In this document: positions 1 to 64,000 of the stretch, piece by piece | Position numbering within the stretch: the first letter of the stretch is position 1 | How the letters are laid out: each line of letters begins with the position of its first letter | Source of the DNA: Magnetococcales bacterium | Lineage (GTDB): Bacteria > Pseudomonadota > Magnetococcia > Magnetococcales > DC0425bin3 | Length of the DNA stretch: 64,000 nucleotides | Reading direction: 5' to 3' | NCBI GenBank assembly: GCA_015231175.1 | Contig: JADGBZ010000008.1 | Span: 1 to 64,000 of the forward strand | Position numbers and translations under genes: made by a program | Notes under the pieces: model-generated | Databases searched by the model: none | What the model saw: the letters and a program-made list of their open reading frames with translations, nothing else | Told to the model about the DNA's origin: nothing

Positions 1-21
1 GATTCGAGTTTGGTAGGGCTG

Positions 22-266
22 TGTGACCGCGATCAACCAAGAAGGGACACTACCCTTTGTCCATGTAATTCAACAGAAAAATCCTTCTCTTGCAGGATTC
101 GTTTTGACACAGATACCTCTGCTCACCATTGGGCTGTTTCCCGAATTTTACAACCCTCAAACCCCCACACACGGGACACCGAACATCCACGATAGCCATC
201 ATACCCTCCTTGGCAAATGGAACACCCTTGCGGATTCTACTCGATCAACCAAACAGATGCACTACC
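22..266 (-). mobile_element. IS1-type insertion sequence relic with two left ends
   Basis: Read on the minus strand, a 25-bp motif beginning GGTAGTG and ending TTGGTTGATCG lies at 242-266, just upstream of a truncated insA start. A second copy, in the same orientation and identical at about 20 of 25 positions, lies at 30-54 and interrupts insA. Two left ends in direct orientation suggest that one IS copy was cut by the left end of another, which would continue beyond the window edge. The IS1 assignment comes from the InsA fragment; the rest is inference. Confidence 0.5.
50..199 (-). pseudogene. InsA N-terminal fragment (IS1 family)
   Basis: The minus strand encodes 49 residues starting MAIVDVRCPVCGG, with QRYLCQNESC further on, then a TAG stop. 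This matches the N-terminal zinc-finger part of IS1-type InsA: CxxC, an FGK step, GEQRYLC and a second Cys pair. InsA is normally about 90 residues, so the helix-turn-helix half is missing. The stop lies inside the second IS left-end motif, so truncation came from that junction rather than from point decay. Confidence 0.65.
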
Positions 267-284
267 CACCTTCCCTACCCCTAT

Positions 285-361
285 CCACCAGGACTCTGCC
301 CTGGACCTGCCAGGGAGCCAGCCCCCTGGACCCCGATGCGTTGCCGGGTTTTGAACGATCA
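285..361 (-). repeat. dispersed hairpin repeat, copy 1 (partial)
   Basis: This copy contains the CCAGGGCAG-type and CCAGGGGGCTGG-type hairpins and the ATCGGGGTCC block, in reverse orientation. The half containing GGGGTTCGGGGCGAAGCCC is missing. It ends seven bases before the rnhB stop codon. Confidence 0.7.
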
Positions 362-367
362 TGGCCA

Positions 368-1072
368 CTACAACAGACATCTGTTTTTATCATCAACCAA
401 AACCTCCCGCACCGGCCCAAAGCTCCGCCGATGGTGTGGCGTGATGCCCAACCTTTGCAGGGCTGCGACATGTTCCCGCGTCGGATAACCTTTGTTGCGT
501 TCCCAGCCATAACCCGGATGGTCCCGCGCCAAGTCGTCCATGATGGCATCCCGGGTGGTTTTGGCGAGGATGGAGGCAGCGGCGATGGAGGCGCTGAGCG
601 TGTCCCCCTTCACCACGGCGCGGGCAGAACAGGAAAGAGCGGGAGGGAGATCGCGTCCATCGACAAGAAGAAAATCCGGAGTGAACGGGTCGGGCAGGGG
701 AGACCCGAACCATGGCGATCCAGAGGAACAAGCATGGGGTATGATGCGCAGGTTCGCCACGGCCCGCGCCATGGCGAGGAGGGCTGCCTGACGAATGTTG
801 ACGCGATCAATCTCCGCAACATCCGCCAATCCGACACCGATGGCCACGGCGCGGTCACGAATTTGCCCGGCCAGAAAGGCGCGCTGGTCCGGGGTGAGCT
901 TTTTGGAATCATCCAGACCCGCTGGGGCAACCTCAGGGGAGAGAATGACAGCCGCTGCGACCACCGGGCCTGCCAGCGGTCCCCGACCGGCCTCATCCAC
1001 ACCGGCGACGCAGCGAAACCCCTCCCGGAAAAGGGCCTCTTCCAGGTGAAAATCGGGACGTGTCGGGCGCAA
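368..1072 (-). CDS. rnhB: ribonuclease HII
   Basis: This enzyme cleaves the RNA strand of RNA/DNA hybrids and removes misincorporated ribonucleotides in the cytoplasm. The 234-residue product is normal length. The catalytic segment [19 protein letters not shown] puts the metal-binding Asp-Glu at about residues 26-27. The DSKKL motif, a second-shell DGRD and the [14 protein letters not shown] helix carrying the further catalytic Asp follow, and all key residues are present. It is the last gene of the rpsP-rimM-trmD-rplS-rnhB run, 31 bp after rplS. A partial repeat element follows directly, and no clear terminator is seen. Confidence 0.95.
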
Positions 1073-1103
1073 GCAGAGTGTCCGGCAGGGTCAGTCCGGT
1101 CTT

Positions 1104-1445
1104 TCAGTCCCGCTTTTCTTTGATGCGGGTTGCTTTGCCTGTCCGCTCACGCTGGTAGTAGAGCTTGGCGCGTCGAACCTTGCCCCGGCGCGAGACCTCA
1201 ATTTTTTCCAGGCGTGGCGAGTGGAGCGGAAAGACCCGCTCGACACCTTCACCGAAGGAGACCTTGCGCACGGTAAATGTGGAACGGACCCCGGCGTTGT
1301 GCCGACCGATGCAGACCCCCTCGTAGACCTGCACCCGTTCGCGATTGCCTTCCACGACCTTGACGTGGACCCGCAGGGTATCCCCAGGGTTGAAGGCGGG
1401 CATTTCTTTGATGTTAGCCTGCTCGAATGTTTGCAACACGTTCAT
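1104..1445 (-). CDS. rplS: 50S ribosomal protein L19
   Basis: L19 sits at the interface of the 30S and 50S subunits. The 113-residue protein begins [18 protein letters not shown] and contains the family segment [19 protein letters not shown] and the basic end [20 protein letters not shown]. Length and sequence are typical. The gene lies 6 bp after trmD in the conserved rpsP-rimM-trmD-rplS arrangement, so it is probably cotranscribed from a promoter ahead of rpsP. Confidence 0.97.
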
Positions 1446-1451
1446 GTAAAC

Positions 1452-2255
1452 TTACCTCCCAACGTCAATCCCGCAATCCCGTTCAGCCTCTTCAGACGCC
1501 TGGTCCAGGAGATCCAGATCCTGGGCCAGCGCTTTGACAAGACGGCTCTCCGCTTTGGTCAGACAACTCCCGTCCAGAAGGTCGGGGCGTCGCAAGATGG
1601 TACGCAACAACGACTGCCGCCGCCGCCACGCCGCGATGGCTCCATGGTTACCCGAACGCAGCACCTCCGGCACTGGCCGTCCATCCCAGACCCCTGGGCG
1701 TGTATAGTGAGGGTGGTCCAGCACCCCCTGGTAGAAAGAGTCCGCCTGGCAACTCTCTGCATCACCGAGAACTCCGGGCACGAGGCGGGCTACCGCATCC
1801 ACCACGGCCATGGCGGCAATTTCGCCACCGGTCAAAACAAAATCCCCGAGGGAGATCTCTTCGTCCACCCGGGCATCGGTAAATCTTTCATCCACCCCTT
1901 CGTAATGCCCACACACCAGGACGACATGATCCACCCCGGCCAGACGGCAGGCGACCTTCTGATCGAAAGGGGCGCCCTGGGGTGTCAAAAGCACCACATG
2001 CGCCACCGAGTCCGCACAAGCCTCGGCCAAGGCCTGATCCAAAACATCCGGGCGAAACACCATGCCCGGACCGCCGCCAAAGGAGGCATCGTCCACCTGT
2101 CGGTGCGGTCCGGGGGCAAAATCCCGAATCTGCACCACTCTGACCGCCAACAACCCCCGATCCTGCGCCCTGCCGAGGATAGACCTGGTCAACACCCCAG
2201 AGAACATTTCCGGGAAAAGGGTCAGGATGGTGAAGCGAAGCGTTGCATCCATCAT
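1452..2255 (-). CDS. trmD: tRNA (guanine-N1)-methyltransferase
   Basis: TrmD methylates G37 of tRNAs that read CNN codons, using S-adenosylmethionine, and so prevents +1 frameshifting. The 267-residue protein has the SPOUT trefoil-knot features: LTLFPEMF near the N-terminus, GGGPGMVFRPDVL, VCGHYEGVDERF and LGDFVLTGGEIAAM. The start overlaps the rimM stop as ATGA. A second Met follows directly, so the start could be one codon later. Length is slightly above the E. coli protein but within the family. Confidence 0.96.
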   Translation of the reverse strand: MMDATLRFTILTLFPEMFSGVLTRSILGRAQDRGLLAVRVVQIRDFAPGPHRQVDDASFGGGPGMVFRPDVLDQALAEACADSVAHVVLLTPQGAPFDQKVACRLAGVDHVVLVCGHYEGVDERFTDARVDEEISLGDFVLTGGEIAAMAVVDAVARLVPGVLGDAESCQADSFYQGVLDHPHYTRPGVWDGRPVPEVLRSGNHGAIAAWRRRQSLLRTILRRPDLLDGSCLTKAESRLVKALAQDLDLLDQASEEAERDCGIDVGR

Positions 2256-2776
2256 AGACCGGGCATCAGTTGCACGGTGATCATGCGTTGCGGCAGGTCG
2301 ACCGTTTCAACCACCTCCCGGTTGAAAGGCAAGAGCCGTTCCGTACCGTCGGGCGTTGTCATAACCATCACATCGTTGGCACCGGTCGCCATCATCGACT
2401 GCACCGTGCCGAGGTGGAGACCATCCCCGGTCACGACGCGGCACCCCTCCAGGTCAGCCCAATAGAACTGCCCCTCTTCCGGCTCGGGCATCTGTGTGCG
2501 CTCAACCAAAACCCTGGCCTTGGCGAGAAGCTGTGCCTCTTCTCTGGTTGCAACCCCGGCCAAGCGCACCACAACCGCGCCTTCACCATGACGCCGTCCA
2601 GACACCACGGCAACCTTCCGGCGCGATCCCTTTTCTGGAAATTCCAGATACCACTCGGGAAATCCAAGCAGACGTTCCGGGTCTTCCGTAAACGTTTGCA
2701 CCCGGACCTCTCCATGCACCCCGAACGCACCGATCAAACGTCCAAGCGTCAACCAACGGACGTATTGATCCGTCAT
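2252..2776 (-). CDS. rimM: 16S rRNA processing / 30S maturation factor RimM
   Basis: RimM assists assembly of the 30S head domain. The 174-residue product starts with the RimM fold (LTLGRLIGAFGVHGEVRVQ) and ends with a PRC-barrel that contains QFYWADLEGCRV and LLPFNREVVETVD. It lies between rpsP (3 bp away) and trmD (4-bp overlap), the usual bacterial order, which supports translational coupling. Confidence 0.95.
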   Translation of the reverse strand: MTDQYVRWLTLGRLIGAFGVHGEVRVQTFTEDPERLLGFPEWYLEFPEKGSRRKVAVVSGRRHGEGAVVVRLAGVATREEAQLLAKARVLVERTQMPEPEEGQFYWADLEGCRVVTGDGLHLGTVQSMMATGANDVMVMTTPDGTERLLPFNREVVETVDLPQRMITVQLMPGL

Positions 2777-2779
2777 GGC

Positions 2780-3046
2780 TCAGGATGCGGGTTGCGCACG
2801 AACCGGTTCGATGCCAGCCAATTTGATCAACTTGGCGACAACATCGGAGGGCTGTGCCCCCAGACCCAACCAATGGGAGACGCGATCCGCCTTCAGCACC
2901 GCCTTGTCCGACACCTTGCGGGGATCATAAGTGCCCAGTTTTTCCAGGTAGCGGCCATCCCGGGGCATCCTCTGGTCCGCCGCGACGACGGCGTAAAAGG
3001 GACGTTTTTTGGATCCTCTCCGCTGCAATCGGATGCGTACAGCCAT
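2780..3046 (-). CDS. rpsP: 30S ribosomal protein S16
   Basis: S16 binds 16S rRNA early in 30S assembly. The start is placed at [20 protein letters not shown], the family N-terminus, although eight more in-frame codons exist upstream (to 3070). The protein is then 88 residues, the usual length, and retains GTYDP and [17 protein letters not shown]. It is the first gene of a five-gene minus-strand operon, so the promoter should lie in the gap upstream of position 3046. Confidence 0.95.
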
Positions 3047-3520
3047 ACCGTTTCCTCTGCTTCCTTTCATGACCCGGGGCCAACGCCCGGCCTTGTGGTG
3101 ATTGGGAAAAACCGCCTGAAGTCAACTCCAGAAAAAGCGTTGCATTGTCATCGAAAACAGCTATCCCGTCAAGGCCTCTCGTCACGTTATCTCGAACAAA
3201 AGTGTCGCCGTTCAGCGTCCTTACAAGAAAAGCCGTCACGATTCAGCACCCTGCCAAGAGAAGCCTGGACATGAAAGCCTCGGTTAAGGCCCCGCCCCGA
3301 ACGCCACCAGGACGCAGTCCAGGGTTCTGTCTGGGAGCCACTCCTCTGGACCCCGAAGAGCCGGACCATCCCGGTCTGTACATATCGTCGTTCCGTTGGC
3401 CAGACGTCTGGTCCGTAAAATGCTTGTAACCATGGTTCTCAGTCAACCCCGAAAGCCGTCCCACCCTGAAATGCACTGCCGTCCCAACGTCAAACCTATG
3501 GGCAAGTCGAGGAGAAGATT
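3047..3520. other. intergenic region between divergent rpsP and pta-type genes
   Basis: This 474-bp gap separates the leftward rpsP operon from the rightward phosphotransacylase gene, so both promoters should be in it. About 130 bp of it is a copy of the dispersed repeat. No convincing ORF, RNA gene or operator is seen in the remainder. A GAGGAGA ribosome binding site precedes the plus-strand start. Confidence 0.5.
3236..3372 (-). repeat. dispersed hairpin repeat, copy 2
   Basis: A reverse-oriented copy begins with the end motif GTCACGATTCAGCACCC, followed by ATGAAAGCC, GGGCGGGG-type and CCAGG hairpin modules and a diverged CCTCTGGACCCCG block. The distal inverted-repeat end is eroded. It lies in the gap between divergent operons. 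Confidence 0.75.
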
Positions 3521-4504
3521 ATGAGCGAGGCGCAACAGACAGAATGCAAGACCCTGGACAATTACTGGCGTTATGACCACCTGATCAAGGGTTGCGCTCC
3601 GGTGGATCCGATCACGACCGCCGTCGTGCATCCTTGTGATGTCGAGTCCATCCTGAGCCTGGTCCAAGCGGCGCAGGAGGGTCTGATCAATCCCATCCTG
3701 ATCGGACCCGAGCGCAAAATTCGCGAAACTGCGGAAAAGGCCGGGCAAGATATCTCCCCCTTCCAGTTGATTCCGGTCGTTCATAGCCATAATGCCGCTG
3801 AAAAGGCCGTGGCCATGGCCCGGGCAGGCCAGGTCGAGGCCATCATGAAGGGGAGCCTGCATACCGACGAACTCATGGGAGAAGTGGTCAAAAAGGAGAT
3901 CGGTCTGCGCACGGAACGCCGCATCAGCCACGTATTCCTGATGGACATTCCCAAATTTCCCCGCCCTCTCCTGATCACCGATGCGGCGGTCAACATCAAC
4001 CCCAATCTGTGGACCAAACGCGATATCTGTCAAAATGCCATCAATCTGGCCATTGACATGGGTATTCTCAACCCGCGTGTCGCCGTCCTGTCGGCTGTGG
4101 AGACCGTCAACCCGGAGATGCCCTCCACCATCGAGGCCGCTGCCCTTTCCAAGATGGCGGATCGTGGACAGATCGTTGGTGGCCTGGTGGATGGCCCCTT
4201 TGGCTATGACAACGCCATCAACGTTGAAGCGGCCAAAACCAAGGGGGTCAAAGGCCCCGTCGCCGGCAATGCCGATATCCTGCTGGTGCCCAATTTGGAG
4301 GCGGGCAACATTCTGGCCAAGCAGTTGACCTACTTTGCCCAGGCAGAAGGGGCCGGCATCGTTCTCGGCGCCAAAGTCCCCATCATTTTGACCAGCCGGT
4401 CGGACAATGCCCACACGCGCCTGGCATCCTGTGCCGTTGCGGTCCGCCTTGTCGAGGCCCGTCAACGCCGGGCCGTCAAGGCCGCTGCCGAAGCGGCGCG
4501 CTGA
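3521..4504 (+). CDS. phosphate acetyl/butyryltransferase family enzyme
   Basis: The 327-residue protein is a PTA_PTB-type phosphotransacylase, which exchanges CoA for phosphate on a short acyl group. Recognisable segments are EAIMKGSLHTDELM, RRISHVFLMD, LLITDAAVNINP, VAVLSAVETVNPEMPST and the end region GADI-like ADILLVPNLEAGNIL. It has neither the long N-terminal region of E. coli-type Pta nor an added hydratase domain. Acetate kinase follows after 13 bp, so the pair probably converts acyl-CoA to acyl phosphate and then to acid with ATP formation. Whether acetyl- or butyryl-CoA is preferred cannot be told from sequence alone. Confidence 0.88.
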   Translation: MSEAQQTECKTLDNYWRYDHLIKGCAPVDPITTAVVHPCDVESILSLVQAAQEGLINPILIGPERKIRETAEKAGQDISPFQLIPVVHSHNAAEKAVAMARAGQVEAIMKGSLHTDELMGEVVKKEIGLRTERRISHVFLMDIPKFPRPLLITDAAVNINPNLWTKRDICQNAINLAIDMGILNPRVAVLSAVETVNPEMPSTIEAAALSKMADRGQIVGGLVDGPFGYDNAINVEAAKTKGVKGPVAGNADILLVPNLEAGNILAKQLTYFAQAEGAGIVLGAKVPIILTSRSDNAHTRLASCAVAVRLVEARQRRAVKAAAEAAR

Positions 4505-4517
4505 GGGCCGTTCCGCC

Positions 4518-5687
4518 ATGACCGCTCCAGCGATTCTCGTCATCAATGCCGGTTCGTCGAGCCTCAAATTCACTGTCTTCGTGACCGACGGCGACGAACC
4601 CCGGCGCACCCTTTACGGCCAGATCGAACGGATCACGACGCGGCCCCGGTTCGACGCCCACGGTCCCGAGGGAACCCTGGACAAAGATGTGGACCTGGGC
4701 GTGGAGAGGTGTGGTCACACCGCCTGCCTGACCTATCTGCTGGATTGGCTGAAAAGCCACACCACCATCCAGGCTGCCGGGCATCGGGTGGTGCATGGCG
4801 GCATCCATTTCCGGCAGCCGGTCCTGGTCACGCCGGAGATCCTCCGCGAACTGGCGACGCTGACACCTCTGGCCCCTCTGCACCAGCCGCACAACCTCGC
4901 CGCCATACACGCCCTGGAACAGATCTACCCGGGCCTACCGCAAGTGGCTTGTTTCGATACCGCTTTTCACGCCAACAAACCCCCGGTAGCGGCCATTTTT
5001 CCCCTGCCCAAGGATCTGACCGCATCGGGCGTCCGGCGTTATGGGTTTCATGGTCTCTCCTACGAGTACATTGCCCGGGTGTTGCCGAAGGTGGCCCCGG
5101 ACATCGCCCGGGAGAAGGTGGTGGTGGCCCACTTGGGCAGCGGCGCCAGCATGTGCGCCATGTACAACGGTTGTGGCATCGAAACCACCATGGGGCTCTC
5201 CACGGTCGATGGCCTGATCATGGGTACCCGTTGCGGCTCCATCGACCCTGGCGTGATCATGTTTCTTGCCCAGGAGCGCGGCATGTCGCTGGATGAGATC
5301 CGCGAGATCCTTTACAATCGCTCCGGTCTCAAGGGGGTATCCGGGATCAGCAACGATATGCGGGAGCTGCTGAACACCCCGCATCCCGATGCCGTCCTGG
5401 CGGTCGATCTGTTCATCTACCGGATTCGCCAACAATTGGGTGCGCTTGCGGCGGCCTTGGAGGGGATCGACGCCCTGGTCTTTACCGCTGGCATCGGCGA
5501 GCACTCCCCGGTGGTCCGCGAGCGGGTCATCACGGCCTCAGCCTGGATGGGCATGGTCCTGGACCCCCATGCCAATGCGACAGGCGCTCCCCGCCTGACC
5601 ACCCCGGACAGCCCAGTTTCGGCCTGGATGATTCCCACCAACGAAGAGTTGATGATCGCCATTCATGCCAGGGATACGCTGAATTAA
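4518..5687 (+). CDS. ackA: acetate kinase
   Basis: The product is 389 residues from the start MTAPAILVINAGSSSLKF; the reading frame opens 37 codons earlier inside the preceding gene, but the family N-terminus fixes the start. Family motifs are HRVVHGG, CFDTAFHA, YGFHGLSYEYI, VVAHLGSGASMCA, GTRCGSIDPG, FTAGIGEHSPVVR and TNEELMIA. It transfers phosphate between acetyl phosphate and ADP in the cytoplasm. It is the second gene after the phosphotransacylase, and a perfect 10-bp hairpin lies 25 bp downstream. Confidence 0.95.
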   Translation: MTAPAILVINAGSSSLKFTVFVTDGDEPRRTLYGQIERITTRPRFDAHGPEGTLDKDVDLGVERCGHTACLTYLLDWLKSHTTIQAAGHRVVHGGIHFRQPVLVTPEILRELATLTPLAPLHQPHNLAAIHALEQIYPGLPQVACFDTAFHANKPPVAAIFPLPKDLTASGVRRYGFHGLSYEYIARVLPKVAPDIAREKVVVAHLGSGASMCAMYNGCGIETTMGLSTVDGLIMGTRCGSIDPGVIMFLAQERGMSLDEIREILYNRSGLKGVSGISNDMRELLNTPHPDAVLAVDLFIYRIRQQLGALAAALEGIDALVFTAGIGEHSPVVRERVITASAWMGMVLDPHANATGAPRLTTPDSPVSAWMIPTNEELMIAIHARDTLN

Positions 5688-5712
5688 GAAACTCTTGGAG
5701 AAACCGGACATA

Positions 5713-5737
5713 CCAGGAAGGGATGTGCCCTTCCTGG
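5713..5737 (+). terminator. hairpin downstream of ackA
   Basis: CCAGGAAGGG pairs perfectly with CCCTTCCTGG across a five-base loop, 25 bp after the ackA stop. It lacks a strong T run, so it may be a weak terminator or a 3'-end stabilising hairpin. Confidence 0.5.
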
Positions 5738-5770
5738 TGGGGTATGGAACGAACTCTTGACAAAATCCCC

Positions 5771-5910
5771 CGTAGCACCCGGCAGCGAATCGGGGTCCGG
5801 GGGGCGGGCTCCCTGGCGGGTCCAGGGCAGCGCCCTGGTGGGGTTCGGGGCGAAGCCCTGACAAAGGCTTTCATGTCCGGCTTTTCTTGGGATGATGCTG
5901 AATCGTTACG
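5771..5910 (+). repeat. dispersed hairpin repeat, copy 3
   Basis: This is a near-complete forward copy: CGTAGCACCCGGC at the left, ATCGGGGTCC, two CCAGGG hairpins, GGGGTTCGGGGCGAAGCCC, AAAGGCTTTCATGTCC, and the right end TGCTGAATCGTTACG. Its right end overlaps the longest possible N-terminal extension of the following ATPase frame. Confidence 0.85.
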
Positions 5911-5945
5911 CATTTTTTGCTTCACAAAAGGGAGTTCGCCGCGTC

Positions 5946-7082
5946 ATGACCATCATTTCCCTTGCCATGCACGATGGTGATTGGCATCTCCAGGAGACCC
6001 ACTTCGGTCTTTTCAATTTGCTTGTGGGGATTTCGGGTGTTGGCAAGACAAAAATTCTTGAGGCCATACGCATCATTCGGCGAACAGGCATCAAAGACTC
6101 CAGTCGCGCAAGTGGGTGCTCATGGGTTGCAAAATTTAATATCGGCGATCACCAATACTCTTGGGAAGCTGAGTTGTCATCGGATACAGGCAGATCGCCA
6201 ATATTCACCTCGCGTCCTGATGAAACCGATAGAGATCTTCCTGTTTTTGAAAGAGAAATTATTCATCTTGACAGCTCGGAACTGGTCGCCTGAAACCGGG
6301 ATGAAGGCAGTTTCCTGTTTAATGGAACGCCCTTGCCAAAGTTAAAATGGACAGAAAGCGCAATTTCCCTATTGAACACTGAACCTTCCATGTCTCCTCT
6401 CTATGAGTCCCTCCAGGGAATCGTAATGAGCACTACAAACAATTCCTGGACGGACGAAATCATGGACAATCCTCCTGTTTACGATCCCCTGTCGGACATT
6501 CAATCCAATACAAGACACCCTTTGCTTGTCAAGTTGCTTGGGCTGCAAAATCATTTCGGCGACAAATTTAATCAGATCAAGGATGACTTTGTAGATATTT
6601 TCCCATTTGTTGAAGCCTTCCGCGTCGTTGGTGCCAAAGAATATTTTCCTGATTTAATAAAGACGCCTTTTGATATATGGGTTCTGGCCATCAAAGAGAA
6701 GGATGTCCAAAATTGGATTCCTGCTGTTGAACTCTCGACGGGCATGCTGCGCACCCTGAAAATACTCTTGGAGTTGTTTCTGGCCCCGAAGGGGTCTGTT
6801 TTTCTTGTCGATGAGTTTGAAAACAGCTTGGGTGTCAACTGTCTGCCCCAGGTGGCCGAGGCTGCCAGGGCACGCCAAAACGACATTCAATTCATCATTA
6901 CCAGTCATCATCCCTATGTGATCAACAACATTCCTTGGACATCCTGGAAGGTGGTCACGCGCCATGGCGGTACTGTCACTGTGCGCGATGTCGAACACAT
7001 TCCAGAACTGCAAACAGACTCTTCCATGGACCATTTCTTGTTGCTCCTCAACTCGGAGACGTATGAGGATGGTATCAGATGA
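5946..7082 (+). pseudogene. RloA-like AAA ATPase interrupted by an in-frame TGA
   Basis: One reading frame of 378 codons encodes an SMC/OLD-like ATPase but carries a single TGA at 6291-6293 (codon 116). Walker A is GISGVGKT at residues 28-35. After the stop the same frame continues with the signature-like LSTGMLRTLKILLEL, Walker B GSVFLVDEFENS and the H-loop IITSHHPYVIN, so the ATPase is otherwise intact. The start at MTIISLAM avoids the upstream repeat; a longer start at 5892 exists. The gene overlaps the RloB-like gene by ATGA. TGA could come from CGA or TGG by one change, or be a sequencing error. The DNA is richer in A and T than its neighbours, which hints at transfer. Confidence 0.75.
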
Positions 7083-7825
7083 ACCTGTATTTCTTCGTGG
7101 AGGGCGAGAAGACCGAAAAGATGGTCTATTCCGCATGGGTTCCTCATGTCTTTGCCGGCTTGCAAAAGGTGGGACGAGTCGAGGATTTGCAGGGGAGCCA
7201 TTTTTTCGTCACCTCCTCCATGGGGTACCCCTTCAAGAAAGAGACGCTTGAAGCTGCCGTGCATGATGCCGCACGCCACGACGCTCATTTATTCGCATGC
7301 TTCGATGCCAAGGATGAGTCGCAGGAGAAAAAGTATGGCGAAATCAATAAAGTCATTGCAAATTTATTGCATGATCTCGGAAGGGATATCTCCCACTCAA
7401 CCATCATACACAACAGATGCATGGAGACGTGGTTTTTGGGAAATCGTCACTTCACGAAGCAAAATCCCCAAAACTGGCGCATGCGCGCCTGCCAGCAGCA
7501 CTATCCGGTGTCAGAGCGTGATCCGGAACAGATGCCGGTGCCGGGAGATTTCAGAGGCACCCATGCCGAGTGCCATCTCGCCTATCTCAAGGCCATGTTT
7601 GCCGAACACCTCCAGATGTCATACAGCAAATCCCGCCCGGGGGCCGTGCTTGAGGAGAGCCACCTCGCTGAACTGGCCCGGAGATGCCGGGAGACGGGCC
7701 ACCTGCCCAGTCTGAACGCCCTGCTGGAGTCATGGGAAGGGTTGGGAGGCAAGATTCCGGGGACGCTGTCTCAGGCCCTGCCAGGGAGCCAGACCCCTGG
7801 ACCCCCATTTGTAACCGGGTGGTGA
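7079..7825 (+). CDS. RloB-like / TOPRIM-type protein partnered with the ATPase
   Basis: The 248-residue protein begins MNLYFFVEGEKTEKMVY, resembling the VEGEKTE start of RloB-type proteins. It then has LFACFDAKDES, corresponding to the acidic TOPRIM-like site, and HNRCMETWFLGN, corresponding to the conserved N-x-C-x-E-x-W-x-L motif. ATPase/RloB pairs are known near restriction loci and are related in layout to the PARIS and OLD-type ATPase/TOPRIM defence pairs. Translation is coupled to the ATPase by ATGA. The last 18 or so residues (ending PPFVTGW) are read from a copy of the dispersed repeat, so the native C-terminus was probably replaced. The exact activity is unknown. Confidence 0.65.
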   Translation: MNLYFFVEGEKTEKMVYSAWVPHVFAGLQKVGRVEDLQGSHFFVTSSMGYPFKKETLEAAVHDAARHDAHLFACFDAKDESQEKKYGEINKVIANLLHDLGRDISHSTIIHNRCMETWFLGNRHFTKQNPQNWRMRACQQHYPVSERDPEQMPVPGDFRGTHAECHLAYLKAMFAEHLQMSYSKSRPGAVLEESHLAELARRCRETGHLPSLNALLESWEGLGGKIPGTLSQALPGSQTPGPPFVTGW

Positions 7826-7836
7826 ATGGTTGGTGC
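7773..7836 (-). repeat. dispersed hairpin repeat, copy 4 (partial)
   Basis: This is the reverse-oriented distal half of the repeat: CCCTGCCAGGGAGCC, CCCCTGGACCCCC and the end motif CCGGGTGGTGAATGGTT. It supplies the stop region and C-terminal codons of the RloB-like gene. Confidence 0.75.
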
Positions 7837-7838
7837 GG

Positions 7839-8045
7839 CTAGTGGCTCAACCGTGTTGATTTGATGTGCAGGCAAGCCATGAATCGGGGTCCAGGAGGCT
7901 GGCTCCCTGGCTTTGTCCAGGGCAGCGCCCTGGTGGGGTTCGGGGCGAAGCCCTGACAAAGGCTTTCATTTCCAAGCTTTTCTTGAAAGAGTGCGGAATA
8001 GTCACGAAAAGTGAACACTTTAAATCATGTTGGTTGAGCCACTAG
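7839..8045. mobile_element. candidate non-autonomous element with 14-bp inverted ends
   Basis: CTAGTGGCTCAACC at 7839-7852 is matched exactly in inverted form by GGTTGAGCCACTAG at 8032-8045. Each arm contains a TA, as expected for a TA target duplication next to a GTGGCTCAACC end, so an IS630/mariner-like miniature element of about 205 bp is possible. It encloses a copy of the dispersed repeat and has no ORF. The family is inferred from end structure only. Confidence 0.45.
7880..8007 (+). repeat. dispersed hairpin repeat, copy 5
   Basis: A forward copy lies inside the inverted-repeat element. It has ATCGGGGTCC, CCAGGAGGCTGGCTCC, CCAGGGCAGCGCCCTGG, the GGGGTTCGGGG block and the right end GTGCGGAATAGTCACG. 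Its left terminal motif is replaced by unrelated sequence. Confidence 0.8.
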
Positions 8046-8374
8046 GCAAGGTCGCGTATTTCTCGGAGAGCATGGCATGTCGGAGATAGGGGATATGTGG
8101 CAACCTGGGAGACCCGGATGGGTCGTCTTTCAGGGAAGGGAGTATGCCGAGCAATCTTTACAAGGGGAGCGAGGCAAAGGCGGCAACGGGAGTCGGATGG
8201 TTGCATGGTACCGATGAAGGCGGGTAACTCTGCTGGAGGGAAGGTGGCCACATCAGTAATCACCTTCCCGACCCCGGCGTAAAGGTAAGCGAGGACGGAA
8301 GAAGAAGCTGAAGAAGCGTTGGCCGAAGGGCAGAAATGACGCCACCAGGCGTTTGTGCGCGATTCTTGCTGATA
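8046..8374 (+). other. gene-free stretch resembling a group II intron 5' region remnant
   Basis: No full gene is seen here. One short plus-strand frame reads GCMVPMKAGNSAGGK. This resembles the GSRMVPMKAGNSAGGKG-type translation that I associate with sequence just upstream of group II intron reverse-transcriptase ORFs. No reverse transcriptase follows; the stretch runs directly into hicA. I treat it as a probable relic with low confidence. The antisense frame over this region and hicA is judged spurious. Confidence 0.3.
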
Positions 8375-8394
8375 TTCGCGCATTAATGTGCGAA
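8375..8394. promoter_or_regulatory. 20-bp dyad upstream of hicA, candidate HicB operator
   Basis: TTCGCGCATTAATGTGCGAA is a near-perfect palindrome (one mismatched pair) ending 10 bp before the first hicA ATG at 8405. HicB here has a C-terminal DNA-binding region, and such antitoxins usually repress their own operon, so this is a plausible operator. Confidence 0.5.
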
Positions 8395-8404
8395 AATGCG
8401 TCCC

Positions 8405-8626
8405 ATGAACGGCAACGAACTCCTCCGCAAGCTCAGAAAGTACGCCAAGGCCAACGGGCTCGATCTGATCCATGTGGCTGGACGCGGATCTGGGAAGGGG
8501 AGCCACTCTTACATTCTTCTGGGGTGCCGCCGAACGGCCATGAAATATTTGCGGAGCGAAATCAATCAGGGGTTGCTGGTCAAAATGCTGAAAGACCTTG
8601 GCTTGACCTTGGACGACATTCAATAA
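8405..8626 (+). CDS. hicA: HicA-type mRNA interferase toxin
   Basis: This small protein of 73 residues from MNGNELLRKLRKYAK is HicA-like. It has an N-terminal helix, then a beta strand with GSGKGSHSYILLG carrying the catalytic-type His of the HicA double-stranded-RNA-binding fold, and ends with LLVKMLKDLGLTLDDI. HicA toxins cleave mRNAs independently of the ribosome. An upstream ATG at 8396 would add three residues. The hicB start follows after 10 bp and is preceded by a strong AAGGAGG site, so antitoxin translation should exceed that of the toxin. The GRGSGKG insertion before the His is longer than in classic HicA. Confidence 0.75.
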   Translation: MNGNELLRKLRKYAKANGLDLIHVAGRGSGKGSHSYILLGCRRTAMKYLRSEINQGLLVKMLKDLGLTLDDIQ

Positions 8627-8636
8627 GGAGGTTTCC

Positions 8637-9065
8637 GTGAACCCGACCTATCCCTATGACCTTCATGAGGATCCCCCTGGTTGGTATATCTCGTTCCCGG
8701 ATGTCCCGGGGAGCAATACCGGGGATGCAACCCGGGATGACACCATAGATGGCGCCATGGATTGCCTCATTACTACCATGGAAGCCATTATGCACCAGCG
8801 CCAGGATATCCCCCCGGCAAGCCTGCCAAACAATGGTCAGGGAACCGTGACTCTCTCACCTTTGGTGATGGCCAAATTGGCTCTTTACCAGACCATGCGC
8901 AACCATGCCATGACCAACGTGGCTTTGGCCAATGCGCTTGGCATCCAGGAGAGTGCAGTGCGCAGGCTTCTTGATCTCCGGCATCAATCACATATCGGAC
9001 AGGTGGACCGTGCGCTTGCATCGCTTGGGAAGCGATTGATTGTCTCCGTTCAGGATGCGGCGTGA
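8637..9065 (+). CDS. hicB: HicB-type antitoxin
   Basis: The 142-residue protein starts at GTG, 5 bp after a TAAGGAGG ribosome binding site. The N-terminal half, with YPYDLHEDPPGWYISFPDVPG and an internal DATRDDTIDGAMDCL, is the partial RNase H-like HicB fold that binds HicA. The C-terminal half (LYQTMRNHAMTNVALANALG, then ESAVRRLLDLRHQSHI) is a helix-turn-helix of the type used for operon autorepression. It follows hicA directly. A repeat element begins 14 bp after the stop. Confidence 0.82.
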   Translation: MNPTYPYDLHEDPPGWYISFPDVPGSNTGDATRDDTIDGAMDCLITTMEAIMHQRQDIPPASLPNNGQGTVTLSPLVMAKLALYQTMRNHAMTNVALANALGIQESAVRRLLDLRHQSHIGQVDRALASLGKRLIVSVQDAA

Positions 9066-9078
9066 TGGAGCGGATCCA

Positions 9079-9208
9079 CACAGGGAGCCAGCCCCCTGGA
9101 CCTCCATTCGTGGCCGGGTGGTAAATGGTTACGGTTTTCGTAGCCATTTACCACCCTCGCAAGAAAGGCCTGGATATGAAAGCCTCTGTCATGGCTTTGC
9201 CCCGTTGC
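9079..9208 (-). repeat. dispersed hairpin repeat, copy 6 (two ends back to back)
   Basis: The distal end of one reverse copy (CAGGGAGCC through GGTGGTAAATGGTTAC, 9079-9132) meets the proximal end of another (GTAGCCATTTACCACCC through ATGAAAGCC, from about 9139). The two ends form a long inverted repeat of about 17 bp around GGTTTTCG, which could fold as a hairpin. This arrangement shows what the element termini look like. Confidence 0.7.
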
Positions 9209-9253
9209 AAAGCATCTCTTGCAGTGGCGCCGAATGGTTATGCGGCGCCGAGG

Positions 9254-10348
9254 CTACATCTTGAAACCAATACCCAACAGATCGATCGGCACGCCCGACG
9301 TGGTGGTGGTCGAGCCTGCCTCAACCATCATGCCGGTACCCGCCAGCAAAGTCGGTGTTGCACCCGGTGTGGGGGCTGTTGACGTGGCCCACCCATTCCA
9401 GGGTGAGTTCAGAGTAAATGTGCTGGTCTCGTCGCTCCCTGCCGCTCCATTCACGACAACATTGGAAGTGGTGACATTGCTGCCAAGGGTCACCGTTTGC
9501 GTCATGGAACCAATGATATATCCCGAGTTGGCCTTGCCAAACACCCCCACCTGCCATGTGCCGTTCGCGTCGTCGGCGGTGATGGCTTTGGCCGTCGCCC
9601 CGATCACGACGCCATAACCCAGGGCGACCGGATCTTTCATGTCGATCAACATGACGTTTTGGCCGTTGGCGGCTTGGTAGGCCATGGCGGTGCCGACTTC
9701 CCGGCTTTCTTGAAGGATTTGCCATTTACCCCCGCCCAGGGTATTGATCGTGCCGCTTGATCCAGGGCAGAATGGATCCGTGGCATAATTGGCGTTGGCG
9801 CAACTGTTCCACGTCCCATCGCTGCCGATACGGAAGGTGCCATACTCGGTGTTGGCCGCCACCGCTGAACAGTCGAGGGTGGGGCACCTGTAAGAGACGT
9901 AGTTGTAGGTTGCAGCCGTCGCCGCCAGGGAGGTGAGGGGGTTGCTGAACCCCACGATTGAGACCGTTCTTGTGTTGCCGTTGAAATTTTCCCGAATGGC
10001 CGCAACCAGCATGCCGCCCTTGAGAATGATGGCCTTCGCGTTCGGGATGTTGGAGAGTGCGTAGGTGCCGTCACCGTTGGCGATAAGCTTGCCGGAACCG
10101 GTTTTTCCTGTCAGGCCGTATTGGCTCTCGACGATCGTGTAGTTGTAAGTTAAACTTGAGGTATCCATGGTGTAGCTCACCAGCTCACCTGCCGCTGCCG
10201 CGCTCGTGTAGGTGACCGGACTTGGAGTGGAAGTTGTGGTGGTGGCAGCAGGGGTTCCACCACCATCCCCACCGCCACCGCCACAACCCGCCACGGATAT
10301 CAGGCAGGAGAGCGCCAGTAAACCCTGAGAAAATGGCCTCGATTTCAT
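9254..10348 (-). CDS. predicted secreted lipoprotein of unknown function
   Basis: I place the start at MKSRPFSQGLLALSC, preceded by an AAGGGAAAGGA site; 28 more codons are open upstream (to 10432). The signal peptide ends in a lipobox, ISVAGC, followed by a Gly-rich and then a Thr/Ser/Pro-rich linker, so the 364-residue product should be lipid-anchored. The mature part is rich in Gly, Thr, Asn and beta-type repeats, with a few Cys (YRCPTLDCS, NSCANA, PFCPG) that may form disulphides. I do not recognise a family. It is transcribed away from the neighbouring membrane-protein gene. Confidence 0.75.
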   Translation of the reverse strand: MKSRPFSQGLLALSCLISVAGCGGGGGDGGGTPAATTTTSTPSPVTYTSAAAAGELVSYTMDTSSLTYNYTIVESQYGLTGKTGSGKLIANGDGTYALSNIPNAKAIILKGGMLVAAIRENFNGNTRTVSIVGFSNPLTSLAATAATYNYVSYRCPTLDCSAVAANTEYGTFRIGSDGTWNSCANANYATDPFCPGSSGTINTLGGGKWQILQESREVGTAMAYQAANGQNVMLIDMKDPVALGYGVVIGATAKAITADDANGTWQVGVFGKANSGYIIGSMTQTVTLGSNVTTSNVVVNGAAGSDETSTFTLNSPWNGWATSTAPTPGATPTLLAGTGMMVEAGSTTTTSGVPIDLLGIGFKM

Positions 10349-10522
10349 TTTTTTCCTTTCCCTTGCAAGTTTATTACTGCATGTCATAGGGCTACGCCTT
10401 GAGGAAAAGAAAGATATCCTATCGACTGGCATCTTTCAATATATATCATTAACTGAATGTGATTTTTGAAAACAACCCTTTTTACATGATCACTTGCATG
10501 AATGATTTCAGGGGTATGACGC

Positions 10523-11296
10523 ATGCGCAAACGATCCATCATCATGTCACTTCTCCTGGCAGCAGTTTTTTTCACGCCTGATGCCATACCCCAGGTCGGG
10601 ATGGGTTTTGGTCTCGGGTCAGGCTTGGCAGCCGGCATGGCCGACCAGGAGCCCTGCCGGTTTCTCAATGATGGTGGGAAACGGGCGCCGGTTGGAGCGG
10701 TGGTTGCTCTCCTGCTGCTGGCAGGGTTGGCGTTTCTTCTCTACCGCTGGGGGGTGACGCCCGGTTTTGCCGCAGGACTCAAATGGATGACCGGTTTGTT
10801 CCTGTTGGCGTTCCTGCTGACGGCATCATGGACCTGGCGCAGTTGGCAGGATTGGCGGAAGTTCGGGGAGGTGATCTTGTCGGTGACGCCCTGTCCACCC
10901 CGCCTCGGAATGCCGATGCGGGCAGAAGTGATCCTGGCAGGGGAACCTGGACCGGGAGCGTTGCCGCCCGGGGAAGAGACCTTGCACCTCACGCTGGTTT
11001 GCGAAAAATCAACCTGGATACCGGGTTCGGATGTGGGAGAGGTCAAGGGTTGGCAGGAACAGATTGAGACTCTCTGGCAAAAGGTTCAGCAAGCCGGGAG
11101 GATACCCACGGCGTCCCATCCAACCTATGTGGCCACCTTCGATCTGCCGCAGGGGCATCCAGCCAGCGCCCCGCCAGCGTCCAAACCTCTGCACGCCCCC
11201 GCCCAACCCCAACCCGGGATCCGTTGGATTGTGCATCTTCGGGGCGATGGCGGCTTGGCTTATCTGGATCGCCGTTTTGAAGTGCCGATCTACTGA
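10523..11296 (+). CDS. membrane protein of unknown function
   Basis: The 257-residue protein has an N-terminal hydrophobic segment (SLLLAAVFFTPDA), a second around residues 57-73 (VVALLLLAGLAFLLYRW) and a third around 88-105. A soluble domain of about 150 residues with alternating beta-type strands follows (for example ILSVTPCPPRLGMPMRAEVILAG in part, and WIVHLRGDGGLAYLDRRFEV at the end). I recognise no family. It overlaps the convergent CoA-hydrolase gene by 7 bp. A divergent AT-rich gap of 174 bp separates it from the lipoprotein gene. Confidence 0.7.
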   Translation: MRKRSIIMSLLLAAVFFTPDAIPQVGMGFGLGSGLAAGMADQEPCRFLNDGGKRAPVGAVVALLLLAGLAFLLYRWGVTPGFAAGLKWMTGLFLLAFLLTASWTWRSWQDWRKFGEVILSVTPCPPRLGMPMRAEVILAGEPGPGALPPGEETLHLTLVCEKSTWIPGSDVGEVKGWQEQIETLWQKVQQAGRIPTASHPTYVATFDLPQGHPASAPPASKPLHAPAQPQPGIRWIVHLRGDGGLAYLDRRFEVPIY

Positions 11297-13200
11297 AAAT
11301 CCATCTGATAATAGATGATCTCATCTTCGATGCGGCTGGTGAGCTTGAGACCGCTGCCTTCAAAGACGGCGCGCATGGGGCGGTTGGAGACCAGAGTCTC
11401 GGCGGTAAATCCCCGGATGCCGTTGCGTTTGGCGAGGGTGACGAGGTAGCGCATGACAAATGTGCCGATCTTGTGGCCCTGCCAGGCATCCCGGACCACA
11501 AAAGCCACCTCGGCGCGGTTGTGGATGGGGTCGAGGTAGTATCCACCCACGGCAATGATCTGTTCCCCGTAGGACTCGGGGATGGTGCCGACCAGGATGA
11601 CATCCCGGCGATGGTCGATGTAGACGAACTGCTTGAGCTGTTGAAACGTGAAGCGCTTCAGATTGCTCATGAAACGGCGATAGACCGTGATCTGGGAGAG
11701 GGAGTAGAGCATCTCCCGTATGGAAGGTTGATCGGTGGGCAGCGAAGGACGAAACACGATCTGCTCGCCGTTTTCCAACAGCAGGGTGGTTTTCAGGTCA
11801 CGCGGGGCAATCAGGGTCTTGCCATCCACGGCAGCCAACTCGGGATGGACATAGTGACGGCGGATGGCCTCGTGGAGCAAATGGGCCCGAAAGTCAGGGT
11901 GCGCGATGCTGATCATGGCCATGACACGCTCCTGGATGCTTTTGCCATGCAGGTATGCCACCCCGTGTTCGGTCACGACATAGTGAACATGTCCACGTCC
12001 CAGTCCGCTGCCGGCCCCTTCCCGGAATTGCGCGACAATGCGCGAAACCTTCCCACCCTCGGCGGTGGCGGCCAGGGCGATGATGGATTTGCCCCCAGGT
12101 GCTCGTGTGGCGCCATGGCTGAAATCGACCAACCCCCCTATCCCGGAATAAAGACGGTCGCTGATGGCATCGGCACAAAGTTGCCCGGTCAGATCCACCT
12201 CCAGAGCGGTGTTGATCGCCACCATGTGACGCTGCCGGGAGATGATGGCAGGATCGTTGACATACTCGGTGGGGTGGAAGGCGATGCGGGGATTGTTGTG
12301 GACAAAATCGAACAGTTTTTGGGTTCCAAGCGCAAAACTGGTGACAATTTTTCCCGGATCCAGGCTTTTGCGTACTCCGGTAAGACTCCCTTGCGCCACC
12401 AGCTCCATGAGGGTATCGCTGATCACGTCGGAGTGGATGCCAAGATCGTGTTTGTCAGCCAAAAAAGGGAGGATGGCCTGGGGGAGTTGGCCCAGTCCCA
12501 CCTCCACGGTGGCGCCATCTTCCACCAGAGAGGCGACATGGCGGGCAATGTCGCGGGTGGTCACATCGACGGGAGTGGGTGGGTGTTCACGGAGCGGTTC
12601 ATCCACGGGAACCAGCCAGTCGAGATCCTCGACGTGCAGGAAGCTCCCCCCCAGGGTGCGCGGCATGTGCCGGTTGACCTGGGCGATGACCAGAGCCGCA
12701 TTGCTGGCGGCGCTCTTGACCACGTCCACGGCCACCCCCAGGCTGACCATGCCCCGAAGATCGGGTGGGGTCACCTGAATCAGGGCTACGTCCAGCGGCA
12801 TCTGTCGGTTGGCAAACAGGGGAGGTATCTCCGACAGTGACACTGGGGTGTAATCCTGAAGCCCCTTGCTGGGGCCGATCTGGGCGTTGTCGGCTACGTA
12901 AAAGGTGTTGACGGTAAAAATATCCTGCAACTCCCGGGTGGCGAACGGGGAGTCGCCGAGAGTCAGCAGGTGTATGATCTCGATATCGGCCAGGGAGCGT
13001 CCGAGAAGAGCCAGGGTACGCAACAAGGCCTGGGGTTCACCACAACCGGAACCGACAAAGATACGCTGGCCCGGCTTGATGTGCGCCAGGGCCCGCTCCG
13101 GGGTGGTGACCCAGGAGCGGTATGTCTCCTGCCAATGCGGGTCGGGTGCGGTGGGCCCTGCGTGTGGATCCGGATTCATGGTTGCGGGATTGGGGGTCAT
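11290..13200 (-). CDS. acetyl-CoA hydrolase/CoA-transferase fused to a GNAT domain
   Basis: The 636-residue protein has an N-terminal CoA-transferase/acetyl-CoA hydrolase region of about 450 residues (IKPGQRIFVGSGCGEPQALL, VEVGLGQLPQAILPFL, HPTEYVNDPAIISRQ). A GNAT acetyltransferase domain from about residue 470 follows (VAFVVRDAWQGHKIGTFVM, the V-x-x-x-x-Q-x-x-G-x-G/A acetyl-CoA loop; YLVTLAKRNGIRGFTAETL). It may move CoA between acyl groups while the GNAT part acetylates or senses acetyl-CoA. The start overlaps the stop of the CoA-ligase-like gene as ATGA, so the two are probably made together. Confidence 0.85.
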   Translation of the reverse strand: MTPNPATMNPDPHAGPTAPDPHWQETYRSWVTTPERALAHIKPGQRIFVGSGCGEPQALLRTLALLGRSLADIEIIHLLTLGDSPFATRELQDIFTVNTFYVADNAQIGPSKGLQDYTPVSLSEIPPLFANRQMPLDVALIQVTPPDLRGMVSLGVAVDVVKSAASNAALVIAQVNRHMPRTLGGSFLHVEDLDWLVPVDEPLREHPPTPVDVTTRDIARHVASLVEDGATVEVGLGQLPQAILPFLADKHDLGIHSDVISDTLMELVAQGSLTGVRKSLDPGKIVTSFALGTQKLFDFVHNNPRIAFHPTEYVNDPAIISRQRHMVAINTALEVDLTGQLCADAISDRLYSGIGGLVDFSHGATRAPGGKSIIALAATAEGGKVSRIVAQFREGAGSGLGRGHVHYVVTEHGVAYLHGKSIQERVMAMISIAHPDFRAHLLHEAIRRHYVHPELAAVDGKTLIAPRDLKTTLLLENGEQIVFRPSLPTDQPSIREMLYSLSQITVYRRFMSNLKRFTFQQLKQFVYIDHRRDVILVGTIPESYGEQIIAVGGYYLDPIHNRAEVAFVVRDAWQGHKIGTFVMRYLVTLAKRNGIRGFTAETLVSNRPMRAVFEGSGLKLTSRIEDEIIYYQMDFQ

Positions 13201-15290
13201 GTTGGCCCCTCGTGCGGGATGAGGTTGATCCGGACTTGTCCCACCAGGGGTGGGGTTCCCGGCAGGTCCGTGATCAGGGGGTTGATCTCCAACTCCTGGA
13301 TGGCTGGAAAATCGGTGGCCAACTGGCTGAGGCGTTGCAGGCTTTCGGCGATATCGTTCAGGCCTCTTTCCGAGCCGAGTTGGGAAAAAGAGCGGGTGCT
13401 GCGTAGCATCTGCATCGCCTCGTCGGCGGTGATGGGGGCCAGATGAAAGCTGACATCCTGCATCACCTCAACAGATGTGCATCCGGCGCCGAAGGTCAGC
13501 ATGGGACCGAACAGCGGATCGCGCAGCATGCCGATGACCACCCGGCGCCCCGCCGGGAGGGTGCGTTCCACGGTGATGCCAGGCAGACTGCTGGCGGGAA
13601 GTTGACGTTGCAGGCGCAAGGTGAGCAGGTCGTAGGTGTCGCGGACCTCTTCAGGGTTGCGCAAACCTTCCCGGAAAAGATCGGTTGTGGCAAGGACAGG
13701 CGCCTCGGAAGCCGCCACGCTCAGGGTGACCGGGTAGCCGATACGTTCCGCCCACTCCATGGCCGCATCGACATCATCGACTGTCTGGGCGTGGGGAACC
13801 AAAAAACCATAGGCGGACAGAATCTCCCGCGCCCGTATCCCCTGAATCTGGACCTGGTGGGTGCGTCGATGGGAGTTGATGATGCGCTTGACCCGGGTCT
13901 GATTGACGGGAAAGTGGGTCACGACCCGTGGGGGGCGTTGTTGCCAGGTGTGGCGGTGGTGCATGGCCGCCAGGGCGACAATGGCCCGGGAGGGGCTGGT
14001 ATACAGGGGGAGGTTGCCACCTGTCAAAAGGGGCAGGTGACCATCCGGGGAGGGCGGGGCGCCGACGAGGGCCACCAAAACCGGCTTGCGCTCATGGGGG
14101 TCGGCATGCAGGCGGAGGACGATCTCCTCCAGGGGCGCCGCAGGGAGTGGGGCGACCACCACCACCACGGCATCCACCTGGGGATCGGTCAGGAGCGTCT
14201 CCAGGGCGATGGCGTACAGGTCAGGGGTGGCCTGCGCACCCAGATCCAGGGGGACGCCGGGTTGGGGAGGCCATGGCAACACCTTTGCCAGGCTGGCCAG
14301 GGTTGCCGGTGTGGGCTCGGCGACTGTCAGGTTGACGGCATCCAGGGTATCGGCGGCCATGACCGCCAACCCTCCGGCGTTGGAGATGACCCCAACCCGA
14401 CCACCGCAGGGGAGGGGTTGCCGGGCGAGGGCCATGGTAAAATCCTGGAGTTGCTCCAGGGTGTGGACGCGAATCGCCCCAACGCGCCGGAAGGCTGCGC
14501 CATAGGCCAGATCCACGCCGGGAAAACCACCTGTATGCAGCAGCGCCGCCCGTCGTCCTGCCGGGGTGATCCCCACCTTCATGACGATCACCGGTTTGGT
14601 GGCTGCCGCCTCCTCGGCGGCCTTGAGAAAGCTGGGTCCATCGCTGATGGTCTCCAGAAAGCAGACAATGACCTTGGTTTCCGGATCCCGGGCAAGCCAG
14701 GCGAGAAAGCTGACTTCATTCAGGTCAGCTTTGTTGCCGATTCCGGCCAGTTTGGCGAGGCCGATTTTCATATGGACCATCCAACCCAGCAGGGCGCTGC
14801 ACACCGCACCCGATTGGGAGATGATCGACACGCCGCCGATGGGGGGGAGGGGGCCATCATGGGTGGTGGCGTTGAACAGGCGCAACCGGTTGATCAGGCC
14901 AAGGCAATTGGGTCCAAGGAGGAGAGTGCCTGCCTCCCGGCAGAGTTGGGCGACCCGTTCCTGGACGGCAGACCCTTCCGGGCCAGCCTCGCGAAATCCG
15001 GCGCTGATCAGAACGATCCCTTTGACCTGAGCCCGGATCGCCTGCCGCACGGCGGCCTCCGCTTCGGCCTGTGGCGACACCACGATGGCCAGATCGATCC
15101 CCTCCACCCCGTCCAGGGAGGGGCAACATGGCATGCCCCGAATGGCAGGAAGGCGCGGATGCACCGGATAAATTTTTCTGCCAAATCCGCCGCGCAGGAG
15201 GTTGTCCAAAATCTGGCCACCGGTCTGACCGGGATCCGTGGTCAGACCCAGAATGGCGACGCCCTGGGGATCAAACAAGATTTTCAGCAC
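13197..15290 (-). CDS. NDP-forming acyl-CoA synthetase-like protein with altered ATP-grasp site
   Basis: The GTG start at 15290 has AAGGA 10 nt upstream. An ORF extension to 15329 would read codons from a repeat element, so I reject it. The 697-residue product has a CoA-binding Rossmann domain (ILFDPQGVAILGLTTDPGQTG), a ligase domain with the phospho-His region LLHTGGFPGVDLAYGAAFRRVG, a second CoA-ligase domain (GVISNAGGLAVMAAD) and a C-terminal ATP-grasp domain. In the ATP-grasp part the usual VLK and HKSDVGGV segments are replaced by TLSVAASEAPVLATTDLF, so ATP binding is doubtful. PatZ-type proteins also carry an inactive ligase part. Confidence 0.8.
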   Translation of the reverse strand: MLKILFDPQGVAILGLTTDPGQTGGQILDNLLRGGFGRKIYPVHPRLPAIRGMPCCPSLDGVEGIDLAIVVSPQAEAEAAVRQAIRAQVKGIVLISAGFREAGPEGSAVQERVAQLCREAGTLLLGPNCLGLINRLRLFNATTHDGPLPPIGGVSIISQSGAVCSALLGWMVHMKIGLAKLAGIGNKADLNEVSFLAWLARDPETKVIVCFLETISDGPSFLKAAEEAAATKPVIVMKVGITPAGRRAALLHTGGFPGVDLAYGAAFRRVGAIRVHTLEQLQDFTMALARQPLPCGGRVGVISNAGGLAVMAADTLDAVNLTVAEPTPATLASLAKVLPWPPQPGVPLDLGAQATPDLYAIALETLLTDPQVDAVVVVVAPLPAAPLEEIVLRLHADPHERKPVLVALVGAPPSPDGHLPLLTGGNLPLYTSPSRAIVALAAMHHRHTWQQRPPRVVTHFPVNQTRVKRIINSHRRTHQVQIQGIRAREILSAYGFLVPHAQTVDDVDAAMEWAERIGYPVTLSVAASEAPVLATTDLFREGLRNPEEVRDTYDLLTLRLQRQLPASSLPGITVERTLPAGRRVVIGMLRDPLFGPMLTFGAGCTSVEVMQDVSFHLAPITADEAMQMLRSTRSFSQLGSERGLNDIAESLQRLSQLATDFPAIQELEINPLITDLPGTPPLVGQVRINLIPHEGPT

Positions 15291-15306
15291 GTTACAGCAA
15301 TCCTTG

Positions 15307-15456
15307 TGTAACCATTCAAAGCCCGGCAACCAATCGGGGTCCAGGGGGCTGGCTCCCTGGCGGGTCCAGGGCAGCGCCCTGGTGGGGTTCGGGGCGAAGC
15401 CCTGACAAAGGCTTTCATGTCCGAGCTTTTCCTGAAGGGGTGCCGAACGGTTGCAC
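15307..15456 (+). repeat. dispersed hairpin repeat, copy 7 (most complete)
   Basis: A forward copy with both ends: GTAACCATTCAAAGCCCGGC at the left, and GGGGTGCCGAACGGTTGCAC at the right, which is its imperfect inverted repeat. Between them lie the CCAGGGGGCTGGCTCCCTGG hairpin, CCAGGGCAGCGCCCTGG, GGGGTTCGGGGCGAAGCCC and AAAGGCTTTCATG. Confidence 0.9.
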
Positions 15457-15464
15457 GCTTTCAG

Positions 15465-16097
15465 CTATTGGGGGCTGGATGATCTCTGGTTACCAAGCAG
15501 CAATCCTTGCCGGTTGGCCTCCAGCCAGACGAAGGGTGATATTTTTTTCAGATGGTCGGATGTGAACTGTTGGTCGAAGTAGTCCTGGAAATGTTGGACG
15601 CGCACTCTCTTGATGTCGGGGTCGTTTAGCTTCAGGCGGGTAATGGTATCTTCCACTTGTTTGGTTTTTTGCGCGTCAAAATCCCTGGCAGGGTAAATGT
15701 GGCCTGTGATCAATTCAAGCTGAAACCAGCCATTGGTCACGGTGAACGGGTCGAGCACATCGTCAAACTTGTTCTTTCGGTTGTTCATGGCCTGGCAGGC
15801 CAGGCGATAATTGTCCCACTCGTAGGCCAACCTGGCTTGGTGTTGGGATTTGGCGACAAAGTGATCGACCGAGGCTACCCCCAGCACTCTCTCAAAATGG
15901 ATGGCAAGGTAGGCACAGATTCCCCCATAAGCCTTATAGAGATCACCCAGGGATGTGCGCCAGAAAGGGGCAAGTTCGCTCCCTTTTGAGGGAAGTTGAT
16001 CGACGGCGATGCCTTTTTTGCGCAGATCGGCAAGGCCTTTTTGCCGGACATCTTTGTCAAATCCGGCTGGTTCGGGCTGGAGCTGCACGCGGATCAT
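15465..16097 (-). CDS. PtuB-like HNH endonuclease
   Basis: The 210-residue protein starts at an ATG that overlaps the stop of the upstream ATPase-TIR gene as ATGA; a GTG three codons earlier is less likely. The HNH core spans about residues 61-108: GGICAYLAIHFERV, then SVDHFVAKS (Asp78-His79, catalytic pair), then EWDNYRLACQAMNNRKN. This matches the TIGR02646-type HNH proteins that accompany PtuA-like ATPases, although the second Cys of the usual CxxC is not present. LDPFTVTNGWFQLEL follows, as in the family. It is the likely nuclease effector of the two-gene system; a repeat element lies just downstream. Confidence 0.8.
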   Translation of the reverse strand: MIRVQLQPEPAGFDKDVRQKGLADLRKKGIAVDQLPSKGSELAPFWRTSLGDLYKAYGGICAYLAIHFERVLGVASVDHFVAKSQHQARLAYEWDNYRLACQAMNNRKNKFDDVLDPFTVTNGWFQLELITGHIYPARDFDAQKTKQVEDTITRLKLNDPDIKRVRVQHFQDYFDQQFTSDHLKKISPFVWLEANRQGLLLGNQRSSSPQ

Positions 16098-17872
16098 GTG
16101 TTCCACCCCTTTTTATCCATGACAAAGCGCCAGCGTGCCCAGAACGGATCGATATCTCCCAGGACCGATTTCAACTCCTCTTCAAGCATTTTGGCCTGGG
16201 CTGCATCAAACGCGGGTTCACTCATGAGCTTGCCGGCCTTCTCCAGGGCGATCTCAGCTTCCAGGGATCGACCGCTGCCCAGGTCAAAGGCCTCGCTGGT
16301 CAACCAATCGGTGACGTCACCGTGGCGATAGAAGGGTTGCTTGGCGATTTCGACGCGGGATGCCGGGATTCTTTTCTGGCCCGTCTGGCCCGTTGGAGAG
16401 AAGAATTTGAGAAGTTTTTGATATGCCGCTTCGTCTTCCTGACGGTAATCGAGAGCAAAATAATTTCTTAACTGAGTAGGAATCTCGCAATCATCCAGGA
16501 ATATAGGGATGAATCTCCTTGTTTTATTCATAGGATCGCGTGTTATGGCCGCACTATACTCTAATTGAATCCATTGGGAACGAATAGAATGACTAGATAA
16601 GACCACTATTGCCACTTTTGCATTGCGCAACCCCTCCATAACAGCTTCTGAAATGGAATCTCCAGCTCTCAATTTCCAAACATCAATCCAGACTTCCAAA
16701 CCATCGCTTTTGAGTCGTTCTGCTAACTTTAAAACCCTCGCTCTATCCTGATGGGCATAGCTGAAAAAAACATCGTACAGGTAGGTTTCATTCTGTTCTA
16801 AAGTGTCTGATGGGTCATCAGGCTGGTCTTGAAGAGGTGTTGTGCCATGGACCAGATCGATATCGAACCAGGCATCCTGGGCAGAGTCGAAAAAGGGTTC
16901 GACCGAGGCAAGAACCAAGGGGGCATGGGTCGCCACCATGAGTTGCACCCCGGCCTTAATTCCGCTCTCGTCTCCCAGCGATGCCAATGTTTCCATCAAT
17001 GCCCGGATGATGCTGCGTTGCCACCTGGGGTGTAGATGGGCCTCGATCTCGTCCACCAAAAAAACAACCTGCCGGGACGGGGAGATATCAAGGAGTTGAC
17101 AGGCGCTGAGGTGTTCCTGCCACACCCAGGTCAACAGGTAGCACAAGGTAATGATCCTGCGCATACCCGCCGAGGCATGCAGGATAGGCACATCCTGACC
17201 ATAGGGCATCCGCAGCGTGGGGATGTCGCGGGCATCATCTGGACTGATTCGGGTCAATGGACCTGGCGCGAGCACCTCCCGAGGTCCAGGCGAGAGCATG
17301 CTGAGTGCCCGGGTCAACATTGTAAGCGGAAGTTTATTCTCCTTGAACCAACCGGCCCAGTCGGCAACCAGCCCGTTGCACAACTGCCTGCCACTGCCCC
17401 CCTTCAAACCGTCCCAAAGCTCTGCCGGGGTAAAAACATAGGCAGGTTGCCGCTCCTGCGTGGCCACTTCACCCTTGGTTCGCCAGGAGTTGCGTGCCGA
17501 GTCCCACACGGAGAAACTGCCGTCTGCCTGGCTGTAGATGACCAGGCCGGAGATGGCAGGACGCGCCCCACGTCCCGCCCAGGTTTGTGCGGGGCGGTCA
17601 AATCGGCTGGTGTATGAGACGGGTTTGGTTTTGCCGGAAAGAGTAAACTCGATTGAGGCCTCACCCGTTCCATAAGGCCGTGCCATCATCCCGGTAGAGA
17701 GCTTGTTGTTGAGCTCGGCGGGCCAGGTGCGGGTCAAGGCCCACCAGACGATATCCAACAAAAAGGTTTTGCCCAACCCATTGTCACCGGTCAACAGGTT
17801 CAGACGCTCTCCAAACTGGAGAACCATGGAGGGGGCAGGCCCGACATTCTGCAACGTCAATCGCTTGAGCAT
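16094..17872 (-). CDS. PtuA/SMC-like ATPase with an internal TIR domain
   Basis: From MLKRLTLQNVGPAPSM the protein has 592 residues; 45 upstream codons are open but overlap the cytochrome gene. ATPase parts are Walker A GDNGLGKT (29-36), signature-like ASAGMRR (233-239), Walker B VVFLVDE (269-275) and the H-loop VATHAPLVLAS (313-323). A TIR domain occupies about 361-492: YLYDVFFSYAHQDRA, LEVWIDVWKL and WIQLE with Glu438 at the NADase-type W-x-x-x-E position. From about 505, VEIAKQPFYRHGDVTDWLTS and FDLGSGRSLEAE resume the ATPase C-terminal region typical of HNH-paired ATPases, so TIR is an insertion. The TIR DNA (16397-16792) is AT-richer than the flanks. No family member with this layout is known to me. 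Confidence 0.85.
   Translation of the reverse strand: MLKRLTLQNVGPAPSMVLQFGERLNLLTGDNGLGKTFLLDIVWWALTRTWPAELNNKLSTGMMARPYGTGEASIEFTLSGKTKPVSYTSRFDRPAQTWAGRGARPAISGLVIYSQADGSFSVWDSARNSWRTKGEVATQERQPAYVFTPAELWDGLKGGSGRQLCNGLVADWAGWFKENKLPLTMLTRALSMLSPGPREVLAPGPLTRISPDDARDIPTLRMPYGQDVPILHASAGMRRIITLCYLLTWVWQEHLSACQLLDISPSRQVVFLVDEIEAHLHPRWQRSIIRALMETLASLGDESGIKAGVQLMVATHAPLVLASVEPFFDSAQDAWFDIDLVHGTTPLQDQPDDPSDTLEQNETYLYDVFFSYAHQDRARVLKLAERLKSDGLEVWIDVWKLRAGDSISEAVMEGLRNAKVAIVVLSSHSIRSQWIQLEYSAAITRDPMNKTRRFIPIFLDDCEIPTQLRNYFALDYRQEDEAAYQKLLKFFSPTGQTGQKRIPASRVEIAKQPFYRHGDVTDWLTSEAFDLGSGRSLEAEIALEKAGKLMSEPAFDAAQAKMLEEELKSVLGDIDPFWARWRFVMDKKGWNT
16397..16792 (-). other. inserted TIR-domain segment of low GC content
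   Basis: This is the part of the ATPase gene that encodes the TIR fold. Hand counts give 24 and 22 G/C in the 60-base rows 16501-16560 and 16561-16620, against 32 and 43 in rows 17281-17340 and 17521-17580 of the ATPase part. The reading frame runs through without a stop. The change of composition supports domain acquisition by recombination. Confidence 0.65.
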
Positions 17873-17885
17873 GATGCTCCCTCGG

Positions 17886-19109
17886 TCAGGTTCCCCCCGA
17901 AAGGTCGATCCTTTCGTGATAAATGGAGTAGTGTATCGGCACGGTATTTTGATAGTTGATGCGCTTGCGGCGCGCCTCGTCCAGCAGGTGGTAGCGGATG
18001 GTGACATCCAGCACGGCGGCTTGCGGGGCGGCGCCCATTTTGGGGAGTTCGTAGATAAACTCGCGCGGCTGCCGGGCCGCCAGCCGATTGTCCCAAAGAT
18101 CGAGGATGAAAGGCCGCCACATGATGGTGCGTTGCAGCTTGTAGACTTTTTCCTGCATCACGGCGTCATGGTCGTCAAGGAGACGAAATGCAAGAGTCAG
18201 ATGACGATCCGGTGTGCCGGTCGGCAGAAAATGGTCGGTGCCGACGTTGGTCAGGGTGAAGACGAATTGCGACTTGCCATCGACCTCTTCGCGGCGATGA
18301 TCGACCTTCAGGGCACGCGCCACCTGGGGCGGATAGTGCCCCCCCTGGAACAGATGCCGCCCACCCTGCCGCAGGGGCCCGCTGGTGGCCATGGGCCGTG
18401 TCACGCTGGGGAGATGACACCCCACGCAATCGGGTTTCCTCTCGCCCTGGTTGATCTCATCGACAGTGCCGCAGGGGGCGATGCGATAAAACATGTCCCA
18501 GCGATCTCCAGAGACGACATGACAGATGCGGCAAGGACTCATGCCGGAAAGAAAGTTGGGATCCACCTTGACCGGGTGGGGTGACTGATCGGTGGCATAA
18601 GGGCCGATCACCTCGCCCTGACGCACATGACAGACGGCACAGGTGACGCCTTCGTCACGCAACTGGGGATCGAAGTGGGGATTGTCCGCCAGAACCGGAT
18701 CCAGCATATCCTTGTCCCTATAGCGAACAACAACTTTTTCCTGCTGATTTTTCAAAGGAATATGGCAATTGATGCAAACGTGGGGGCGCTTTTCAAAGGC
18801 GCGATCCGCCTGGTAGTATTCGTCCGTCCAGGCCCGGGCGTGCATGCTCCCGGACCACTCCTGGTAAATTTCTGTGTGGCACGAGCCGCAATGCTGGGCA
18901 CTGAGGGATTCCAGTCCCTTGGGGATGGGGGAGTCGATGGGCCAGGCAAATTTTTCTTCCACAACAAAAATATTTAAAGGCCGAACGAACCTCCAACCGA
19001 GAAAGAGTACGATCACCGCCAAGAGCATCCATCGAGCGTGTTGGGGACGTAAGACCATATTCTGGATCCGGAAGGAGCGCATCAGAAGGAGGTTGTTCAG
19101 GTTTGACAA
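17886..19109 (-). CDS. membrane-anchored pentaheme c-type cytochrome
   Basis: The 407-residue protein has five CxxCH heme sites: CGSCH, CINCH, CAVCH, CRICH and CVGCH. An N-terminal transmembrane anchor (WMLLAVIVLFLGWRFV) places the heme domain in the periplasm. The layout resembles the cytochrome c552/c554-type multiheme proteins used in electron transfer. The C-terminal 130 residues form a beta-rich region with VFTLTNVGTDHFLPTGTPDR and no heme sites. Internal Met codons at residues 10, 18 and 28 are alternative starts. The stop lies 13 bp before the ATPase-TIR start, so the defence-like genes may be read from this gene's transcript. The electron partner is unknown. Confidence 0.85.
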   Translation of the reverse strand: MSNLNNLLLMRSFRIQNMVLRPQHARWMLLAVIVLFLGWRFVRPLNIFVVEEKFAWPIDSPIPKGLESLSAQHCGSCHTEIYQEWSGSMHARAWTDEYYQADRAFEKRPHVCINCHIPLKNQQEKVVVRYRDKDMLDPVLADNPHFDPQLRDEGVTCAVCHVRQGEVIGPYATDQSPHPVKVDPNFLSGMSPCRICHVVSGDRWDMFYRIAPCGTVDEINQGERKPDCVGCHLPSVTRPMATSGPLRQGGRHLFQGGHYPPQVARALKVDHRREEVDGKSQFVFTLTNVGTDHFLPTGTPDRHLTLAFRLLDDHDAVMQEKVYKLQRTIMWRPFILDLWDNRLAARQPREFIYELPKMGAAPQAAVLDVTIRYHLLDEARRKRINYQNTVPIHYSIYHERIDLSGGT

Positions 19110-19493
19110 TTTGAACCCCCGAATCTAACAGGTTCGTTGCCCCTCCTCCAAGACAAATTTTGCCACCAACACCCGATGGGTAGAGATCATTCATGACCCA
19201 TCCGGGAGGGGGGTCCGACCTGCCGGGGATGCAAGCGTCGCGGCAGGCTCATGGCGCGTTTTTTGGGTGGCTGCCGAACAGAGGGCATGGAGGAAAACTT
19301 GTTGCCTGACCTCTTCGTGTCGTACAACCATTCAGGGATATGAAAGCCTTTATCAGGGCTTCGCTCCGAACCCCACCAGGACGTCGTCCTGGACCTGCCA
19401 GGGAGCCAGCCCCCTGGACCCCGATGCGTGGTCGGGTGGTGAATTGGGACTGGTTACGGTCATATTTTGCTTTTGCATGGGAAAGATGTGGTC
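19110..19493. other. divergent intergenic region between cytochrome and TPR genes
   Basis: A 384-bp gap holds the promoters of both divergent genes. A copy of the dispersed repeat covers about 135 bp. I see no ORF, RNA gene or clear FNR-like site in the rest. Confidence 0.4.
19322..19457 (-). repeat. dispersed hairpin repeat, copy 8
   Basis: A reverse copy runs from GTACAACCATTCAGGG to GGTCGGGTGGTGAATTGGG and GGTTAC, with all hairpin modules. A few bases are inserted near the distal end. It ends about 36 bp before the start of the TPR protein gene. Confidence 0.85.
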
Positions 19494-21530
19494 ATGGCAG
19501 CCCGTTTCATACCAACCCTGTTGGGGTTGATCCTGATTGATATCCTTTTTCTGAGCGGATCTTTTCCGGACGGGAGCGGAAGGGTTTGGGCCGCTGACCG
19601 TGCCGTGGCGGAGAAGGGAAGCGAAGCGCTGAAAAAGGGGGTTGATGCCCAAAAAAAAGGCCACTTCGTTGTGGCGGAAACGCTCTACACCAACGCCCTG
19701 GCGGGCAAGGATCTGGACCGTGCCACCGAAGCGGAAACCCTGGCCAATCGTTGTCTGGTGCGTCTGGAACTGGGACAGCGCAACAAGGACAAGGAGAAAT
19801 TTATTGCCGGATTTGATGACTGCAATCGGGCGGCATTGCTGAAACCGGACCTGGCCCATGCCTATCTTTTTCGCGGCAACGGATATTTGGCTGTCGAACA
19901 GTTTGACCTGGCAGCGGAAGATTTCAAGGTGGCCATGGGGCTGGCTCCCAGGGATCCTCTCCCCTTCTACTTGCGCGCCCGGGCCTTGTTGCGCCTGGGG
20001 CGCAGGGCGGAGGCTAAACAAAACCTGGATAATGTGCTGAAGATCCAGCCCAAATTTTCTCCGGCCCATGTGGAACGCGGCCTGATCCATCTGCAACAAG
20101 CCAACCTGACCCAGGCGCTGAAGGATTTTACCGAGGCCATCCGGCTCAATCCGGAATGGCATGAGGCCTATTTTTTGCGCTCGGAGTTGTTGGGTCGTAT
20201 GGGGAAGATCAAGGAGGCCTTGGCCGATGTCGAGCGGGTTTTGCGGGGGCGACCTGATCATCCGGTGGCCATGTTTCGCCGTGGTCTGTTCCATTTGGCC
20301 CTGGGTGAGACCGATGCGGCCATTGCCGCATTCGAGCAGGCGCGTCGATTGGCCCCGGCAGACCCGCAAGTGCCTGCGGGACTGGGCATGGCACGACTGG
20401 GTCAGGGCTCCCTTGCCGCCGCCGAGGCGGACTTTGCCTTGAGTCTGCAACTGGCTCCGCATGATCCATTCGTTCTGCTTTGGAGTGCCTTGACGCGACT
20501 GAAGGGGAATCCCCAGGCATCTCTGCCAGCCCTGACCGGCAGCGAGACCGACCGGTTGGAACACTGGCCAAACCCCTTGCGCGCCTTGCTGTTGGGCGCT
20601 CTGACGCCGGATGCGGTCCTGCAATACGCCGGCAAGGTGGAAAAGGCCGGCAAGCCCATGGCCATGGCGGAAACCCATTTTTTCATGGCCCAGTACCACC
20701 TGTTGCATGGCCAGGCGTCAGAAGCGGAAAAGTCGTTTCGGCAGTACATGGCCCTCCCGGAAAAAGACCCCCTGTTGACCTACCTCGTCACCCGGGAACG
20801 GGATCGCTTCGCCACGCCGGTGGCCGGCGCTGTCGATGACAAACCCAAGACGGATGCCGTGACTTTATCGCCCGAACCTGCGGTTGTTGCTGCGGAGACG
20901 ACCCCCATCATGCCATGGATCCTGTCTGCCACCCCACTCCTCCCCTCGCCGCTCTTTTTGCGCAAGGAGGATGGATCACCAGCCGATGTCGCCCCCGAAC
21001 CGTTGCCCCCGGCAGAGACGGTCGAACCAGCCACATCCGCCACCCAAAACAAACAACATGAAAAACCGGTCAGCCAGGAGAAGGTCGAACCCGCCACATC
21101 CGCCACCCAAAACAAACAACATGAAAAACCGGTCAGCCAGGAGAAGGTCGAACCCGCCACGCCCGCCACCCAAGACAAACAACATGAAAAACCGGTCAGC
21201 CAGGAGACGGGTTGGCCCTTCGGCGAGGTCAAGGGGGCTGTCACGATTCTGGTCACGAACTCAAAATCTACTGATCTATCTGATATTGTTAAATATTTTC
21301 GTCGGAATGGCCTTGTCAAATCAGGCCAGCGCATGCACCTTTTGCGTACCAGGGGCAACAGAACCCTGGTCTATCTTGGCACCTTCACCCACGTTGCCGA
21401 AGCCCGAAAGCATATCGAGGGGATGACCCCTTTCTTGAAAAAAAACAATCCGACGATTCTTCCTCTCTCCAGGGTTGAAATGTTGCTGAAAACAGCCCAG
21501 GTCTTTTCCATCCCTGGCGATCCTGGCTGA
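19494..21530 (+). CDS. exported TPR protein with linker repeats and SPOR-like C-terminus
   Basis: The start MAARFIPTLLGLIL gives a signal peptide or anchor; nine more codons are open upstream. The 678-residue protein then has at least nine TPR-type helical pairs (for example AHAYLFRGNGYLAVEQFDLA, AHVERGLIHLQQANL, AMFRRGLFHLALGETD). A Pro-rich linker with three 21-residue repeats (VEPATSATQNKQHEKPVSQEK type) leads to a C-terminal domain of about 90 residues (GAVTILVTNSK, LVYLGTFTHVAEARKHIEGM) resembling a SPOR fold. SPOR domains bind denuded peptidoglycan, and the next gene is the lytic transglycosylase mltF, so an envelope role is likely. Confidence 0.78.
   Translation: MAARFIPTLLGLILIDILFLSGSFPDGSGRVWAADRAVAEKGSEALKKGVDAQKKGHFVVAETLYTNALAGKDLDRATEAETLANRCLVRLELGQRNKDKEKFIAGFDDCNRAALLKPDLAHAYLFRGNGYLAVEQFDLAAEDFKVAMGLAPRDPLPFYLRARALLRLGRRAEAKQNLDNVLKIQPKFSPAHVERGLIHLQQANLTQALKDFTEAIRLNPEWHEAYFLRSELLGRMGKIKEALADVERVLRGRPDHPVAMFRRGLFHLALGETDAAIAAFEQARRLAPADPQVPAGLGMARLGQGSLAAAEADFALSLQLAPHDPFVLLWSALTRLKGNPQASLPALTGSETDRLEHWPNPLRALLLGALTPDAVLQYAGKVEKAGKPMAMAETHFFMAQYHLLHGQASEAEKSFRQYMALPEKDPLLTYLVTRERDRFATPVAGAVDDKPKTDAVTLSPEPAVVAAETTPIMPWILSATPLLPSPLFLRKEDGSPADVAPEPLPPAETVEPATSATQNKQHEKPVSQEKVEPATSATQNKQHEKPVSQEKVEPATPATQDKQHEKPVSQETGWPFGEVKGAVTILVTNSKSTDLSDIVKYFRRNGLVKSGQRMHLLRTRGNRTLVYLGTFTHVAEARKHIEGMTPFLKKNNPTILPLSRVEMLLKTAQVFSIPGDPG
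21021..21209 (+). repeat. three tandem 63-bp coding repeats
   Basis: Units start at 21021, 21084 and 21147. Units 1 and 2 differ at only one base, and unit 3 at a few. The period is a multiple of three, so copy-number change would keep the frame and only alter the length of the linker between the TPR and SPOR-like parts. Confidence 0.95.
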
Positions 21531-21551
21531 TCGCCGCTCGCAATTTTTCAT

Positions 21552-21643
21552 GCAACGATTCACTGCCCGGCAACGCATTGGGGTCCAGGGGACTTGCTCT
21601 CTGGCATGGCCTTTGTCAATGTTTTTTTTGCTGAAGGTTGCAC
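21552..21643 (+). repeat. dispersed hairpin repeat, copy 9 (internally deleted)
   Basis: Both ends remain (GCAACGATTCACTGCCCGGC at the left, CTGAAGGTTGCAC at the right). The central hairpins are lost: after GGGGTCCAGGGGACTTGCTCTCTGG the sequence jumps to CATGGCCTTTGTCAATG. It shows that the termini define the unit. Confidence 0.7.
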
Positions 21644-21834
21644 TTATGCAAAATTACAAACATTTGTAAATAGAGTGTATTTTTTGATGGAAGGAAAAAA
21701 ATTCATGGGATGGCATTTTTTTCTTCTTATAAACCAAAATGATCTGTTATTATCTCACCTTATACCAAACGTTCGGGCCAATCGGAGGCAAGGGATTGCG
21801 GAAACGTTTCACACCGGGAAGTGCTGAGTGCCGG

Positions 21835-23298
21835 ATGCGTGGCCGATCATGGATGGGCCTCGTTTTGTCGGCACTCGTTCTGTTTGGATGCGCCAGGCAG
21901 GAAGATCCGGTTGTGACATCCAAAACGCTTCTCGATCATATCCAGGCACGGGGGTTTTTGCGGGTAGTTACCCGTTATGCCCCCACGACGCTCTATGAAG
22001 GCCCGGATCGGCGCATGGGGTTTGAGTACGAGCTTGCGGTTGCCTTCGCCCGCTCCCTGGGCGTTGTACCGCGCTTTGTCTTCCGGGATGGGCAAGAGGA
22101 TATTTTGGCGGCCCTGCGTGACGGCGAGGGGGATATCGCTGCCGCCGGTTTGATCCGTACCCCGGACATGGAGAAGGAGTTCTTGCTGGGGCCGGATTAT
22201 CAGGAAGTGGATCAACAGGTCGTCTGCCGACGCGGTGGACAGCGCCCCACCGACCTGCCGAAGTTGGCCAAGGTCAAGCTCTCCGTGCCACGCGGCAGCA
22301 TCCATGAAGCACGGTTACGGGAGTTGCAGGAGGGCGTTCCGGATCTCTCCTGGATATCTGACCCGGAGCGATCTTCCGAACGGATCTTCGAGCAGGTGGT
22401 GAAGGGTGATGTGGATTGCACCATCGCCGACTCCAATGTCGTGGACATCAATCGGCGGTATCACCCGGAGTTGGTGGTTAAGTTCCCTGTCCATGAGACC
22501 CAATCTCTGGCCTGGGTGTTGCCGAGCCAAGCGGTGGAACTGCAACAGGCGGTTTCGGCATGGTTCCGCGCCATGGGCAGGACTGGTCGGCTGGGAGAGT
22601 TGGAAGATCGCTATTTTGGTTCTCTCAGCCGCCAGTACGATTATGTGGATAACCGGGCCTTTATCCGCCGTATCGACGAACGGTTGCCTGATTTTATCGC
22701 CAGATTCAAGGATGCCGGAAGACGTTACGGCATTCCCTGGCCCCTGCTGGCCGCGCAGGCCTATCAGGAGTCCCACTGGGATCCCCAGGCGATCAGCCCG
22801 ACCGGTGTCAGGGGGATCATGATGCTGACGCAGGAAACGGCAGCGACGCTGGGAGTGAAAAACCGACGAAATCCCTACGAAAGCATCCGTGCGGGTGCCT
22901 GGTATCTGGCTGAGATGCGACGACGATTGCCGCCAGAGATCAAGGATCCGGATCGAACATGGATCGCCCTGGCGGCGTACAACGTTGGACTCGGGCATCT
23001 GATGGATGTCCGGGAGATCGTCAAATCGATGGGCAAGGATCCTAACTCCTGGAAGTCGGTACGCGAAGTGCTGCCCTTGTTGGCCAATAAAGATTACTAC
23101 TCCAACACAAAACACGGCTACGCACAGGGGATGGAGCCGGTCCATTATGTCCGGAAAATCAGGTATTACTACGATGTCCTGGTGCAGCGCGAAGCCATGC
23201 TGAACCGGCGTTCCACCCTTCTGGCCCAAACGCACCAACCGGACGATGGCGCTACCCGGATGGCCCAGTTGGATGTTCCGGATTTGAAAAATCCTTAA
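21835..23298 (+). CDS. mltF: membrane-bound lytic murein transglycosylase F
   Basis: The start MRGRSWMGLVLSALVLFGC gives a lipoprotein signal with lipobox VLFGC; an upstream in-frame ATG at 21739 lies in AT-rich non-coding DNA. The 487-residue protein has an N-terminal solute-binding-protein-like domain (LLDHIQARGFLRVVTRYAP, GFEYELAVAFARSLGV) and a C-terminal SLT domain with the catalytic Glu in AAQAYQESHWDPQA and the family motifs PTGVRGIMMLTQ and ALAAYNVGLGHLMD. MltF cleaves the glycan strand of murein to 1,6-anhydro products at the outer membrane. The last 47 bp overlap a convergent gene. Confidence 0.92.
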   Translation: MRGRSWMGLVLSALVLFGCARQEDPVVTSKTLLDHIQARGFLRVVTRYAPTTLYEGPDRRMGFEYELAVAFARSLGVVPRFVFRDGQEDILAALRDGEGDIAAAGLIRTPDMEKEFLLGPDYQEVDQQVVCRRGGQRPTDLPKLAKVKLSVPRGSIHEARLRELQEGVPDLSWISDPERSSERIFEQVVKGDVDCTIADSNVVDINRRYHPELVVKFPVHETQSLAWVLPSQAVELQQAVSAWFRAMGRTGRLGELEDRYFGSLSRQYDYVDNRAFIRRIDERLPDFIARFKDAGRRYGIPWPLLAAQAYQESHWDPQAISPTGVRGIMMLTQETAATLGVKNRRNPYESIRAGAWYLAEMRRRLPPEIKDPDRTWIALAAYNVGLGHLMDVREIVKSMGKDPNSWKSVREVLPLLANKDYYSNTKHGYAQGMEPVHYVRKIRYYYDVLVQREAMLNRRSTLLAQTHQPDDGATRMAQLDVPDLKNP

Positions 23299-24601
23299 AG
23301 AAACTGTTGAAGTCTGGTACATCCGGGGCTGGCGGTGCCTTGTGGCTGGTGGCGGCGTAAATGGCGTGTGCCAACAAGCCACCGGACAGAATCATGCCCA
23401 AGCCGGCCACGGAAAGGGCCAAGGGAAAAGACGAGTTGATCCCTGTCACCAGCAGCAGGATGGTGGCGCAGTGGGTCACGAAATGGATGCGGGTCGTGCG
23501 CTCCGGGAGCAGATCATCCATCATGGGGAGGTTGGGAACCAGACCTGCCAAGCGGCTGAAGCGGTGAAACCAAACCAGAAAGGGAACTATTTTGTAGAGC
23601 ATGCCAAAGATGATGGAGGAGACGCCACCCCAGAGAAAGATCACGGCAAAAAGGAAGCGCCAACGCTCGGCGTCGGTAATGGGCCAGATGATCGGCAACA
23701 ACAGGCTGATGCCGCCACACCCCAGGCCAACAAGCCAGAACTGATAGGTGACATCCGCAATCTTACGCTTGCGGGCGGCAAAGATTCGCTTCATGGCCAG
23801 GGCGTAATAAACGATGGCCACGCCGGCGGGAAGCGCTGTCAGCCAGACCCAGACCGGTTGCCCCGCAGCGAACCACAGAGCGGCAGGCAGAGCGATGAGC
23901 GTTGTACCCAGACCGACCAGAATTTTGTTGCCAACAGCAACGGGAAACATGGGCATGACATAGAACATGGGCAGAACCTGCATGGAGACGCCTATGATCA
24001 ACGTGCCCATCCACCCCAGCAGACCCCAAACCAGGTGCATGCCGAGCAGTGTCTCCCGATCAACGTTCAGAAATCCGTGCGCATACTCCCCGAGAAAAAT
24101 GGCACCCAGGATCAACACCCCCGACAGGGAGAGGAGGGCGATGCGCATGGCATGCACGGTGGGATGCCTGACAGTGGTTTTGACAAGGGCACGGCCTGTC
24201 TGCAAAATGAAAAACCCCAAGGCGATGCCCAAACCGGCTGAAGCCACCAGCAACAACCAGCGGTGGAGGCCAAATCCGATCTCCAGGAAAAAGGTGATCA
24301 CCCCGATGATCAGCCCGGCATGGACCCAGGGAGCCAGTCGCAGCCAGGGCATGGGCAGCCCGGCCAATACCGGAATCATCTGGTACATGGCGCCGAACAT
24401 GACCATGCTGATCCACCCCAGAACGGCAAGATGGGCGAGAGCAATGGTTTGGGGTGACAAGGGAAACTGCCAGAGATCAGGGCCCCAGCCAAAAACGACA
24501 ACCCCCGCGCAGGCTATGAACAAGGGAGCGGTCGCAAAAAATCGGAATGGTATGTGGAGAGGAGGGGCTTGGTCAATGTGTAACCCACTGGTGGAAATCA
24601 T
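23252..24601 (-). CDS. polytopic membrane protein, NnrS / heme-copper oxidase subunit I-like
   Basis: The 449-residue protein has about twelve hydrophobic segments and many His and Met in them: IALAHLAVLGWISMVMFGAM, HLVWGLLGWMGTLIIG, VLPMFYVMPMFP and IVPFLVWFHRFSR. This pattern resembles NnrS-type and cbb3 subunit I-like proteins, which may bind heme or copper and take part in NO or respiratory stress. The exact family is uncertain. The C-terminal tail is soluble and overlaps mltF on the other strand. A decayed nuclease gene lies 31 bp upstream, on the same strand. Confidence 0.65.
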   Translation of the reverse strand: MISTSGLHIDQAPPLHIPFRFFATAPLFIACAGVVVFGWGPDLWQFPLSPQTIALAHLAVLGWISMVMFGAMYQMIPVLAGLPMPWLRLAPWVHAGLIIGVITFFLEIGFGLHRWLLLVASAGLGIALGFFILQTGRALVKTTVRHPTVHAMRIALLSLSGVLILGAIFLGEYAHGFLNVDRETLLGMHLVWGLLGWMGTLIIGVSMQVLPMFYVMPMFPVAVGNKILVGLGTTLIALPAALWFAAGQPVWVWLTALPAGVAIVYYALAMKRIFAARKRKIADVTYQFWLVGLGCGGISLLLPIIWPITDAERWRFLFAVIFLWGGVSSIIFGMLYKIVPFLVWFHRFSRLAGLVPNLPMMDDLLPERTTRIHFVTHCATILLLVTGINSSFPLALSVAGLGMILSGGLLAHAIYAATSHKAPPAPDVPDFNSFFKDFSNPEHPTGPSG

Positions 24602-24632
24602 GTTTCAATCTCTCTTGGGGAATTGAGTAGCC

Positions 24633-25485
24633 CTATTGGAACACATCATCGATAGTCTTGGCGTCCAAAATGTTCTCCGCCCATTTTACCAGGGTTGCAA
24701 GGTCAGCCGCGATGAGCTTTGTATGGACCCATTCCGGGACCACACCAAATTGTCGCTCAATGAGCCGCCGAAGGGAGCGCATTTCACCTTCGCGAAGACC
24801 TTTCATTTCACCCTCACGCAAGCCTTCCTGGCGGCCTTCCTGGCGGCCTTTCGCTTCCCACTGCTTCGTCCATTCCTGCACAGTTTCGGCCAACATGGCA
24901 TCGACCTCCTGCAAGTCATTCAACTCCGGTATCGCCTGTCCCGACACGCGCCGTGGCAGCAGAACGCGCCCCAGCATCACGGTGAAGGCCCTCCGCAGAC
25001 TTAGCTGCTTCGGCTCCTGCAACCAATCGACCAGATACCCAACGACTGTGCGGATCTCCTCGGGCGTTCGGCTCTGTTCCAGACGGCACAACGCCAGAGC
25101 CAGATTTTGCTTTTCGGATAGATCCAGCTTGGCATACCGAAGCTGGTCGATCAACAGATACCGCATCCGGGGCCGATATCGATCCAGCCCTCCGGGGGCT
25201 GGATGGATCAACGCCTCCACATCCAAAGCTGCCGTCCATACCGGTTTCCCATTGTAGAGGACCAGCGGCAACACCGGCGGTAGCCGATCTTCCTCTTTGA
25301 TCTGCCCGGACTTGATCAGATCCTGATACAGCAGCCCGACATAGACGAGCACCCGGACGGCCATGTACTGATCGACCGTGCTTTGGAACTCCAACCCACT
25401 CCTCTTTCACGAACTCCAGCAGGAGATCCAGCACCATTTCCGCATGGCTGAAGAGCTGTTTGTAGCCCGAGTCGATTTCCGCCAA
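24633..25485 (-). pseudogene. Rpn/PD-(D/E)XK-type nuclease gene with internal deletion
   Basis: One frame begins MAEIDSGYKQLFSHAEMVLD (start at 25485), as in Rpn-family transposase-like nucleases, up to FVKEEWV. The frame then shifts at about 25393 to LEFQSTVDQYMAVRVLVYVG and continues to 24633. Family members have roughly 45 residues, including part of the nuclease core, between these two segments, so a deletion with frameshift has removed them. The C-terminal part keeps the charged EGRQEGLREGEMKGL coiled region. A downstream Met would allow a 253-residue fragment. The protein is unlikely to be an active nuclease. Confidence 0.75.
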
Positions 25486-25576
25486 CGGTCATCTCCATTC
25501 ATCAAGGGAGGCAACCTGCAAGGGCATCCAGCGTTTGGTTCTACCCGCTGTATGCCTCTGCCGACAGGATCGGGCC

Positions 25577-26596
25577 TTAGAAGGTGTAGTTGACCCCCAT
25601 GAATGGACCCTTCGTGACGTCGGGTTCATCATAAACGGCGCCTGTATTCAAAGGGGATTCCACAGTTATTTTTTGATACTTATAACCCAACTGCAAACCA
25701 GCTTGTGGCATGAAGTCCGGACGATAGACGACACCAACCTCGCTTGAAATGTAGGATGTTCCGCAGTTTTTGAAAACAGCATCACTCACGTAGGAGGCAG
25801 AGTAGCTGGTTTTTCCACCGACGCCATAAGCCAAATTTCCGATGAACGAAAAACGGTCATAGAGAGGCGCTGCAACGACGAGTCCAACAAATGGCGACTT
25901 GACGGTCATGGTGTCTGAGTCACTTCTATTAAACTTGGACTAGTCGACACTAAGTCCCACTTTCGATCTTTGTTCAAATATTTATAGCCTGCTGCAACCC
26001 CAAAATTCGGCAAAATCATGTAGCAAATACTTAGATCGTATTCTGTCTTCTCAATTTGTGTATTCTTAAAAGTGTTTTGTACGATCTCAATTGGCGCATC
26101 TGGGCGGTCTTCCATCGTCGCAATATAGGAAGTTTGCATATCATCTATGCCATATTTTTTTTTGTGTTATAACTTCCTGTAATAAAAAATTTCCGGTACA
26201 TGACGGACATGTTTGGGATGATATTGACCCTGGCGCCATTCGCTGGCGTAGAATCATAACCATTTGCTTTGCCATTACTGCCAACACCAGCTCCAAAAAA
26301 CGTCGCATAATCGCTATACCACCCCCTCATCCCCACAGTCACCGCCCAATCGCGTTGTCCGGTCACCTCTTCATTTTTTACTGCTCCATTCTGACCCCCC
26401 CCTTCGAATGGGCGGACTCTTCCGCGATCCTGACGGCCTCTTTCAGGAGTTCCTGGGCCTTGCGATGGGAGTCATCGGGCAGATCCTGGGCCTTGGTGGC
26501 AGGGGGAAGGGCCGACTGGGCCGCCAGGAGAAGCAGAGAGGCGGTCAACCATTTCGTGGTGGAGAGTTTGCCGTGGTTTGTGGTGTGTCTATTCAT
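25577..26596 (-). pseudogene. outer-membrane beta-barrel protein gene with frameshifts
   Basis: Four pieces in three frames read as one barrel protein. The first is a signal peptide MNRHTTNHGKLSTTKWLTA with an AGGA site upstream, ending AHSKGG. The second is VTGQRDWAVTVGMRGWY and on. The third is MQTSYIATMEDRP and on. The fourth, MTVKSPFVGLVVAAPLYD, ends GPFMGVNYTF with a terminal Phe as in outer-membrane barrels. Frame changes fall at a run of eight C near 26396, a run of nine T near 26159, and about 25910. The first two are homopolymer slips, so phase variation or sequencing errors are alternatives to decay. The DNA is AT-rich compared with its neighbours. Confidence 0.7.
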
Positions 26597-27188
26597 GCTG
26601 ATATCCTCCGATGTGGTTTCTGACGATGAGCAAAAAAACCTGTCCTCAAACAAATATGTTTAAGATAAGATGCGAGCTACCGCCCAGCCCCGACCAACCA
26701 GACAAGAAGGGTTGATTATTATATTTATAGATGTAAATCTTGACTTGTTAAGCGACGGACGGCTTACCCCCACCAGTTCCATGGAATCGAGCAGCGACGT
26801 GCCAAAACAACCCATTGTTTGTGTGTCGTCAAGGGCTTTGCCAAGATTTATGGAATATGGACGATTTTAAATTTAAACTTAATAAATATTAAAAAAATAC
26901 AAGATTATAATTTAAATCTATGAAAACAATCTGAACTGTTTGAGGTTTCCGACAGGTTTCATGGGAGGGGTGCGCAGGTGGAAACTGCAAAACACGGCGC
27001 CTGTGGGGGAAACTGTCGTTCTCGGTGCCTCTTGTCCCTGTGAACCGCTTGCGGCCCATTGACTTGCGTCAAGGCGCGGAGGCATGGTCCCGGAGAAGAT
27101 GTCGGCGGGGAGTGCCCCCTTGTTCATGTGACAACGGCATGGTGCGACAACGACACGATGCACGACCAGAAAAAAGAGGAAGGGATAC
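26597..27188. other. intergenic region with a strongly AT-rich segment
   Basis: This gap lies between the divergent barrel pseudogene and the DUF2249-hemerythrin gene. Positions 26860-26930 consist almost wholly of A and T, with runs such as TTTAAATTTAAACTTAATAA, and may be bent promoter DNA. An FNR-like palindrome lies at 27059. No gene is supported. Confidence 0.5.
27059..27072. promoter_or_regulatory. FNR/CRP-family type palindrome
   Basis: TTGACTTGCGTCAA is a perfect TTGAC-N4-GTCAA dyad and fits the TTGAT-N4-ATCAA type consensus of FNR, Anr, Dnr and NnrR regulators. It lies 117 bp upstream of the hemerythrin-type gene, which suits oxygen- or NO-dependent control. Confidence 0.5.
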
Positions 27189-27863
27189 ATGAGTGATGCA
27201 TTGGATTTGAGCGGAACCGATTCTGCCCAGGCTTGGACGCTGTTACAACAAAAATTTGCCGCCGCTGCACCCGGCGAGGCGCTTGAGATTCTGATCTCTG
27301 GAGATGCCGGGGGGCTTCTGCGGGAGATGCAAAAGTCGCATTGGGGGGCATTCGACTGGGCCCCTCTGGAGGAGGTGTCCGGCCAGGGGAGGTATTGGGT
27401 ACGAAAATTGGACAAACCTTCGCAAAAAAGACGCCTCAACGAATTTTTGACCAGTGACCACCGGCGTTGCGACAGCGTGTTCACCACCCTGGAAGAAAAA
27501 GCCGCTGCCGGTGACAAGGAAGGAACTCGTCTGCATTTCCAGCGCTTTGAAAGAGGTATGCACCGCCACTTCAAAATGGAGGAAGATCTCTTTTTTCCCG
27601 CATTTGAGGCCCGCACCGGTATGACCCGTGGACCGACCATGGTGATGCGCATGGAACACGAGCAAATGCGGGGCATTTTGAAGCAGATGCGCCAATCCCT
27701 GGAAGGGGGTGATGTCCATGGCGTGGCACGGGCTTGCAGCACCCTGCTGATGGTGATGCAGCAGCATAATGTCAAAGAAGAACAAATGCTCTATGCCATG
27801 GGTGAGATGCACCTGGGAGCGGAAGGGGATGCCCTGACGTTGCAGATGCAGGCTGTGGTGTGA
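27189..27863 (+). CDS. DUF2249-hemerythrin domain protein
   Basis: The 224-residue protein has an N-terminal region of about 75 residues like DUF2249 (APGEALEILISGDAGGLLREM, GRYWVRKL). A hemerythrin domain from about residue 83 follows, with likely diiron ligands in TSDHRRCDSVF, HRHFKMEEDLFFP, MEHEQM and QQHNVKEEQMLY. Such proteins bind O2 or NO or repair iron centres. AGAGGAAGGG precedes the start. The FNR-like site upstream supports control by low oxygen or nitrogen oxides. Confidence 0.8.
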   Translation: MSDALDLSGTDSAQAWTLLQQKFAAAAPGEALEILISGDAGGLLREMQKSHWGAFDWAPLEEVSGQGRYWVRKLDKPSQKRRLNEFLTSDHRRCDSVFTTLEEKAAAGDKEGTRLHFQRFERGMHRHFKMEEDLFFPAFEARTGMTRGPTMVMRMEHEQMRGILKQMRQSLEGGDVHGVARACSTLLMVMQQHNVKEEQMLYAMGEMHLGAEGDALTLQMQAVV

Positions 27864-28067
27864 TGGATCGAGGCTGATACCCCCTGCTTATCCTTCAGAT
27901 TCTTCCTGGCGTAACTTCCGGATTGGAATCAGAATCCTCGGCCATGCCCAGAAAGGGTTCCGTTTTTTCGGGAAACCGGGAGCCGGGTGGAGTTTTTGTA
28001 GGCGGAGCGGACACGGGCAGCGTTCCGGTCCAGGGGGGGGCAGTTTTGATCAGCGGGAGGATCGGTC
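27864..28067. other. short intergenic region, nothing recognised
   Basis: About 200 bp lie between the hemerythrin gene and the glycosyltransferase gene. GGGAGGAT at the right end serves as ribosome binding site. No terminator, RNA gene or reading frame is convincing. Confidence 0.3.
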
Positions 28068-29531
28068 ATGACGGGAAGTCCGCTTGGGCGGCACAAGGCA
28101 GATTGGGTCTTCATGGTCATGATGATCGTTGGTTTTCTTTATCAGATCGTCATCTTTCATCGGGTCATGCAGGTCGCTCCGGATGTTGGGTTCACGACAG
28201 ATGAAGTGTTTATGAATCTGGCGAAAAATCTGTACGAACACGGTGTCATGGGAGACAGGATCGATGCGGCGGGGAACGTTGTTCCCAACACCTGGCGCAC
28301 TCCGTTGTTTCCAGTGGCAGCGGCTCTCGTGTATGAGATCTTGGGGCCTGAGACCCGCTGGGCTTTGGTTTTGAACAACGCCTGCTATGGCCTTGCCGTG
28401 ATTTTGACCTTTTTTCTTGGCCGACGATTACACCCGTGGGGAGGGGTGTTCGCCGCCTTTTTTGTCCTTTTGGATCCGATCTTTCTCTATACCGTGAACT
28501 CCGTCATGGCCGATGCGGCGTTTCACCTGCTGGTGACCTGGCTGTTGCTGCACATGATCTGGATGTTGCAGGAGGGTGTGACTTATCCTCGGGTTGCCGT
28601 ATTGGCCATCCTGATCTCCCTCCAGGAGTTGGCCCGACCCGCCGGGATGCATTTGTGGATGGTGGTCTGCATCACCCTTCTGGCCCACCTCTGGCGCCGC
28701 GCCAGTTGGCGTCGCATGGCCGCATGCATTGCCATGATCCTGGTGGTCCACTTTGCCACGGTGGGTTTGTGGAGTCTGCGCAACGCCCAGGCTGGAGGTC
28801 TGTTCAAATTTGTGGGTATGAGCGGGGATCATCTCCTGCGTTTCCACTTCCCCGTGGTGGAGTCGGAACGGCTCTCCATCTCGGTGGATGAAGGATCGCG
28901 CCGGATCCATGAACGCTTCGATGCCGACTTGAACAAACTGCAAACGACCAAAGAACAGGAAGCCTTCGTCGAGGCAGCCAACAAGACAATGTTTCTGGAA
29001 ACCTTTCCCTGGTCTCTCTGGGTCATGGTCAAAATGTTTCCGACGCTCTACATCGGATTTCCGCCGGACTTTTTTTCCCTGTTCCACACTCCGGAAGAGA
29101 GATCCCGATTTGACGCCTACCTGCGCGAACATGCCACCTACTCCAGAAGCTGGAGCGAAAAGGTCGCGTTTTTTCGCCATCTCTTCGACCATGGCTACGG
29201 AGTCACACTCGGCATGGGCATTTTGACCAAGATCGTCAATTCGGCCCTCTTGATCCTGTCTGTCGTTGGAGCCTGGGGCATGTGGCGCGGAAAGGATCGT
29301 GTACAACGTCATATTTCATTGTTTCTGACCCTGTTTTTTGTGCAGATGACCTTGATTTCAACCGTGTATGGCATGGGCCGTTATCGTTTGCCCATCATGC
29401 CGGCGGTTTATCTCCTGGCCTTCCATGCTCTCTGGATGTTTTTTCACTCGAAAACCATCTCCGTAAAAACGGCGCCGACCGGGAAGCCGGTGGGTGTTTC
29501 ACCAGGGCCGAAGGCTGTTCGACAGAGGTGA
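28068..29531 (+). CDS. PMT/ArnT-like membrane glycosyltransferase
   Basis: The 487-residue protein has about ten transmembrane segments. After the first (VFMVMMIVGFLYQIVIF) comes a loop with FTTDEVFMNLAKNLYEHGV, placing an Asp-Glu where GT-39/GT-83 enzymes have the catalytic acidic residue, followed by TWRTPLFPVAAALVYE. A large periplasmic loop lies between about residues 240 and 370. Such enzymes move a sugar from a polyprenyl-phosphate carrier to a protein or lipid. Substrate is unknown. The stop shares one base with an alternative comM start. Confidence 0.7.
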   Translation: MTGSPLGRHKADWVFMVMMIVGFLYQIVIFHRVMQVAPDVGFTTDEVFMNLAKNLYEHGVMGDRIDAAGNVVPNTWRTPLFPVAAALVYEILGPETRWALVLNNACYGLAVILTFFLGRRLHPWGGVFAAFFVLLDPIFLYTVNSVMADAAFHLLVTWLLLHMIWMLQEGVTYPRVAVLAILISLQELARPAGMHLWMVVCITLLAHLWRRASWRRMAACIAMILVVHFATVGLWSLRNAQAGGLFKFVGMSGDHLLRFHFPVVESERLSISVDEGSRRIHERFDADLNKLQTTKEQEAFVEAANKTMFLETFPWSLWVMVKMFPTLYIGFPPDFFSLFHTPEERSRFDAYLREHATYSRSWSEKVAFFRHLFDHGYGVTLGMGILTKIVNSALLILSVVGAWGMWRGKDRVQRHISLFLTLFFVQMTLISTVYGMGRYRLPIMPAVYLLAFHALWMFFHSKTISVKTAPTGKPVGVSPGPKAVRQR

Positions 29532-29536
29532 TGGGC

Positions 29537-31072
29537 ATGTTGGCACGTGTTGGTACCGTCGCTCTGGAAGGGATCGCCGCCCGCCGGGTGGAGGTGGAGG
29601 TGGACCTGAGCCGGGGTATGCCGTCCCTGAACATGGTGGGGCTGCCTGACGGGGCTGTGCGCGAGGCGAAAGATCGGGTGCGGGCCGCCTTGAGCAACTC
29701 CGGGTTTCAGTTGCCCAGCTTGCGCATCACCATCAATCTGGCCCCCGCCGACCTGCCCAAGGAGGGGAGTGGCTACGATCTGCCGGTCGCCGTCGGGTTG
29801 CTGGCGGCCATGGGGTCTGTGCCTGCCACCAGCACGGAGGGTCGTGTTTTTTTGGGAGAACTCTCCCTGGATGGGCGGCTGAACGCCGTTCCGGGGTCTT
29901 TGCCAACCGCCCTTTATGCCCGGCAGGAGGGGATCCGAGAGGTCATCGTTCCGGAGGCCAATGGCGCCGAGGCGGCCCTGGTTCCCGGGATTCAGGTCAT
30001 CGCCGTGGCGACCATCACGCAACTGGTGGCGCATCTGCGCGGGGCGCCACCGCTGCCGCCACTACCGGCCACGGAGTGGCAACAATGGCTGGGACGCATT
30101 GATCCGGGTACACGGGAACTTGCCGAAGTCAAAGGGCAGGAGTTTGCTAAGCGAGCGCTGGAGGTGGCAGCCGTCGGAGGACACAATCTGGTCATGAGCG
30201 GGCCACCAGGATCCGGGAAGACCTTGTTGGCCCGTTGTATTGCCGGCTTGCTGCCGCCCTTGTCCCTGGACGAAGCCCTGGAAGTGACTGCTATTTGGTC
30301 CGTCGCCGGACGCTTGACCCAGGGCTCCCCCCTGGTGGGAACCCGCCCTTTCCGTGCGCCGCACCACACGGCATCCGCCATCTCCCTGATCGGTGGTGGT
30401 TCATCTCCTCGCCCCGGTGAGGTCAGCCTCTCCCACAACGGCGTGCTCTTCCTGGATGAATTGACAGAGTTTGGACGTACCACCCTGGAGGTTTTGCGCG
30501 AACCTTTGGAGGCGGGCATGGTCACCATCTCACGCGCCCAAAGAAGCGCCAATTTTCCCGCCGTTTTTCAACTGATTGCCGCTTTCAACCCCTGTCCCTG
30601 CGGCCACATGGGCGACCCTTATCATGAGTGCCGATGTTCGTCCAGTCAGGTGGCGCGTTATCGGGCCCGTCTTTCCGGTCCCCTGTTGGATCGCATCGAT
30701 ATTCACATCCAGGTGCCGCCGGTTCCCGTGGAGAAGCTGATGCACTTGCCGGGAGGAGAGAGGTCGGCAACAGTCCGGGAACGTGTCATGGCTGCCCGGG
30801 ATCGCCAACGCGAACGTAATGGACCGGGTTGCCTTAACGCCACCTTGCAGGGTGCAGATCTGGAATGTCACGCTGCCCTGGATGCGGAGGGGACGGAGCT
30901 GTTGCGCCATGCCGCCAAGCGTCTGGGATTTTCGGCGCGCGGGTTTCATCGCATTTTGCGCGTGGCCCGCTCCATCGCCGACCTGGAACAGGCCGAACGC
31001 ATCCATGCCGGGCACCTGGGAGAAGCGATCCAGTATCGGTTGGAGAGTGGCCTGAATGCGTCCGGGACGTGA
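29537..31072 (+). CDS. comM: ComM / YifB family Mg-chelatase-like AAA protein
   Basis: The start MLARVGTVALEGIAARRVEV is preceded by AGAGGTG at good spacing; an ATG at 29531 is too close to it, and the longer frame back to 29282 overlaps the previous gene. The 511-residue protein has the N-terminal ChlI-like domain (MVGLPDGAVREAKDRVRAAL, GYDLPVAVGLLAA), Walker A GPPGSGKTLLA, RPFRAPHHTASA, Walker B LFLDEL and a C-terminal Cys region PCPCGHMGDPYHECRC. ComM is a branch-migration helicase that helps integrate transforming DNA. No other competence gene is nearby. Confidence 0.9.
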   Translation: MLARVGTVALEGIAARRVEVEVDLSRGMPSLNMVGLPDGAVREAKDRVRAALSNSGFQLPSLRITINLAPADLPKEGSGYDLPVAVGLLAAMGSVPATSTEGRVFLGELSLDGRLNAVPGSLPTALYARQEGIREVIVPEANGAEAALVPGIQVIAVATITQLVAHLRGAPPLPPLPATEWQQWLGRIDPGTRELAEVKGQEFAKRALEVAAVGGHNLVMSGPPGSGKTLLARCIAGLLPPLSLDEALEVTAIWSVAGRLTQGSPLVGTRPFRAPHHTASAISLIGGGSSPRPGEVSLSHNGVLFLDELTEFGRTTLEVLREPLEAGMVTISRAQRSANFPAVFQLIAAFNPCPCGHMGDPYHECRCSSSQVARYRARLSGPLLDRIDIHIQVPPVPVEKLMHLPGGERSATVRERVMAARDRQRERNGPGCLNATLQGADLECHAALDAEGTELLRHAAKRLGFSARGFHRILRVARSIADLEQAERIHAGHLGEAIQYRLESGLNASGT

Positions 31073-31130
31073 ACCCATGTTTGTCGGGTCGTGTTGAAAA
31101 GACACAAAACAGTGACCATTCAGAATCTTG

Positions 31131-31261
31131 TAAGTGAAACGGAGTCCAGGGGTCTGGCTCCCTGGCAGGGCCCTAGACAGCGTCCTGGTGGGGTTCGGGG
31201 CGAAGCCCTGACGAAGGCTTTCATATCCAGGTTTTTTTTGGAAGGGTACTGAATGGTTACG
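31131..31261 (+). repeat. dispersed hairpin repeat, copy 10
   Basis: A forward copy has CCAGGGGTCTGGCTCCCTGG, a diverged second hairpin, GGGGTTCGGGGCGAAGCCC, AAGGCTTTCATATCC and the right end GGTACTGAATGGTTACG. The left end is eroded. It lies between convergent comM and sodB. Confidence 0.85.
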
Positions 31262-31274
31262 GGTCGCAAAAAAA

Positions 31275-31301
31275 GCCGGGAGATGGCCACCATCTCCCGG
31301 C
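31275..31301 (-). terminator. rho-independent terminator of sodB
   Basis: GCCGGGAGATGG and CCATCTCCCGGC form a perfect 12-bp stem with a 3-base loop. Read on the minus strand it lies 24 bp after the sodB stop and is followed by seven T. It could also stop plus-strand transcription from comM. Confidence 0.85.
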
Positions 31302-31325
31302 TCTTTAATTCAAACCAGGCTCGGA

Positions 31326-31904
31326 TCAGCCCAGATTGCTGGCCACGAAATCCCAGTTGACCAGATTCCAGAAAGTTTCGACGTATTTGGGACGTGCATT
31401 GCGATAGTCGATGTAGTAGGCATGCTCCCAGACATCACAGGTGAGCAGGGCCTTTTTGTTGTGTTTCACCGGGGTGTCGGCATTGCTGGTGCTGAGGAGA
31501 TCCAGCGAACCATCCGGATTTTTCACCAACCAGGCCCAACCGGAACCGAAAGTGGTGATGGCGCACTTGCCGAAGGCCTCTTTGAAGGCGGCGAAGGAGC
31601 CCCACTTGGCGTTGATGGCATCGGCCAACTTTCCCTTGGGTTCACCCCCCCCTTTGGGAGAGAGGCAGTTCCAGTAGAAGGTGTGGTTCCAGACCTGGGC
31701 GGCATTGTTGAACATGCCACCCGAGGAACGCTGAACGATCTCGTCCAGGGATTTGCCCTCGAACTCCGAACCGGGCAACAGGCCATTCAAGTTGGTGACG
31801 TAGGTCTGGTGATGTTTGCCGTAGTGAAACTCCAGGGTCTCCTTGGAGATGTGGGGCGCCAGGGCATCCATTCCGTAGGGGAGGGGAGGCAGGGTGATCG
31901 ACAT
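31326..31904 (-). CDS. sodB: superoxide dismutase, Fe/Mn type
   Basis: SOD converts superoxide to peroxide and oxygen. The 192-residue protein has the N-terminal helix with [21 protein letters not shown], the metal ligands in [31 protein letters not shown], and the Fe-type GSGWAWLVK segment. Gln in the Fe-SOD position and length fit the iron form; metal use cannot be proven. It follows the peroxiredoxin gene by 63 bp on the same strand, so the pair forms an oxidative-stress unit ended by a strong terminator. Confidence 0.93.
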
Positions 31905-31967
31905 GGGGTCATTCCTTCTTCAATGGGCAGGTTTGATGGCAATCGGTCAGTCGACCGACAGGATTCC

Positions 31968-32564
31968 TTACAGCTTGTTGGCGTGTTGCGCCAGATATTC
32001 GGCCACGCCAGCTGTGGAGCCCTTCATGCCGGGTTTGCCTTTTTGCCAGCCAGCCGGGCAGACCTCCCCATGCTCCTCGTTGAATTGCAGGGCATCAACC
32101 ATGCGCAGCATTTCATCGACGTTGCGGCCCAGGGGCAGATCATTGACCACCTGGTGCCGAACGACGCCAGCCTTGTCGATCAGGAAGGAACCACGCAGGG
32201 CAATGCCGGGACCGAACTCAAGATCGTAAGCCTTGGTGATGGCTTTGTTGATGTCAGCCACCAGAGGGTATTGCACGTTGCCAATACCGCCCTTGCTGAT
32301 TTCCGTGTTTTTCCAGGCCAGATGGACGAAGTGGGAGTCGATGGAGACGCCGATCACTTCGGTGTTGCGCGATTTGAACTCGTTGAGACGGTGGTCGAAG
32401 GCGATGATTTCTGAGGGGCAGACGAAGGTAAAATCAAGGGGGTAGAAATACAGGACGACGTATTTTCCCTTGTAATCGGACAGAGAGATCTCTTTGAAGC
32501 TGTTGTCGGGCATCACCGCAGTGGCTTTGAAATCCGGGGCCTGTTTGGTCACCAATACACTCAT
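31968..32564 (-). CDS. 2-Cys peroxiredoxin, AhpC/TSA family
   Basis: The 198-residue protein reduces peroxides with a reactive Cys. The peroxidatic Cys is in YPLDFTFVCPSEIIAF and the resolving Cys in EEHGEVCPAGWQKGKPGM, so both sites of a typical 2-Cys Prx are present. An AGAGGAGAAAG ribosome site precedes the ATG. No AhpF or thioredoxin reductase gene is adjacent, so the reductant is encoded elsewhere. It is upstream of, and probably cotranscribed with, sodB. Confidence 0.92.
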   Translation of the reverse strand: MSVLVTKQAPDFKATAVMPDNSFKEISLSDYKGKYVVLYFYPLDFTFVCPSEIIAFDHRLNEFKSRNTEVIGVSIDSHFVHLAWKNTEISKGGIGNVQYPLVADINKAITKAYDLEFGPGIALRGSFLIDKAGVVRHQVVNDLPLGRNVDEMLRMVDALQFNEEHGEVCPAGWQKGKPGMKGSTAGVAEYLAQHANKL

Positions 32565-33023
32565 GGGGCTTTCTCCTCTAATGGTACGCTTGATTTATTA
32601 TGTATATGATTTACAACATGTTATTCGACTTGCCACGATGGCCTTGCCTGGATAAGGGAGCCGATGTTGGATGGTTGAGTGGAGCTTTGGCAAGGTGGGG
32701 ATGATCCTGTGAACTCACTCGACATCTTGGAGCCTGGAAACGGATGGTAATGGGACAGGCTGTATACGTCAAGAGAAAAAAATGGTATACCATCAAAAAT
32801 GTCGTGATTTTGTCGGATGTGACGATGGCTTCATTTTTTGCAACTATTCGACACCCTTGCAGGAAAAGCTTGGATATGAAAGCCTTTATCAGGGCTTCGC
32901 CCCGAATTTTCACCAGGGCTCTGTCCTGGACCTGCCAGGGAGCCAGCCCCCTGGATCCCGATGCGTGGCCGGGTGGTGGATAGTTACTGACATAGTTACC
33001 AATTTTTTTTGGAGGAGACAGGG
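32565..33023. other. divergent intergenic region between peroxiredoxin and XRE-cupin genes
   Basis: It contains the promoter of the peroxiredoxin-sodB unit, AT-rich around 32585-32625, and a copy of the dispersed repeat before the regulator gene. I see no exact OxyR or PerR site. Confidence 0.4.
32840..32986 (-). repeat. dispersed hairpin repeat, copy 11
   Basis: A full reverse copy begins GCAACTATTCGACACCC and ends GGGTGGTGGATAGTTAC. The two ends are imperfect inverted repeats of 17 bp (13 matches). The AAGGAAAAGCTTGGATATG, GGGCTTCGCCCC and CCAGG hairpin modules lie between. It is the last copy before the ribosomal block. Confidence 0.9.
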
Positions 33024-33590
33024 GTGGTCACCAATCTGGTGGGTACGCGAATCCGTGCCATACGAACGATGCGCAAATGGACGCAGCAACAACTGGCCGA
33101 CTTGGCGGGCATTCCCAGGGCCACGTTGGCAACGGCGGAACGTGATGATGGCAACCCATCCCTGGCGGTTGTGTTCAGGATCGCGACTGCGTTGGGCATG
33201 CCGTTGGACGATCTGGTCGAGGCGGCGGAAAATTTGATTCAGGTTTACTCCAGTGAGCAGATGCCCCGGGTCAGTTCGGGAGATGGGGTGTATCGGGCGG
33301 TCACCGTCTCTCCGCCCAATGTTTTCCATTTTTTTCAGCAGGCCTTTCATTTGCAGCCTGATTCCACTTACGATGGGAAACCCCACCCGCCTGGGAGCGA
33401 GGAGTATCTGTACATTCTGCGCGGCGAGGTGATTCTTGACGTGGCTGGAGAGTGCGTGTGTTTGCGGGCCGGGGACAGTGCCCGGTTTCGTGGCAATGTT
33501 TTGCACTCGTACCGCAACGCCTGCCAGGAGGAGGCATGGGGGGTCGTCACGATCCTGGATGGCGTCGGGAAAAAAAACGGGGTGAGTTGA
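33024..33590 (+). CDS. XRE-family regulator with cupin sensor domain
   Basis: A GTG start with GGAGGAG 6 nt upstream is preferred over a TTG five codons earlier. The 188-residue protein has an N-terminal helix-turn-helix (MRKWTQQQLADLAGIPRATL, then NPSLAVVFRIATALG). A cupin domain follows from about residue 110, with HPPGSEEYLYILRGEVIL and FRGNVLHSYRN carrying likely metal- or ligand-binding His and Glu. Such proteins regulate small metabolic genes in response to a small molecule. The target is unknown; the divergent peroxiredoxin gene is a possibility but without direct evidence. Confidence 0.82.
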   Translation: MVTNLVGTRIRAIRTMRKWTQQQLADLAGIPRATLATAERDDGNPSLAVVFRIATALGMPLDDLVEAAENLIQVYSSEQMPRVSSGDGVYRAVTVSPPNVFHFFQQAFHLQPDSTYDGKPHPPGSEEYLYILRGEVILDVAGECVCLRAGDSARFRGNVLHSYRNACQEEAWGVVTILDGVGKKNGVS

Positions 33591-33704
33591 CTTGGATCAT
33601 TCAGCCGAGTAAACTCGAATAGAAACAGGATATTTGATTTTGCGTTCGGGGTGTTTTTTCGGGGTTGGATGTGGGTGCCGTGTCGAGAAAAGAATTATAT
33701 ACCC

Positions 33705-33733
33705 TTGACCCTGGTGTTGCTTTCTGGTAACTC
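33705..33733 (+). promoter_or_regulatory. sigma-70 type promoter for the tRNA-tuf operon
   Basis: TTGACC and TAACTC are separated by 17 bp, and the expected start point lies just before tRNA-Tyr at 33749. It is the only good match in the upstream gap. Confidence 0.55.
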
Positions 33734-33748
33734 TGCTTGGCTATTCTT

Positions 33749-33833
<85 letters not shown>

Positions 33834-33888
33834 CCTCTTGCGTTGTTGCAGGGGGCTCTGGAAAGGGGAAGGGGTGGGGCTTGAACAG

Positions 33889-33962
33889 GCGGGTGTAGTT
33901 CAATGGTAGAACGTCAGCCTTCCAAGCTGATCACGGGGGTTCGATTCCCCCCACCCGCTCCA
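33889..33962 (+). tRNA. tRNA-Gly (TCC)
   Basis: Acceptor GCGGGTG pairs with CACCCGC, the anticodon loop is CTTCCAA, the T arm GGTTCGATTCC is standard and CCA is encoded. It lies between tRNA-Tyr and tRNA-Thr, as in many Pseudomonadota. Confidence 0.95.
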
Positions 33963-34006
33963 GCTTGGAAGCTTTGTTGTGTAGGCGACTTTATCGCAGC
34001 AGGTTT

Positions 34007-34081
<75 letters not shown>

Positions 34082-34150
34082 TCATCAACTTTGCGGAACT
34101 GGCCACCTGAGAACATATCACCGCCTTATTATGAGTTGGGAGAAATTGGC

Positions 34151-35341
34151 ATGTCCAAAGCGAAATTCGAGCGAACAAAGCCGCATGTGAACATTGGTAC
34201 CATCGGCCACGTGGACCATGGCAAGACGACGCTGACGGCGGCCATCACCAAGGTCTTGGCGGAGAAGGGATGGGCCGAGTTCATGGCCTACGACAAGATC
34301 GATGCGGCCCCGGAAGAGCGCGAACGTGGCATCACCATCTCGACCGCCCATGTGGAGTACCAGACCGCAAAGCGTCATTATGCCCATGTGGACTGTCCGG
34401 GCCATGCGGACTACATCAAGAATATGATTACCGGCGCCGCCCAGATGGATGGTGCCATCCTTGTGGTCTCCGCCGCTGACGGCCCTATGCCCCAGACGAG
34501 GGAGCATATCCTCCTGGCGCGTCAGGTCGGTGTTCCGGCTCTGGTGGTCTTCATGAATAAGGCTGACCAGGTGGACGACCCGGAGCTTTTGGAACTCGTC
34601 GAACTGGAAGTGCGTGAACTCCTCTCCCTCTATGAGTTTCCGGGTGACGACATTCCCATCGTGGTGGGCTCCGCCCTGAAGGCCATGGAAGGGGATGCGG
34701 GTGAGATGGGTAAGGGCGCCATCGAAAAGTTGATGGATGCCGTGGACAGCTATATTCCCCTGCCGGAACGCCCCCTGGAGGGCGCCTTCCTGATGCCCAT
34801 CGAGGATGTTTTTACCATCTCTGGGCGCGGTACGGTGGTGACGGGACGTGTGGAGCGCGGCATCGTTAAAGTTGGTGAGAGTGTTGAAATCGTTGGTTTT
34901 CAGCCCACGACCTCGACCATCTGCACCGGCGTTGAAATGTTTCGGAAGCTCTTGGATCAGGGACAGGCCGGCGACAATATCGGCGTCCTCCTGCGCGGCA
35001 CCAAGCGCGACGAAGTCGAGCGCGGACAGGTTTTGGCCAAGCCCGGCTCGATCACTCCGCATAAGAAATTCAAGGCAGAGTGCTACATTCTGACCAAGGA
35101 AGAGGGTGGCCGTCACACTCCTTTCTTCTCCAACTATCGCCCGCAGTTTTATTTCCGGACCACGGACGTGACCGGTATCCTGAAGCTGCCCGAGGGTATG
35201 GAAATGGTGATGCCAGGAGACAAAATCTCCCTGGAAGTGGAGTTGATCTCCCCTATCGCCATGGAGCAGGGGTTGCGTTTTGCCATTCGTGAGGGTGGCC
35301 GGACCGTTGGTGCCGGTGTGGTCGCGACGGTTATCGAATAG
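34151..35341 (+). CDS. tuf: elongation factor Tu
   Basis: EF-Tu brings aminoacyl-tRNA to the ribosome as a GTP complex. The start [20 protein letters not shown] is the family N-terminus; the reading frame opens inside tRNA-Thr, which is not coding. The 396-residue protein has GHVDHGKTT (P loop), [29 protein letters not shown] (the usual NKxD) and GSALKAMEG, then domains 2 and 3 ending VVATVIE. It is the only tuf in this window. Confidence 0.97.
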
Positions 35342-35460
35342 AAGTTGGCCTTGATGTCTGGCTTGGCCGGCGGGGTCTTGAACAAGATCCCGCTGGTTTC
35401 GTCTTTGCAACCCCATGCGAGGGTAACGGGGCTGAGAATTCGGTCTCGGAGGATTTTTGT

Positions 35461-35616
35461 ATGCGTGATCTGATCAGCCTCAGTTGCGAAGAGTGCAAGC
35501 GGCGCAACTATACGACGGACAAAAATAAACGTACCAAGCCGGAGAAGTTGGCCCTGCGCAAATACTGTCCGTTCTGTCGCAAACACACCCTTCACAAAGA
35601 AGGGAAGATCAAGTAG
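35461..35616 (+). CDS. rpmG: 50S ribosomal protein L33
   Basis: This 51-residue protein, [20 protein letters not shown] through HKEGKIK, lies between tuf and tRNA-Trp. It is too small for automatic ORF lists. Two CxxC pairs (CEEC and CPFC) make a zinc ribbon, so it is the metal-binding form, unlike the E. coli protein which has lost the Cys. GGAGGATTTTT gives the ribosome site. Confidence 0.93.
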
Positions 35617-35663
35617 ACTGTCCGGTTTCATGGGTGTGACAGGGGGGCGGCGGCTGTTAGTGA

Positions 35664-35739
35664 AGGACAGTAGCTCAAGTGGTAGAGCATCGGTCTCCAA
35701 AACCGGCGGTTGGGGGTTCGAGTCCCTCCTGTCCTGCCA
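35664..35739 (+). tRNA. tRNA-Trp (CCA)
   Basis: Acceptor AGGACAG pairs with CTGTCCT, the anticodon CCA lies in TCTCCAAAA, the T arm is GGTTCGAGTCC and CCA is encoded. Its place before secE is the usual one in Pseudomonadota. Confidence 0.95.
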
Positions 35740-35820
35740 CCGCAGCAGCCTGTGTCGCCAGTGCAGGTCGGGATTTTTGATTGTTCACAGCCGGTCCCCT
35801 CAAGGAAAAGTCGGTTCGAC

Positions 35821-36012
35821 ATGATTCAAGTATCCGAGGTCAAGCAGTATCTTTCCGACGTCCGCAACGAGTTGCGAAAAGTGGTTTGGCCCACCCGGAA
35901 GGATACCAGCAATACGACCATCCTTGTTCTCGCCATGGTTTTTCTGGTCTCTCTGTTCCTGTGGTTGATCGATAGCGTTTTGTCGCTCCTGGTGCGTTTG
36001 GTTGTCGGCTGA
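35821..36012 (+). CDS. secE: preprotein translocase subunit SecE
   Basis: The short SecE form of 63 residues starts MIQVSEVKQYLSDVRNELRK, has the conserved amphipathic helix with VVWPTRKDT, and one transmembrane segment (TTILVLAMVFLVSLFLWLI). It clamps SecY in the SecYEG channel. It lacks the two additional membrane helices of E. coli SecE, as in most bacteria. nusG follows after 58 bp. Confidence 0.93.
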   Translation: MIQVSEVKQYLSDVRNELRKVVWPTRKDTSNTTILVLAMVFLVSLFLWLIDSVLSLLVRLVVG

Positions 36013-36070
36013 TGCCGCTTCGGAAGCGTTGATTCAATACAGCCTGAAGAGAAGTCGTCAAGAGTCATCC

Positions 36071-36601
36071 ATGGCCAAGAAGTGGTACGTCATCCATGCC
36101 TACTCCGGGTTTGAAAAGAAGGTCAAACAGGCCCTGGAGGAGCGTATTCGCCTGACCGGTCGGGCGCATATGTTTGACGAAATCCTGGTTCCGTCTGAGG
36201 ACGTTGTCGAGCTGCGCAAAGGGAAGAAGGTCACCTCCGAACGGAAGTTTTTCCCGGGCTATGTCCTGGTCCGCATGGAGTTGAACGATGAAACCTGGCA
36301 CATGGTCAACGAAATCCCGAAAGTGACGGGGTTTTTGGGTGGTGGTGGGCGCCCCCAGCCGTTGGGTGACCGTGAGGTCGACAAGATTTTGCGCCAAGTC
36401 GAAGATGGTATGGAAAAACCCAAGCCGAAGGTGCAATTTTCGGTGGGTGAGAGTGTGCGTGTGGTGGATGGTCCGTTCGTCTCCTTCAATGGGGTTGTCG
36501 AAGAGGTGGATGAAGACAAAACCCGGTTGAAGGTTTCGGTCAGCATATTCGGTCGCGCCACCCCGGTGGAATTGGAATTTGTCCAGGTCGAGAAACTGTA
36601 G
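36071..36601 (+). CDS. nusG: transcription antitermination protein NusG
   Basis: The start MAKKWYVIHAYSGFEKKVKQ is the family N-terminus; 23 codons upstream are open but not supported. The 176-residue protein has the NGN domain (PGYVLVRMELNDETWHMV, TGFLGGGGRP) and a C-terminal KOW domain with VGESVRVVDGPFVSFNGV. It binds RNA polymerase and links it to Rho and the ribosome. rplK follows after 9 bp. Confidence 0.97.
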   Translation: MAKKWYVIHAYSGFEKKVKQALEERIRLTGRAHMFDEILVPSEDVVELRKGKKVTSERKFFPGYVLVRMELNDETWHMVNEIPKVTGFLGGGGRPQPLGDREVDKILRQVEDGMEKPKPKVQFSVGESVRVVDGPFVSFNGVVEEVDEDKTRLKVSVSIFGRATPVELEFVQVEKL

Positions 36602-36610
36602 GGAAAAAAC

Positions 36611-37042
36611 ATGGGAAAGAAAATCACGGCCTACATCAAATTGGAGGTTCCCGCCGGAGCCGCCAAGCCGAGTCCGCCGGTTGGTCCGGCCCTGGGCCAG
36701 CATGGGCTGAACATCATGGAGTTTTGCAAAACCTTCAATGCCAGAACGCAGGGTATGGAGCCGGCTACCCCGATTCCGGTGGTGATCACGGTCTTCCAGG
36801 ATCGCACCTTCACGTTTGAGTTGCGCACGCCGCCTGCCGCCTACTTTCTGAAGAAGGTCGCCGGCGTGGAGAAGGGTTCGGCAACGCCTGGGCGGCCACC
36901 CTTGGCCGGCAAGGTGACTTGGGCGCAGATCGAGGAGATCGCCAAATCCAAAATGCCGGACATGAATGCCAAGGATCTGGAAGGGGCCAAGCGCACCATC
37001 GCCGGTTCTGCCCGTTCCATGGGCCTACAGATTGTCGAGTGA
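36611..37042 (+). CDS. rplK: 50S ribosomal protein L11
   Basis: The 143-residue L11 begins [20 protein letters not shown], has the [18 protein letters not shown] segment that binds the GTPase centre and thiostrepton site, and ends with the RNA-binding helix [15 protein letters not shown]. It forms the stalk base together with L10. It is followed after 11 bp by rplA. Confidence 0.97.
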
Positions 37043-37053
37043 GGTAAGAGACC

Positions 37054-37749
37054 ATGGCGCAACGCGGTAAACGGCTCAAAAAAATCTATGAAACTTTGGA
37101 TCGCACCAAGGCCTACCCCCTGGTTGAGGTGGTGGGGATCTTAAAAGAGGGTGCAACAGCCAAGTTTGACGAGACCGTGGAAATTGCCCTTAACCTGGGC
37201 GTGGATCCTCGCCATGCCGACCAGATGATCCGTGGTACGGCCATCCTGCCCAACGGCACCGGCAAGGTGGTGCGTGTCCTTGTCTTCGCCAAAGGAGACA
37301 AGGTGGCCGAGGCGCTGGAAGCTGGGGCGGATTATGCCGGCTCCGATGAACTGGTCGAAAAAATCCAGGGCGGCTGGACGGACTTTGATCGGACGGTTGC
37401 CTGCCCGGATGTCATGGGTGTGGTGGGTCGGCTTGGCAAGGTTCTCGGTCCCCGTGGTTTGATGCCCAACCCCAAATTGGGCACCGTGACCTTCGATGTC
37501 GCCAAGGTGGTGCGCGAGATCAAAGGCGGGCAGGTGGCCTTCCGGGTGGAGAAAGCCGGCATCCTCCACGCAGGAATCGGCAAAGCCTCCTTTGCGGCTG
37601 AACAATTGGCGGACAATATCAAGGTCATGGTTGAGACCATCCAGAAGTTGCGCCCCTCCACCATCAAAGGAACGTTCATCAAAAAAATATCCGTCTCCAC
37701 GACCATGGGTGTGGGCGTCAAGGTTGATCCGCACTCGCTGACGTCGTGA
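37054..37749 (+). CDS. rplA: 50S ribosomal protein L1
   Basis: The 231-residue L1 has the usual N-terminal helix ([17 protein letters not shown]), the [20 protein letters not shown] segment and the RNA-binding [20 protein letters not shown]1 controls exit of deacylated tRNA and often represses the rplKA mRNA. It is separated from rplJ by a 157-bp leader. Confidence 0.97.
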
Positions 37750-37828
37750 GACGATCCGGATTTAGGGTCCAAGACAGCAGGTGAGTCCCTCCGTCGGGTC
37801 TCGTAAATGATCATTCGGCCTGCCGAGA

Positions 37829-37860
37829 CAAAAGGAACCCCGGGCCCCAGGCGCCTTTTG
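37829..37860 (+). promoter_or_regulatory. hairpin in the rplJ leader, possible L10 autoregulatory site
   Basis: CAAAAGG pairs with CCTTTTG around a GC-rich internal region (GGAACCCCGGGCCCCAGG). It lies 47 bp upstream of the rplJ start, where an L10-leader structure bound by L10-(L12)4 is commonly found. The full leader fold was not computed. Confidence 0.35.
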
Positions 37861-37906
37861 CGTTGGACAGATGCAACCCCAGGGGAGCCAAAAGGAGGAG
37901 ACCAAC

Positions 37907-38434
37907 GTGAATCGGGAGGAGAAAAGTCAGGTCATCGACGATGTGCGTGCCACACTGGAACGGTCCAAGGTGGCGGTCGTGGCCCATTATCGCGGCATGA
38001 CCGTCGGCGAGATGACCGAGCTGCGCAAAAAGTTTCGGGAGTCGGGAAGTGAGTTCAGGGTGGTCAAAAATACCCTGGCCAAACGCGCTGCGGAGGGAAC
38101 CCCCTTTGCGGGACTTGCATCCCTGCTGACCGGACCAACCGGTTTGGCCACGTCCATGGATCCCGTGGCACCGGCCAGGGTACTGGACGGGTTTGCCAGT
38201 GGTCATCCCAATTTGCAGATTGTGGGTGGTGTCCTGGACGGAAAACTTGTGGATGCCCAGGGGATTACCGCGCTCGCCAGATTGCCGTCGCGGGAAGTTC
38301 TGCTGGCCCGGATGCTTGGATCGATGAATGCGCCGATCCAGGGTTTCGTCGGGGTTTTGGCTGCCGTGCCGGGGAGTTTTGTCCGTGTCCTGGCCCAGAT
38401 CCAGAAACAAAAGGAAGAACAGCAGGCGGCCTGA
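37907..38434 (+). CDS. rplJ: 50S ribosomal protein L10
   Basis: L10 anchors the L12 dimers to the ribosome. A GTG start at VNREEKSQVIDDV with AAAGGAGGAG upstream gives 175 residues; 12 further codons open upstream are part of the leader. Conserved segments are VAVVAHYRGMTVGEMTELRK, FRVVKNTLAKRAAEGT and the C-terminal L12-binding helix that ends QKEEQQAA. Confidence 0.95.
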   Translation: MNREEKSQVIDDVRATLERSKVAVVAHYRGMTVGEMTELRKKFRESGSEFRVVKNTLAKRAAEGTPFAGLASLLTGPTGLATSMDPVAPARVLDGFASGHPNLQIVGGVLDGKLVDAQGITALARLPSREVLLARMLGSMNAPIQGFVGVLAAVPGSFVRVLAQIQKQKEEQQAA

Positions 38435-38503
38435 GCCGATCCCCTCGGATGGCTCGCAACCTGTCAACAACATGGTGTTTTGAAAAATTTTCAGGAGTTG
38501 AAC

Positions 38504-38890
<387 letters not shown>

Positions 38891-38919
38891 AAAAACCAAG
38901 CGTTTGCTTTGTTCGTAAA

Positions 38920-38958
38920 CCCCGCTTTCGGGAAGATCACTCTCTCCCGAAAGCGGGG
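38920..38958 (+). promoter_or_regulatory. rplL-rpoB intergenic hairpin
   Basis: CCCCGCTTTCGGGA and TCCCGAAAGCGGGG form a perfect 14-bp stem with an 11-base loop. No T run follows, so it is probably a partial terminator or RNA-processing site that sets the ratio of ribosomal protein to RNA polymerase mRNA, as known in E. coli. Confidence 0.6.
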
Positions 38959-39101
38959 TGCCATGCATCGACTCGACGGGTGCGTACCGGGCGGCTGTGG
39001 CGCATGATGGCGCGTGCGGCGTGTTCCGGAGAAGTCAGTTGCTGCCGGTTTCGTGATCGGTGCGAGCTTGGCCAGTTTTCAAAGTCGGCAGAGGAAATCC
39101 G

Positions 39102-42100
39102 ATGTCACTGAGCTTTACCGAAAAACAGCGTTTGCGCAAAAATTTCGGCCGGATTCCAACAATCATTGATATTCCAGACCTGATTGCCATCCAAAAAGAG
39201 TCCTTTGCACGGTTTCTGCAGATGAGCAACATTCCGGACAGCCGGGATGATGCAGGCCTCCATGCGGTTTTTCAGTCGGTTTTTCCCATACATGATTACG
39301 CCGGCGCCGTGACCCTGGAGTATGTCAATTTTTCTCTCGGGGAACCCAAATACGATGAAGACGAGTGCCTTGCCCGCGGCATGACCTTTTCGGCGCCGTT
39401 GAAGGTGATCCTGCGCCTGGTGCTGTGGGAGGAAAATGAGGATACCGGCGCCAAAACGATCAAGGAGATCAAGGAACAGGATGTCTACCTGGGGGAGATC
39501 CCCCTGATGACGGACACCGGGACTTTTATCGTCAATGGCACGGAGCGGGTAATTGTATCGCAGATGCATCGGTCGCCCGGCGTGTTTTTTGATCATGACC
39601 GAGGCAAGACCCATAGCTCGGGCAAGTTGCTCTTTTCGTCCCGGATTATTCCCTACCGTGGCTCGTGGCTGGATTTTGAATTCGACCCCAAGGATCTGCT
39701 CTACGCCCGGATCGACAGACGCCGCAAGATGCCGGTCACGACGTTGTTGCGTGCCCTGGGTATGAATCCCGAGGAGATGCTGGCGCGGTTCTATGACACG
39801 GAACCCTTCCGGAAAAAGGGCGTTTTATGGGAGAAACGGCTCAATCCCGACCAGTTGCTGGGCAGCCGCCTCAACTACGCCATCGTGCATCCCCAAACCG
39901 GAGAGGAGATCATCCGGGCCAAACGCAAAATCTCTGCCCGGTCCATCAAAAGACTCCAATCCGAGGGGCTGGACTGGATCCAGGTTCCTGCCGAAGATCT
40001 GGTCGGGCGTTTTCTCGCCCATAATATGCAAAATAATGCCGGTGAGTTGATCGCCGAGGCTGGGGCCGAAATCACGGAGGCGATGCTCAGCGTTTTTGAA
40101 GATAATGGTATTGAGGAGATCGTTACCCTCTTCATCGATTATGTCAACGTGGGCCCCTACCTGCGCAACACACTGGACCTTGACAAGAATTTGAGCCAGG
40201 ACGAGGCCCTGATCGATATCTATCGCATGATGCGGCCTGGGGAGCCCCCCACCATCGAAGCGGCCAAAAACCTGTTCACCAATCTTTTCTTCAAGGCTGA
40301 CCGCTACGATCTCTCCACGGTGGGCCGCCTTAAGATGAACAAACGCCTCAGCCTGGAGTGCGACCTGAATATACGCATCCTGCGTAAGGAAGATATCCTC
40401 GGCGTGGTGGATATCCTTTTGAAGTTGAAGGATGGTCACGGCAAGGTGGACGATATCGACCACCTCGGAAACCGGCGGGTGCGTTCGGTGGGAGAACTCC
40501 TGGAGAACCAGGTGCGCATCGGGTTGGTGCGGATGGAGCGGGCTATTCGTGAGCGACTCTCGTCCACAGAGCCGGAAAATTTGATGCCGCATGACGTGCT
40601 GAATTCCAAGCCGTTTTCGGCGGTGATACGCGAATTTTTTGGGTCCAGTCAGCTTTCCCAGTTCATGGATCAGACCAATCCGTTGTCTGAGATCACCCAC
40701 AAACGTCGACTGTCGGCTCTGGGACCGGGTGGTATGACCAGGGAACGGGCCGGTTTTGAAGTGCGCGACGTTCACCCGACCCACTATGGCCGTATCTGCC
40801 CGATCGAGACGCCGGAAGGACCGAACATCGGCCTGATCAACAGCCTCTCGACCTTCGCCCGAATCAATGCCTTCGGCTTCATTGAGAGCCCTTATCGGCG
40901 GGTCGCGGATGGCCGGGTCTCGGACGATGTCGACTACCTCTCGGCCATCGAGGAGGAAAATTTTGTCATCGCCCAGGCCAATGCGATCCTCGATCACGAA
41001 AAACGGTTCGTCAGCGATGTTGTCCAGTGTCGGCACAAGCTGGAGTTTACCATCGCCACCCCAGACCGCATCCAGTATATGGACGTCTCCCCCAAACAGA
41101 TCGTTTCGGTGGCGGCGGCGCTGATTCCCTTCCTGGAAAACGATGACGCCAACCGCGCTCTGATGGGCTCCAACATGCAACGTCAGGCGGTGCCGTTGAT
41201 CAAGACCGACGCGCCGCTGGTAGGCACTGGCATGGAACCTGTCGTGGCACGGGATTCAGGCGTGACCATCGTCAGCCGTCGAAATGGGGTGGTGGAAGAG
41301 GTGGATGCCTCCCGCATCGTTATCAAGGCCGACGAAGAGCCTGGTTCCAGCGAACCGGGCGTCGATATCTACAATCTGACCAAATTTGCCCGCTCCAACC
41401 AGAATACCTGTATCAACCAGGTGCCTTTGGTCAGGGCGGGTGACCGTGTCCGCAAGGGTGACATCGTTGCCGACGGACCCAGCACCCAGTGGGGAGAGCT
41501 GGCCCTGGGACGGAACGTTCTGGTCGCCTTCATGCCGTGGAATGGCTATAACTTTGAAGACTCCATCCTGATCTCGGAACGACTGGTCCAGGATGATGTA
41601 TTCACCTCGATCCATATCGATGAATTTGAAGTCATGGCCCGTGATACCAAGTTGGGGCCGGAAGAGATCACACGGGATATGCCCAATGTGGGCGAAGAGG
41701 CCCTGAGCAACCTGGATGAGTCCGGGATCATCTATGTCGGCGCCGATGTCAACGCCGGGGATATCCTGGTTGGCAAGGTGACCCCCAAAGGGGAAACGCA
41801 GCTCACCCCGGAAGAGAAGCTTCTGCGCGCCATCTTCGGCGAAAAGGCCTCTGATGTGCGAGATACCTCCCTGCGACTGCCACCGGGTATCTCCGGCACC
41901 GTGGTTAATGTGCGGGTCTTCTCCCGGCGTGGCCTGGAGAAGGATGACCGGGCCAAACAGATCGACGAAGAAGAGATCGCCGCCTTGCGCAAGGATATGG
42001 TCGCCGAACGTCGTATCATCGAAAATGATGCGGATGATCGTATCCGGCGCCTCATGCTCCACAAAGCAGTCCGCTCCGCACCCCGCTTGCAATCCGGTCA

Positions 42101-43190
42101 TACGATCGAGGAGCATTGGCTGCGGAACGCCAGCAACCGGGATCTCCAGGATGTGCTCCTTGACGATGACGTGGTCACCCAGCAAATCGAGGGAATTCGT
42201 GCCCAGGTGCTGAAGGCGGGGCAACGTTTGCAAAAACGCTTTGAGAGCAAGGTGGAGAAGTTGGAACGAGGGGATGATCTCCCCCCGGGCGTTCTGAAGA
42301 TGGTCAAGGTGTACATCGCCGTCAAACGTAAGTTGCAGCCCGGCGATAAAATGGCCGGACGTCATGGCAACAAGGGCGTCATTTCCAAAATCAATCCCGT
42401 GGAGGATATGCCCTATCTTGAGGATGGCCAGCCGGTCGATATCGTGTTGAACCCGCTGGGTGTGCCCTCGCGCATGAATGTGGGACAGATATTGGAGACC
42501 CATCTGGGCTGGGCCGCCAAAGGCCTGGGAAAGAAAATTGGCAAGCTTCTGGAAAAATGCCGCCAGGGAGAGTCTGTCGAAAATTTGCGCAACTACTTGC
42601 TGACCATCTACAACCATGAAGATCAAGCCACTCCCTTGAACGAGTTGACCGATGCGGAAATTCTGAATCTGTCCGACAACCTCAAGGAGGGCGTCCCGGC
42701 AGCGACCCCCGTGTTTGACGGCGCCCGCGAAGAGGAGATCGTCAGTTGGCTAGAACAGGCGGGTTTGCCCCCCTCCGGCCAGGTGCGCCTCGTGGATGGA
42801 CGGACGGGAGATTATTTCGACAGGCCGGTGACTGTCGGCTACATCTACATCCTCAAACTCCACCACCTGGTCGACGACAAGATCCACGCCCGATCCATTG
42901 GACCCTACTCCCTGGTGACCCAGCAACCTCTGGGGGGCAAGGCCCAATTCGGTGGACAGAGGTTTGGCGAGATGGAAGTCTGGGCCCTGGAGGCTTATGG
43001 CGCCTCCTACACCCTGCAGGAAATGTTGACGGTCAAGTCCGATGACGTGGCTGGACGCACCAAGATATACGAGTCCATCGTCAAGGGTGATGATACGTTT
43101 GAGGCGGGAATTCCTGAATCCTTCAACGTCCTGGTCAAGGAGTTGCAGTCTCTTGCCCTGGATGTTTCACTGGTAAGGACCCCGGAATGA
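39102..43190 (+). CDS. rpoB: DNA-directed RNA polymerase subunit beta
   Basis: The 1362-residue beta subunit starts [20 protein letters not shown] after GAGGAAATCC. Recognisable are the rifampicin region ([40 protein letters not shown]), [35 protein letters not shown], the catalytic-site [15 protein letters not shown] and [20 protein letters not shown]. Wild-type residues occupy the rifampicin pocket as far as can be seen. Length is near that of E. coli (1342), so lineage inserts are limited. Confidence 0.97.
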
Positions 43191-43198
43191 CCATCGTT

Positions 43199-43232
43199 CT
43201 CCCCCTTGGCCACGGCGTGGCCGTGGGGGGAG
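43199..43232 (+). promoter_or_regulatory. rpoB-rpoC intergenic hairpin
   Basis: CTCCCCC, then GGCCAC, pairs with GTGGCC and GGGGGAG around a 3-base loop, with one internal mismatch pair. It lies 9 bp after rpoB. With no T run, an RNA-stability or translational role is more likely than termination. Confidence 0.4.
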
Positions 43233-43266
43233 GGGTGGATCCGCGCAGATCGACCGGAGGCGTCAA

Positions 43267-46200
43267 TTGAATCAAAATCTGTTCAAACTTTTTTCCCGGC
43301 CAGTGTTGGGTCAGAGTTTTGATGGGATCAAAATATCCATCGCGTCGCCAGAGAAGATCCGCTCCTGGTCGTTTGGGGAGGTCAAGAAACCCGAGACCAT
43401 CAACTACCGGACCTTCAAACCGGAACGGGATGGGCTTTTTTGTGCTAAAATATTTGGTCCGGTCAAGGATTATGAGTGCCTCTGCGGCAAGTACAAACGC
43501 CTGAAACATCGGGGCGTGGTGTGCGAAAAGTGTGGCGTCGAGGTCATTCAGTCCAAGGTTCGCCGCGAGCGCATGGGGCATATCGAACTGGCGTCGCCCG
43601 TGGCCCACATCTGGTTCCTGAAATCCCTGCCCAGTCGTATCGGCCTGCTCCTGGATATGACCCTCAAGGATTTGGAGCGGGTTCTCTATTTTGAAAATTT
43701 TGTCGTCCTCGAACCCGGCATGACCCCCTTGAAAAAAGGTGACCTGCTCACAGAGGATCGATTCGGTCAGATGCAGGATGAGTATGGCGACGAGTTTACA
43801 GCTGGGATTGGCGCCGAAGCCATTCGGGAGATGCTCTCCCGGTTGAATGTCGAAGAGGATATCATCCGGTTGCGGGATGAACTGGCGGCGACCAATTCGG
43901 AAGCGCGGCGGAAAAAAATTGTCAAGCGCCTGCACACCCTGGAGGCGTTCCAGGAGTCTGGGAACCGTCCGGAGTGGATGATCCTGGAGACCATTCCGGT
44001 GATACCGCCAGAGTTGCGACCCCTGGTGCCCCTGGATGGCGGTCGTTTTGCGACCTCCGATTTGAATGATCTCTACCGGCGGGTGATCAATCGCAACAAT
44101 CGGCTCAAACGACTGTTCGAGTTGAAGGCTCCCGATATCATTATTCGCAATGAAAAGCGGATGTTGCAGGAGTCCGTGGATGCCTTGTTCGACAATGGCC
44201 GGCGGGGGCGGGTCATCACTGGAACCAACAAGCGACCGCTCAAATCCCTTTCGGAGATGTTGAAAGGAAAACAAGGTCGCTTCCGCCTGAATCTGCTTGG
44301 CAAGCGGGTGGACTATTCGGGGCGGTCGGTGATCGTGGTGGGGCCGGATCTCAAGCTGCATGAGTGCGGCCTGCCGAAAAAAATGGCGTTGGAGTTGTTC
44401 AAGCCCTTCATCTACAACCGGCTGGAAGAGCGCGGGTTGGCCACCACCATCAAGGCGGCCAAGCGCATGGTGGAGAAAGAAAAGAGCGAGGTGTGGGATA
44501 TTCTCGAAGAGGTGATCCGCGAACACCCCGTCATGCTCAACCGGGCGCCGACGCTGCACCGGCTCGGCATCCAGGCGTTTGAGCCGAAATTGATCGAGGG
44601 GAAGGCCATTCAGCTGCATCCTCTGGTGTGTACGGCTTTCAATGCCGACTTTGACGGGGACCAGATGGCCGTGCATGTTCCGCTCTCCATCGAGGCTCAG
44701 ATCGAAGCGCGCGTCCTGATGATGTCGACGAACAACATTCTCTCGCCCGCTAACGGTAAACCAATCATCGTGCCGACCCAGGATATCATTCTGGGCTTGT
44801 ATTACATGACCTCGGAACGGTTGAACGTGTTGGGAGAGGGGATGATCTTCTCCTCACCCCTGGAGGTTCGCCAGGCCTACGACTCTGGTGCGGTCGGCCT
44901 GCACGCCTCCATCACCTGCCGGTTTCGGGGGACGCGGCAGAAGGCCACGGTGGGCCGCATTTTGTTGACGGAAATTTTCCCTGAACAGATTCCTTTCGAT
45001 CTGATCAATCGGCTTATGACCAAAAAAGAGGTCGCCAAACTGATTGATGTGGTCTACCGCAACTGTGGCACCAAAGAGACGGTCATCTTTGCTGACCGTC
45101 TGATGACCGTGGGTTTCAGTTTTGCTGCCCGGGCCGGCATCTCGTTCGGCAAGGATGACATGGTGATTCCCAAAAGCAAGCGGGCTTTGGTGGAGGACTC
45201 TCAGGAGAAGGTCAAGGAGATCGAGCGCCAGTACATCGAAGGCTTGATCACCGAAGGTGAAAAATACAACAAGGTGATCGATATCTGGTCCCACTGCACG
45301 GAGCGGGTTGCCGACGAAATGATGAAGGGGATTTCGTCGGAGAGCATGGAGGAGGGGCGCGAGCAGTTGTCGTTCAACTCCATTTTCATGATGGCGAACT
45401 CCGGGGCCAGAGGTTCGGCGGCCCAAATCCGGCAGTTGGCCGGGATGCGCGGTTTGATGGCCAAACCATCCGGCGAAATCATTGAAGCCCCCATCACGGC
45501 GAACTTTCGCGAAGGGTTGACGATGCTGCAGTACTTCATCTCGACCCATGGCGCACGCAAAGGTCTTGCCGACACGGCCCTCAAGACGGCCAACTCTGGG
45601 TACTTGACGCGGCGGTTGGTGGATGTGGCCCAGGATTGCATCGTGCGGGAAGAAGATTGTGGTACCTCGGAGGGGTTGACGGCCACGGCCCTCCTGGAAG
45701 GGAACGATGTGGTGGAGTCCCTGGCGGATCGTGTGTTGGGACGCACCCCGCTGGAAGATGTGGTGGATCCGATTACGGACGAAAAGCTGGCTGAGTGCGG
45801 CAGAATCCTTGACGAGGACGATGTGGAGCGGATCGAAAACTCCAACGTGGAGAGCATCAAGATTCGTTCGCCCCTGACCTGCGCAACGGAACGGGGCGTT
45901 TGCGTCAAGTGCTACGGACGCGATCTAGCGCGGGGTACCAAGGTCACCATCGGTGAGGCCGTCGGTGTCATCGCGGCGCAGAGCATCGGTGAACCGGGAA
46001 CCCAATTGACCATGCGTACCTTCCACATTGGTGGTACGGCTTCACGGAAGGTGGAGCAATCCTCTCTGGATTCGCTGCATGGCGGCGTGGCCCGTTTTCA
46101 CAATCTCACAACGGTGCAGGACCGAAATGGACGGTATGTGGTGCTCTCCCGCAATGGCGAGGTCTCCATCCATGAGGTACGCTCCGTGGATGGTGTCGAA

Positions 46201-47427
46201 AGTGGCGGTGAAGCCATGATATCTGAGTTGGAACTGGGCCGGGAACGGGAACGGCATCGTGTTCCGTATGGCTGTCGTTTGATGGTGGGTGATGGTCAAC
46301 GTGTTGAAAAGGGCCATACTTTTGCCGAATGGGATCCCTTCTCCTCGCCGATCATCACGGAAATCGAGGGTATCATCAAGTTTGGCGATCTGGTGGAAAA
46401 CCACACCCTGCGGGAGACGATCGACGAAACGACGGGATTGAGTTCCCGTGAGGTGACGGACTGGAAGAGTCAGGGGCGCAAGACCGACATGCGACCACGC
46501 CTGACCCTGAAACATCCGGAGTCCGGTGAAACCCTGGTGATGCCCAACGGTGCGGAGGTGCGTTATTTCCTGCCGGTCGGTGCGGTGATCATGGCCATGG
46601 AAGGGGATCATGTCCTGGCCGGTGACATCATTGCCAAGGTTCCTCGTCAGACATCCAAGACTCGTGATATCACGGGCGGTTTGCCACGGGTGGTTGAGTT
46701 GTTTGAAGCGCGCAAGCCCAAAGAGTACGCGATCATCTCCGAGAATGAGGGGGTGGTTTCGTTCGGCAAGGATCTCAAGGGCAAACGCCGCGTCATTGTG
46801 ACGGCAGAGGTGGGGGAACCCCGGGAGTACATGCTGCCTAAAGGGAAACAGTTGGCTGTCAATGAAGGTGATTATGTTCGGCGTGGCGAACCACTGATGG
46901 AAGGTTCTCCTGTGCCCCAGGATATCCTTAAGATTTTGGGGCTGGAGGAGCTGTGCCGCTTCATGGTGAACGAGATCCAAGAGGTTTATCGACTGCAAGG
47001 CGTGCGCATCAACGACAAACACATCGAGGTGATCGTGCGCCAGATGTTGCAAAAAGTGGCCATCGTCGATCCGGGAGACACCACCTTTGTAGCCGGTGAA
47101 TCGGTTGAGAAGAGTGAGTTCGATCGAGAAAATCTCAAGGCACTGGCCCATTCGGGACGGATCGCGACATCGTTCCCGTTGTTGTTGGGTATCACCAAAG
47201 CCTCGTTGTCGACGCCGTCGTTCATATCGGCGGCCTCTTTCCAAGAGACGACGCGGGTCTTGACGGAGGCATCCATCTCGGGTCGAGCAGATACCTTGAA
47301 CGGCTTGAAGGAGAACGTCATTGTTGGACGGTTGATCCCAGCCGGGACGGGGCGCGCTGCTGGTCTTATGAAAGTTATGCAGCCTGATTCGAACAAAGAA
47401 GGCGGGAGCCAGGTCGGCAAGGGTTGA
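43267..47427 (+). CDS. rpoC: DNA-directed RNA polymerase subunit beta'
   Basis: A TTG start with GGAGG upstream gives 1386 residues. Zinc site 1 is [19 protein letters not shown], the Mg-binding catalytic loop is [15 protein letters not shown], the bridge-helix/trigger-loop region has [19 protein letters not shown], and zinc site 2 includes [16 protein letters not shown]. These are all intact. A rare TTG start on such an essential gene is unusual but well placed relative to the ribosome site, and the first residues ([12 protein letters not shown]) suit the family. Confidence 0.96.
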
Positions 47428-47459
47428 AGGCGGAATTAACTATTTTTTAAAAAAGGTGG

Positions 47460-47477
47460 TTGACTTCCGTGTATAAT
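47460..47477 (+). promoter_or_regulatory. possible promoter of the str operon
   Basis: A perfect TATAAT lies at 47472-47477, 71 bp before rpsL. The TTGACT at 47460 is only 6 bp away, so it cannot serve as its -35 box, and the expected -35 position is an A/T run. A start here would give rpsL-rpsG-fusA a promoter apart from that of rpoBC. Confidence 0.3.
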
Positions 47478-47547
47478 AGCTTATCTTCGTGAGTTCCCTG
47501 GCTCGAGGGATTTGTGGATCGTAACAAAGGTGGGAGTGACCTCAGAT

Positions 47548-47919
47548 ATGCCAACCGTCAATCAGCTGCTGCGCAATGGGCGTCGGCCACAGAGCAGGAA
47601 GAATAATGTGCCGGCCATGCAGAGTTGCCCCCAAAAACGTGGGGTATGTACGAGGGTTTACACAACGACCCCCAAGAAGCCGAACTCTGCTTTGCGTAAA
47701 GTGGCGCGTGTTCGCCTGACCAATGGCCATGAAGTGACGGCCTATATTCCTGGCGAGAGTCACAATCTGCAAGAGCATGCCGTGGTTTTGATTCGTGGTG
47801 GCCGCGTCAAGGATTTGCCAGGAGTTCGGTATCATATTCTGCGTGGCACCCTGGATACGCAAGGGGTCAAGGATCGGAAGCAGGGTCGGTCGAAGTATGG
47901 GGCGAAAAGGCCCAAGTAG
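47548..47919 (+). CDS. rpsL: 30S ribosomal protein S12
   Basis: The start [20 protein letters not shown] is the family N-terminus. The 123-residue protein has [20 protein letters not shown], where Lys of KKPNSAL is the streptomycin site in sensitive form, and [16 protein letters not shown]. It controls decoding accuracy. It is followed by rpsG after 146 bp. Confidence 0.97.
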
Positions 47920-48065
47920 CCCTGTGGCGATTGCAAGCGCCCATGGTTGCCCGATAGGGTCGCAGGTGGCGCGTTTGTTAAGATGAAGAGGGTGTTTGCG
48001 GGGCTGGTCAGGTGTGGAGTGGTTTGGTTTGACCGGAACAAGGCCATAGCAGGGGAGTCAACTGG

Positions 48066-48536
48066 ATGTCCAGGCGTCGTGAAGTTCCAAAAAGGGAAAT
48101 CGTACCGGACCCGGTGTATGGGGATAAACTGGTCACAAAGTTTATGAATTGCCTTATGAGAGATGGCAAGAAATCCCTTGCGGAGCGTTTGTTCTACGGT
48201 GCCCTGGAGATTGTTGGTGAGCGGGCCAAAGAGGATCCTCTGAAGGTGTTCAAGGATGCGCTGGATAATGCCCGCCCGACGGTTGAGGTTCGTTCGCGCC
48301 GAGTTGGTGGCGCCACCTACCAGGTGCCAGTCGAGGTGCGTCCAAGCCGCCGGCAAACTTTGGCGATACGTTGGCTCGTCGGTTTTGCCCGGAAACGGGG
48401 TGAGAAGACCATGCGGGAGCGCTTGGCAGCCGAGTTGATCGAAGCGGCAGCGGGGCGCGGCGCGACAGTCAAGAAGCGGGACGATACCCACAGGATGGCT
48501 GAGGCGAACAAGGTTTTTGCCCACTATCGGTGGTGA
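48066..48536 (+). CDS. rpsG: 30S ribosomal protein S7
   Basis: The 156-residue S7 starts [20 protein letters not shown] and has [36 protein letters not shown] and the terminal [20 protein letters not shown]. It nucleates the 30S head and lies between rpsL and fusA as usual. S7 often represses this operon, but no leader site was identified. Confidence 0.97.
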
Positions 48537-48601
48537 AACGGTTTGACATGGAGAGGGGTGCGCACGCATCTCCAAATTTTGTTCTTTGACAGGGGTAGGC
48601 A

Positions 48602-50680
48602 GTGGCGAGGGAAATACCACTTGCGCAGGTGCGGAATATCGGCATCATGGCGCACATTGATGCCGGCAAGACGACTGTAACGGAACGTATCCTTTACTAC
48701 ACCGGGCGCTCCCATAAGTTGGGTGAGGTGCATGATGGCACCGCAACCATGGACTGGATGGAGCAGGAGCAGGAGAGGGGCATCACCATCACGTCGGCTG
48801 CGACCACCTGTTTCTGGAAAGAGAACCGGATTAACATTATCGATACCCCAGGGCATGTGGATTTCACCATTGAGGTGGAGCGTTCACTCCGGGTTCTCGA
48901 TGGGGCGGTTGCCGTCTTCTGCGCCGTTGGTGGTGTACAGCCGCAGTCGGAAACGGTCTGGAGACAGGCTAACCGCTACAAGGTTCCCCGGGTTGCCTTT
49001 GTCAATAAAATGGATCGCATGGGAGCGGACTTCAAGCGGGTCGTCAACATGATCCGTGACCGCCTCGGCGCGTCGGCGGTCCCTCTCCAGATTCCGATAG
49101 GTGTGGAAGAGACATTCCGGGGCATGGTCGACTTGGTCTCTCGTGAAGCCCTGCTGTTCGATGACGAGTCCCTGGGCGCCAAGTTTGTCGTAGCGCCCAT
49201 CCCGCCTGACATGCAGGAAGAGGTGGAAGAGGCGCGTCTGCTGCTGCTGGAGACAGCCCTGGAACAGGACGATGCCCTCATGGAGAAATACCTTGAGGGT
49301 GGTGAGATATCGCAGGAAGAGTTGACTGAATGTATCCGCAAGGCTGTTATTGCCAACAGTTTTGTGCCGATTCTTTGTGGGTCGGCCTTCAAGAATAAGG
49401 GCGTGCAGCCTTTGCTGGATTCCGTGGTCAATTATTTCCCGTCGCCCATTGACACGGTCGAAGTTCAAGGGCACAAGATGGACTCGGACGATGTACTGGT
49501 CCGCAAGCCAGACGACGCCGAACCATTTTCGGCGCTGGCCTTCAAAATCATGTCGGACCCTTTCGTGGGAACGCTGACGTTTTTCCGGGTTTATTCGGGG
49601 ACATTGGCATCCGGATCCTACGTTCTTAATTCCGTCAAGGACAAGAAGGAGCGCATTGGCCGAATTCTGCTCATGCATGCCAACAAGCGTGAAGATATTT
49701 CGGAAGTTCGCGCTGGGGACATTGCGGCGGCTGTTGGTTTGAAGTATACCACCACCGGCGATACGTTGTGTGATCCTAATAAACCGGTGGTTCTGGAACG
49801 GATGGTGTTTCCAGATCCCGTCATTCACATTGCCATTGAGCCTAAGACAAAGGCAGACCAGGAGAAGATGGGTATTGCTCTGGGACGTTTGGCCCAGGAA
49901 GATCCCTCCTTTAAGGTTCAGGTCGATCACGAGACAAACCAGACCATTATTTCCGGGATGGGTGAGTTGCACCTGGAAATTCTTGTTGATCGCATGCAGC
50001 GTGAGTTCAAGGTGGATGCCAACGTGGGTAAGCCGCAGGTGGCCTACCGGGAGACCTTGACCAAGAGTGTCGAGAGCGAAGGGCGATTTATTCGGCAGAG
50101 CGGTGGGCGCGGTCAGTTTGGGCATGTGTGGTTGCGTTTGGAGCCCAACAAGCCTGGCGCAGGTTTTGAGTTTTTAGATGAGATTCGAGGCGGTGTTGTT
50201 CCCCGCGAGTATATCCCCGCTGTGCAGAAGGGGATTGAGGAGGCACTGCGGAGTGGTGTGTTGGCCGGCTATCCGGTGGTGGATGTTCGGGTTGCGCTCT
50301 ACGACGGTTCGTACCACGAGGTGGACTCTTCGGAAATGGCCTTTAAGGTGGCTGCCTCCATGGGGTTCAAGTCGGGCTGCGAAAAAGCCAGACCCGTCCT
50401 TCTGGAGCCTGTCATGGCGGTCGAGGTCGAGATGCCTGAAGAGTATATGGGCGATATCATCGGGGATCTCAACTCGCGGCGAGGGCAGATTCAGGGTATG
50501 GACTCCATCGGCACAGCGCAGATTGTGCGGGCCATGGTTCCTCTGGCAGGCATGTTTGGGTATGCCACGGATATTCGTTCCATGACGCAGGGTCGTGCCA
50601 CATATACGATGCAGTTTGATCATTATGAGCAGGTGCCTGAGAGTGTTGCCCAAGAGATTATTGCGAAAGCTAAAGGGTAG
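48602..50680 (+). CDS. fusA: elongation factor G
   Basis: EF-G catalyses translocation. The GTG start follows GGGGTAGGCA, and the 692-residue protein begins [22 protein letters not shown] motifs are AHIDAGKTT, the switch region [19 protein letters not shown] and NKMDRMGAD. Domain IV-V segments [13 protein letters not shown] and [20 protein letters not shown] are present. No tuf gene follows it, unlike the common str operon. Confidence 0.97.
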
Positions 50681-50918
50681 AGTCGGTGCCGGGTAGAGTT
50701 CAGGGTTGTTGAGGTGGCAGGCTCCGATGGTGGGGTCGCGACCGGTTGGCGTCGGTGTAAAGATGAAATGAAGGTTCCGGCTTGTGGTGCGTTGCGGCGC
50801 TGTGGTGAGATGCGGTGGGTCGCACCGGGGTTGAGTCGATCATGGAAATGCGTTCGGTTGGTCCGCGGCGGGAAGCTGTAAGGCCAAACAACGGGGCTGT
50901 CAGGTGGAGTGAATTTGG
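50681..50918 (+). other. fusA-rpsJ gap where tuf is often found
   Basis: The 238-bp stretch has no tuf remnant that I can read in any frame, no tRNA and no strong terminator. It may contain the S10-operon promoter or leader. A long antisense frame crosses it but runs through rpsJ and rplC and is judged spurious. Confidence 0.4.
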
Positions 50919-51227
50919 ATGGAAAACCAGAAAATCCGTATTCGGTTGAAAGCGTTTGATCACCGTATACTCGATCAGTCCACGGGCGAAATTGTCCAGA
51001 CGGCTCGCCGCACCGGTGCTGAGATTCGTGGGCCTATACCTTTGCCCACCAAGATCAACCGCTACACGGTGTTGCGCTCGCCGCATGTGGATAAAAAGTC
51101 CCGTGAGCAGTTTGAGATTCGGACACATAAGAGGTTGATTGATATTGTCAATCCTACACCGCAGACGGTGGATGCCTTGATGAAGCTGGATTTGGCAGCC
51201 GGTGTCAACGTGGAGATCAAGCTGTAA
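50919..51227 (+). CDS. rpsJ: 30S ribosomal protein S10
   Basis: The 102-residue S10 has [40 protein letters not shown] and [20 protein letters not shown]. It also acts as NusE in antitermination. It opens the S10 operon, with rplC 70 bp downstream. Confidence 0.97.
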
Positions 51228-51297
51228 AGTGGTGCTGGCGCGGACGACGCTGTGAAAGGCGTGGAATGCAAGAAGGATTTGAAGGAAGGATTTGGGG

Positions 51298-51942
51298 ATG
51301 CGCGCAGGACTGATAGGCCGGAAGCTGGGAATGACCCAGACGTTTTCCGAACAGGGTGAGCGGTTGCCTGTGACCGTGTTGCAGATGGGTCCGTGTCCGG
51401 TGGTGGCCAAGAGAAGCCAGGAGACGGATGGCTACAATGCCGTCCAGATCGGCTTTGAGGAGAAAAAACCCAGTCGGGTCAGCAAACCTGAGAAGGGTTA
51501 CTTTGCCAAAGCGAACATTCCCCCGCAACGGCTCCTGAAAGAGTTTCGGGTCGACAACCCGGAGGCCTACGAGGTTGGGCAGCAGCTCTCCGTGGATCTC
51601 TTTGCCGTCGGGCAGTTGGTTGATGTAACGGGGCGCAGTATAGGCAAGGGCTTCGCCGGGGTCATGAAGCGTTGGGGCTTCAAGGGTGGCAAGGCTTCGC
51701 ATGGTGCGCACAAGGTGCATCGTTCCCCTGGTTCCATTGGCCAGCGGCAAACCCCAGGGCGGGTTATGCCGGGCAAGAAGATGGCGGGTCATATGGGTGA
51801 CAGAAATGTCACAGTCCAAAGTCTGCGGGTGACGGCGGTGGATACCGAGAAAAATCTGCTGATTGTACATGGCAGCGTCCCCGGCGCGGAAGGTTCGGTG
51901 GTCCTGGTCCGGGACGCCGTCAAAGAGGGTGAGCAGAGCTGA
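51298..51942 (+). CDS. rplC: 50S ribosomal protein L3
   Basis: The start [20 protein letters not shown] is the family N-terminus; two codons upstream are open. The 214-residue protein has [20 protein letters not shown] and [20 protein letters not shown] with the loop near the peptidyl-transferase centre. It is followed by rplD after 11 bp. Confidence 0.96.
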
Positions 51943-51953
51943 AGGGCCATGCC

Positions 51954-52577
51954 ATGATTGAACATCCGCTCAAAGATGCAAACAACCAGGAATTGCGCCA
52001 ACTTTCTCTGAAAGATGAGACTTTTGGGCGCCCGGTGCGAGAAGACCTTCTGGCCCGTATGGTGCAGTATCAGCTGGCCAAGCGGCGTTCCGGAAGTGCT
52101 TCCACCAAGACCCGGTCCGATGTACGCGGTGGCGGCAAGAAGCCCTATCGGCAGAAGGGGACGGGCAATGCGCGTCAGGGTACCATCCGTGCTCCCCATT
52201 ACCGGACGGGTGGTGTCGTGTTTGGGCCGCATCCGCACAGCCACGCGACAAAGTTGCCCAAGCAGGTGCGTCGTTTGGCTCTGCAAACCGCCCTCTCGGT
52301 GAAGCGACTTGATGGAGACCTGATTTTGTTGGACAAGCTGGATTTTGCCGAAATCAAGACCAAGGCGATGCGCGCCATTCTCAGCAATCTGGGGGCTGAG
52401 CGTTCCGCCTTGATCGTCATTCCCGCCGAGGACCGGAAAGTACAGGTGTCGGCTCGGAATCTTCCCGGGATTTCGGTTATTCGGGCAGAGGGGGTCAACG
52501 TTTATGACCTGCTGCGGCACGAAAAAGTGATCATGACCGAGGCTGCGTTGAATAAAATCGAGGAGAGGCTGGCATGA
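51954..52577 (+). CDS. rplD: 50S ribosomal protein L4
   Basis: The 207-residue L4 has the loop region [40 protein letters not shown], and a C-terminal part with [21 protein letters not shown]4 also regulates the S10 operon in E. coli; no such leader site is evident here. The stop overlaps rplW by 4 bp. Confidence 0.96.
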
Positions 52578-52873
52578 GCGACGCATTGACCTTGTTTGGG
52601 GTCTTGCAGGCTCCCGTGGTGACCGAAAAATCGACGATGGTCATGGCCAAGGGGAACCAGGTGGTATTCAAGGTAGCGACCTGGGCTAACAAACCCCAGA
52701 TCAAGGCGGCTGTTGAGTCGTTGTTTAAAGTGACGGTTCTTGATGTCAAGACCCTCAACATGATCGGCAAGGAGAAGCGTTTCGGCAAGACGGTCGGACG
52801 CCGGAGTGATTGGAAAAAAGCCATTGTTCGTTTGGCCGAAGGCCAGTCGATCGATTTCTTCGAGAAGGGATAA
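52574..52873 (+). CDS. rplW: 50S ribosomal protein L23
   Basis: The 99-residue L23 sits at the exit tunnel and is the docking site for trigger factor. It contains [39 protein letters not shown] and [20 protein letters not shown]. The start overlaps the rplD stop as ATGA, and rplB follows after 21 bp. Confidence 0.96.
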
Positions 52874-52894
52874 CCCGAATTCGGGAGGCCACGC

Positions 52895-53725
52895 ATGGCA
52901 CTCAGGAATTACAAGCCCACCTCCCCCGGGCGACGTCAGCTGATTACCGTCGACTATTCCGGGTTGTCGAAGGAGGGGCCGGAAAAGAGTCTTCTTGCCC
53001 CTTTGCCAAGTCGGGGCGGCAGGAATAATTACGGTCGCACAACGGTACGCCATCAGGGTGGTGGTCATAAGCGGCGCTACCGCATTGTCGATTTCAAACG
53101 CGACAAGCATGGTATCCCGGCCAAGGTGGCCAGTATCGAATATGACCCGAACCGGACAGCGTTCATTGCATTGCTGGCTTACGCCGATGGTGAAAAAAGG
53201 TATATTCTGGCCCCACAAAGGTTGGAGGTGGGGGAGACGGTCATATCGGACATAAAGCCGGGTGTCGTTGACATCAAACCCGGCAATGCCATGCCGTTGC
53301 GGATCGTTCCCGTTGGTACGATTCTGCATAATGTCGAGATGAAACCCCTCAAGGGTGCCCAGTTGGCTCGTTCTGCCGGCAGCTCGGTGCAGATGATGGG
53401 TAAGGAAGGGAAGTATGCCCAGTTGAAGTTGCCCTCCGGCGAGATGCGTATGGTTCTTCTCGATTGCATGGGGACGGTTGGCATGGTCTCCAATCCGGAT
53501 CATGGCAACATCAAGATTGGCAAGGCGGGAAGGAATCGGTGGATGGGGATTCGTCCTTCAGTTCGTGGTGTGGCGATGAATCCCGTAGACCATCCGCACG
53601 GTGGTGGTGAAGGGAAGACCTCGGGTGGACGTCACCCAGTGAGCCCATGGGGGCTTCCGACCAAAGGTAAGAAGACCCGGAAGAAGGGCAAGCCGTCTGA
53701 TCGCATGATCATGCGGCGCCGGTGA
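52895..53725 (+). CDS. rplB: 50S ribosomal protein L2
   Basis: The 276-residue L2 begins [20 protein letters not shown] and has [40 protein letters not shown] and [20 protein letters not shown] with the conserved His close to the peptidyl-transferase centre. It is normal in length and followed by rpsS. Confidence 0.97.
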
Positions 53726-53756
53726 TCGGGTAAACTTGTGAGGTGAGAGGTGGCTT

Positions 53757-54032
53757 GTGGGACGGTCAATCAAGAAAGGCCCCTTCTTTGATGCCTTTCT
53801 CCTGAAGAAGGTGGAGAAGCTCCGTGGCGATGGGCGCAAAGAACTGATAAAAACCTGGTCGCGACGTTCGACCATCATACCTGAGTTCGTTGGGTATACC
53901 TTTGGGGTTCACAACGGCCGGAAATTCGTTCCCGTCCTGGTAACGGAGAACATGGTGGGACACAAGCTCGGGGAGTTTTCCCCAACGCGGACCTACCACG
54001 GTCACGGTGGCGAAAAGACCAGCCGCCGATAA
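53757..54032 (+). CDS. rpsS: 30S ribosomal protein S19
   Basis: A GTG start with GAGGTGAGAGG upstream opens a 91-residue protein, beginning [20 protein letters not shown] after the first Met, with [20 protein letters not shown] and [20 protein letters not shown]. It contacts S13 in the head. rplV follows after 15 bp. Confidence 0.96.
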
Positions 54033-54047
54033 GACGAGGACAGAAGC

Positions 54048-54389
54048 ATGGGAAGCGAAGCTGTAGCACAAGCCCGATCGGTTCGGGTTTCTCCCACGAA
54101 GGCGCGATTGGTCGTTGACCAGATTCGCGGGCTAGGTGTGGATAAGGCGCTTGAGTTGCTGACTTTTTCCAAGAAGCGTGTGGCCAGAACCATCAAGACG
54201 ACCCTGGGTTCTGCCATCGCGAATGCTGAGAATAATCTTGGATTGGATGTGGACACACTTTATATTCTGCGTGCCTTCGTGGACGAGGGGACCAAGATGA
54301 AGAGGTTTCGGCCACGGGCCAGGGGTCGCGCGTGCCGCATTCTCAAACGGACGTCCCACATCACCATCGCGGTGGGATTCAAGGAATGA
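54048..54389 (+). CDS. rplV: 50S ribosomal protein L22
   Basis: The 113-residue L22 has [40 protein letters not shown], and the tunnel hairpin region with [20 protein letters not shown]. The hairpin has no visible macrolide-resistance deletion. It precedes rpsC by 35 bp. Confidence 0.96.
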
Positions 54390-54424
54390 TCGGGGCTCGA
54401 CGCAAGACGAGAGAGGACGATTAA

Positions 54425-55063
54425 ATGGGGCAAAAGGTACATCCGACCGGGTTTAGGCTGGGCAACACCAAAACCTGGGATACCCGGTGGTATGCGGACA
54501 AAGAGTATGCCGCGCTGCTCATTGAGGACGTCAAGCTGAGAGCTTGGTTGAAGAAGCGCCTGGAACATGCCAGCGTTTCCAAGATTGTCATCGAGAGGCC
54601 AGCCAAAAAGGCGCGGATCAATATCCATTCGGCCCGCCCCGGCATCATCATTGGAAAAAAGGGCGCCGATATCGAGAAGTTGAAGGAAGATATCCGCAAG
54701 GTTGCCAGTACGGATGTGCAACTCAACATCGTTGAGGTGCGTAAGCCGGAGATGGATGCACAGTTGATTGCGGAGAATGTCGCGCAGCAGTTGGTGCGTC
54801 GTGTGGCCTTCCGCAGGGGTATGAAGCGGGCAGTGACCTCTGCCATGCGCCTTGGTGCCCAGGGGATCCGGATCAACTGTTCCGGGCGTTTGGGAGGTGG
54901 TGAGATTGCCCGGACGGAATGGTACCGTGAAGGTCGTGTCCCTCTGCATACACTGCGGGCCGACATTGATTTCGGCTTCTCTGAGGCCTTGACCACCTAC
55001 GGAATCATCGGTGTCAAGGTGTGGGTGTTCAAGGGCGAGATCATCGACAAAGACCAGAAATAG
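54425..55063 (+). CDS. rpsC: 30S ribosomal protein S3
   Basis: The 212-residue S3 starts [20 protein letters not shown] and has the KH domain motif [20 protein letters not shown] and the C-terminal [20 protein letters not shown]. It lines the mRNA entry channel with S4 and S5. Confidence 0.97.
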
Positions 55064-55082
55064 TGGTTGAGGGCCGAAACCC

Positions 55083-55502
55083 ATGCTGTTGCAACCCAAA
55101 AAAAGGAAATACCGCAAGGCCTTCAAAGGTCGGATCCATGGTCTGGCCTACCGAGGGGCGGAATTGGCGTTCGGCCAGTACGGCCTGAAGGCCATGACAG
55201 CCGGGCGGATCACGGCGCGTCAGATTGAGGCGGGACGCCGTGCGATGACCCGAAAGATCAAGCGCGGTGGTCGTATCTGGATCCGTATTTTCCCGGATAT
55301 TCCGGTTTCCAAGAAACCGCCCGAGGTTCGGCAGGGAAAAGGTAAAGGGAATCCGGAGTTCTGGATTGCCAGGGTCAAGGCCGGGCGTATCCTGTATGAG
55401 ATGGAAGGCGTGACCGAGGAGTTGGCACGGGAGGCCATGGGGTTGGCCGGAGCCAAGCTGGCCATTCCGACCAAGTTCGTCATGCGTGGTGGAGGTGTGT
55501 GA
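55083..55502 (+). CDS. rplP: 50S ribosomal protein L16
   Basis: The 139-residue L16 begins [20 protein letters not shown] and has [20 protein letters not shown] and [20 protein letters not shown]. Its stop shares one base with the rpmC start, so the two are coupled. Confidence 0.97.
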
Positions 55503-55708
55503 TGGCGGCAACGACGGAACTGCACGGAATGTCTGACACGGCCTTGGATGAGAAGCTCCGTGCCCTGTACCAAGAGTCGTTCAACCTTCGCTTCCAGAAG
55601 GCGACCATGCGGCTGGAGAAAACGTCGCGGATCGGCCAGGTCCGGAAAGAGATAGCCCGCATCAAGACCATCCTTGGTGCACGGGTCCGCAAGGAACGGG
55701 AGTCATAA
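55502..55708 (+). CDS. rpmC: 50S ribosomal protein L29
   Basis: The 68-residue L29 has [40 protein letters not shown] and [16 protein letters not shown], the usual helical hairpin. The ATG at 55502 is chosen over a GTG one codon before. rpsQ follows after 4 bp. Confidence 0.94.
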
Positions 55709-55712
55709 AGTC

Positions 55713-55988
55713 ATGGCCAGGCGGGTGATGCAGGGAACGGTTGTCAGCGACAAGATGCAGCAAACCGTGGTGGTTCAGGTGGAACGGAAAATCCGGCATC
55801 CGCTTTATGGGAAGATTGTCAGACGCAACAAAAAATACCATGCCCACGATCCAGAGAACGCCTGCAAGGTGGGCGATGTGGTGCGTATCGAAGAGTGCAG
55901 CCCGATCAGCAAGACCAAATGCTGGAGAGTGATTGACCATGTTGCCGGGGCTACGGTGGCTTCGGACGATGCGGCAGGTGCCCAATGA
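55713..55988 (+). CDS. rpsQ: 30S ribosomal protein S17
   Basis: The start [20 protein letters not shown] is the family N-terminus; 13 codons before it lie in rpmC. The 91-residue protein has [20 protein letters not shown] and [20 protein letters not shown]. The stop overlaps rplN by 4 bp. Confidence 0.95.
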
Positions 55989-56353
55989 TACAAGTACAAA
56001 CCATCATGGATGTGGCGGACAATTCTGGCGCCAAAAAGGTCCAATGCATCAAGGTGATTGGCGGATCCAAGCGCCGCTATGCCCGCATCGGCGACGTGAT
56101 TATCGTCTCGATCAAATCGGCCATGCCGCGTGGCAAGGTGCAGAAGGGTGAAGTGGCGCGGGCCGTTGTCGTGCGTACCCGGAAGGAGATGGGGCGCCCG
56201 GACGGTTCTTATATCCGGTTTGATACCAACGCCGCCGTTTTGATCAATGCCCAGGGCGAACCCATCGGAACCCGTATTTTTGGGCCGGTGACCCGTGAAT
56301 TGCGTAGCCGCAATTTCATGAAGATCGTCTCCCTGGCTCCAGAAGTGTTGTAG
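55985..56353 (+). CDS. rplN: 50S ribosomal protein L14
   Basis: The 122-residue L14 has [40 protein letters not shown] and [20 protein letters not shown]. It contacts 16S rRNA in an inter-subunit bridge. It is coupled to rpsQ by ATGA. Confidence 0.97.
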
Positions 56354-56362
56354 GTGCAGGCC

Positions 56363-56695
56363 ATGAAAAAAGGAAACTTCCGGACCAACCTGAAGAAGGG
56401 CGACCAAGTGGTTGTCATCGCCGGGAAGGAGAACGGCAAGCGGGGAGAGATTCTGAAGATTTTGCCCGCCTCCCATGCCGTTCTGGTAGCCAAGCTGAAT
56501 ATGGTCAAGCGCCATACCAAGCCAAGCGCTGGCAAGGAGGGCGGCATCGTGGAGAAGGAGGCCCCAATTCATATCTCGAATGTCATGATCGTCGATCCTG
56601 ACACGGGAAAAGGGGTGCGTATTGGGAAGAAAATCCTGCAAGACGGCCGGAAAGTGCGTATCGCCTGCCGCACCGGGGATGTGCTCGATAGCTGA
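56363..56695 (+). CDS. rplX: 50S ribosomal protein L24
   Basis: An ATG at 56363 gives 110 residues ([20 protein letters not shown]), with a KOW motif [20 protein letters not shown] and [24 protein letters not shown] three codons earlier is less likely. L24 starts 50S assembly. Confidence 0.95.
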
Positions 56696-56715
56696 CGAGG
56701 GATGAGGAACCGAAG

Positions 56716-57255
56716 ATGTCCAGGTTGAGAGAGATATATTTGACGGAAGTCGTTCCCGCCCTGATGCAGGAGTTCAAGTACACCAACATCATGCAAGTCC
56801 CTCGCCTGGAGAAGGTCGTTCTGAATATGGGCGTTGGACAGGCCGTGGTCGACAAGAGCCATTTGCAGGGGGCGATTGAGGATATGACGGCTGTCTCCGG
56901 TCAAAAAGCTGTGATGACCAAGGCCAAAAAATCCATCGCGGGTTTCAAAATTCGGGAAGGTATGCCGATAGGCTGCCGCGTGACTTTGCGCCGTGATCGG
57001 ATGTACGAATTTCTTGACCGGTTCATCAACGCCGCCTTGCCGCGTGTGCGCGATTTTCGGGGGGTTTCTGGAACCTCCTTCGATGGCCGTGGGAACTACG
57101 CCCTTGGTGTCAAGGAGCAGATCATTTTCCCGGAAATCAACTACGATAAGGTGGATGCTGTCCGGGGGATGGATATCATCATCGTCACCACTGCCAGGAC
57201 CGACCAGGAAGCAAAGGCCCTGCTGCGTGGCTTCAGAATGCCTTTCAGGAATTGA
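56716..57255 (+). CDS. rplE: 50S ribosomal protein L5
   Basis: The 179-residue L5 has [40 protein letters not shown] and [20 protein letters not shown]. It binds 5S rRNA and contacts the P-site tRNA. It is followed after 18 bp by rpsN. Confidence 0.97.
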
Positions 57256-57273
57256 TCGTCAGGGAATCTCTTC

Positions 57274-57459
57274 ATGGCAAAGAAATCATTGATCGCAAAG
57301 GCAAAGCGCAAGCCTAAATTCAGGGTGCGGACCTATAATAGGTGCCAGCGTTGTTCCCGGCCCCGGGGCTATCTGCGCAAGTTTACGATGTGCCGGATCT
57401 GTGTGCGCCAGTTGGCGTTGCGCGGCGAGATTCCGGGCATCATCAAGGCTTCCTGGTAA
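57274..57459 (+). CDS. rpsN: 30S ribosomal protein S14, zinc-binding short form
   Basis: This is the 61-residue S14 with two CxxC pairs ([20 protein letters not shown]). E. coli and most alphaproteobacterial S14 proteins are about 101 residues without the Cys, so this short zinc form is notable in a Pseudomonadota-like context. L33 here also has the Cys pairs. Position between rplE and rpsH is usual. Confidence 0.95.
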
Positions 57460-57484
57460 CATTTGGAGTTTTCGGAGCTGTTTC

Positions 57485-57883
57485 ATGGGAATGACCGATC
57501 CAATCAGCGACATGCTGACCCGCATCCGCAACGCCCAGGCCATTCGCAAGGGGGTGGTGGAGATCCCCTACTCGAATATCAAGGAGCGTATTTGCGCCAT
57601 CCTGGTTACGGAAGGCTATGTTTCCAGCGTTGAGAGGATCGACGGACAAGACGGCTGGCCTGCCTTGCGGGTCAAGCTGAAATATCACAGCAGCCGGCCC
57701 GTGATCGAAGAGATTCGCCGCTGTTCGCGGCCCGGGCGTCGGCTCTATTTTGGCAAAGATGATATCCCGAGGGTGAACCGGGGGTTGGGTATTTCCATTC
57801 TCTCCACGAGCAAGGGTGTGGTCTCGACCCGCCAGGCGCGGGAGATGGGTGTCGGTGGCGAGTTGATCTGTACCGTTTTTTAA
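57485..57883 (+). CDS. rpsH: 30S ribosomal protein S8
   Basis: The start at 57485 (MGMTDPISDMLTRIRNAQAI) has CGGAG at 8 nt; an ATG two codons later is possible. The 132-residue protein ends with SRPGRRLYFGKDDIPRVNRG-type and GLGISILSTSKGVVSTRQAR segments. S8 often represses the spc operon; the site was not looked for by folding. Confidence 0.95.
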   Translation: MGMTDPISDMLTRIRNAQAIRKGVVEIPYSNIKERICAILVTEGYVSSVERIDGQDGWPALRVKLKYHSSRPVIEEIRRCSRPGRRLYFGKDDIPRVNRGLGISILSTSKGVVSTRQAREMGVGGELICTVF

Positions 57884-57895
57884 CGGGGAAATGCG

Positions 57896-58429
57896 ATGTC
57901 GAGAGTTGGCAAGAAACCCATACCCCTCCCTACTGGGGTGGATGTGAAGGTGGATCACCAGACTGTTTCGGTCAAAGGCAAACGTGGGACGTTGACACGG
58001 ACTTTCCATCCGGATGTGGAGATTCACCTGGAAGGGGGTGTCCTGACCGTATCACCTCGCAACCAGGATCGGGCAGCGCGTGCTCTTTGGGGGTTGACCA
58101 GGAGCCTGCTGAACAATATGGTGCGTGGCGTCTCGGAGGGTTTTACCCGGCAGATGGAGATTGTCGGTGTCGGTTACCGGGCCGCTGTCAGCGGGAGGGT
58201 TCTCAAATTGACCCTGGGATACTCTCACCCTGTTGACTATAATCTGCCCGAGGGTGTTCATGTTGAAGTTGAAAAAAATACTCTGTTGACCCTGACAGGA
58301 GCTGACCGAGAGAGGTTGGGGCAGACCTGTGCCGAAATTCGGCAGTATCGGCCACCCGAGCCCTACAAGGGTAAAGGGATCCGGTACTTGGAAGAGACGG
58401 TCTTACGTAAAGAAGGCAAGAAGAAGTAA
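57896..58429 (+). CDS. rplF: 50S ribosomal protein L6
   Basis: The 177-residue L6 begins [20 protein letters not shown] and has [40 protein letters not shown] and the terminal [20 protein letters not shown]. It lies near the sarcin-ricin loop. Confidence 0.97.
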
Positions 58430-58443
58430 GAGAGGGACGGTCC

Positions 58444-58809
58444 ATGGCAAAGGATCGGCAAAAGTCGAGACAAACCCGCTCCAATCGGGTACGCTACAAG
58501 ATCCGGCAGGTGACCAGCGATCGGCTGCGTCTCTCGGTGTTCCGGAGCGCGAAGCAGATCTATGCCCAGATCATAGACGACAGCAAGGGGGAGACGCTGG
58601 TCTCGGCTTCGACCCTTGAGCGTGAGGTCCGGGAGCAAATCAAATACGGCGGCAATATGGATGCCGCTGCCCACGTCGGGCGACGCTTGGCTGTCAAGGC
58701 CAAGGAAGCCAATATCACCCGGGTGGTTTTTGACCGGGGTGGATTCCGCTTCCATGGTCGGACCAAGGCCCTGGCGGATGCGGCCCGCGAAGGTGGTCTG
58801 GAGTTTTAG
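58444..58809 (+). CDS. rplR: 50S ribosomal protein L18
   Basis: The 121-residue L18 has [40 protein letters not shown] and [20 protein letters not shown]. It binds 5S rRNA with L5 and L25. rpsE follows after 56 bp. Confidence 0.96.
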
Positions 58810-58865
58810 TCGGGCACCTGTGTGAGTCAGCCTGAAGGACCGGTTTTGAAGGGGTGGATGCTGTC

Positions 58866-59384
58866 ATGACGAATGCGCGCCGAAACGCGGAAAGTTGGCA
58901 AAACGAAGACCTTATTGAAAAATTGGTGGTCATCAAACGGACGGCCAAGGTCGTCAAGGGTGGCAGCCGCTTCAATTTCTCGGCCATAGTTGTGGTTGGT
59001 AACGGTCGCGGCATGGTCGGATATGGTCTTGGCAAGGCTAAAGAGGTTCCCGAGAGTATCCGGAAGGCCACTGAGCAGGCCAAAAAATCCATGGTGGCCA
59101 TTCCCATTCGTGACGGACGTACCCTGCATCACGAAATGGTTGGCAAATACGGTTCCGGGTCTGTCGTGTTGCGCCCGGCTGCGGATGGAACCGGCATCAT
59201 TGCGGGTGGATCGATGCGTCCAATCTTCGAGGCGCTGGGAATACGAGACATATTGGCCAAATCGACGGGTACATCCAATCCCCACAATCTGATCAAGGCA
59301 ACCTTCAAGGCGCTTCTAGATATTCGTGCGCCCGAAGAGGTGGCCGCCAAGCGTGGCATGACAGTCAAGCAGGTCTGGGTTTGA
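58866..59384 (+). CDS. rpsE: 30S ribosomal protein S5
   Basis: The ATG at 58866 gives 172 residues; a GTG four codons before is possible. Segments are [40 protein letters not shown] and GAGG-type [20 protein letters not shown]. It lines the mRNA entry and influences decoding accuracy. Confidence 0.96.
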
Positions 59385-59470
59385 CCCTAGGGGTTCCAGA
59401 TGGCGTCGGGTTGGCTTGCTGATGGGGCTGCTTTCCTCTTGTTTGTGGCGGTTGTTCAAGAAGGTCCGGG

Positions 59471-59659
59471 ATGATGACCATGTCTAAAACGTTGAAAATC
59501 AAGTTGGTGCGTTCGCATATTGGACGCCCGGAGAAGCACAGACGCATCCTGAAGAGTCTGGGGATGACCCGCATGCATCGCGTGCGCGAATTGCCCGACA
59601 ATCCTTCGGTGCGCGGGATGATATTCCTGGTCAGCCACATGGTGCAGATCGTCGATTGA
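59471..59659 (+). CDS. rpmD: 50S ribosomal protein L30
   Basis: The start at 59471 has AAGAAGG 7 nt upstream; an ATG three codons later (MSKTLKIKLVRS) is the family start, so both are possible. The 62-residue protein has RSHIGRPEKHRRILKSLGMT and HRVRELPDNPSVRGMIFLVS. It lies in its normal place before rplO. Confidence 0.92.
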   Translation: MMTMSKTLKIKLVRSHIGRPEKHRRILKSLGMTRMHRVRELPDNPSVRGMIFLVSHMVQIVD

Positions 59660-59670
59660 GGACGTGAAAG

Positions 59671-60165
59671 ATGAAATTGAACGAATTGCCAGCCATTCCG
59701 GGCAACAGCCAGGAAGGAAAGCGCAAGGGTCGGGGTATCGGCAGTGGTAATGGCAAGACCGGTGGTCGAGGCACCAAGGGGCAGAAGGCGCGCTCGGGTG
59801 GCTACCACAAGGTGGGATTCGAAGGCGGCCAGATGCCTTTGCAGCGCCGCCTGCCCAAACGTGGTTTCAAAAACCCGTTTCGCAAGGAGTATAGCCTCCT
59901 CAGCCTGGATGATTTAAATGCGTTTCCTGCCCATACCGAAGTGACTGAGGCTCTGTTGCGCGAAAAGGGTCTCTACAAGCGGCACAAGGATGGCATCAAA
60001 CTCCTGAATAACGGTGAGCTTGGGGTGCCCTTGAAGGTTCATGTTGACAAGGCTTCCCGTGCGGCCATGGAGAGGGTCGTTGCAGCTGGCGGGGAGGTGA
60101 TTCTCCCTCCCGGAGCGGACGCAGGCTCGGATGAGTCTCATAACTCTGCGGCGTTGGCTGAGTAA
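59671..60165 (+). CDS. rplO: 50S ribosomal protein L15
   Basis: The 164-residue L15 has GSGNGKTGGRGTKGQKARSG, GFEGGQMPLQRRLPKRGFKN and LKVHVDKASRAAMERVVAAG. The C-terminal tail is slightly longer than in E. coli, with DAGSDESHNSAALAE. secY follows after 3 bp. Confidence 0.96.
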   Translation: MKLNELPAIPGNSQEGKRKGRGIGSGNGKTGGRGTKGQKARSGGYHKVGFEGGQMPLQRRLPKRGFKNPFRKEYSLLSLDDLNAFPAHTEVTEALLREKGLYKRHKDGIKLLNNGELGVPLKVHVDKASRAAMERVVAAGGEVILPPGADAGSDESHNSAALAE

Positions 60166-60168
60166 CCC

Positions 60169-61500
60169 ATGACCATCAGTACCCAGCAGTCGCCTTTGGC
60201 CGGTTTTGGTAATCTTGGAAAAATTCCCGAGCTGCGCAGGCGGTTGCTCTTCACACTCGGCATGTTGATCGTCTATCGGGTCGGCGCCCATGTGCCGATT
60301 CCAGGGATTGATCCGTCGGCTCTGGCTGCTTTTTTTGCCCAGCAGCAGGGGACGTTGTTGGGCATGTTCAATATGTTTTCCGGCGGTGCCCTGTCGCGTC
60401 TGACTGTCTTTGCCTTGGGTATCATGCCGTATATCTCCTCGTCTATTATTCTCCAATTGATGACGACGGTTGTGCCTAAACTTGAATCTCTCAAGAAGGA
60501 GGGGGAGTCGGGCCGCCGTAAGATCAACCAATATACCCGCTATGGGACAATCGCCCTGTCGATTTTTCAGGGATTTGGCATTGCCTATGGCATGGAGAGC
60601 ATGCAGGCCGGGGGGTTGTCGGTTGTGGTCCAGCCAGGTTGGCACTTCAGGATGATCACAGTAGTGACCCTGACGGCTGGTACGGCCTTCATCATGTGGG
60701 TGGGCGAACAAATCACGGAGCGCGGGATTGGTAACGGGATTTCCCTCATCATCTTTGCCGGTATTGTTGCCAACCTGCCTGTTGCCATGGCCAACACTTT
60801 GCAACTGACGCGCACCGGGGATCTTCAGCCCCTGTTTGTGTTGTTTCTGGTCATTATGTCTATCGTGGTGACCAGCTTCATCATCTTCATGGAACGGGCA
60901 CAAAGGCGCATATCCATTCAATACGCCAAGCGCCAGGTGAGCGGTCGCCGCATGGTGGGTGGCGAGCAGACCCATCTTCCCCTCAAGGTAAACACGGCTG
61001 GAGTGATTCCGCCGATCTTTGCCAGTGCCATCATCCTTTTCCCGGTGACGATTGCCAATTTTGCTCCCTGGGAGTGGTTGCAGTCCCTGTCGGCGTCGCT
61101 TTCGCCTGGTCACGCCATGCACATGCTTCTCTACTCTTCGGCGATTATCTTTTTTTGTTTTTTTTACACGGCAATCGTTTTCAACCCGGAAGAAACTGCC
61201 GACAATCTGCGTAAGTACGGTGGTTTTGTTCCCGGTATCCGTCCTGGGCAGCGCACGGCGGAACACTTTGATAAGATTTTGACCCGCTTGACGTTGATCG
61301 GCGCCATCTACGTTGTCGCGGTCTGTCTGCTGCCAGAGATCCTGATTGCCAACTACAACGTTCCGTTCTACTTCGGTGGAACCTCCATGCTGATTGTGGT
61401 AGGCGTCACCATGGATACTGTGTCGCAGATCCAATCCTTTCTGATCAGCCGGCAGTATGAAGGCCTCATGAAGAAGGCCAAGATCAAAGGGCGGCGTTAG
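60169..61500 (+). CDS. secY: preprotein translocase subunit SecY
   Basis: The 443-residue SecY has ten transmembrane segments. It begins near [20 protein letters not shown] with [13 protein letters not shown], has the plug region with [20 protein letters not shown], the [20 protein letters not shown] loop (cytosolic loop 4) and [20 protein letters not shown]. It forms the channel with SecE and SecG. adk and infA do not follow; rpmJ does, after 185 bp. Confidence 0.97.
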
Positions 61501-61685
61501 CCCCAACGACACACAGGACCGGTGTGACCGGGCAATGGGGTTGTCCTGGTCATCCATCGCAGAGGGATGGATAGTATGAACGAAACGCTCACTGGGAGTT
61601 GGTGGTTCGGCGACTGGCTGCCCTCATGTGGCAGAATGGCTGGAGTGGCGAAAGCCCGGTCAATTGATAATGCAGGAGTGGTGAC

Positions 61686-61802
61686 ATGAAAGTCCGCGCA
61701 TCGGTTAAGGTCATGTGCAAGGATTGCAAGGTGGTCCGCAGAAAGGGTTTGGTGCGGGTCATTTGCAGCAAGCATCCCAAACACAAACAAAAGCAAGGCT
61801 GA
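61686..61802 (+). CDS. rpmJ: 50S ribosomal protein L36
   Basis: The 38-residue [20 protein letters not shown] to HPKHKQKQG has the C-x-x-C, C, H zinc site of the primary L36 form. It was too short for an ORF list. It lies between secY and rpsM, as in E. coli. Confidence 0.95.
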
Positions 61803-61883
61803 ATGATTTCAGGTCGTCGGGGTTTGTGTGAGGTTCTGAATTTCCCGAAGGCCTGGGTAGTCTGTCCCCTCGGAGGTTGAGAA

Positions 61884-62255
61884 GTGGCCCGAATTGCTGG
61901 AGTCAATATTCCCGTCAACAAGCGGATTGAGATCGCCCTGACCTACATTTTTGGCATCGGGCGGCACCTGTCGCGAAAAATCATTGAAGAAGCTGGCATT
62001 TCACTGGATGCGAGGGTCCATCAACTCTCGGATGGAGAGGTAGCCAAAATTCGCTCCATCATCGATGCCCAGCACTCCGTCGAGGGTGACCTACGCCGCC
62101 AGGTGGCTATGAACACCAAACGTCTGATGGATTTGGGAACCTACCGGGGGTTGCGCCACCGTCGCGGTTTGCCCGTGCGCGGACAGAGAACCCACACCAA
62201 TGCCAGAACCCGGAAAGGCCCGCGTAAGCCTATCGCCGGGAAGAAAGGAGCCTGA
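61884..62255 (+). CDS. rpsM: 30S ribosomal protein S13
   Basis: The 123-residue S13 starts [20 protein letters not shown] (the first codon is GTG) and has [20 protein letters not shown] and the C-terminal [20 protein letters not shown]. It bridges to the 50S and contacts P-site tRNA. It opens the alpha operon; rpsK follows after 2 bp. Confidence 0.97.
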
Positions 62256-62257
62256 CC

Positions 62258-62653
62258 ATGAACAAGGTCCAGAAAGGCGTGCGTGTTCGGCGGCGTGAGC
62301 GAAAAAATATCGCCAGCGGTGTTGTCCACATTCAATCGACGTTCAACAATACCCTGATCACCATCACGGACCCTTCGGGGAACGTGCTATCCTGGGGCTC
62401 TGCCGGCGCCCAGGGGTTCAAAGGGTCGCGCAAATCCACCCCCTTTGCCGCCCAGATGGCCGCCGAGGCTGCTGGAAAAAAAGCCATGGAACATGGCATG
62501 CGCAATCTGGAGGTGCGTTTGAAAGGCCCCGGTTCTGGACGTGAATCGGCCTTGCGCGCTTTGGCCGCAATCGGCTTCAACATCGGTACTGTACAGGATG
62601 TGACACCGATCCCACACAACGGGTGCCGCCCGCCCAAGCGTCGGCGCGTCTGA
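62258..62653 (+). CDS. rpsK: 30S ribosomal protein S11
   Basis: The 131-residue S11 has [29 protein letters not shown]-like [20 protein letters not shown] and [17 protein letters not shown] at the C-terminus. It forms part of the mRNA exit region. rpsD follows after 32 bp. Confidence 0.97.
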
Positions 62654-62685
62654 ATTGACACTGTTTTCGGGAGTTCGACTGACAA

Positions 62686-63312
62686 ATGGCTCGTTATCTT
62701 GGATCCAAATGCCGAATCTGCCGGCGAGAAGCAACCAAACTTTTCCTGAAAGGTGAGAAATGCTTCTCTGACAAATGCGCCATTGAGCGCCGCAGTTATA
62801 TCCCCGGACAGCATGGTCAGAGACGGCGAAAAGTTTCTGACTACGGCATCCATCTGCGCGAGAAACAAAAAATCAAGCGTACCTACGGCCTTCTGGAACG
62901 CCAGTTCCATAATCTCTTCAAGAAGGCTGAAAACATGCGCGGTGTCACCGGCAGTAATCTGCTCACGCTCCTGGAACGCCGCCTTGACAATGTCGTTTTT
63001 CGCCTTGGATTCTCCATCTCCCGGAGCGAAGCCCGGCAGATAGTGCGGCATCGGCAAGTTCTGGTCAATGACCGGAAAGTCGATATCCCCTCCTTGCTGG
63101 TGAAACCCGGCGACAAAATAACCGTCGTGCCCAAGTGCCAGGAGCATCTGCGCATCAAGGCGGCTGTGGAGAAGGCCACTTCCCGGGGCGTTCCTTCCTG
63201 GCTGGAACTGGATCCAGCGAAAATGTCCGGTGTGTTCCGGTCAGTTCCAGATCGAAGCGACCTCCCTGCCGACATCAACGAGAACTTGATCGTTGAGCTG
63301 TACTCTAAATAA
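62686..63312 (+). CDS. rpsD: 30S ribosomal protein S4
   Basis: The 208-residue S4 has the zinc-ribbon type N-terminus [19 protein letters not shown]-like segment with Cys residues, [20 protein letters not shown], the S4 RNA-binding domain [20 protein letters not shown], and [20 protein letters not shown]. It starts 30S assembly and, in E. coli, represses the alpha operon. rpoA follows. Confidence 0.96.
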
Positions 63313-63337
63313 TTTACATGGGTTCAGGGGAGCTTAG

Positions 63338-64000
63338 ATGCATAGGAATTGGACGGAACTGATAAAACCCCGGACCATTGAGCTCATCGGGGATGGTGAT
63401 ATCACCCGGCGGGCAACTCTGATTGCCGAGCCTCTGGAGCGTGGTTTTGGTACAACGTTGGGCAATGCGTTGCGTCGGGTGCTCCTCTCGTCGCTTCAGG
63501 GTGCGGCTGTCACTTCGGTGCGCATCGATGGTGTGCTGCATGAGTTTTCCAGCATCTCTGGCGTTCTGGAAGATGTTACCGAGATCATTCTGAATATCAA
63601 GGGTCTCGCGATTAACATGCAGGGCAATGGCCCCAAAACCATGTACCTTAAAGCTGATACCGAAGGGGTGGTGACGGCTTCCAGGATCCAGTGCGGTTCC
63701 GATATTGTCATCCTCAACCCCGACCACCACATTGCCACCTTGAACAAGAGTGGCAAGCTCGACATCGAAATGACGGTCAACTCGGGAAAAGGCTACGTGC
63801 GCGCTACACAGGGCCGGGAGGACGAACCAACCTCCATCGGTGATATCCCTGTCGATGCCAGCTTCAACCCAGTCAAGCGCGTTGCCTATCGTGTCGAGAA
63901 TGCCCGCGTCGGACACCAGACAGACCATGATAAACTGGTCATGGAAATTGAGACCAACGGCGTAGTTTCACCCGAAGATGCCTTGGCTCTGGCGGCGAAG
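63338..64000 (+). CDS. rpoA: DNA-directed RNA polymerase subunit alpha (partial)
   Basis: The first 221 codons of alpha are in the window: [20 protein letters not shown], then [20 protein letters not shown], the dimerisation segment, and [20 protein letters not shown]. This is the N-terminal domain used in assembly with beta and beta'. The linker and C-terminal promoter-binding domain lie beyond the window edge. It follows rpsD by 25 bp. Confidence 0.96.

Follow-up and report, generated by a model that had tools for sequence, protein, structure and literature searches.

A TIR-bearing ptuA and a ptuB gene overlap in the window

The window, i.e., the whole stretch of 64,000 nucleotides analyzed here, comes from a draft Magnetococcales genome and carries an overlapping pair of genes encoding a PtuA-type ATPase and a PtuB-type HNH protein (Table 1). 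The ptuA ATG begins at position 17872 and its stop codon occupies 16094-16096, while the ptuB ATG begins at 16097, so that the genes are joined by an ATGA; coordinates, strand, and joint were exact in an initial sequence-only reading of this DNA.

Table 1. Features of the ptuA-TIR/ptuB locus (positions in the window; residues numbered in the respective protein)
Feature	Position	Strand	Basis
ptuA-TIR gene	16094..17872	-	592 aa plus stop; PADLOC PtuA PDLC00307, E 6.6e-163, two stretches
N-terminal PtuA ATPase piece with every ATPase motif (residues 1-345)	16838..17872	-	Profile domain 1, i-E 3.1e-158
Walker A GDNGLGKT, residues 29-36	17765..17788	-	G29, D30, N31, G34, K35 invariant in 44 relatives
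Walker B VVFLVDE, residues 269-275	17048..17068	-	D274, E275 invariant in 44 relatives
Low-GC insert (residues 346-504)	16361..16837	-	Absent from all relatives examined; GC 0.43, GC3 0.40
TIR domain, residues 361-492	16397..16792	-	PF13676, E 5e-31; AbTIR 8g83, E 3.6e-14
WIQLE, a WxxxE motif, putative catalytic E438	16559..16573	-	Both W and E kept in all nine TIRs aligned
C-terminal PtuA piece that closes the beta-hairpin (residues 505-592)	16097..16360	-	Profile domain 2, i-E 1.5e-24
ptuB, HNH protein, 210 aa	15465..16097	-	Overlaps ptuA by ATGA; PADLOC PtuB PDLC00348, E 1.7e-69
PtuB HNH core (C61, D78, H79, W94, N96, R98, N105, K108)	15774..15917	-	Alignment of 88 sequences

The ptuA product matches the PADLOC PtuA model with 540 bits, split over two stretches, and Pfam AAA_21 (PF13304) over residues 24-321. 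Walker A (K35), the signature HASAG (S234), Walker B, and the H-loop (H316) all lie N-terminal of residue 325, and the motifs are invariant in 44 relatives, bearing out the proposal of a full PtuA ATPase made from the sequence. A Foldseek search with the modeled protein returned the E. coli Septu PtuA chains 8eea, 8sux, and 8ee4 as first matches.

PtuB is covered over its whole length by the PADLOC PtuB model (231 bits), with matches to TIGR02646 and NF041761 that fall below cutoff. Seven of the core residues (C61, H79, W94, N96, R98, N105, and K108) are identical in 88/88 aligned sequences and D78 is kept in 86/88. Being full length and having all the family-invariant residues, PtuB is intact, in keeping with the downstream HNH nuclease and the Asp78/His79 pair foreseen earlier. 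Characterized PtuAB pairs vary in their target, which can be DNA or tRNA (PMC11555353, PMC13096335): phage DNA is nicked by the Septu system of E. coli ATCC 25922 (as cited in PMC11555353), and tRNA-Tyr is the target of retron-Eco7 PtuAB (PMC11555353) and of Septu EcB88 (PMC13096335). Defense by the latter requires the PtuA Walker residues K43/D316 as well as H75/N91 of PtuB (PMC13096335).

By its ATPase motifs and its adjacent PtuB HNH gene, the pair classifies as Septu type I and is predicted to protect against phage. It shares with that type the PADLOC matches of both proteins, the adjacent overlapping genes, and the full set of catalytic motifs, but differs in that the window PtuA bears a 159-residue, TIR-containing insert found in no sampled relative.

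The TIR domain is inserted within PtuA

To delimit the insert, a PtuA profile was built from 43 relatives, leaving out the window protein (i-E values are given at a nominal Z of 1e6). Profile positions 1-342 match residues 1-345 and positions 340-425 match residues 505-590. Since the two pieces match contiguous profile positions, they form a single, continuous PtuA sequence broken only by the roughly 159 residues between them. In an AlphaFold model computed from an alignment of 44 PtuA sequences, pLDDT is mostly >90 in both pieces, and the insert is framed by strands 334-341 and 506-512, which in our reading of this model pair as a single beta-hairpin with the TIR at its tip. Residues 505-592 can also be aligned with the C terminus of retron Ec83 PtuA. 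Profile, model, and Ec83 alignment all place this region within PtuA and not outside the ATPase fold, and the view that the ATPase C terminus resumes after the TIR thus holds: residues 505-592 are the genuine PtuA C terminus, and the TIR is inserted, not appended. Both insert junctions are in frame and no stop codon occurs across the 477 bases. The loop at the insert site comprises 0 to 6 residues beyond the shortest form in about 95 relatives; because of this variation the hairpin loop is a permissive site, one that tolerates changes in length.

TIR domains are usually NAD+-destroying enzyme modules. Here, Pfam TIR_2 matches residues 368-488, and W434 and E438 align with the W-x3-E stretch of the NAD+ hydrolase AbTIR. 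The nearest solved TIR chains (7uwg, 7uxr, AbTIR 8g83, and 3h16) match over a 93-residue core with E values of 1e-13 to 2e-14; weaker matches were obtained with Pfam ThsB_TIR and NCBIfam Thoeris ThcB4. Two joint alignments (A2 and A5) were dropped for structure work as they misplaced the TIRs onto the ATPase. A second AlphaFold model, from a mixed alignment in which PtuA and TIR modules were both aligned (A6), was used for the TIR only: pLDDT is about 86 to 97, mostly >92, over residues 366-490, the remainder of this model being poor. The top 50 Foldseek matches of the A6 model were PtuA or other ABC-ATPase chains and included no TIR chains, so that the TIR assignment is based on the sequence profiles and the model.

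The internal TIR domain proposed at residues 361-492 is accordingly confirmed, within an insert that spans about 346-504 in its entirety, and it retains both the fold and the WxxxE glutamate, so that the objection of a TIR lacking the NAD-binding pocket did not materialize. Together with the NAD-hydrolase neighbors, the motif is what would be expected for an active NAD hydrolase, and NAD+ cleavage is a putative activity. With the bacterial TIR NADases listed above, the window TIR shares the fold, the WxxxE motif, and the 93-residue core, but the solved constructs are free-standing domains whereas this one is internal to an ABC-type ATPase. Overall, residues 1-345 and 505-592 of the ptuA product together form a Septu PtuA ATPase, and the TIR domain that separates them is intact.

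The fusion is seen once among PtuA relatives

We compared about 95 distinct PtuA proteins, duplicates having been removed by eye. The sample comprised the best 80 matches in genome contigs, which span Proteobacteria, Desulfobacterota, Chlorobi, Verrucomicrobia, Planctomycetes, Myxococcota, Spirochaetota, and others, plus the Magnetococcales copies and others from further groups. This comparison of homologues with and without residues 345-500, suggested in the sequence-only reading, found a TIR in the PtuA loop in none of the ~95 relatives. No second PtuA-TIR fusion was present among the best 80 genome-contig matches listed, in 48 genomes of the order and 399 of the phylum, in the phylum of G399 (395 genomes), the class of G400 (369), and the phylum of G402 (388), or in plasmid, phage, and IMG/VR collections; rarer copies may exist beyond the matches listed.

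Several candidates were discarded. A Calothrix plasmid match over residues 327-520 belonged to a separate protein and reflects only its similarity to TIR. Three apparent long inserts (L037, L047, and L061) proved to be PtuA proteins of normal length with extra genes upstream, and three further candidates (L035, L097, and L181) were rejected as insert carriers, their C termini being shortened or altered; no PtuB was found near the PtuA of L035 or L097. A different kind of add-on was observed at L034:3824-5656, where the PtuA ends in a tail made of AT-hook-like GRPRK motifs in repeated copies.

The literature searched, in which most subscription papers were unreadable, contained no description of a TIR within PtuA, in agreement with the earlier impression that the internal-TIR layout is an undescribed one. 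All of its parts are known; their combination in one polypeptide is, as far as could be checked and from one genome, new.

The insertion is recent

The TIR segment has a GC content of 0.41 (GC3, 0.38) compared to 0.59 and 0.57 (GC3, 0.70 and 0.69) for the flanking PtuA pieces, and a GC content this low occurs in only 0.4% of window pieces of the same size. This difference from the flanks identifies the TIR as a recent in-frame insertion into PtuA. A short tandem GGGCCAGAC/GGGCCAGAA lies at the right junction. The best TIR relative, encoded elsewhere in the same genome, is only about 46% identical, and no donor was therefore identified. This closest same-genome TIR (46 to 47%; L002:409-1881, contig C48) is at the C terminus of a protein whose N-terminal domain, named by eye, looks like the formylglycine-generating-enzyme (sulfatase-modifying-factor) type. 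Another TIR match in the same genome, L026:16-228 (contig C129), is a TIR fragment with an in-frame stop in the match and is apparently a remnant.

Surroundings and likeness to known systems

The upstream neighbor of ptuA encodes a multiheme cytochrome and the downstream neighbor of the pair is a CoA-ligase-like gene. Of the eight flanking genes scanned, three matched no Pfam family, and those identified are metabolic or encode cytochrome, TPR, or transglycosylase proteins. The pair stands by itself in surroundings that are largely metabolic. Retron type I-A (Septu type II) membership was rejected, no reverse transcriptase being found among the eight. These retrons (Ec78 and Ec83; reverse transcriptase plus PtuA and PtuB) have the ATPase/HNH pair in common with the window locus, and Ec83 PtuA possesses the C-terminal region and the hairpin that receives the TIR here; retron PtuA, however, has no TIR, and the flanking genes scanned in the window have no reverse transcriptase.

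Among the sampled loci, at least 21 have PtuAB next to a gene for a PglZ-like protein, a count that includes duplicates from one genome, in agreement with the OLD-ABC ATPase plus HNH dyads described within BREX operons (PMC12839542). The window locus itself was rejected as a member of BREX, with no PglZ or PglX beside the pair and metabolic, cytochrome, and TPR genes on its flanks. It also differs from those dyads in that its ATPase contains the TIR. In Desulfobulbus sp. Tol-SR (L047:3980-6854), by contrast, a separate 319-aa TIR gene lies directly 5' of ptuA-ptuB in a BREX-like operon (BREX gene names were assigned from reading the L047 and L037 neighbors by eye). In this single case, TIR and PtuAB are neighbors encoded by distinct genes, indicating that the two modules associate elsewhere; being in a defense operon, the Desulfobulbus TIR could be a chance neighbor.

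A candidate two-effector Septu complex

We lean toward the interpretation that the locus is a stand-alone (nonretron) Septu system in which the PtuA assembly would control both the HNH nuclease and the TIR NADase. The more specific proposition, that a single ABC-type ATPase complex fires two chemically distinct effectors together, an HNH nuclease in trans and a TIR NADase built into its own head, a state reached through recent TIR insertion into a permissive hairpin, we put forward more tentatively, as a possibility a little short of even.

Nucleotide-dependent changes in PtuA are taken to free the Septu nuclease. In the proposed scheme, the hairpin linking the ATPase head and the C-terminal helices acquired the TIR at its tip, and PtuA-TIR and PtuB would still assemble as a multimeric Septu complex. 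A phage signal would alter the nucleotide state or the assembly of PtuA and, as in Septu, release the PtuB nuclease; the same change in PtuA would bring the TIRs of neighboring subunits together, leading to NAD+ hydrolysis. The infected cell, depleted of nucleic acids (DNA or tRNA) and of NAD+, would then stop growing before phage is made. Septu PtuA and PtuB form a 6:2 complex (PMC12948488), induced proximity on a wheel-like receptor suffices to activate plant TIRs (PMC7414095), and the SPARTA TIR is switched on by oligomerization (PMC12948488); this stoichiometry and these modes of activation make a two-effector response the best reading, while the TIR could also clash with PtuA oligomerization or PtuB binding. 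The likeness to SPARTA and other oligomer-gated TIR effectors (PMC12948488) is functional, a sensor assembly turning on a TIR NADase; SPARTA has an Argonaute, absent from the window system, and no counterpart to the second (nuclease) effector.

The main rival to the two-effector reading is that the TIR is a passenger or disruptive insert, noncatalytic or wrecking Septu, and bound to be lost. The strongly deviant GC would have left little time for selection, the ptuAB locus is missing from a same-genus genome, and the fusion was seen once in ~95 relatives, so that conservation cannot support selection for the fused TIR. Such an insert would nevertheless have to be reconciled with in-frame junctions, 477 bases without a stop, catalytic residues that are intact in TIR, ATPase, and HNH alike, and a position exactly at the hairpin tip, all of which make this explanation rather unlikely.

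Signaling or sensing roles are less likely still. The weaker ThsB_TIR and ThcB4 matches and the several other TIR proteins encoded in the genome would fit a Thoeris-like role in which the TIR makes a signal nucleotide (a cADPR isomer or His-ADPR) that acts on an effector encoded at another site of the genome, but no ThsA-like effector was found among the eight flanking genes scanned and the nearest solved TIRs are NAD hydrolases, which renders this improbable. We give similarly little credence to a TIR serving as a sensor or adaptor that binds a phage protein or a cellular TIR protein, leaving the PtuAB nuclease as sole effector: Thoeris TIR systems sense phage capsids (PMC12578639) and other TIR proteins of the host genome are available as partners, yet retention of the WxxxE glutamate points more toward an enzyme and the TIR-less relatives presumably detect phage otherwise. 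An assembly or chimera artifact is highly improbable: despite a draft genome of 175 contigs and GC steps at the junctions, the locus lies inside an 85.7-kb contig and not at its end, with two in-frame junctions, a stop-free insert, and no close match to it elsewhere in the genome (best TIR, 46%).

If both effectors of the PtuA-TIR/PtuB complex are active, a single complex would hit two essential resources simultaneously and would be hard to evade by a single phage countermeasure. tRNA supply defeats some PtuAB systems, and an anti-NADase is another example of such a countermeasure. An active fusion would further offer a natural test of whether tethering to an assembling ATPase alone switches TIRs on, and it would document the grafting of an effector onto a defined surface loop shortly after it happened. 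PtuA heads would then be scaffolds for the grafting of new effectors.

Locus history and further ptuAB neighborhoods

The ptuAB pair is itself patchy in distribution. In the same-genus genome G001, the multiheme cytochrome and CoA-ligase-like genes are adjacent, about 0.1 kb apart, without ptuAB, and in the same-family genome G003, ptuAB and the cytochrome gene are on separate contigs. In the window, a pair of 109-nt inverted repeats, 86% complementary (15314-15422 and 19336-19444), flanks ptuB, ptuA, and the cytochrome gene. These repeats are members of a 120-nt dispersed family that is matched at least 52 times in the genome, and they may have helped rearrangement at the ptuAB locus. In two other genomic contexts (L037:3077-6957 and L061:3166-6850), ptuA-ptuB is directly preceded, in a BREX-like operon, by another ATPase/HNH-type pair that is distantly related to it.
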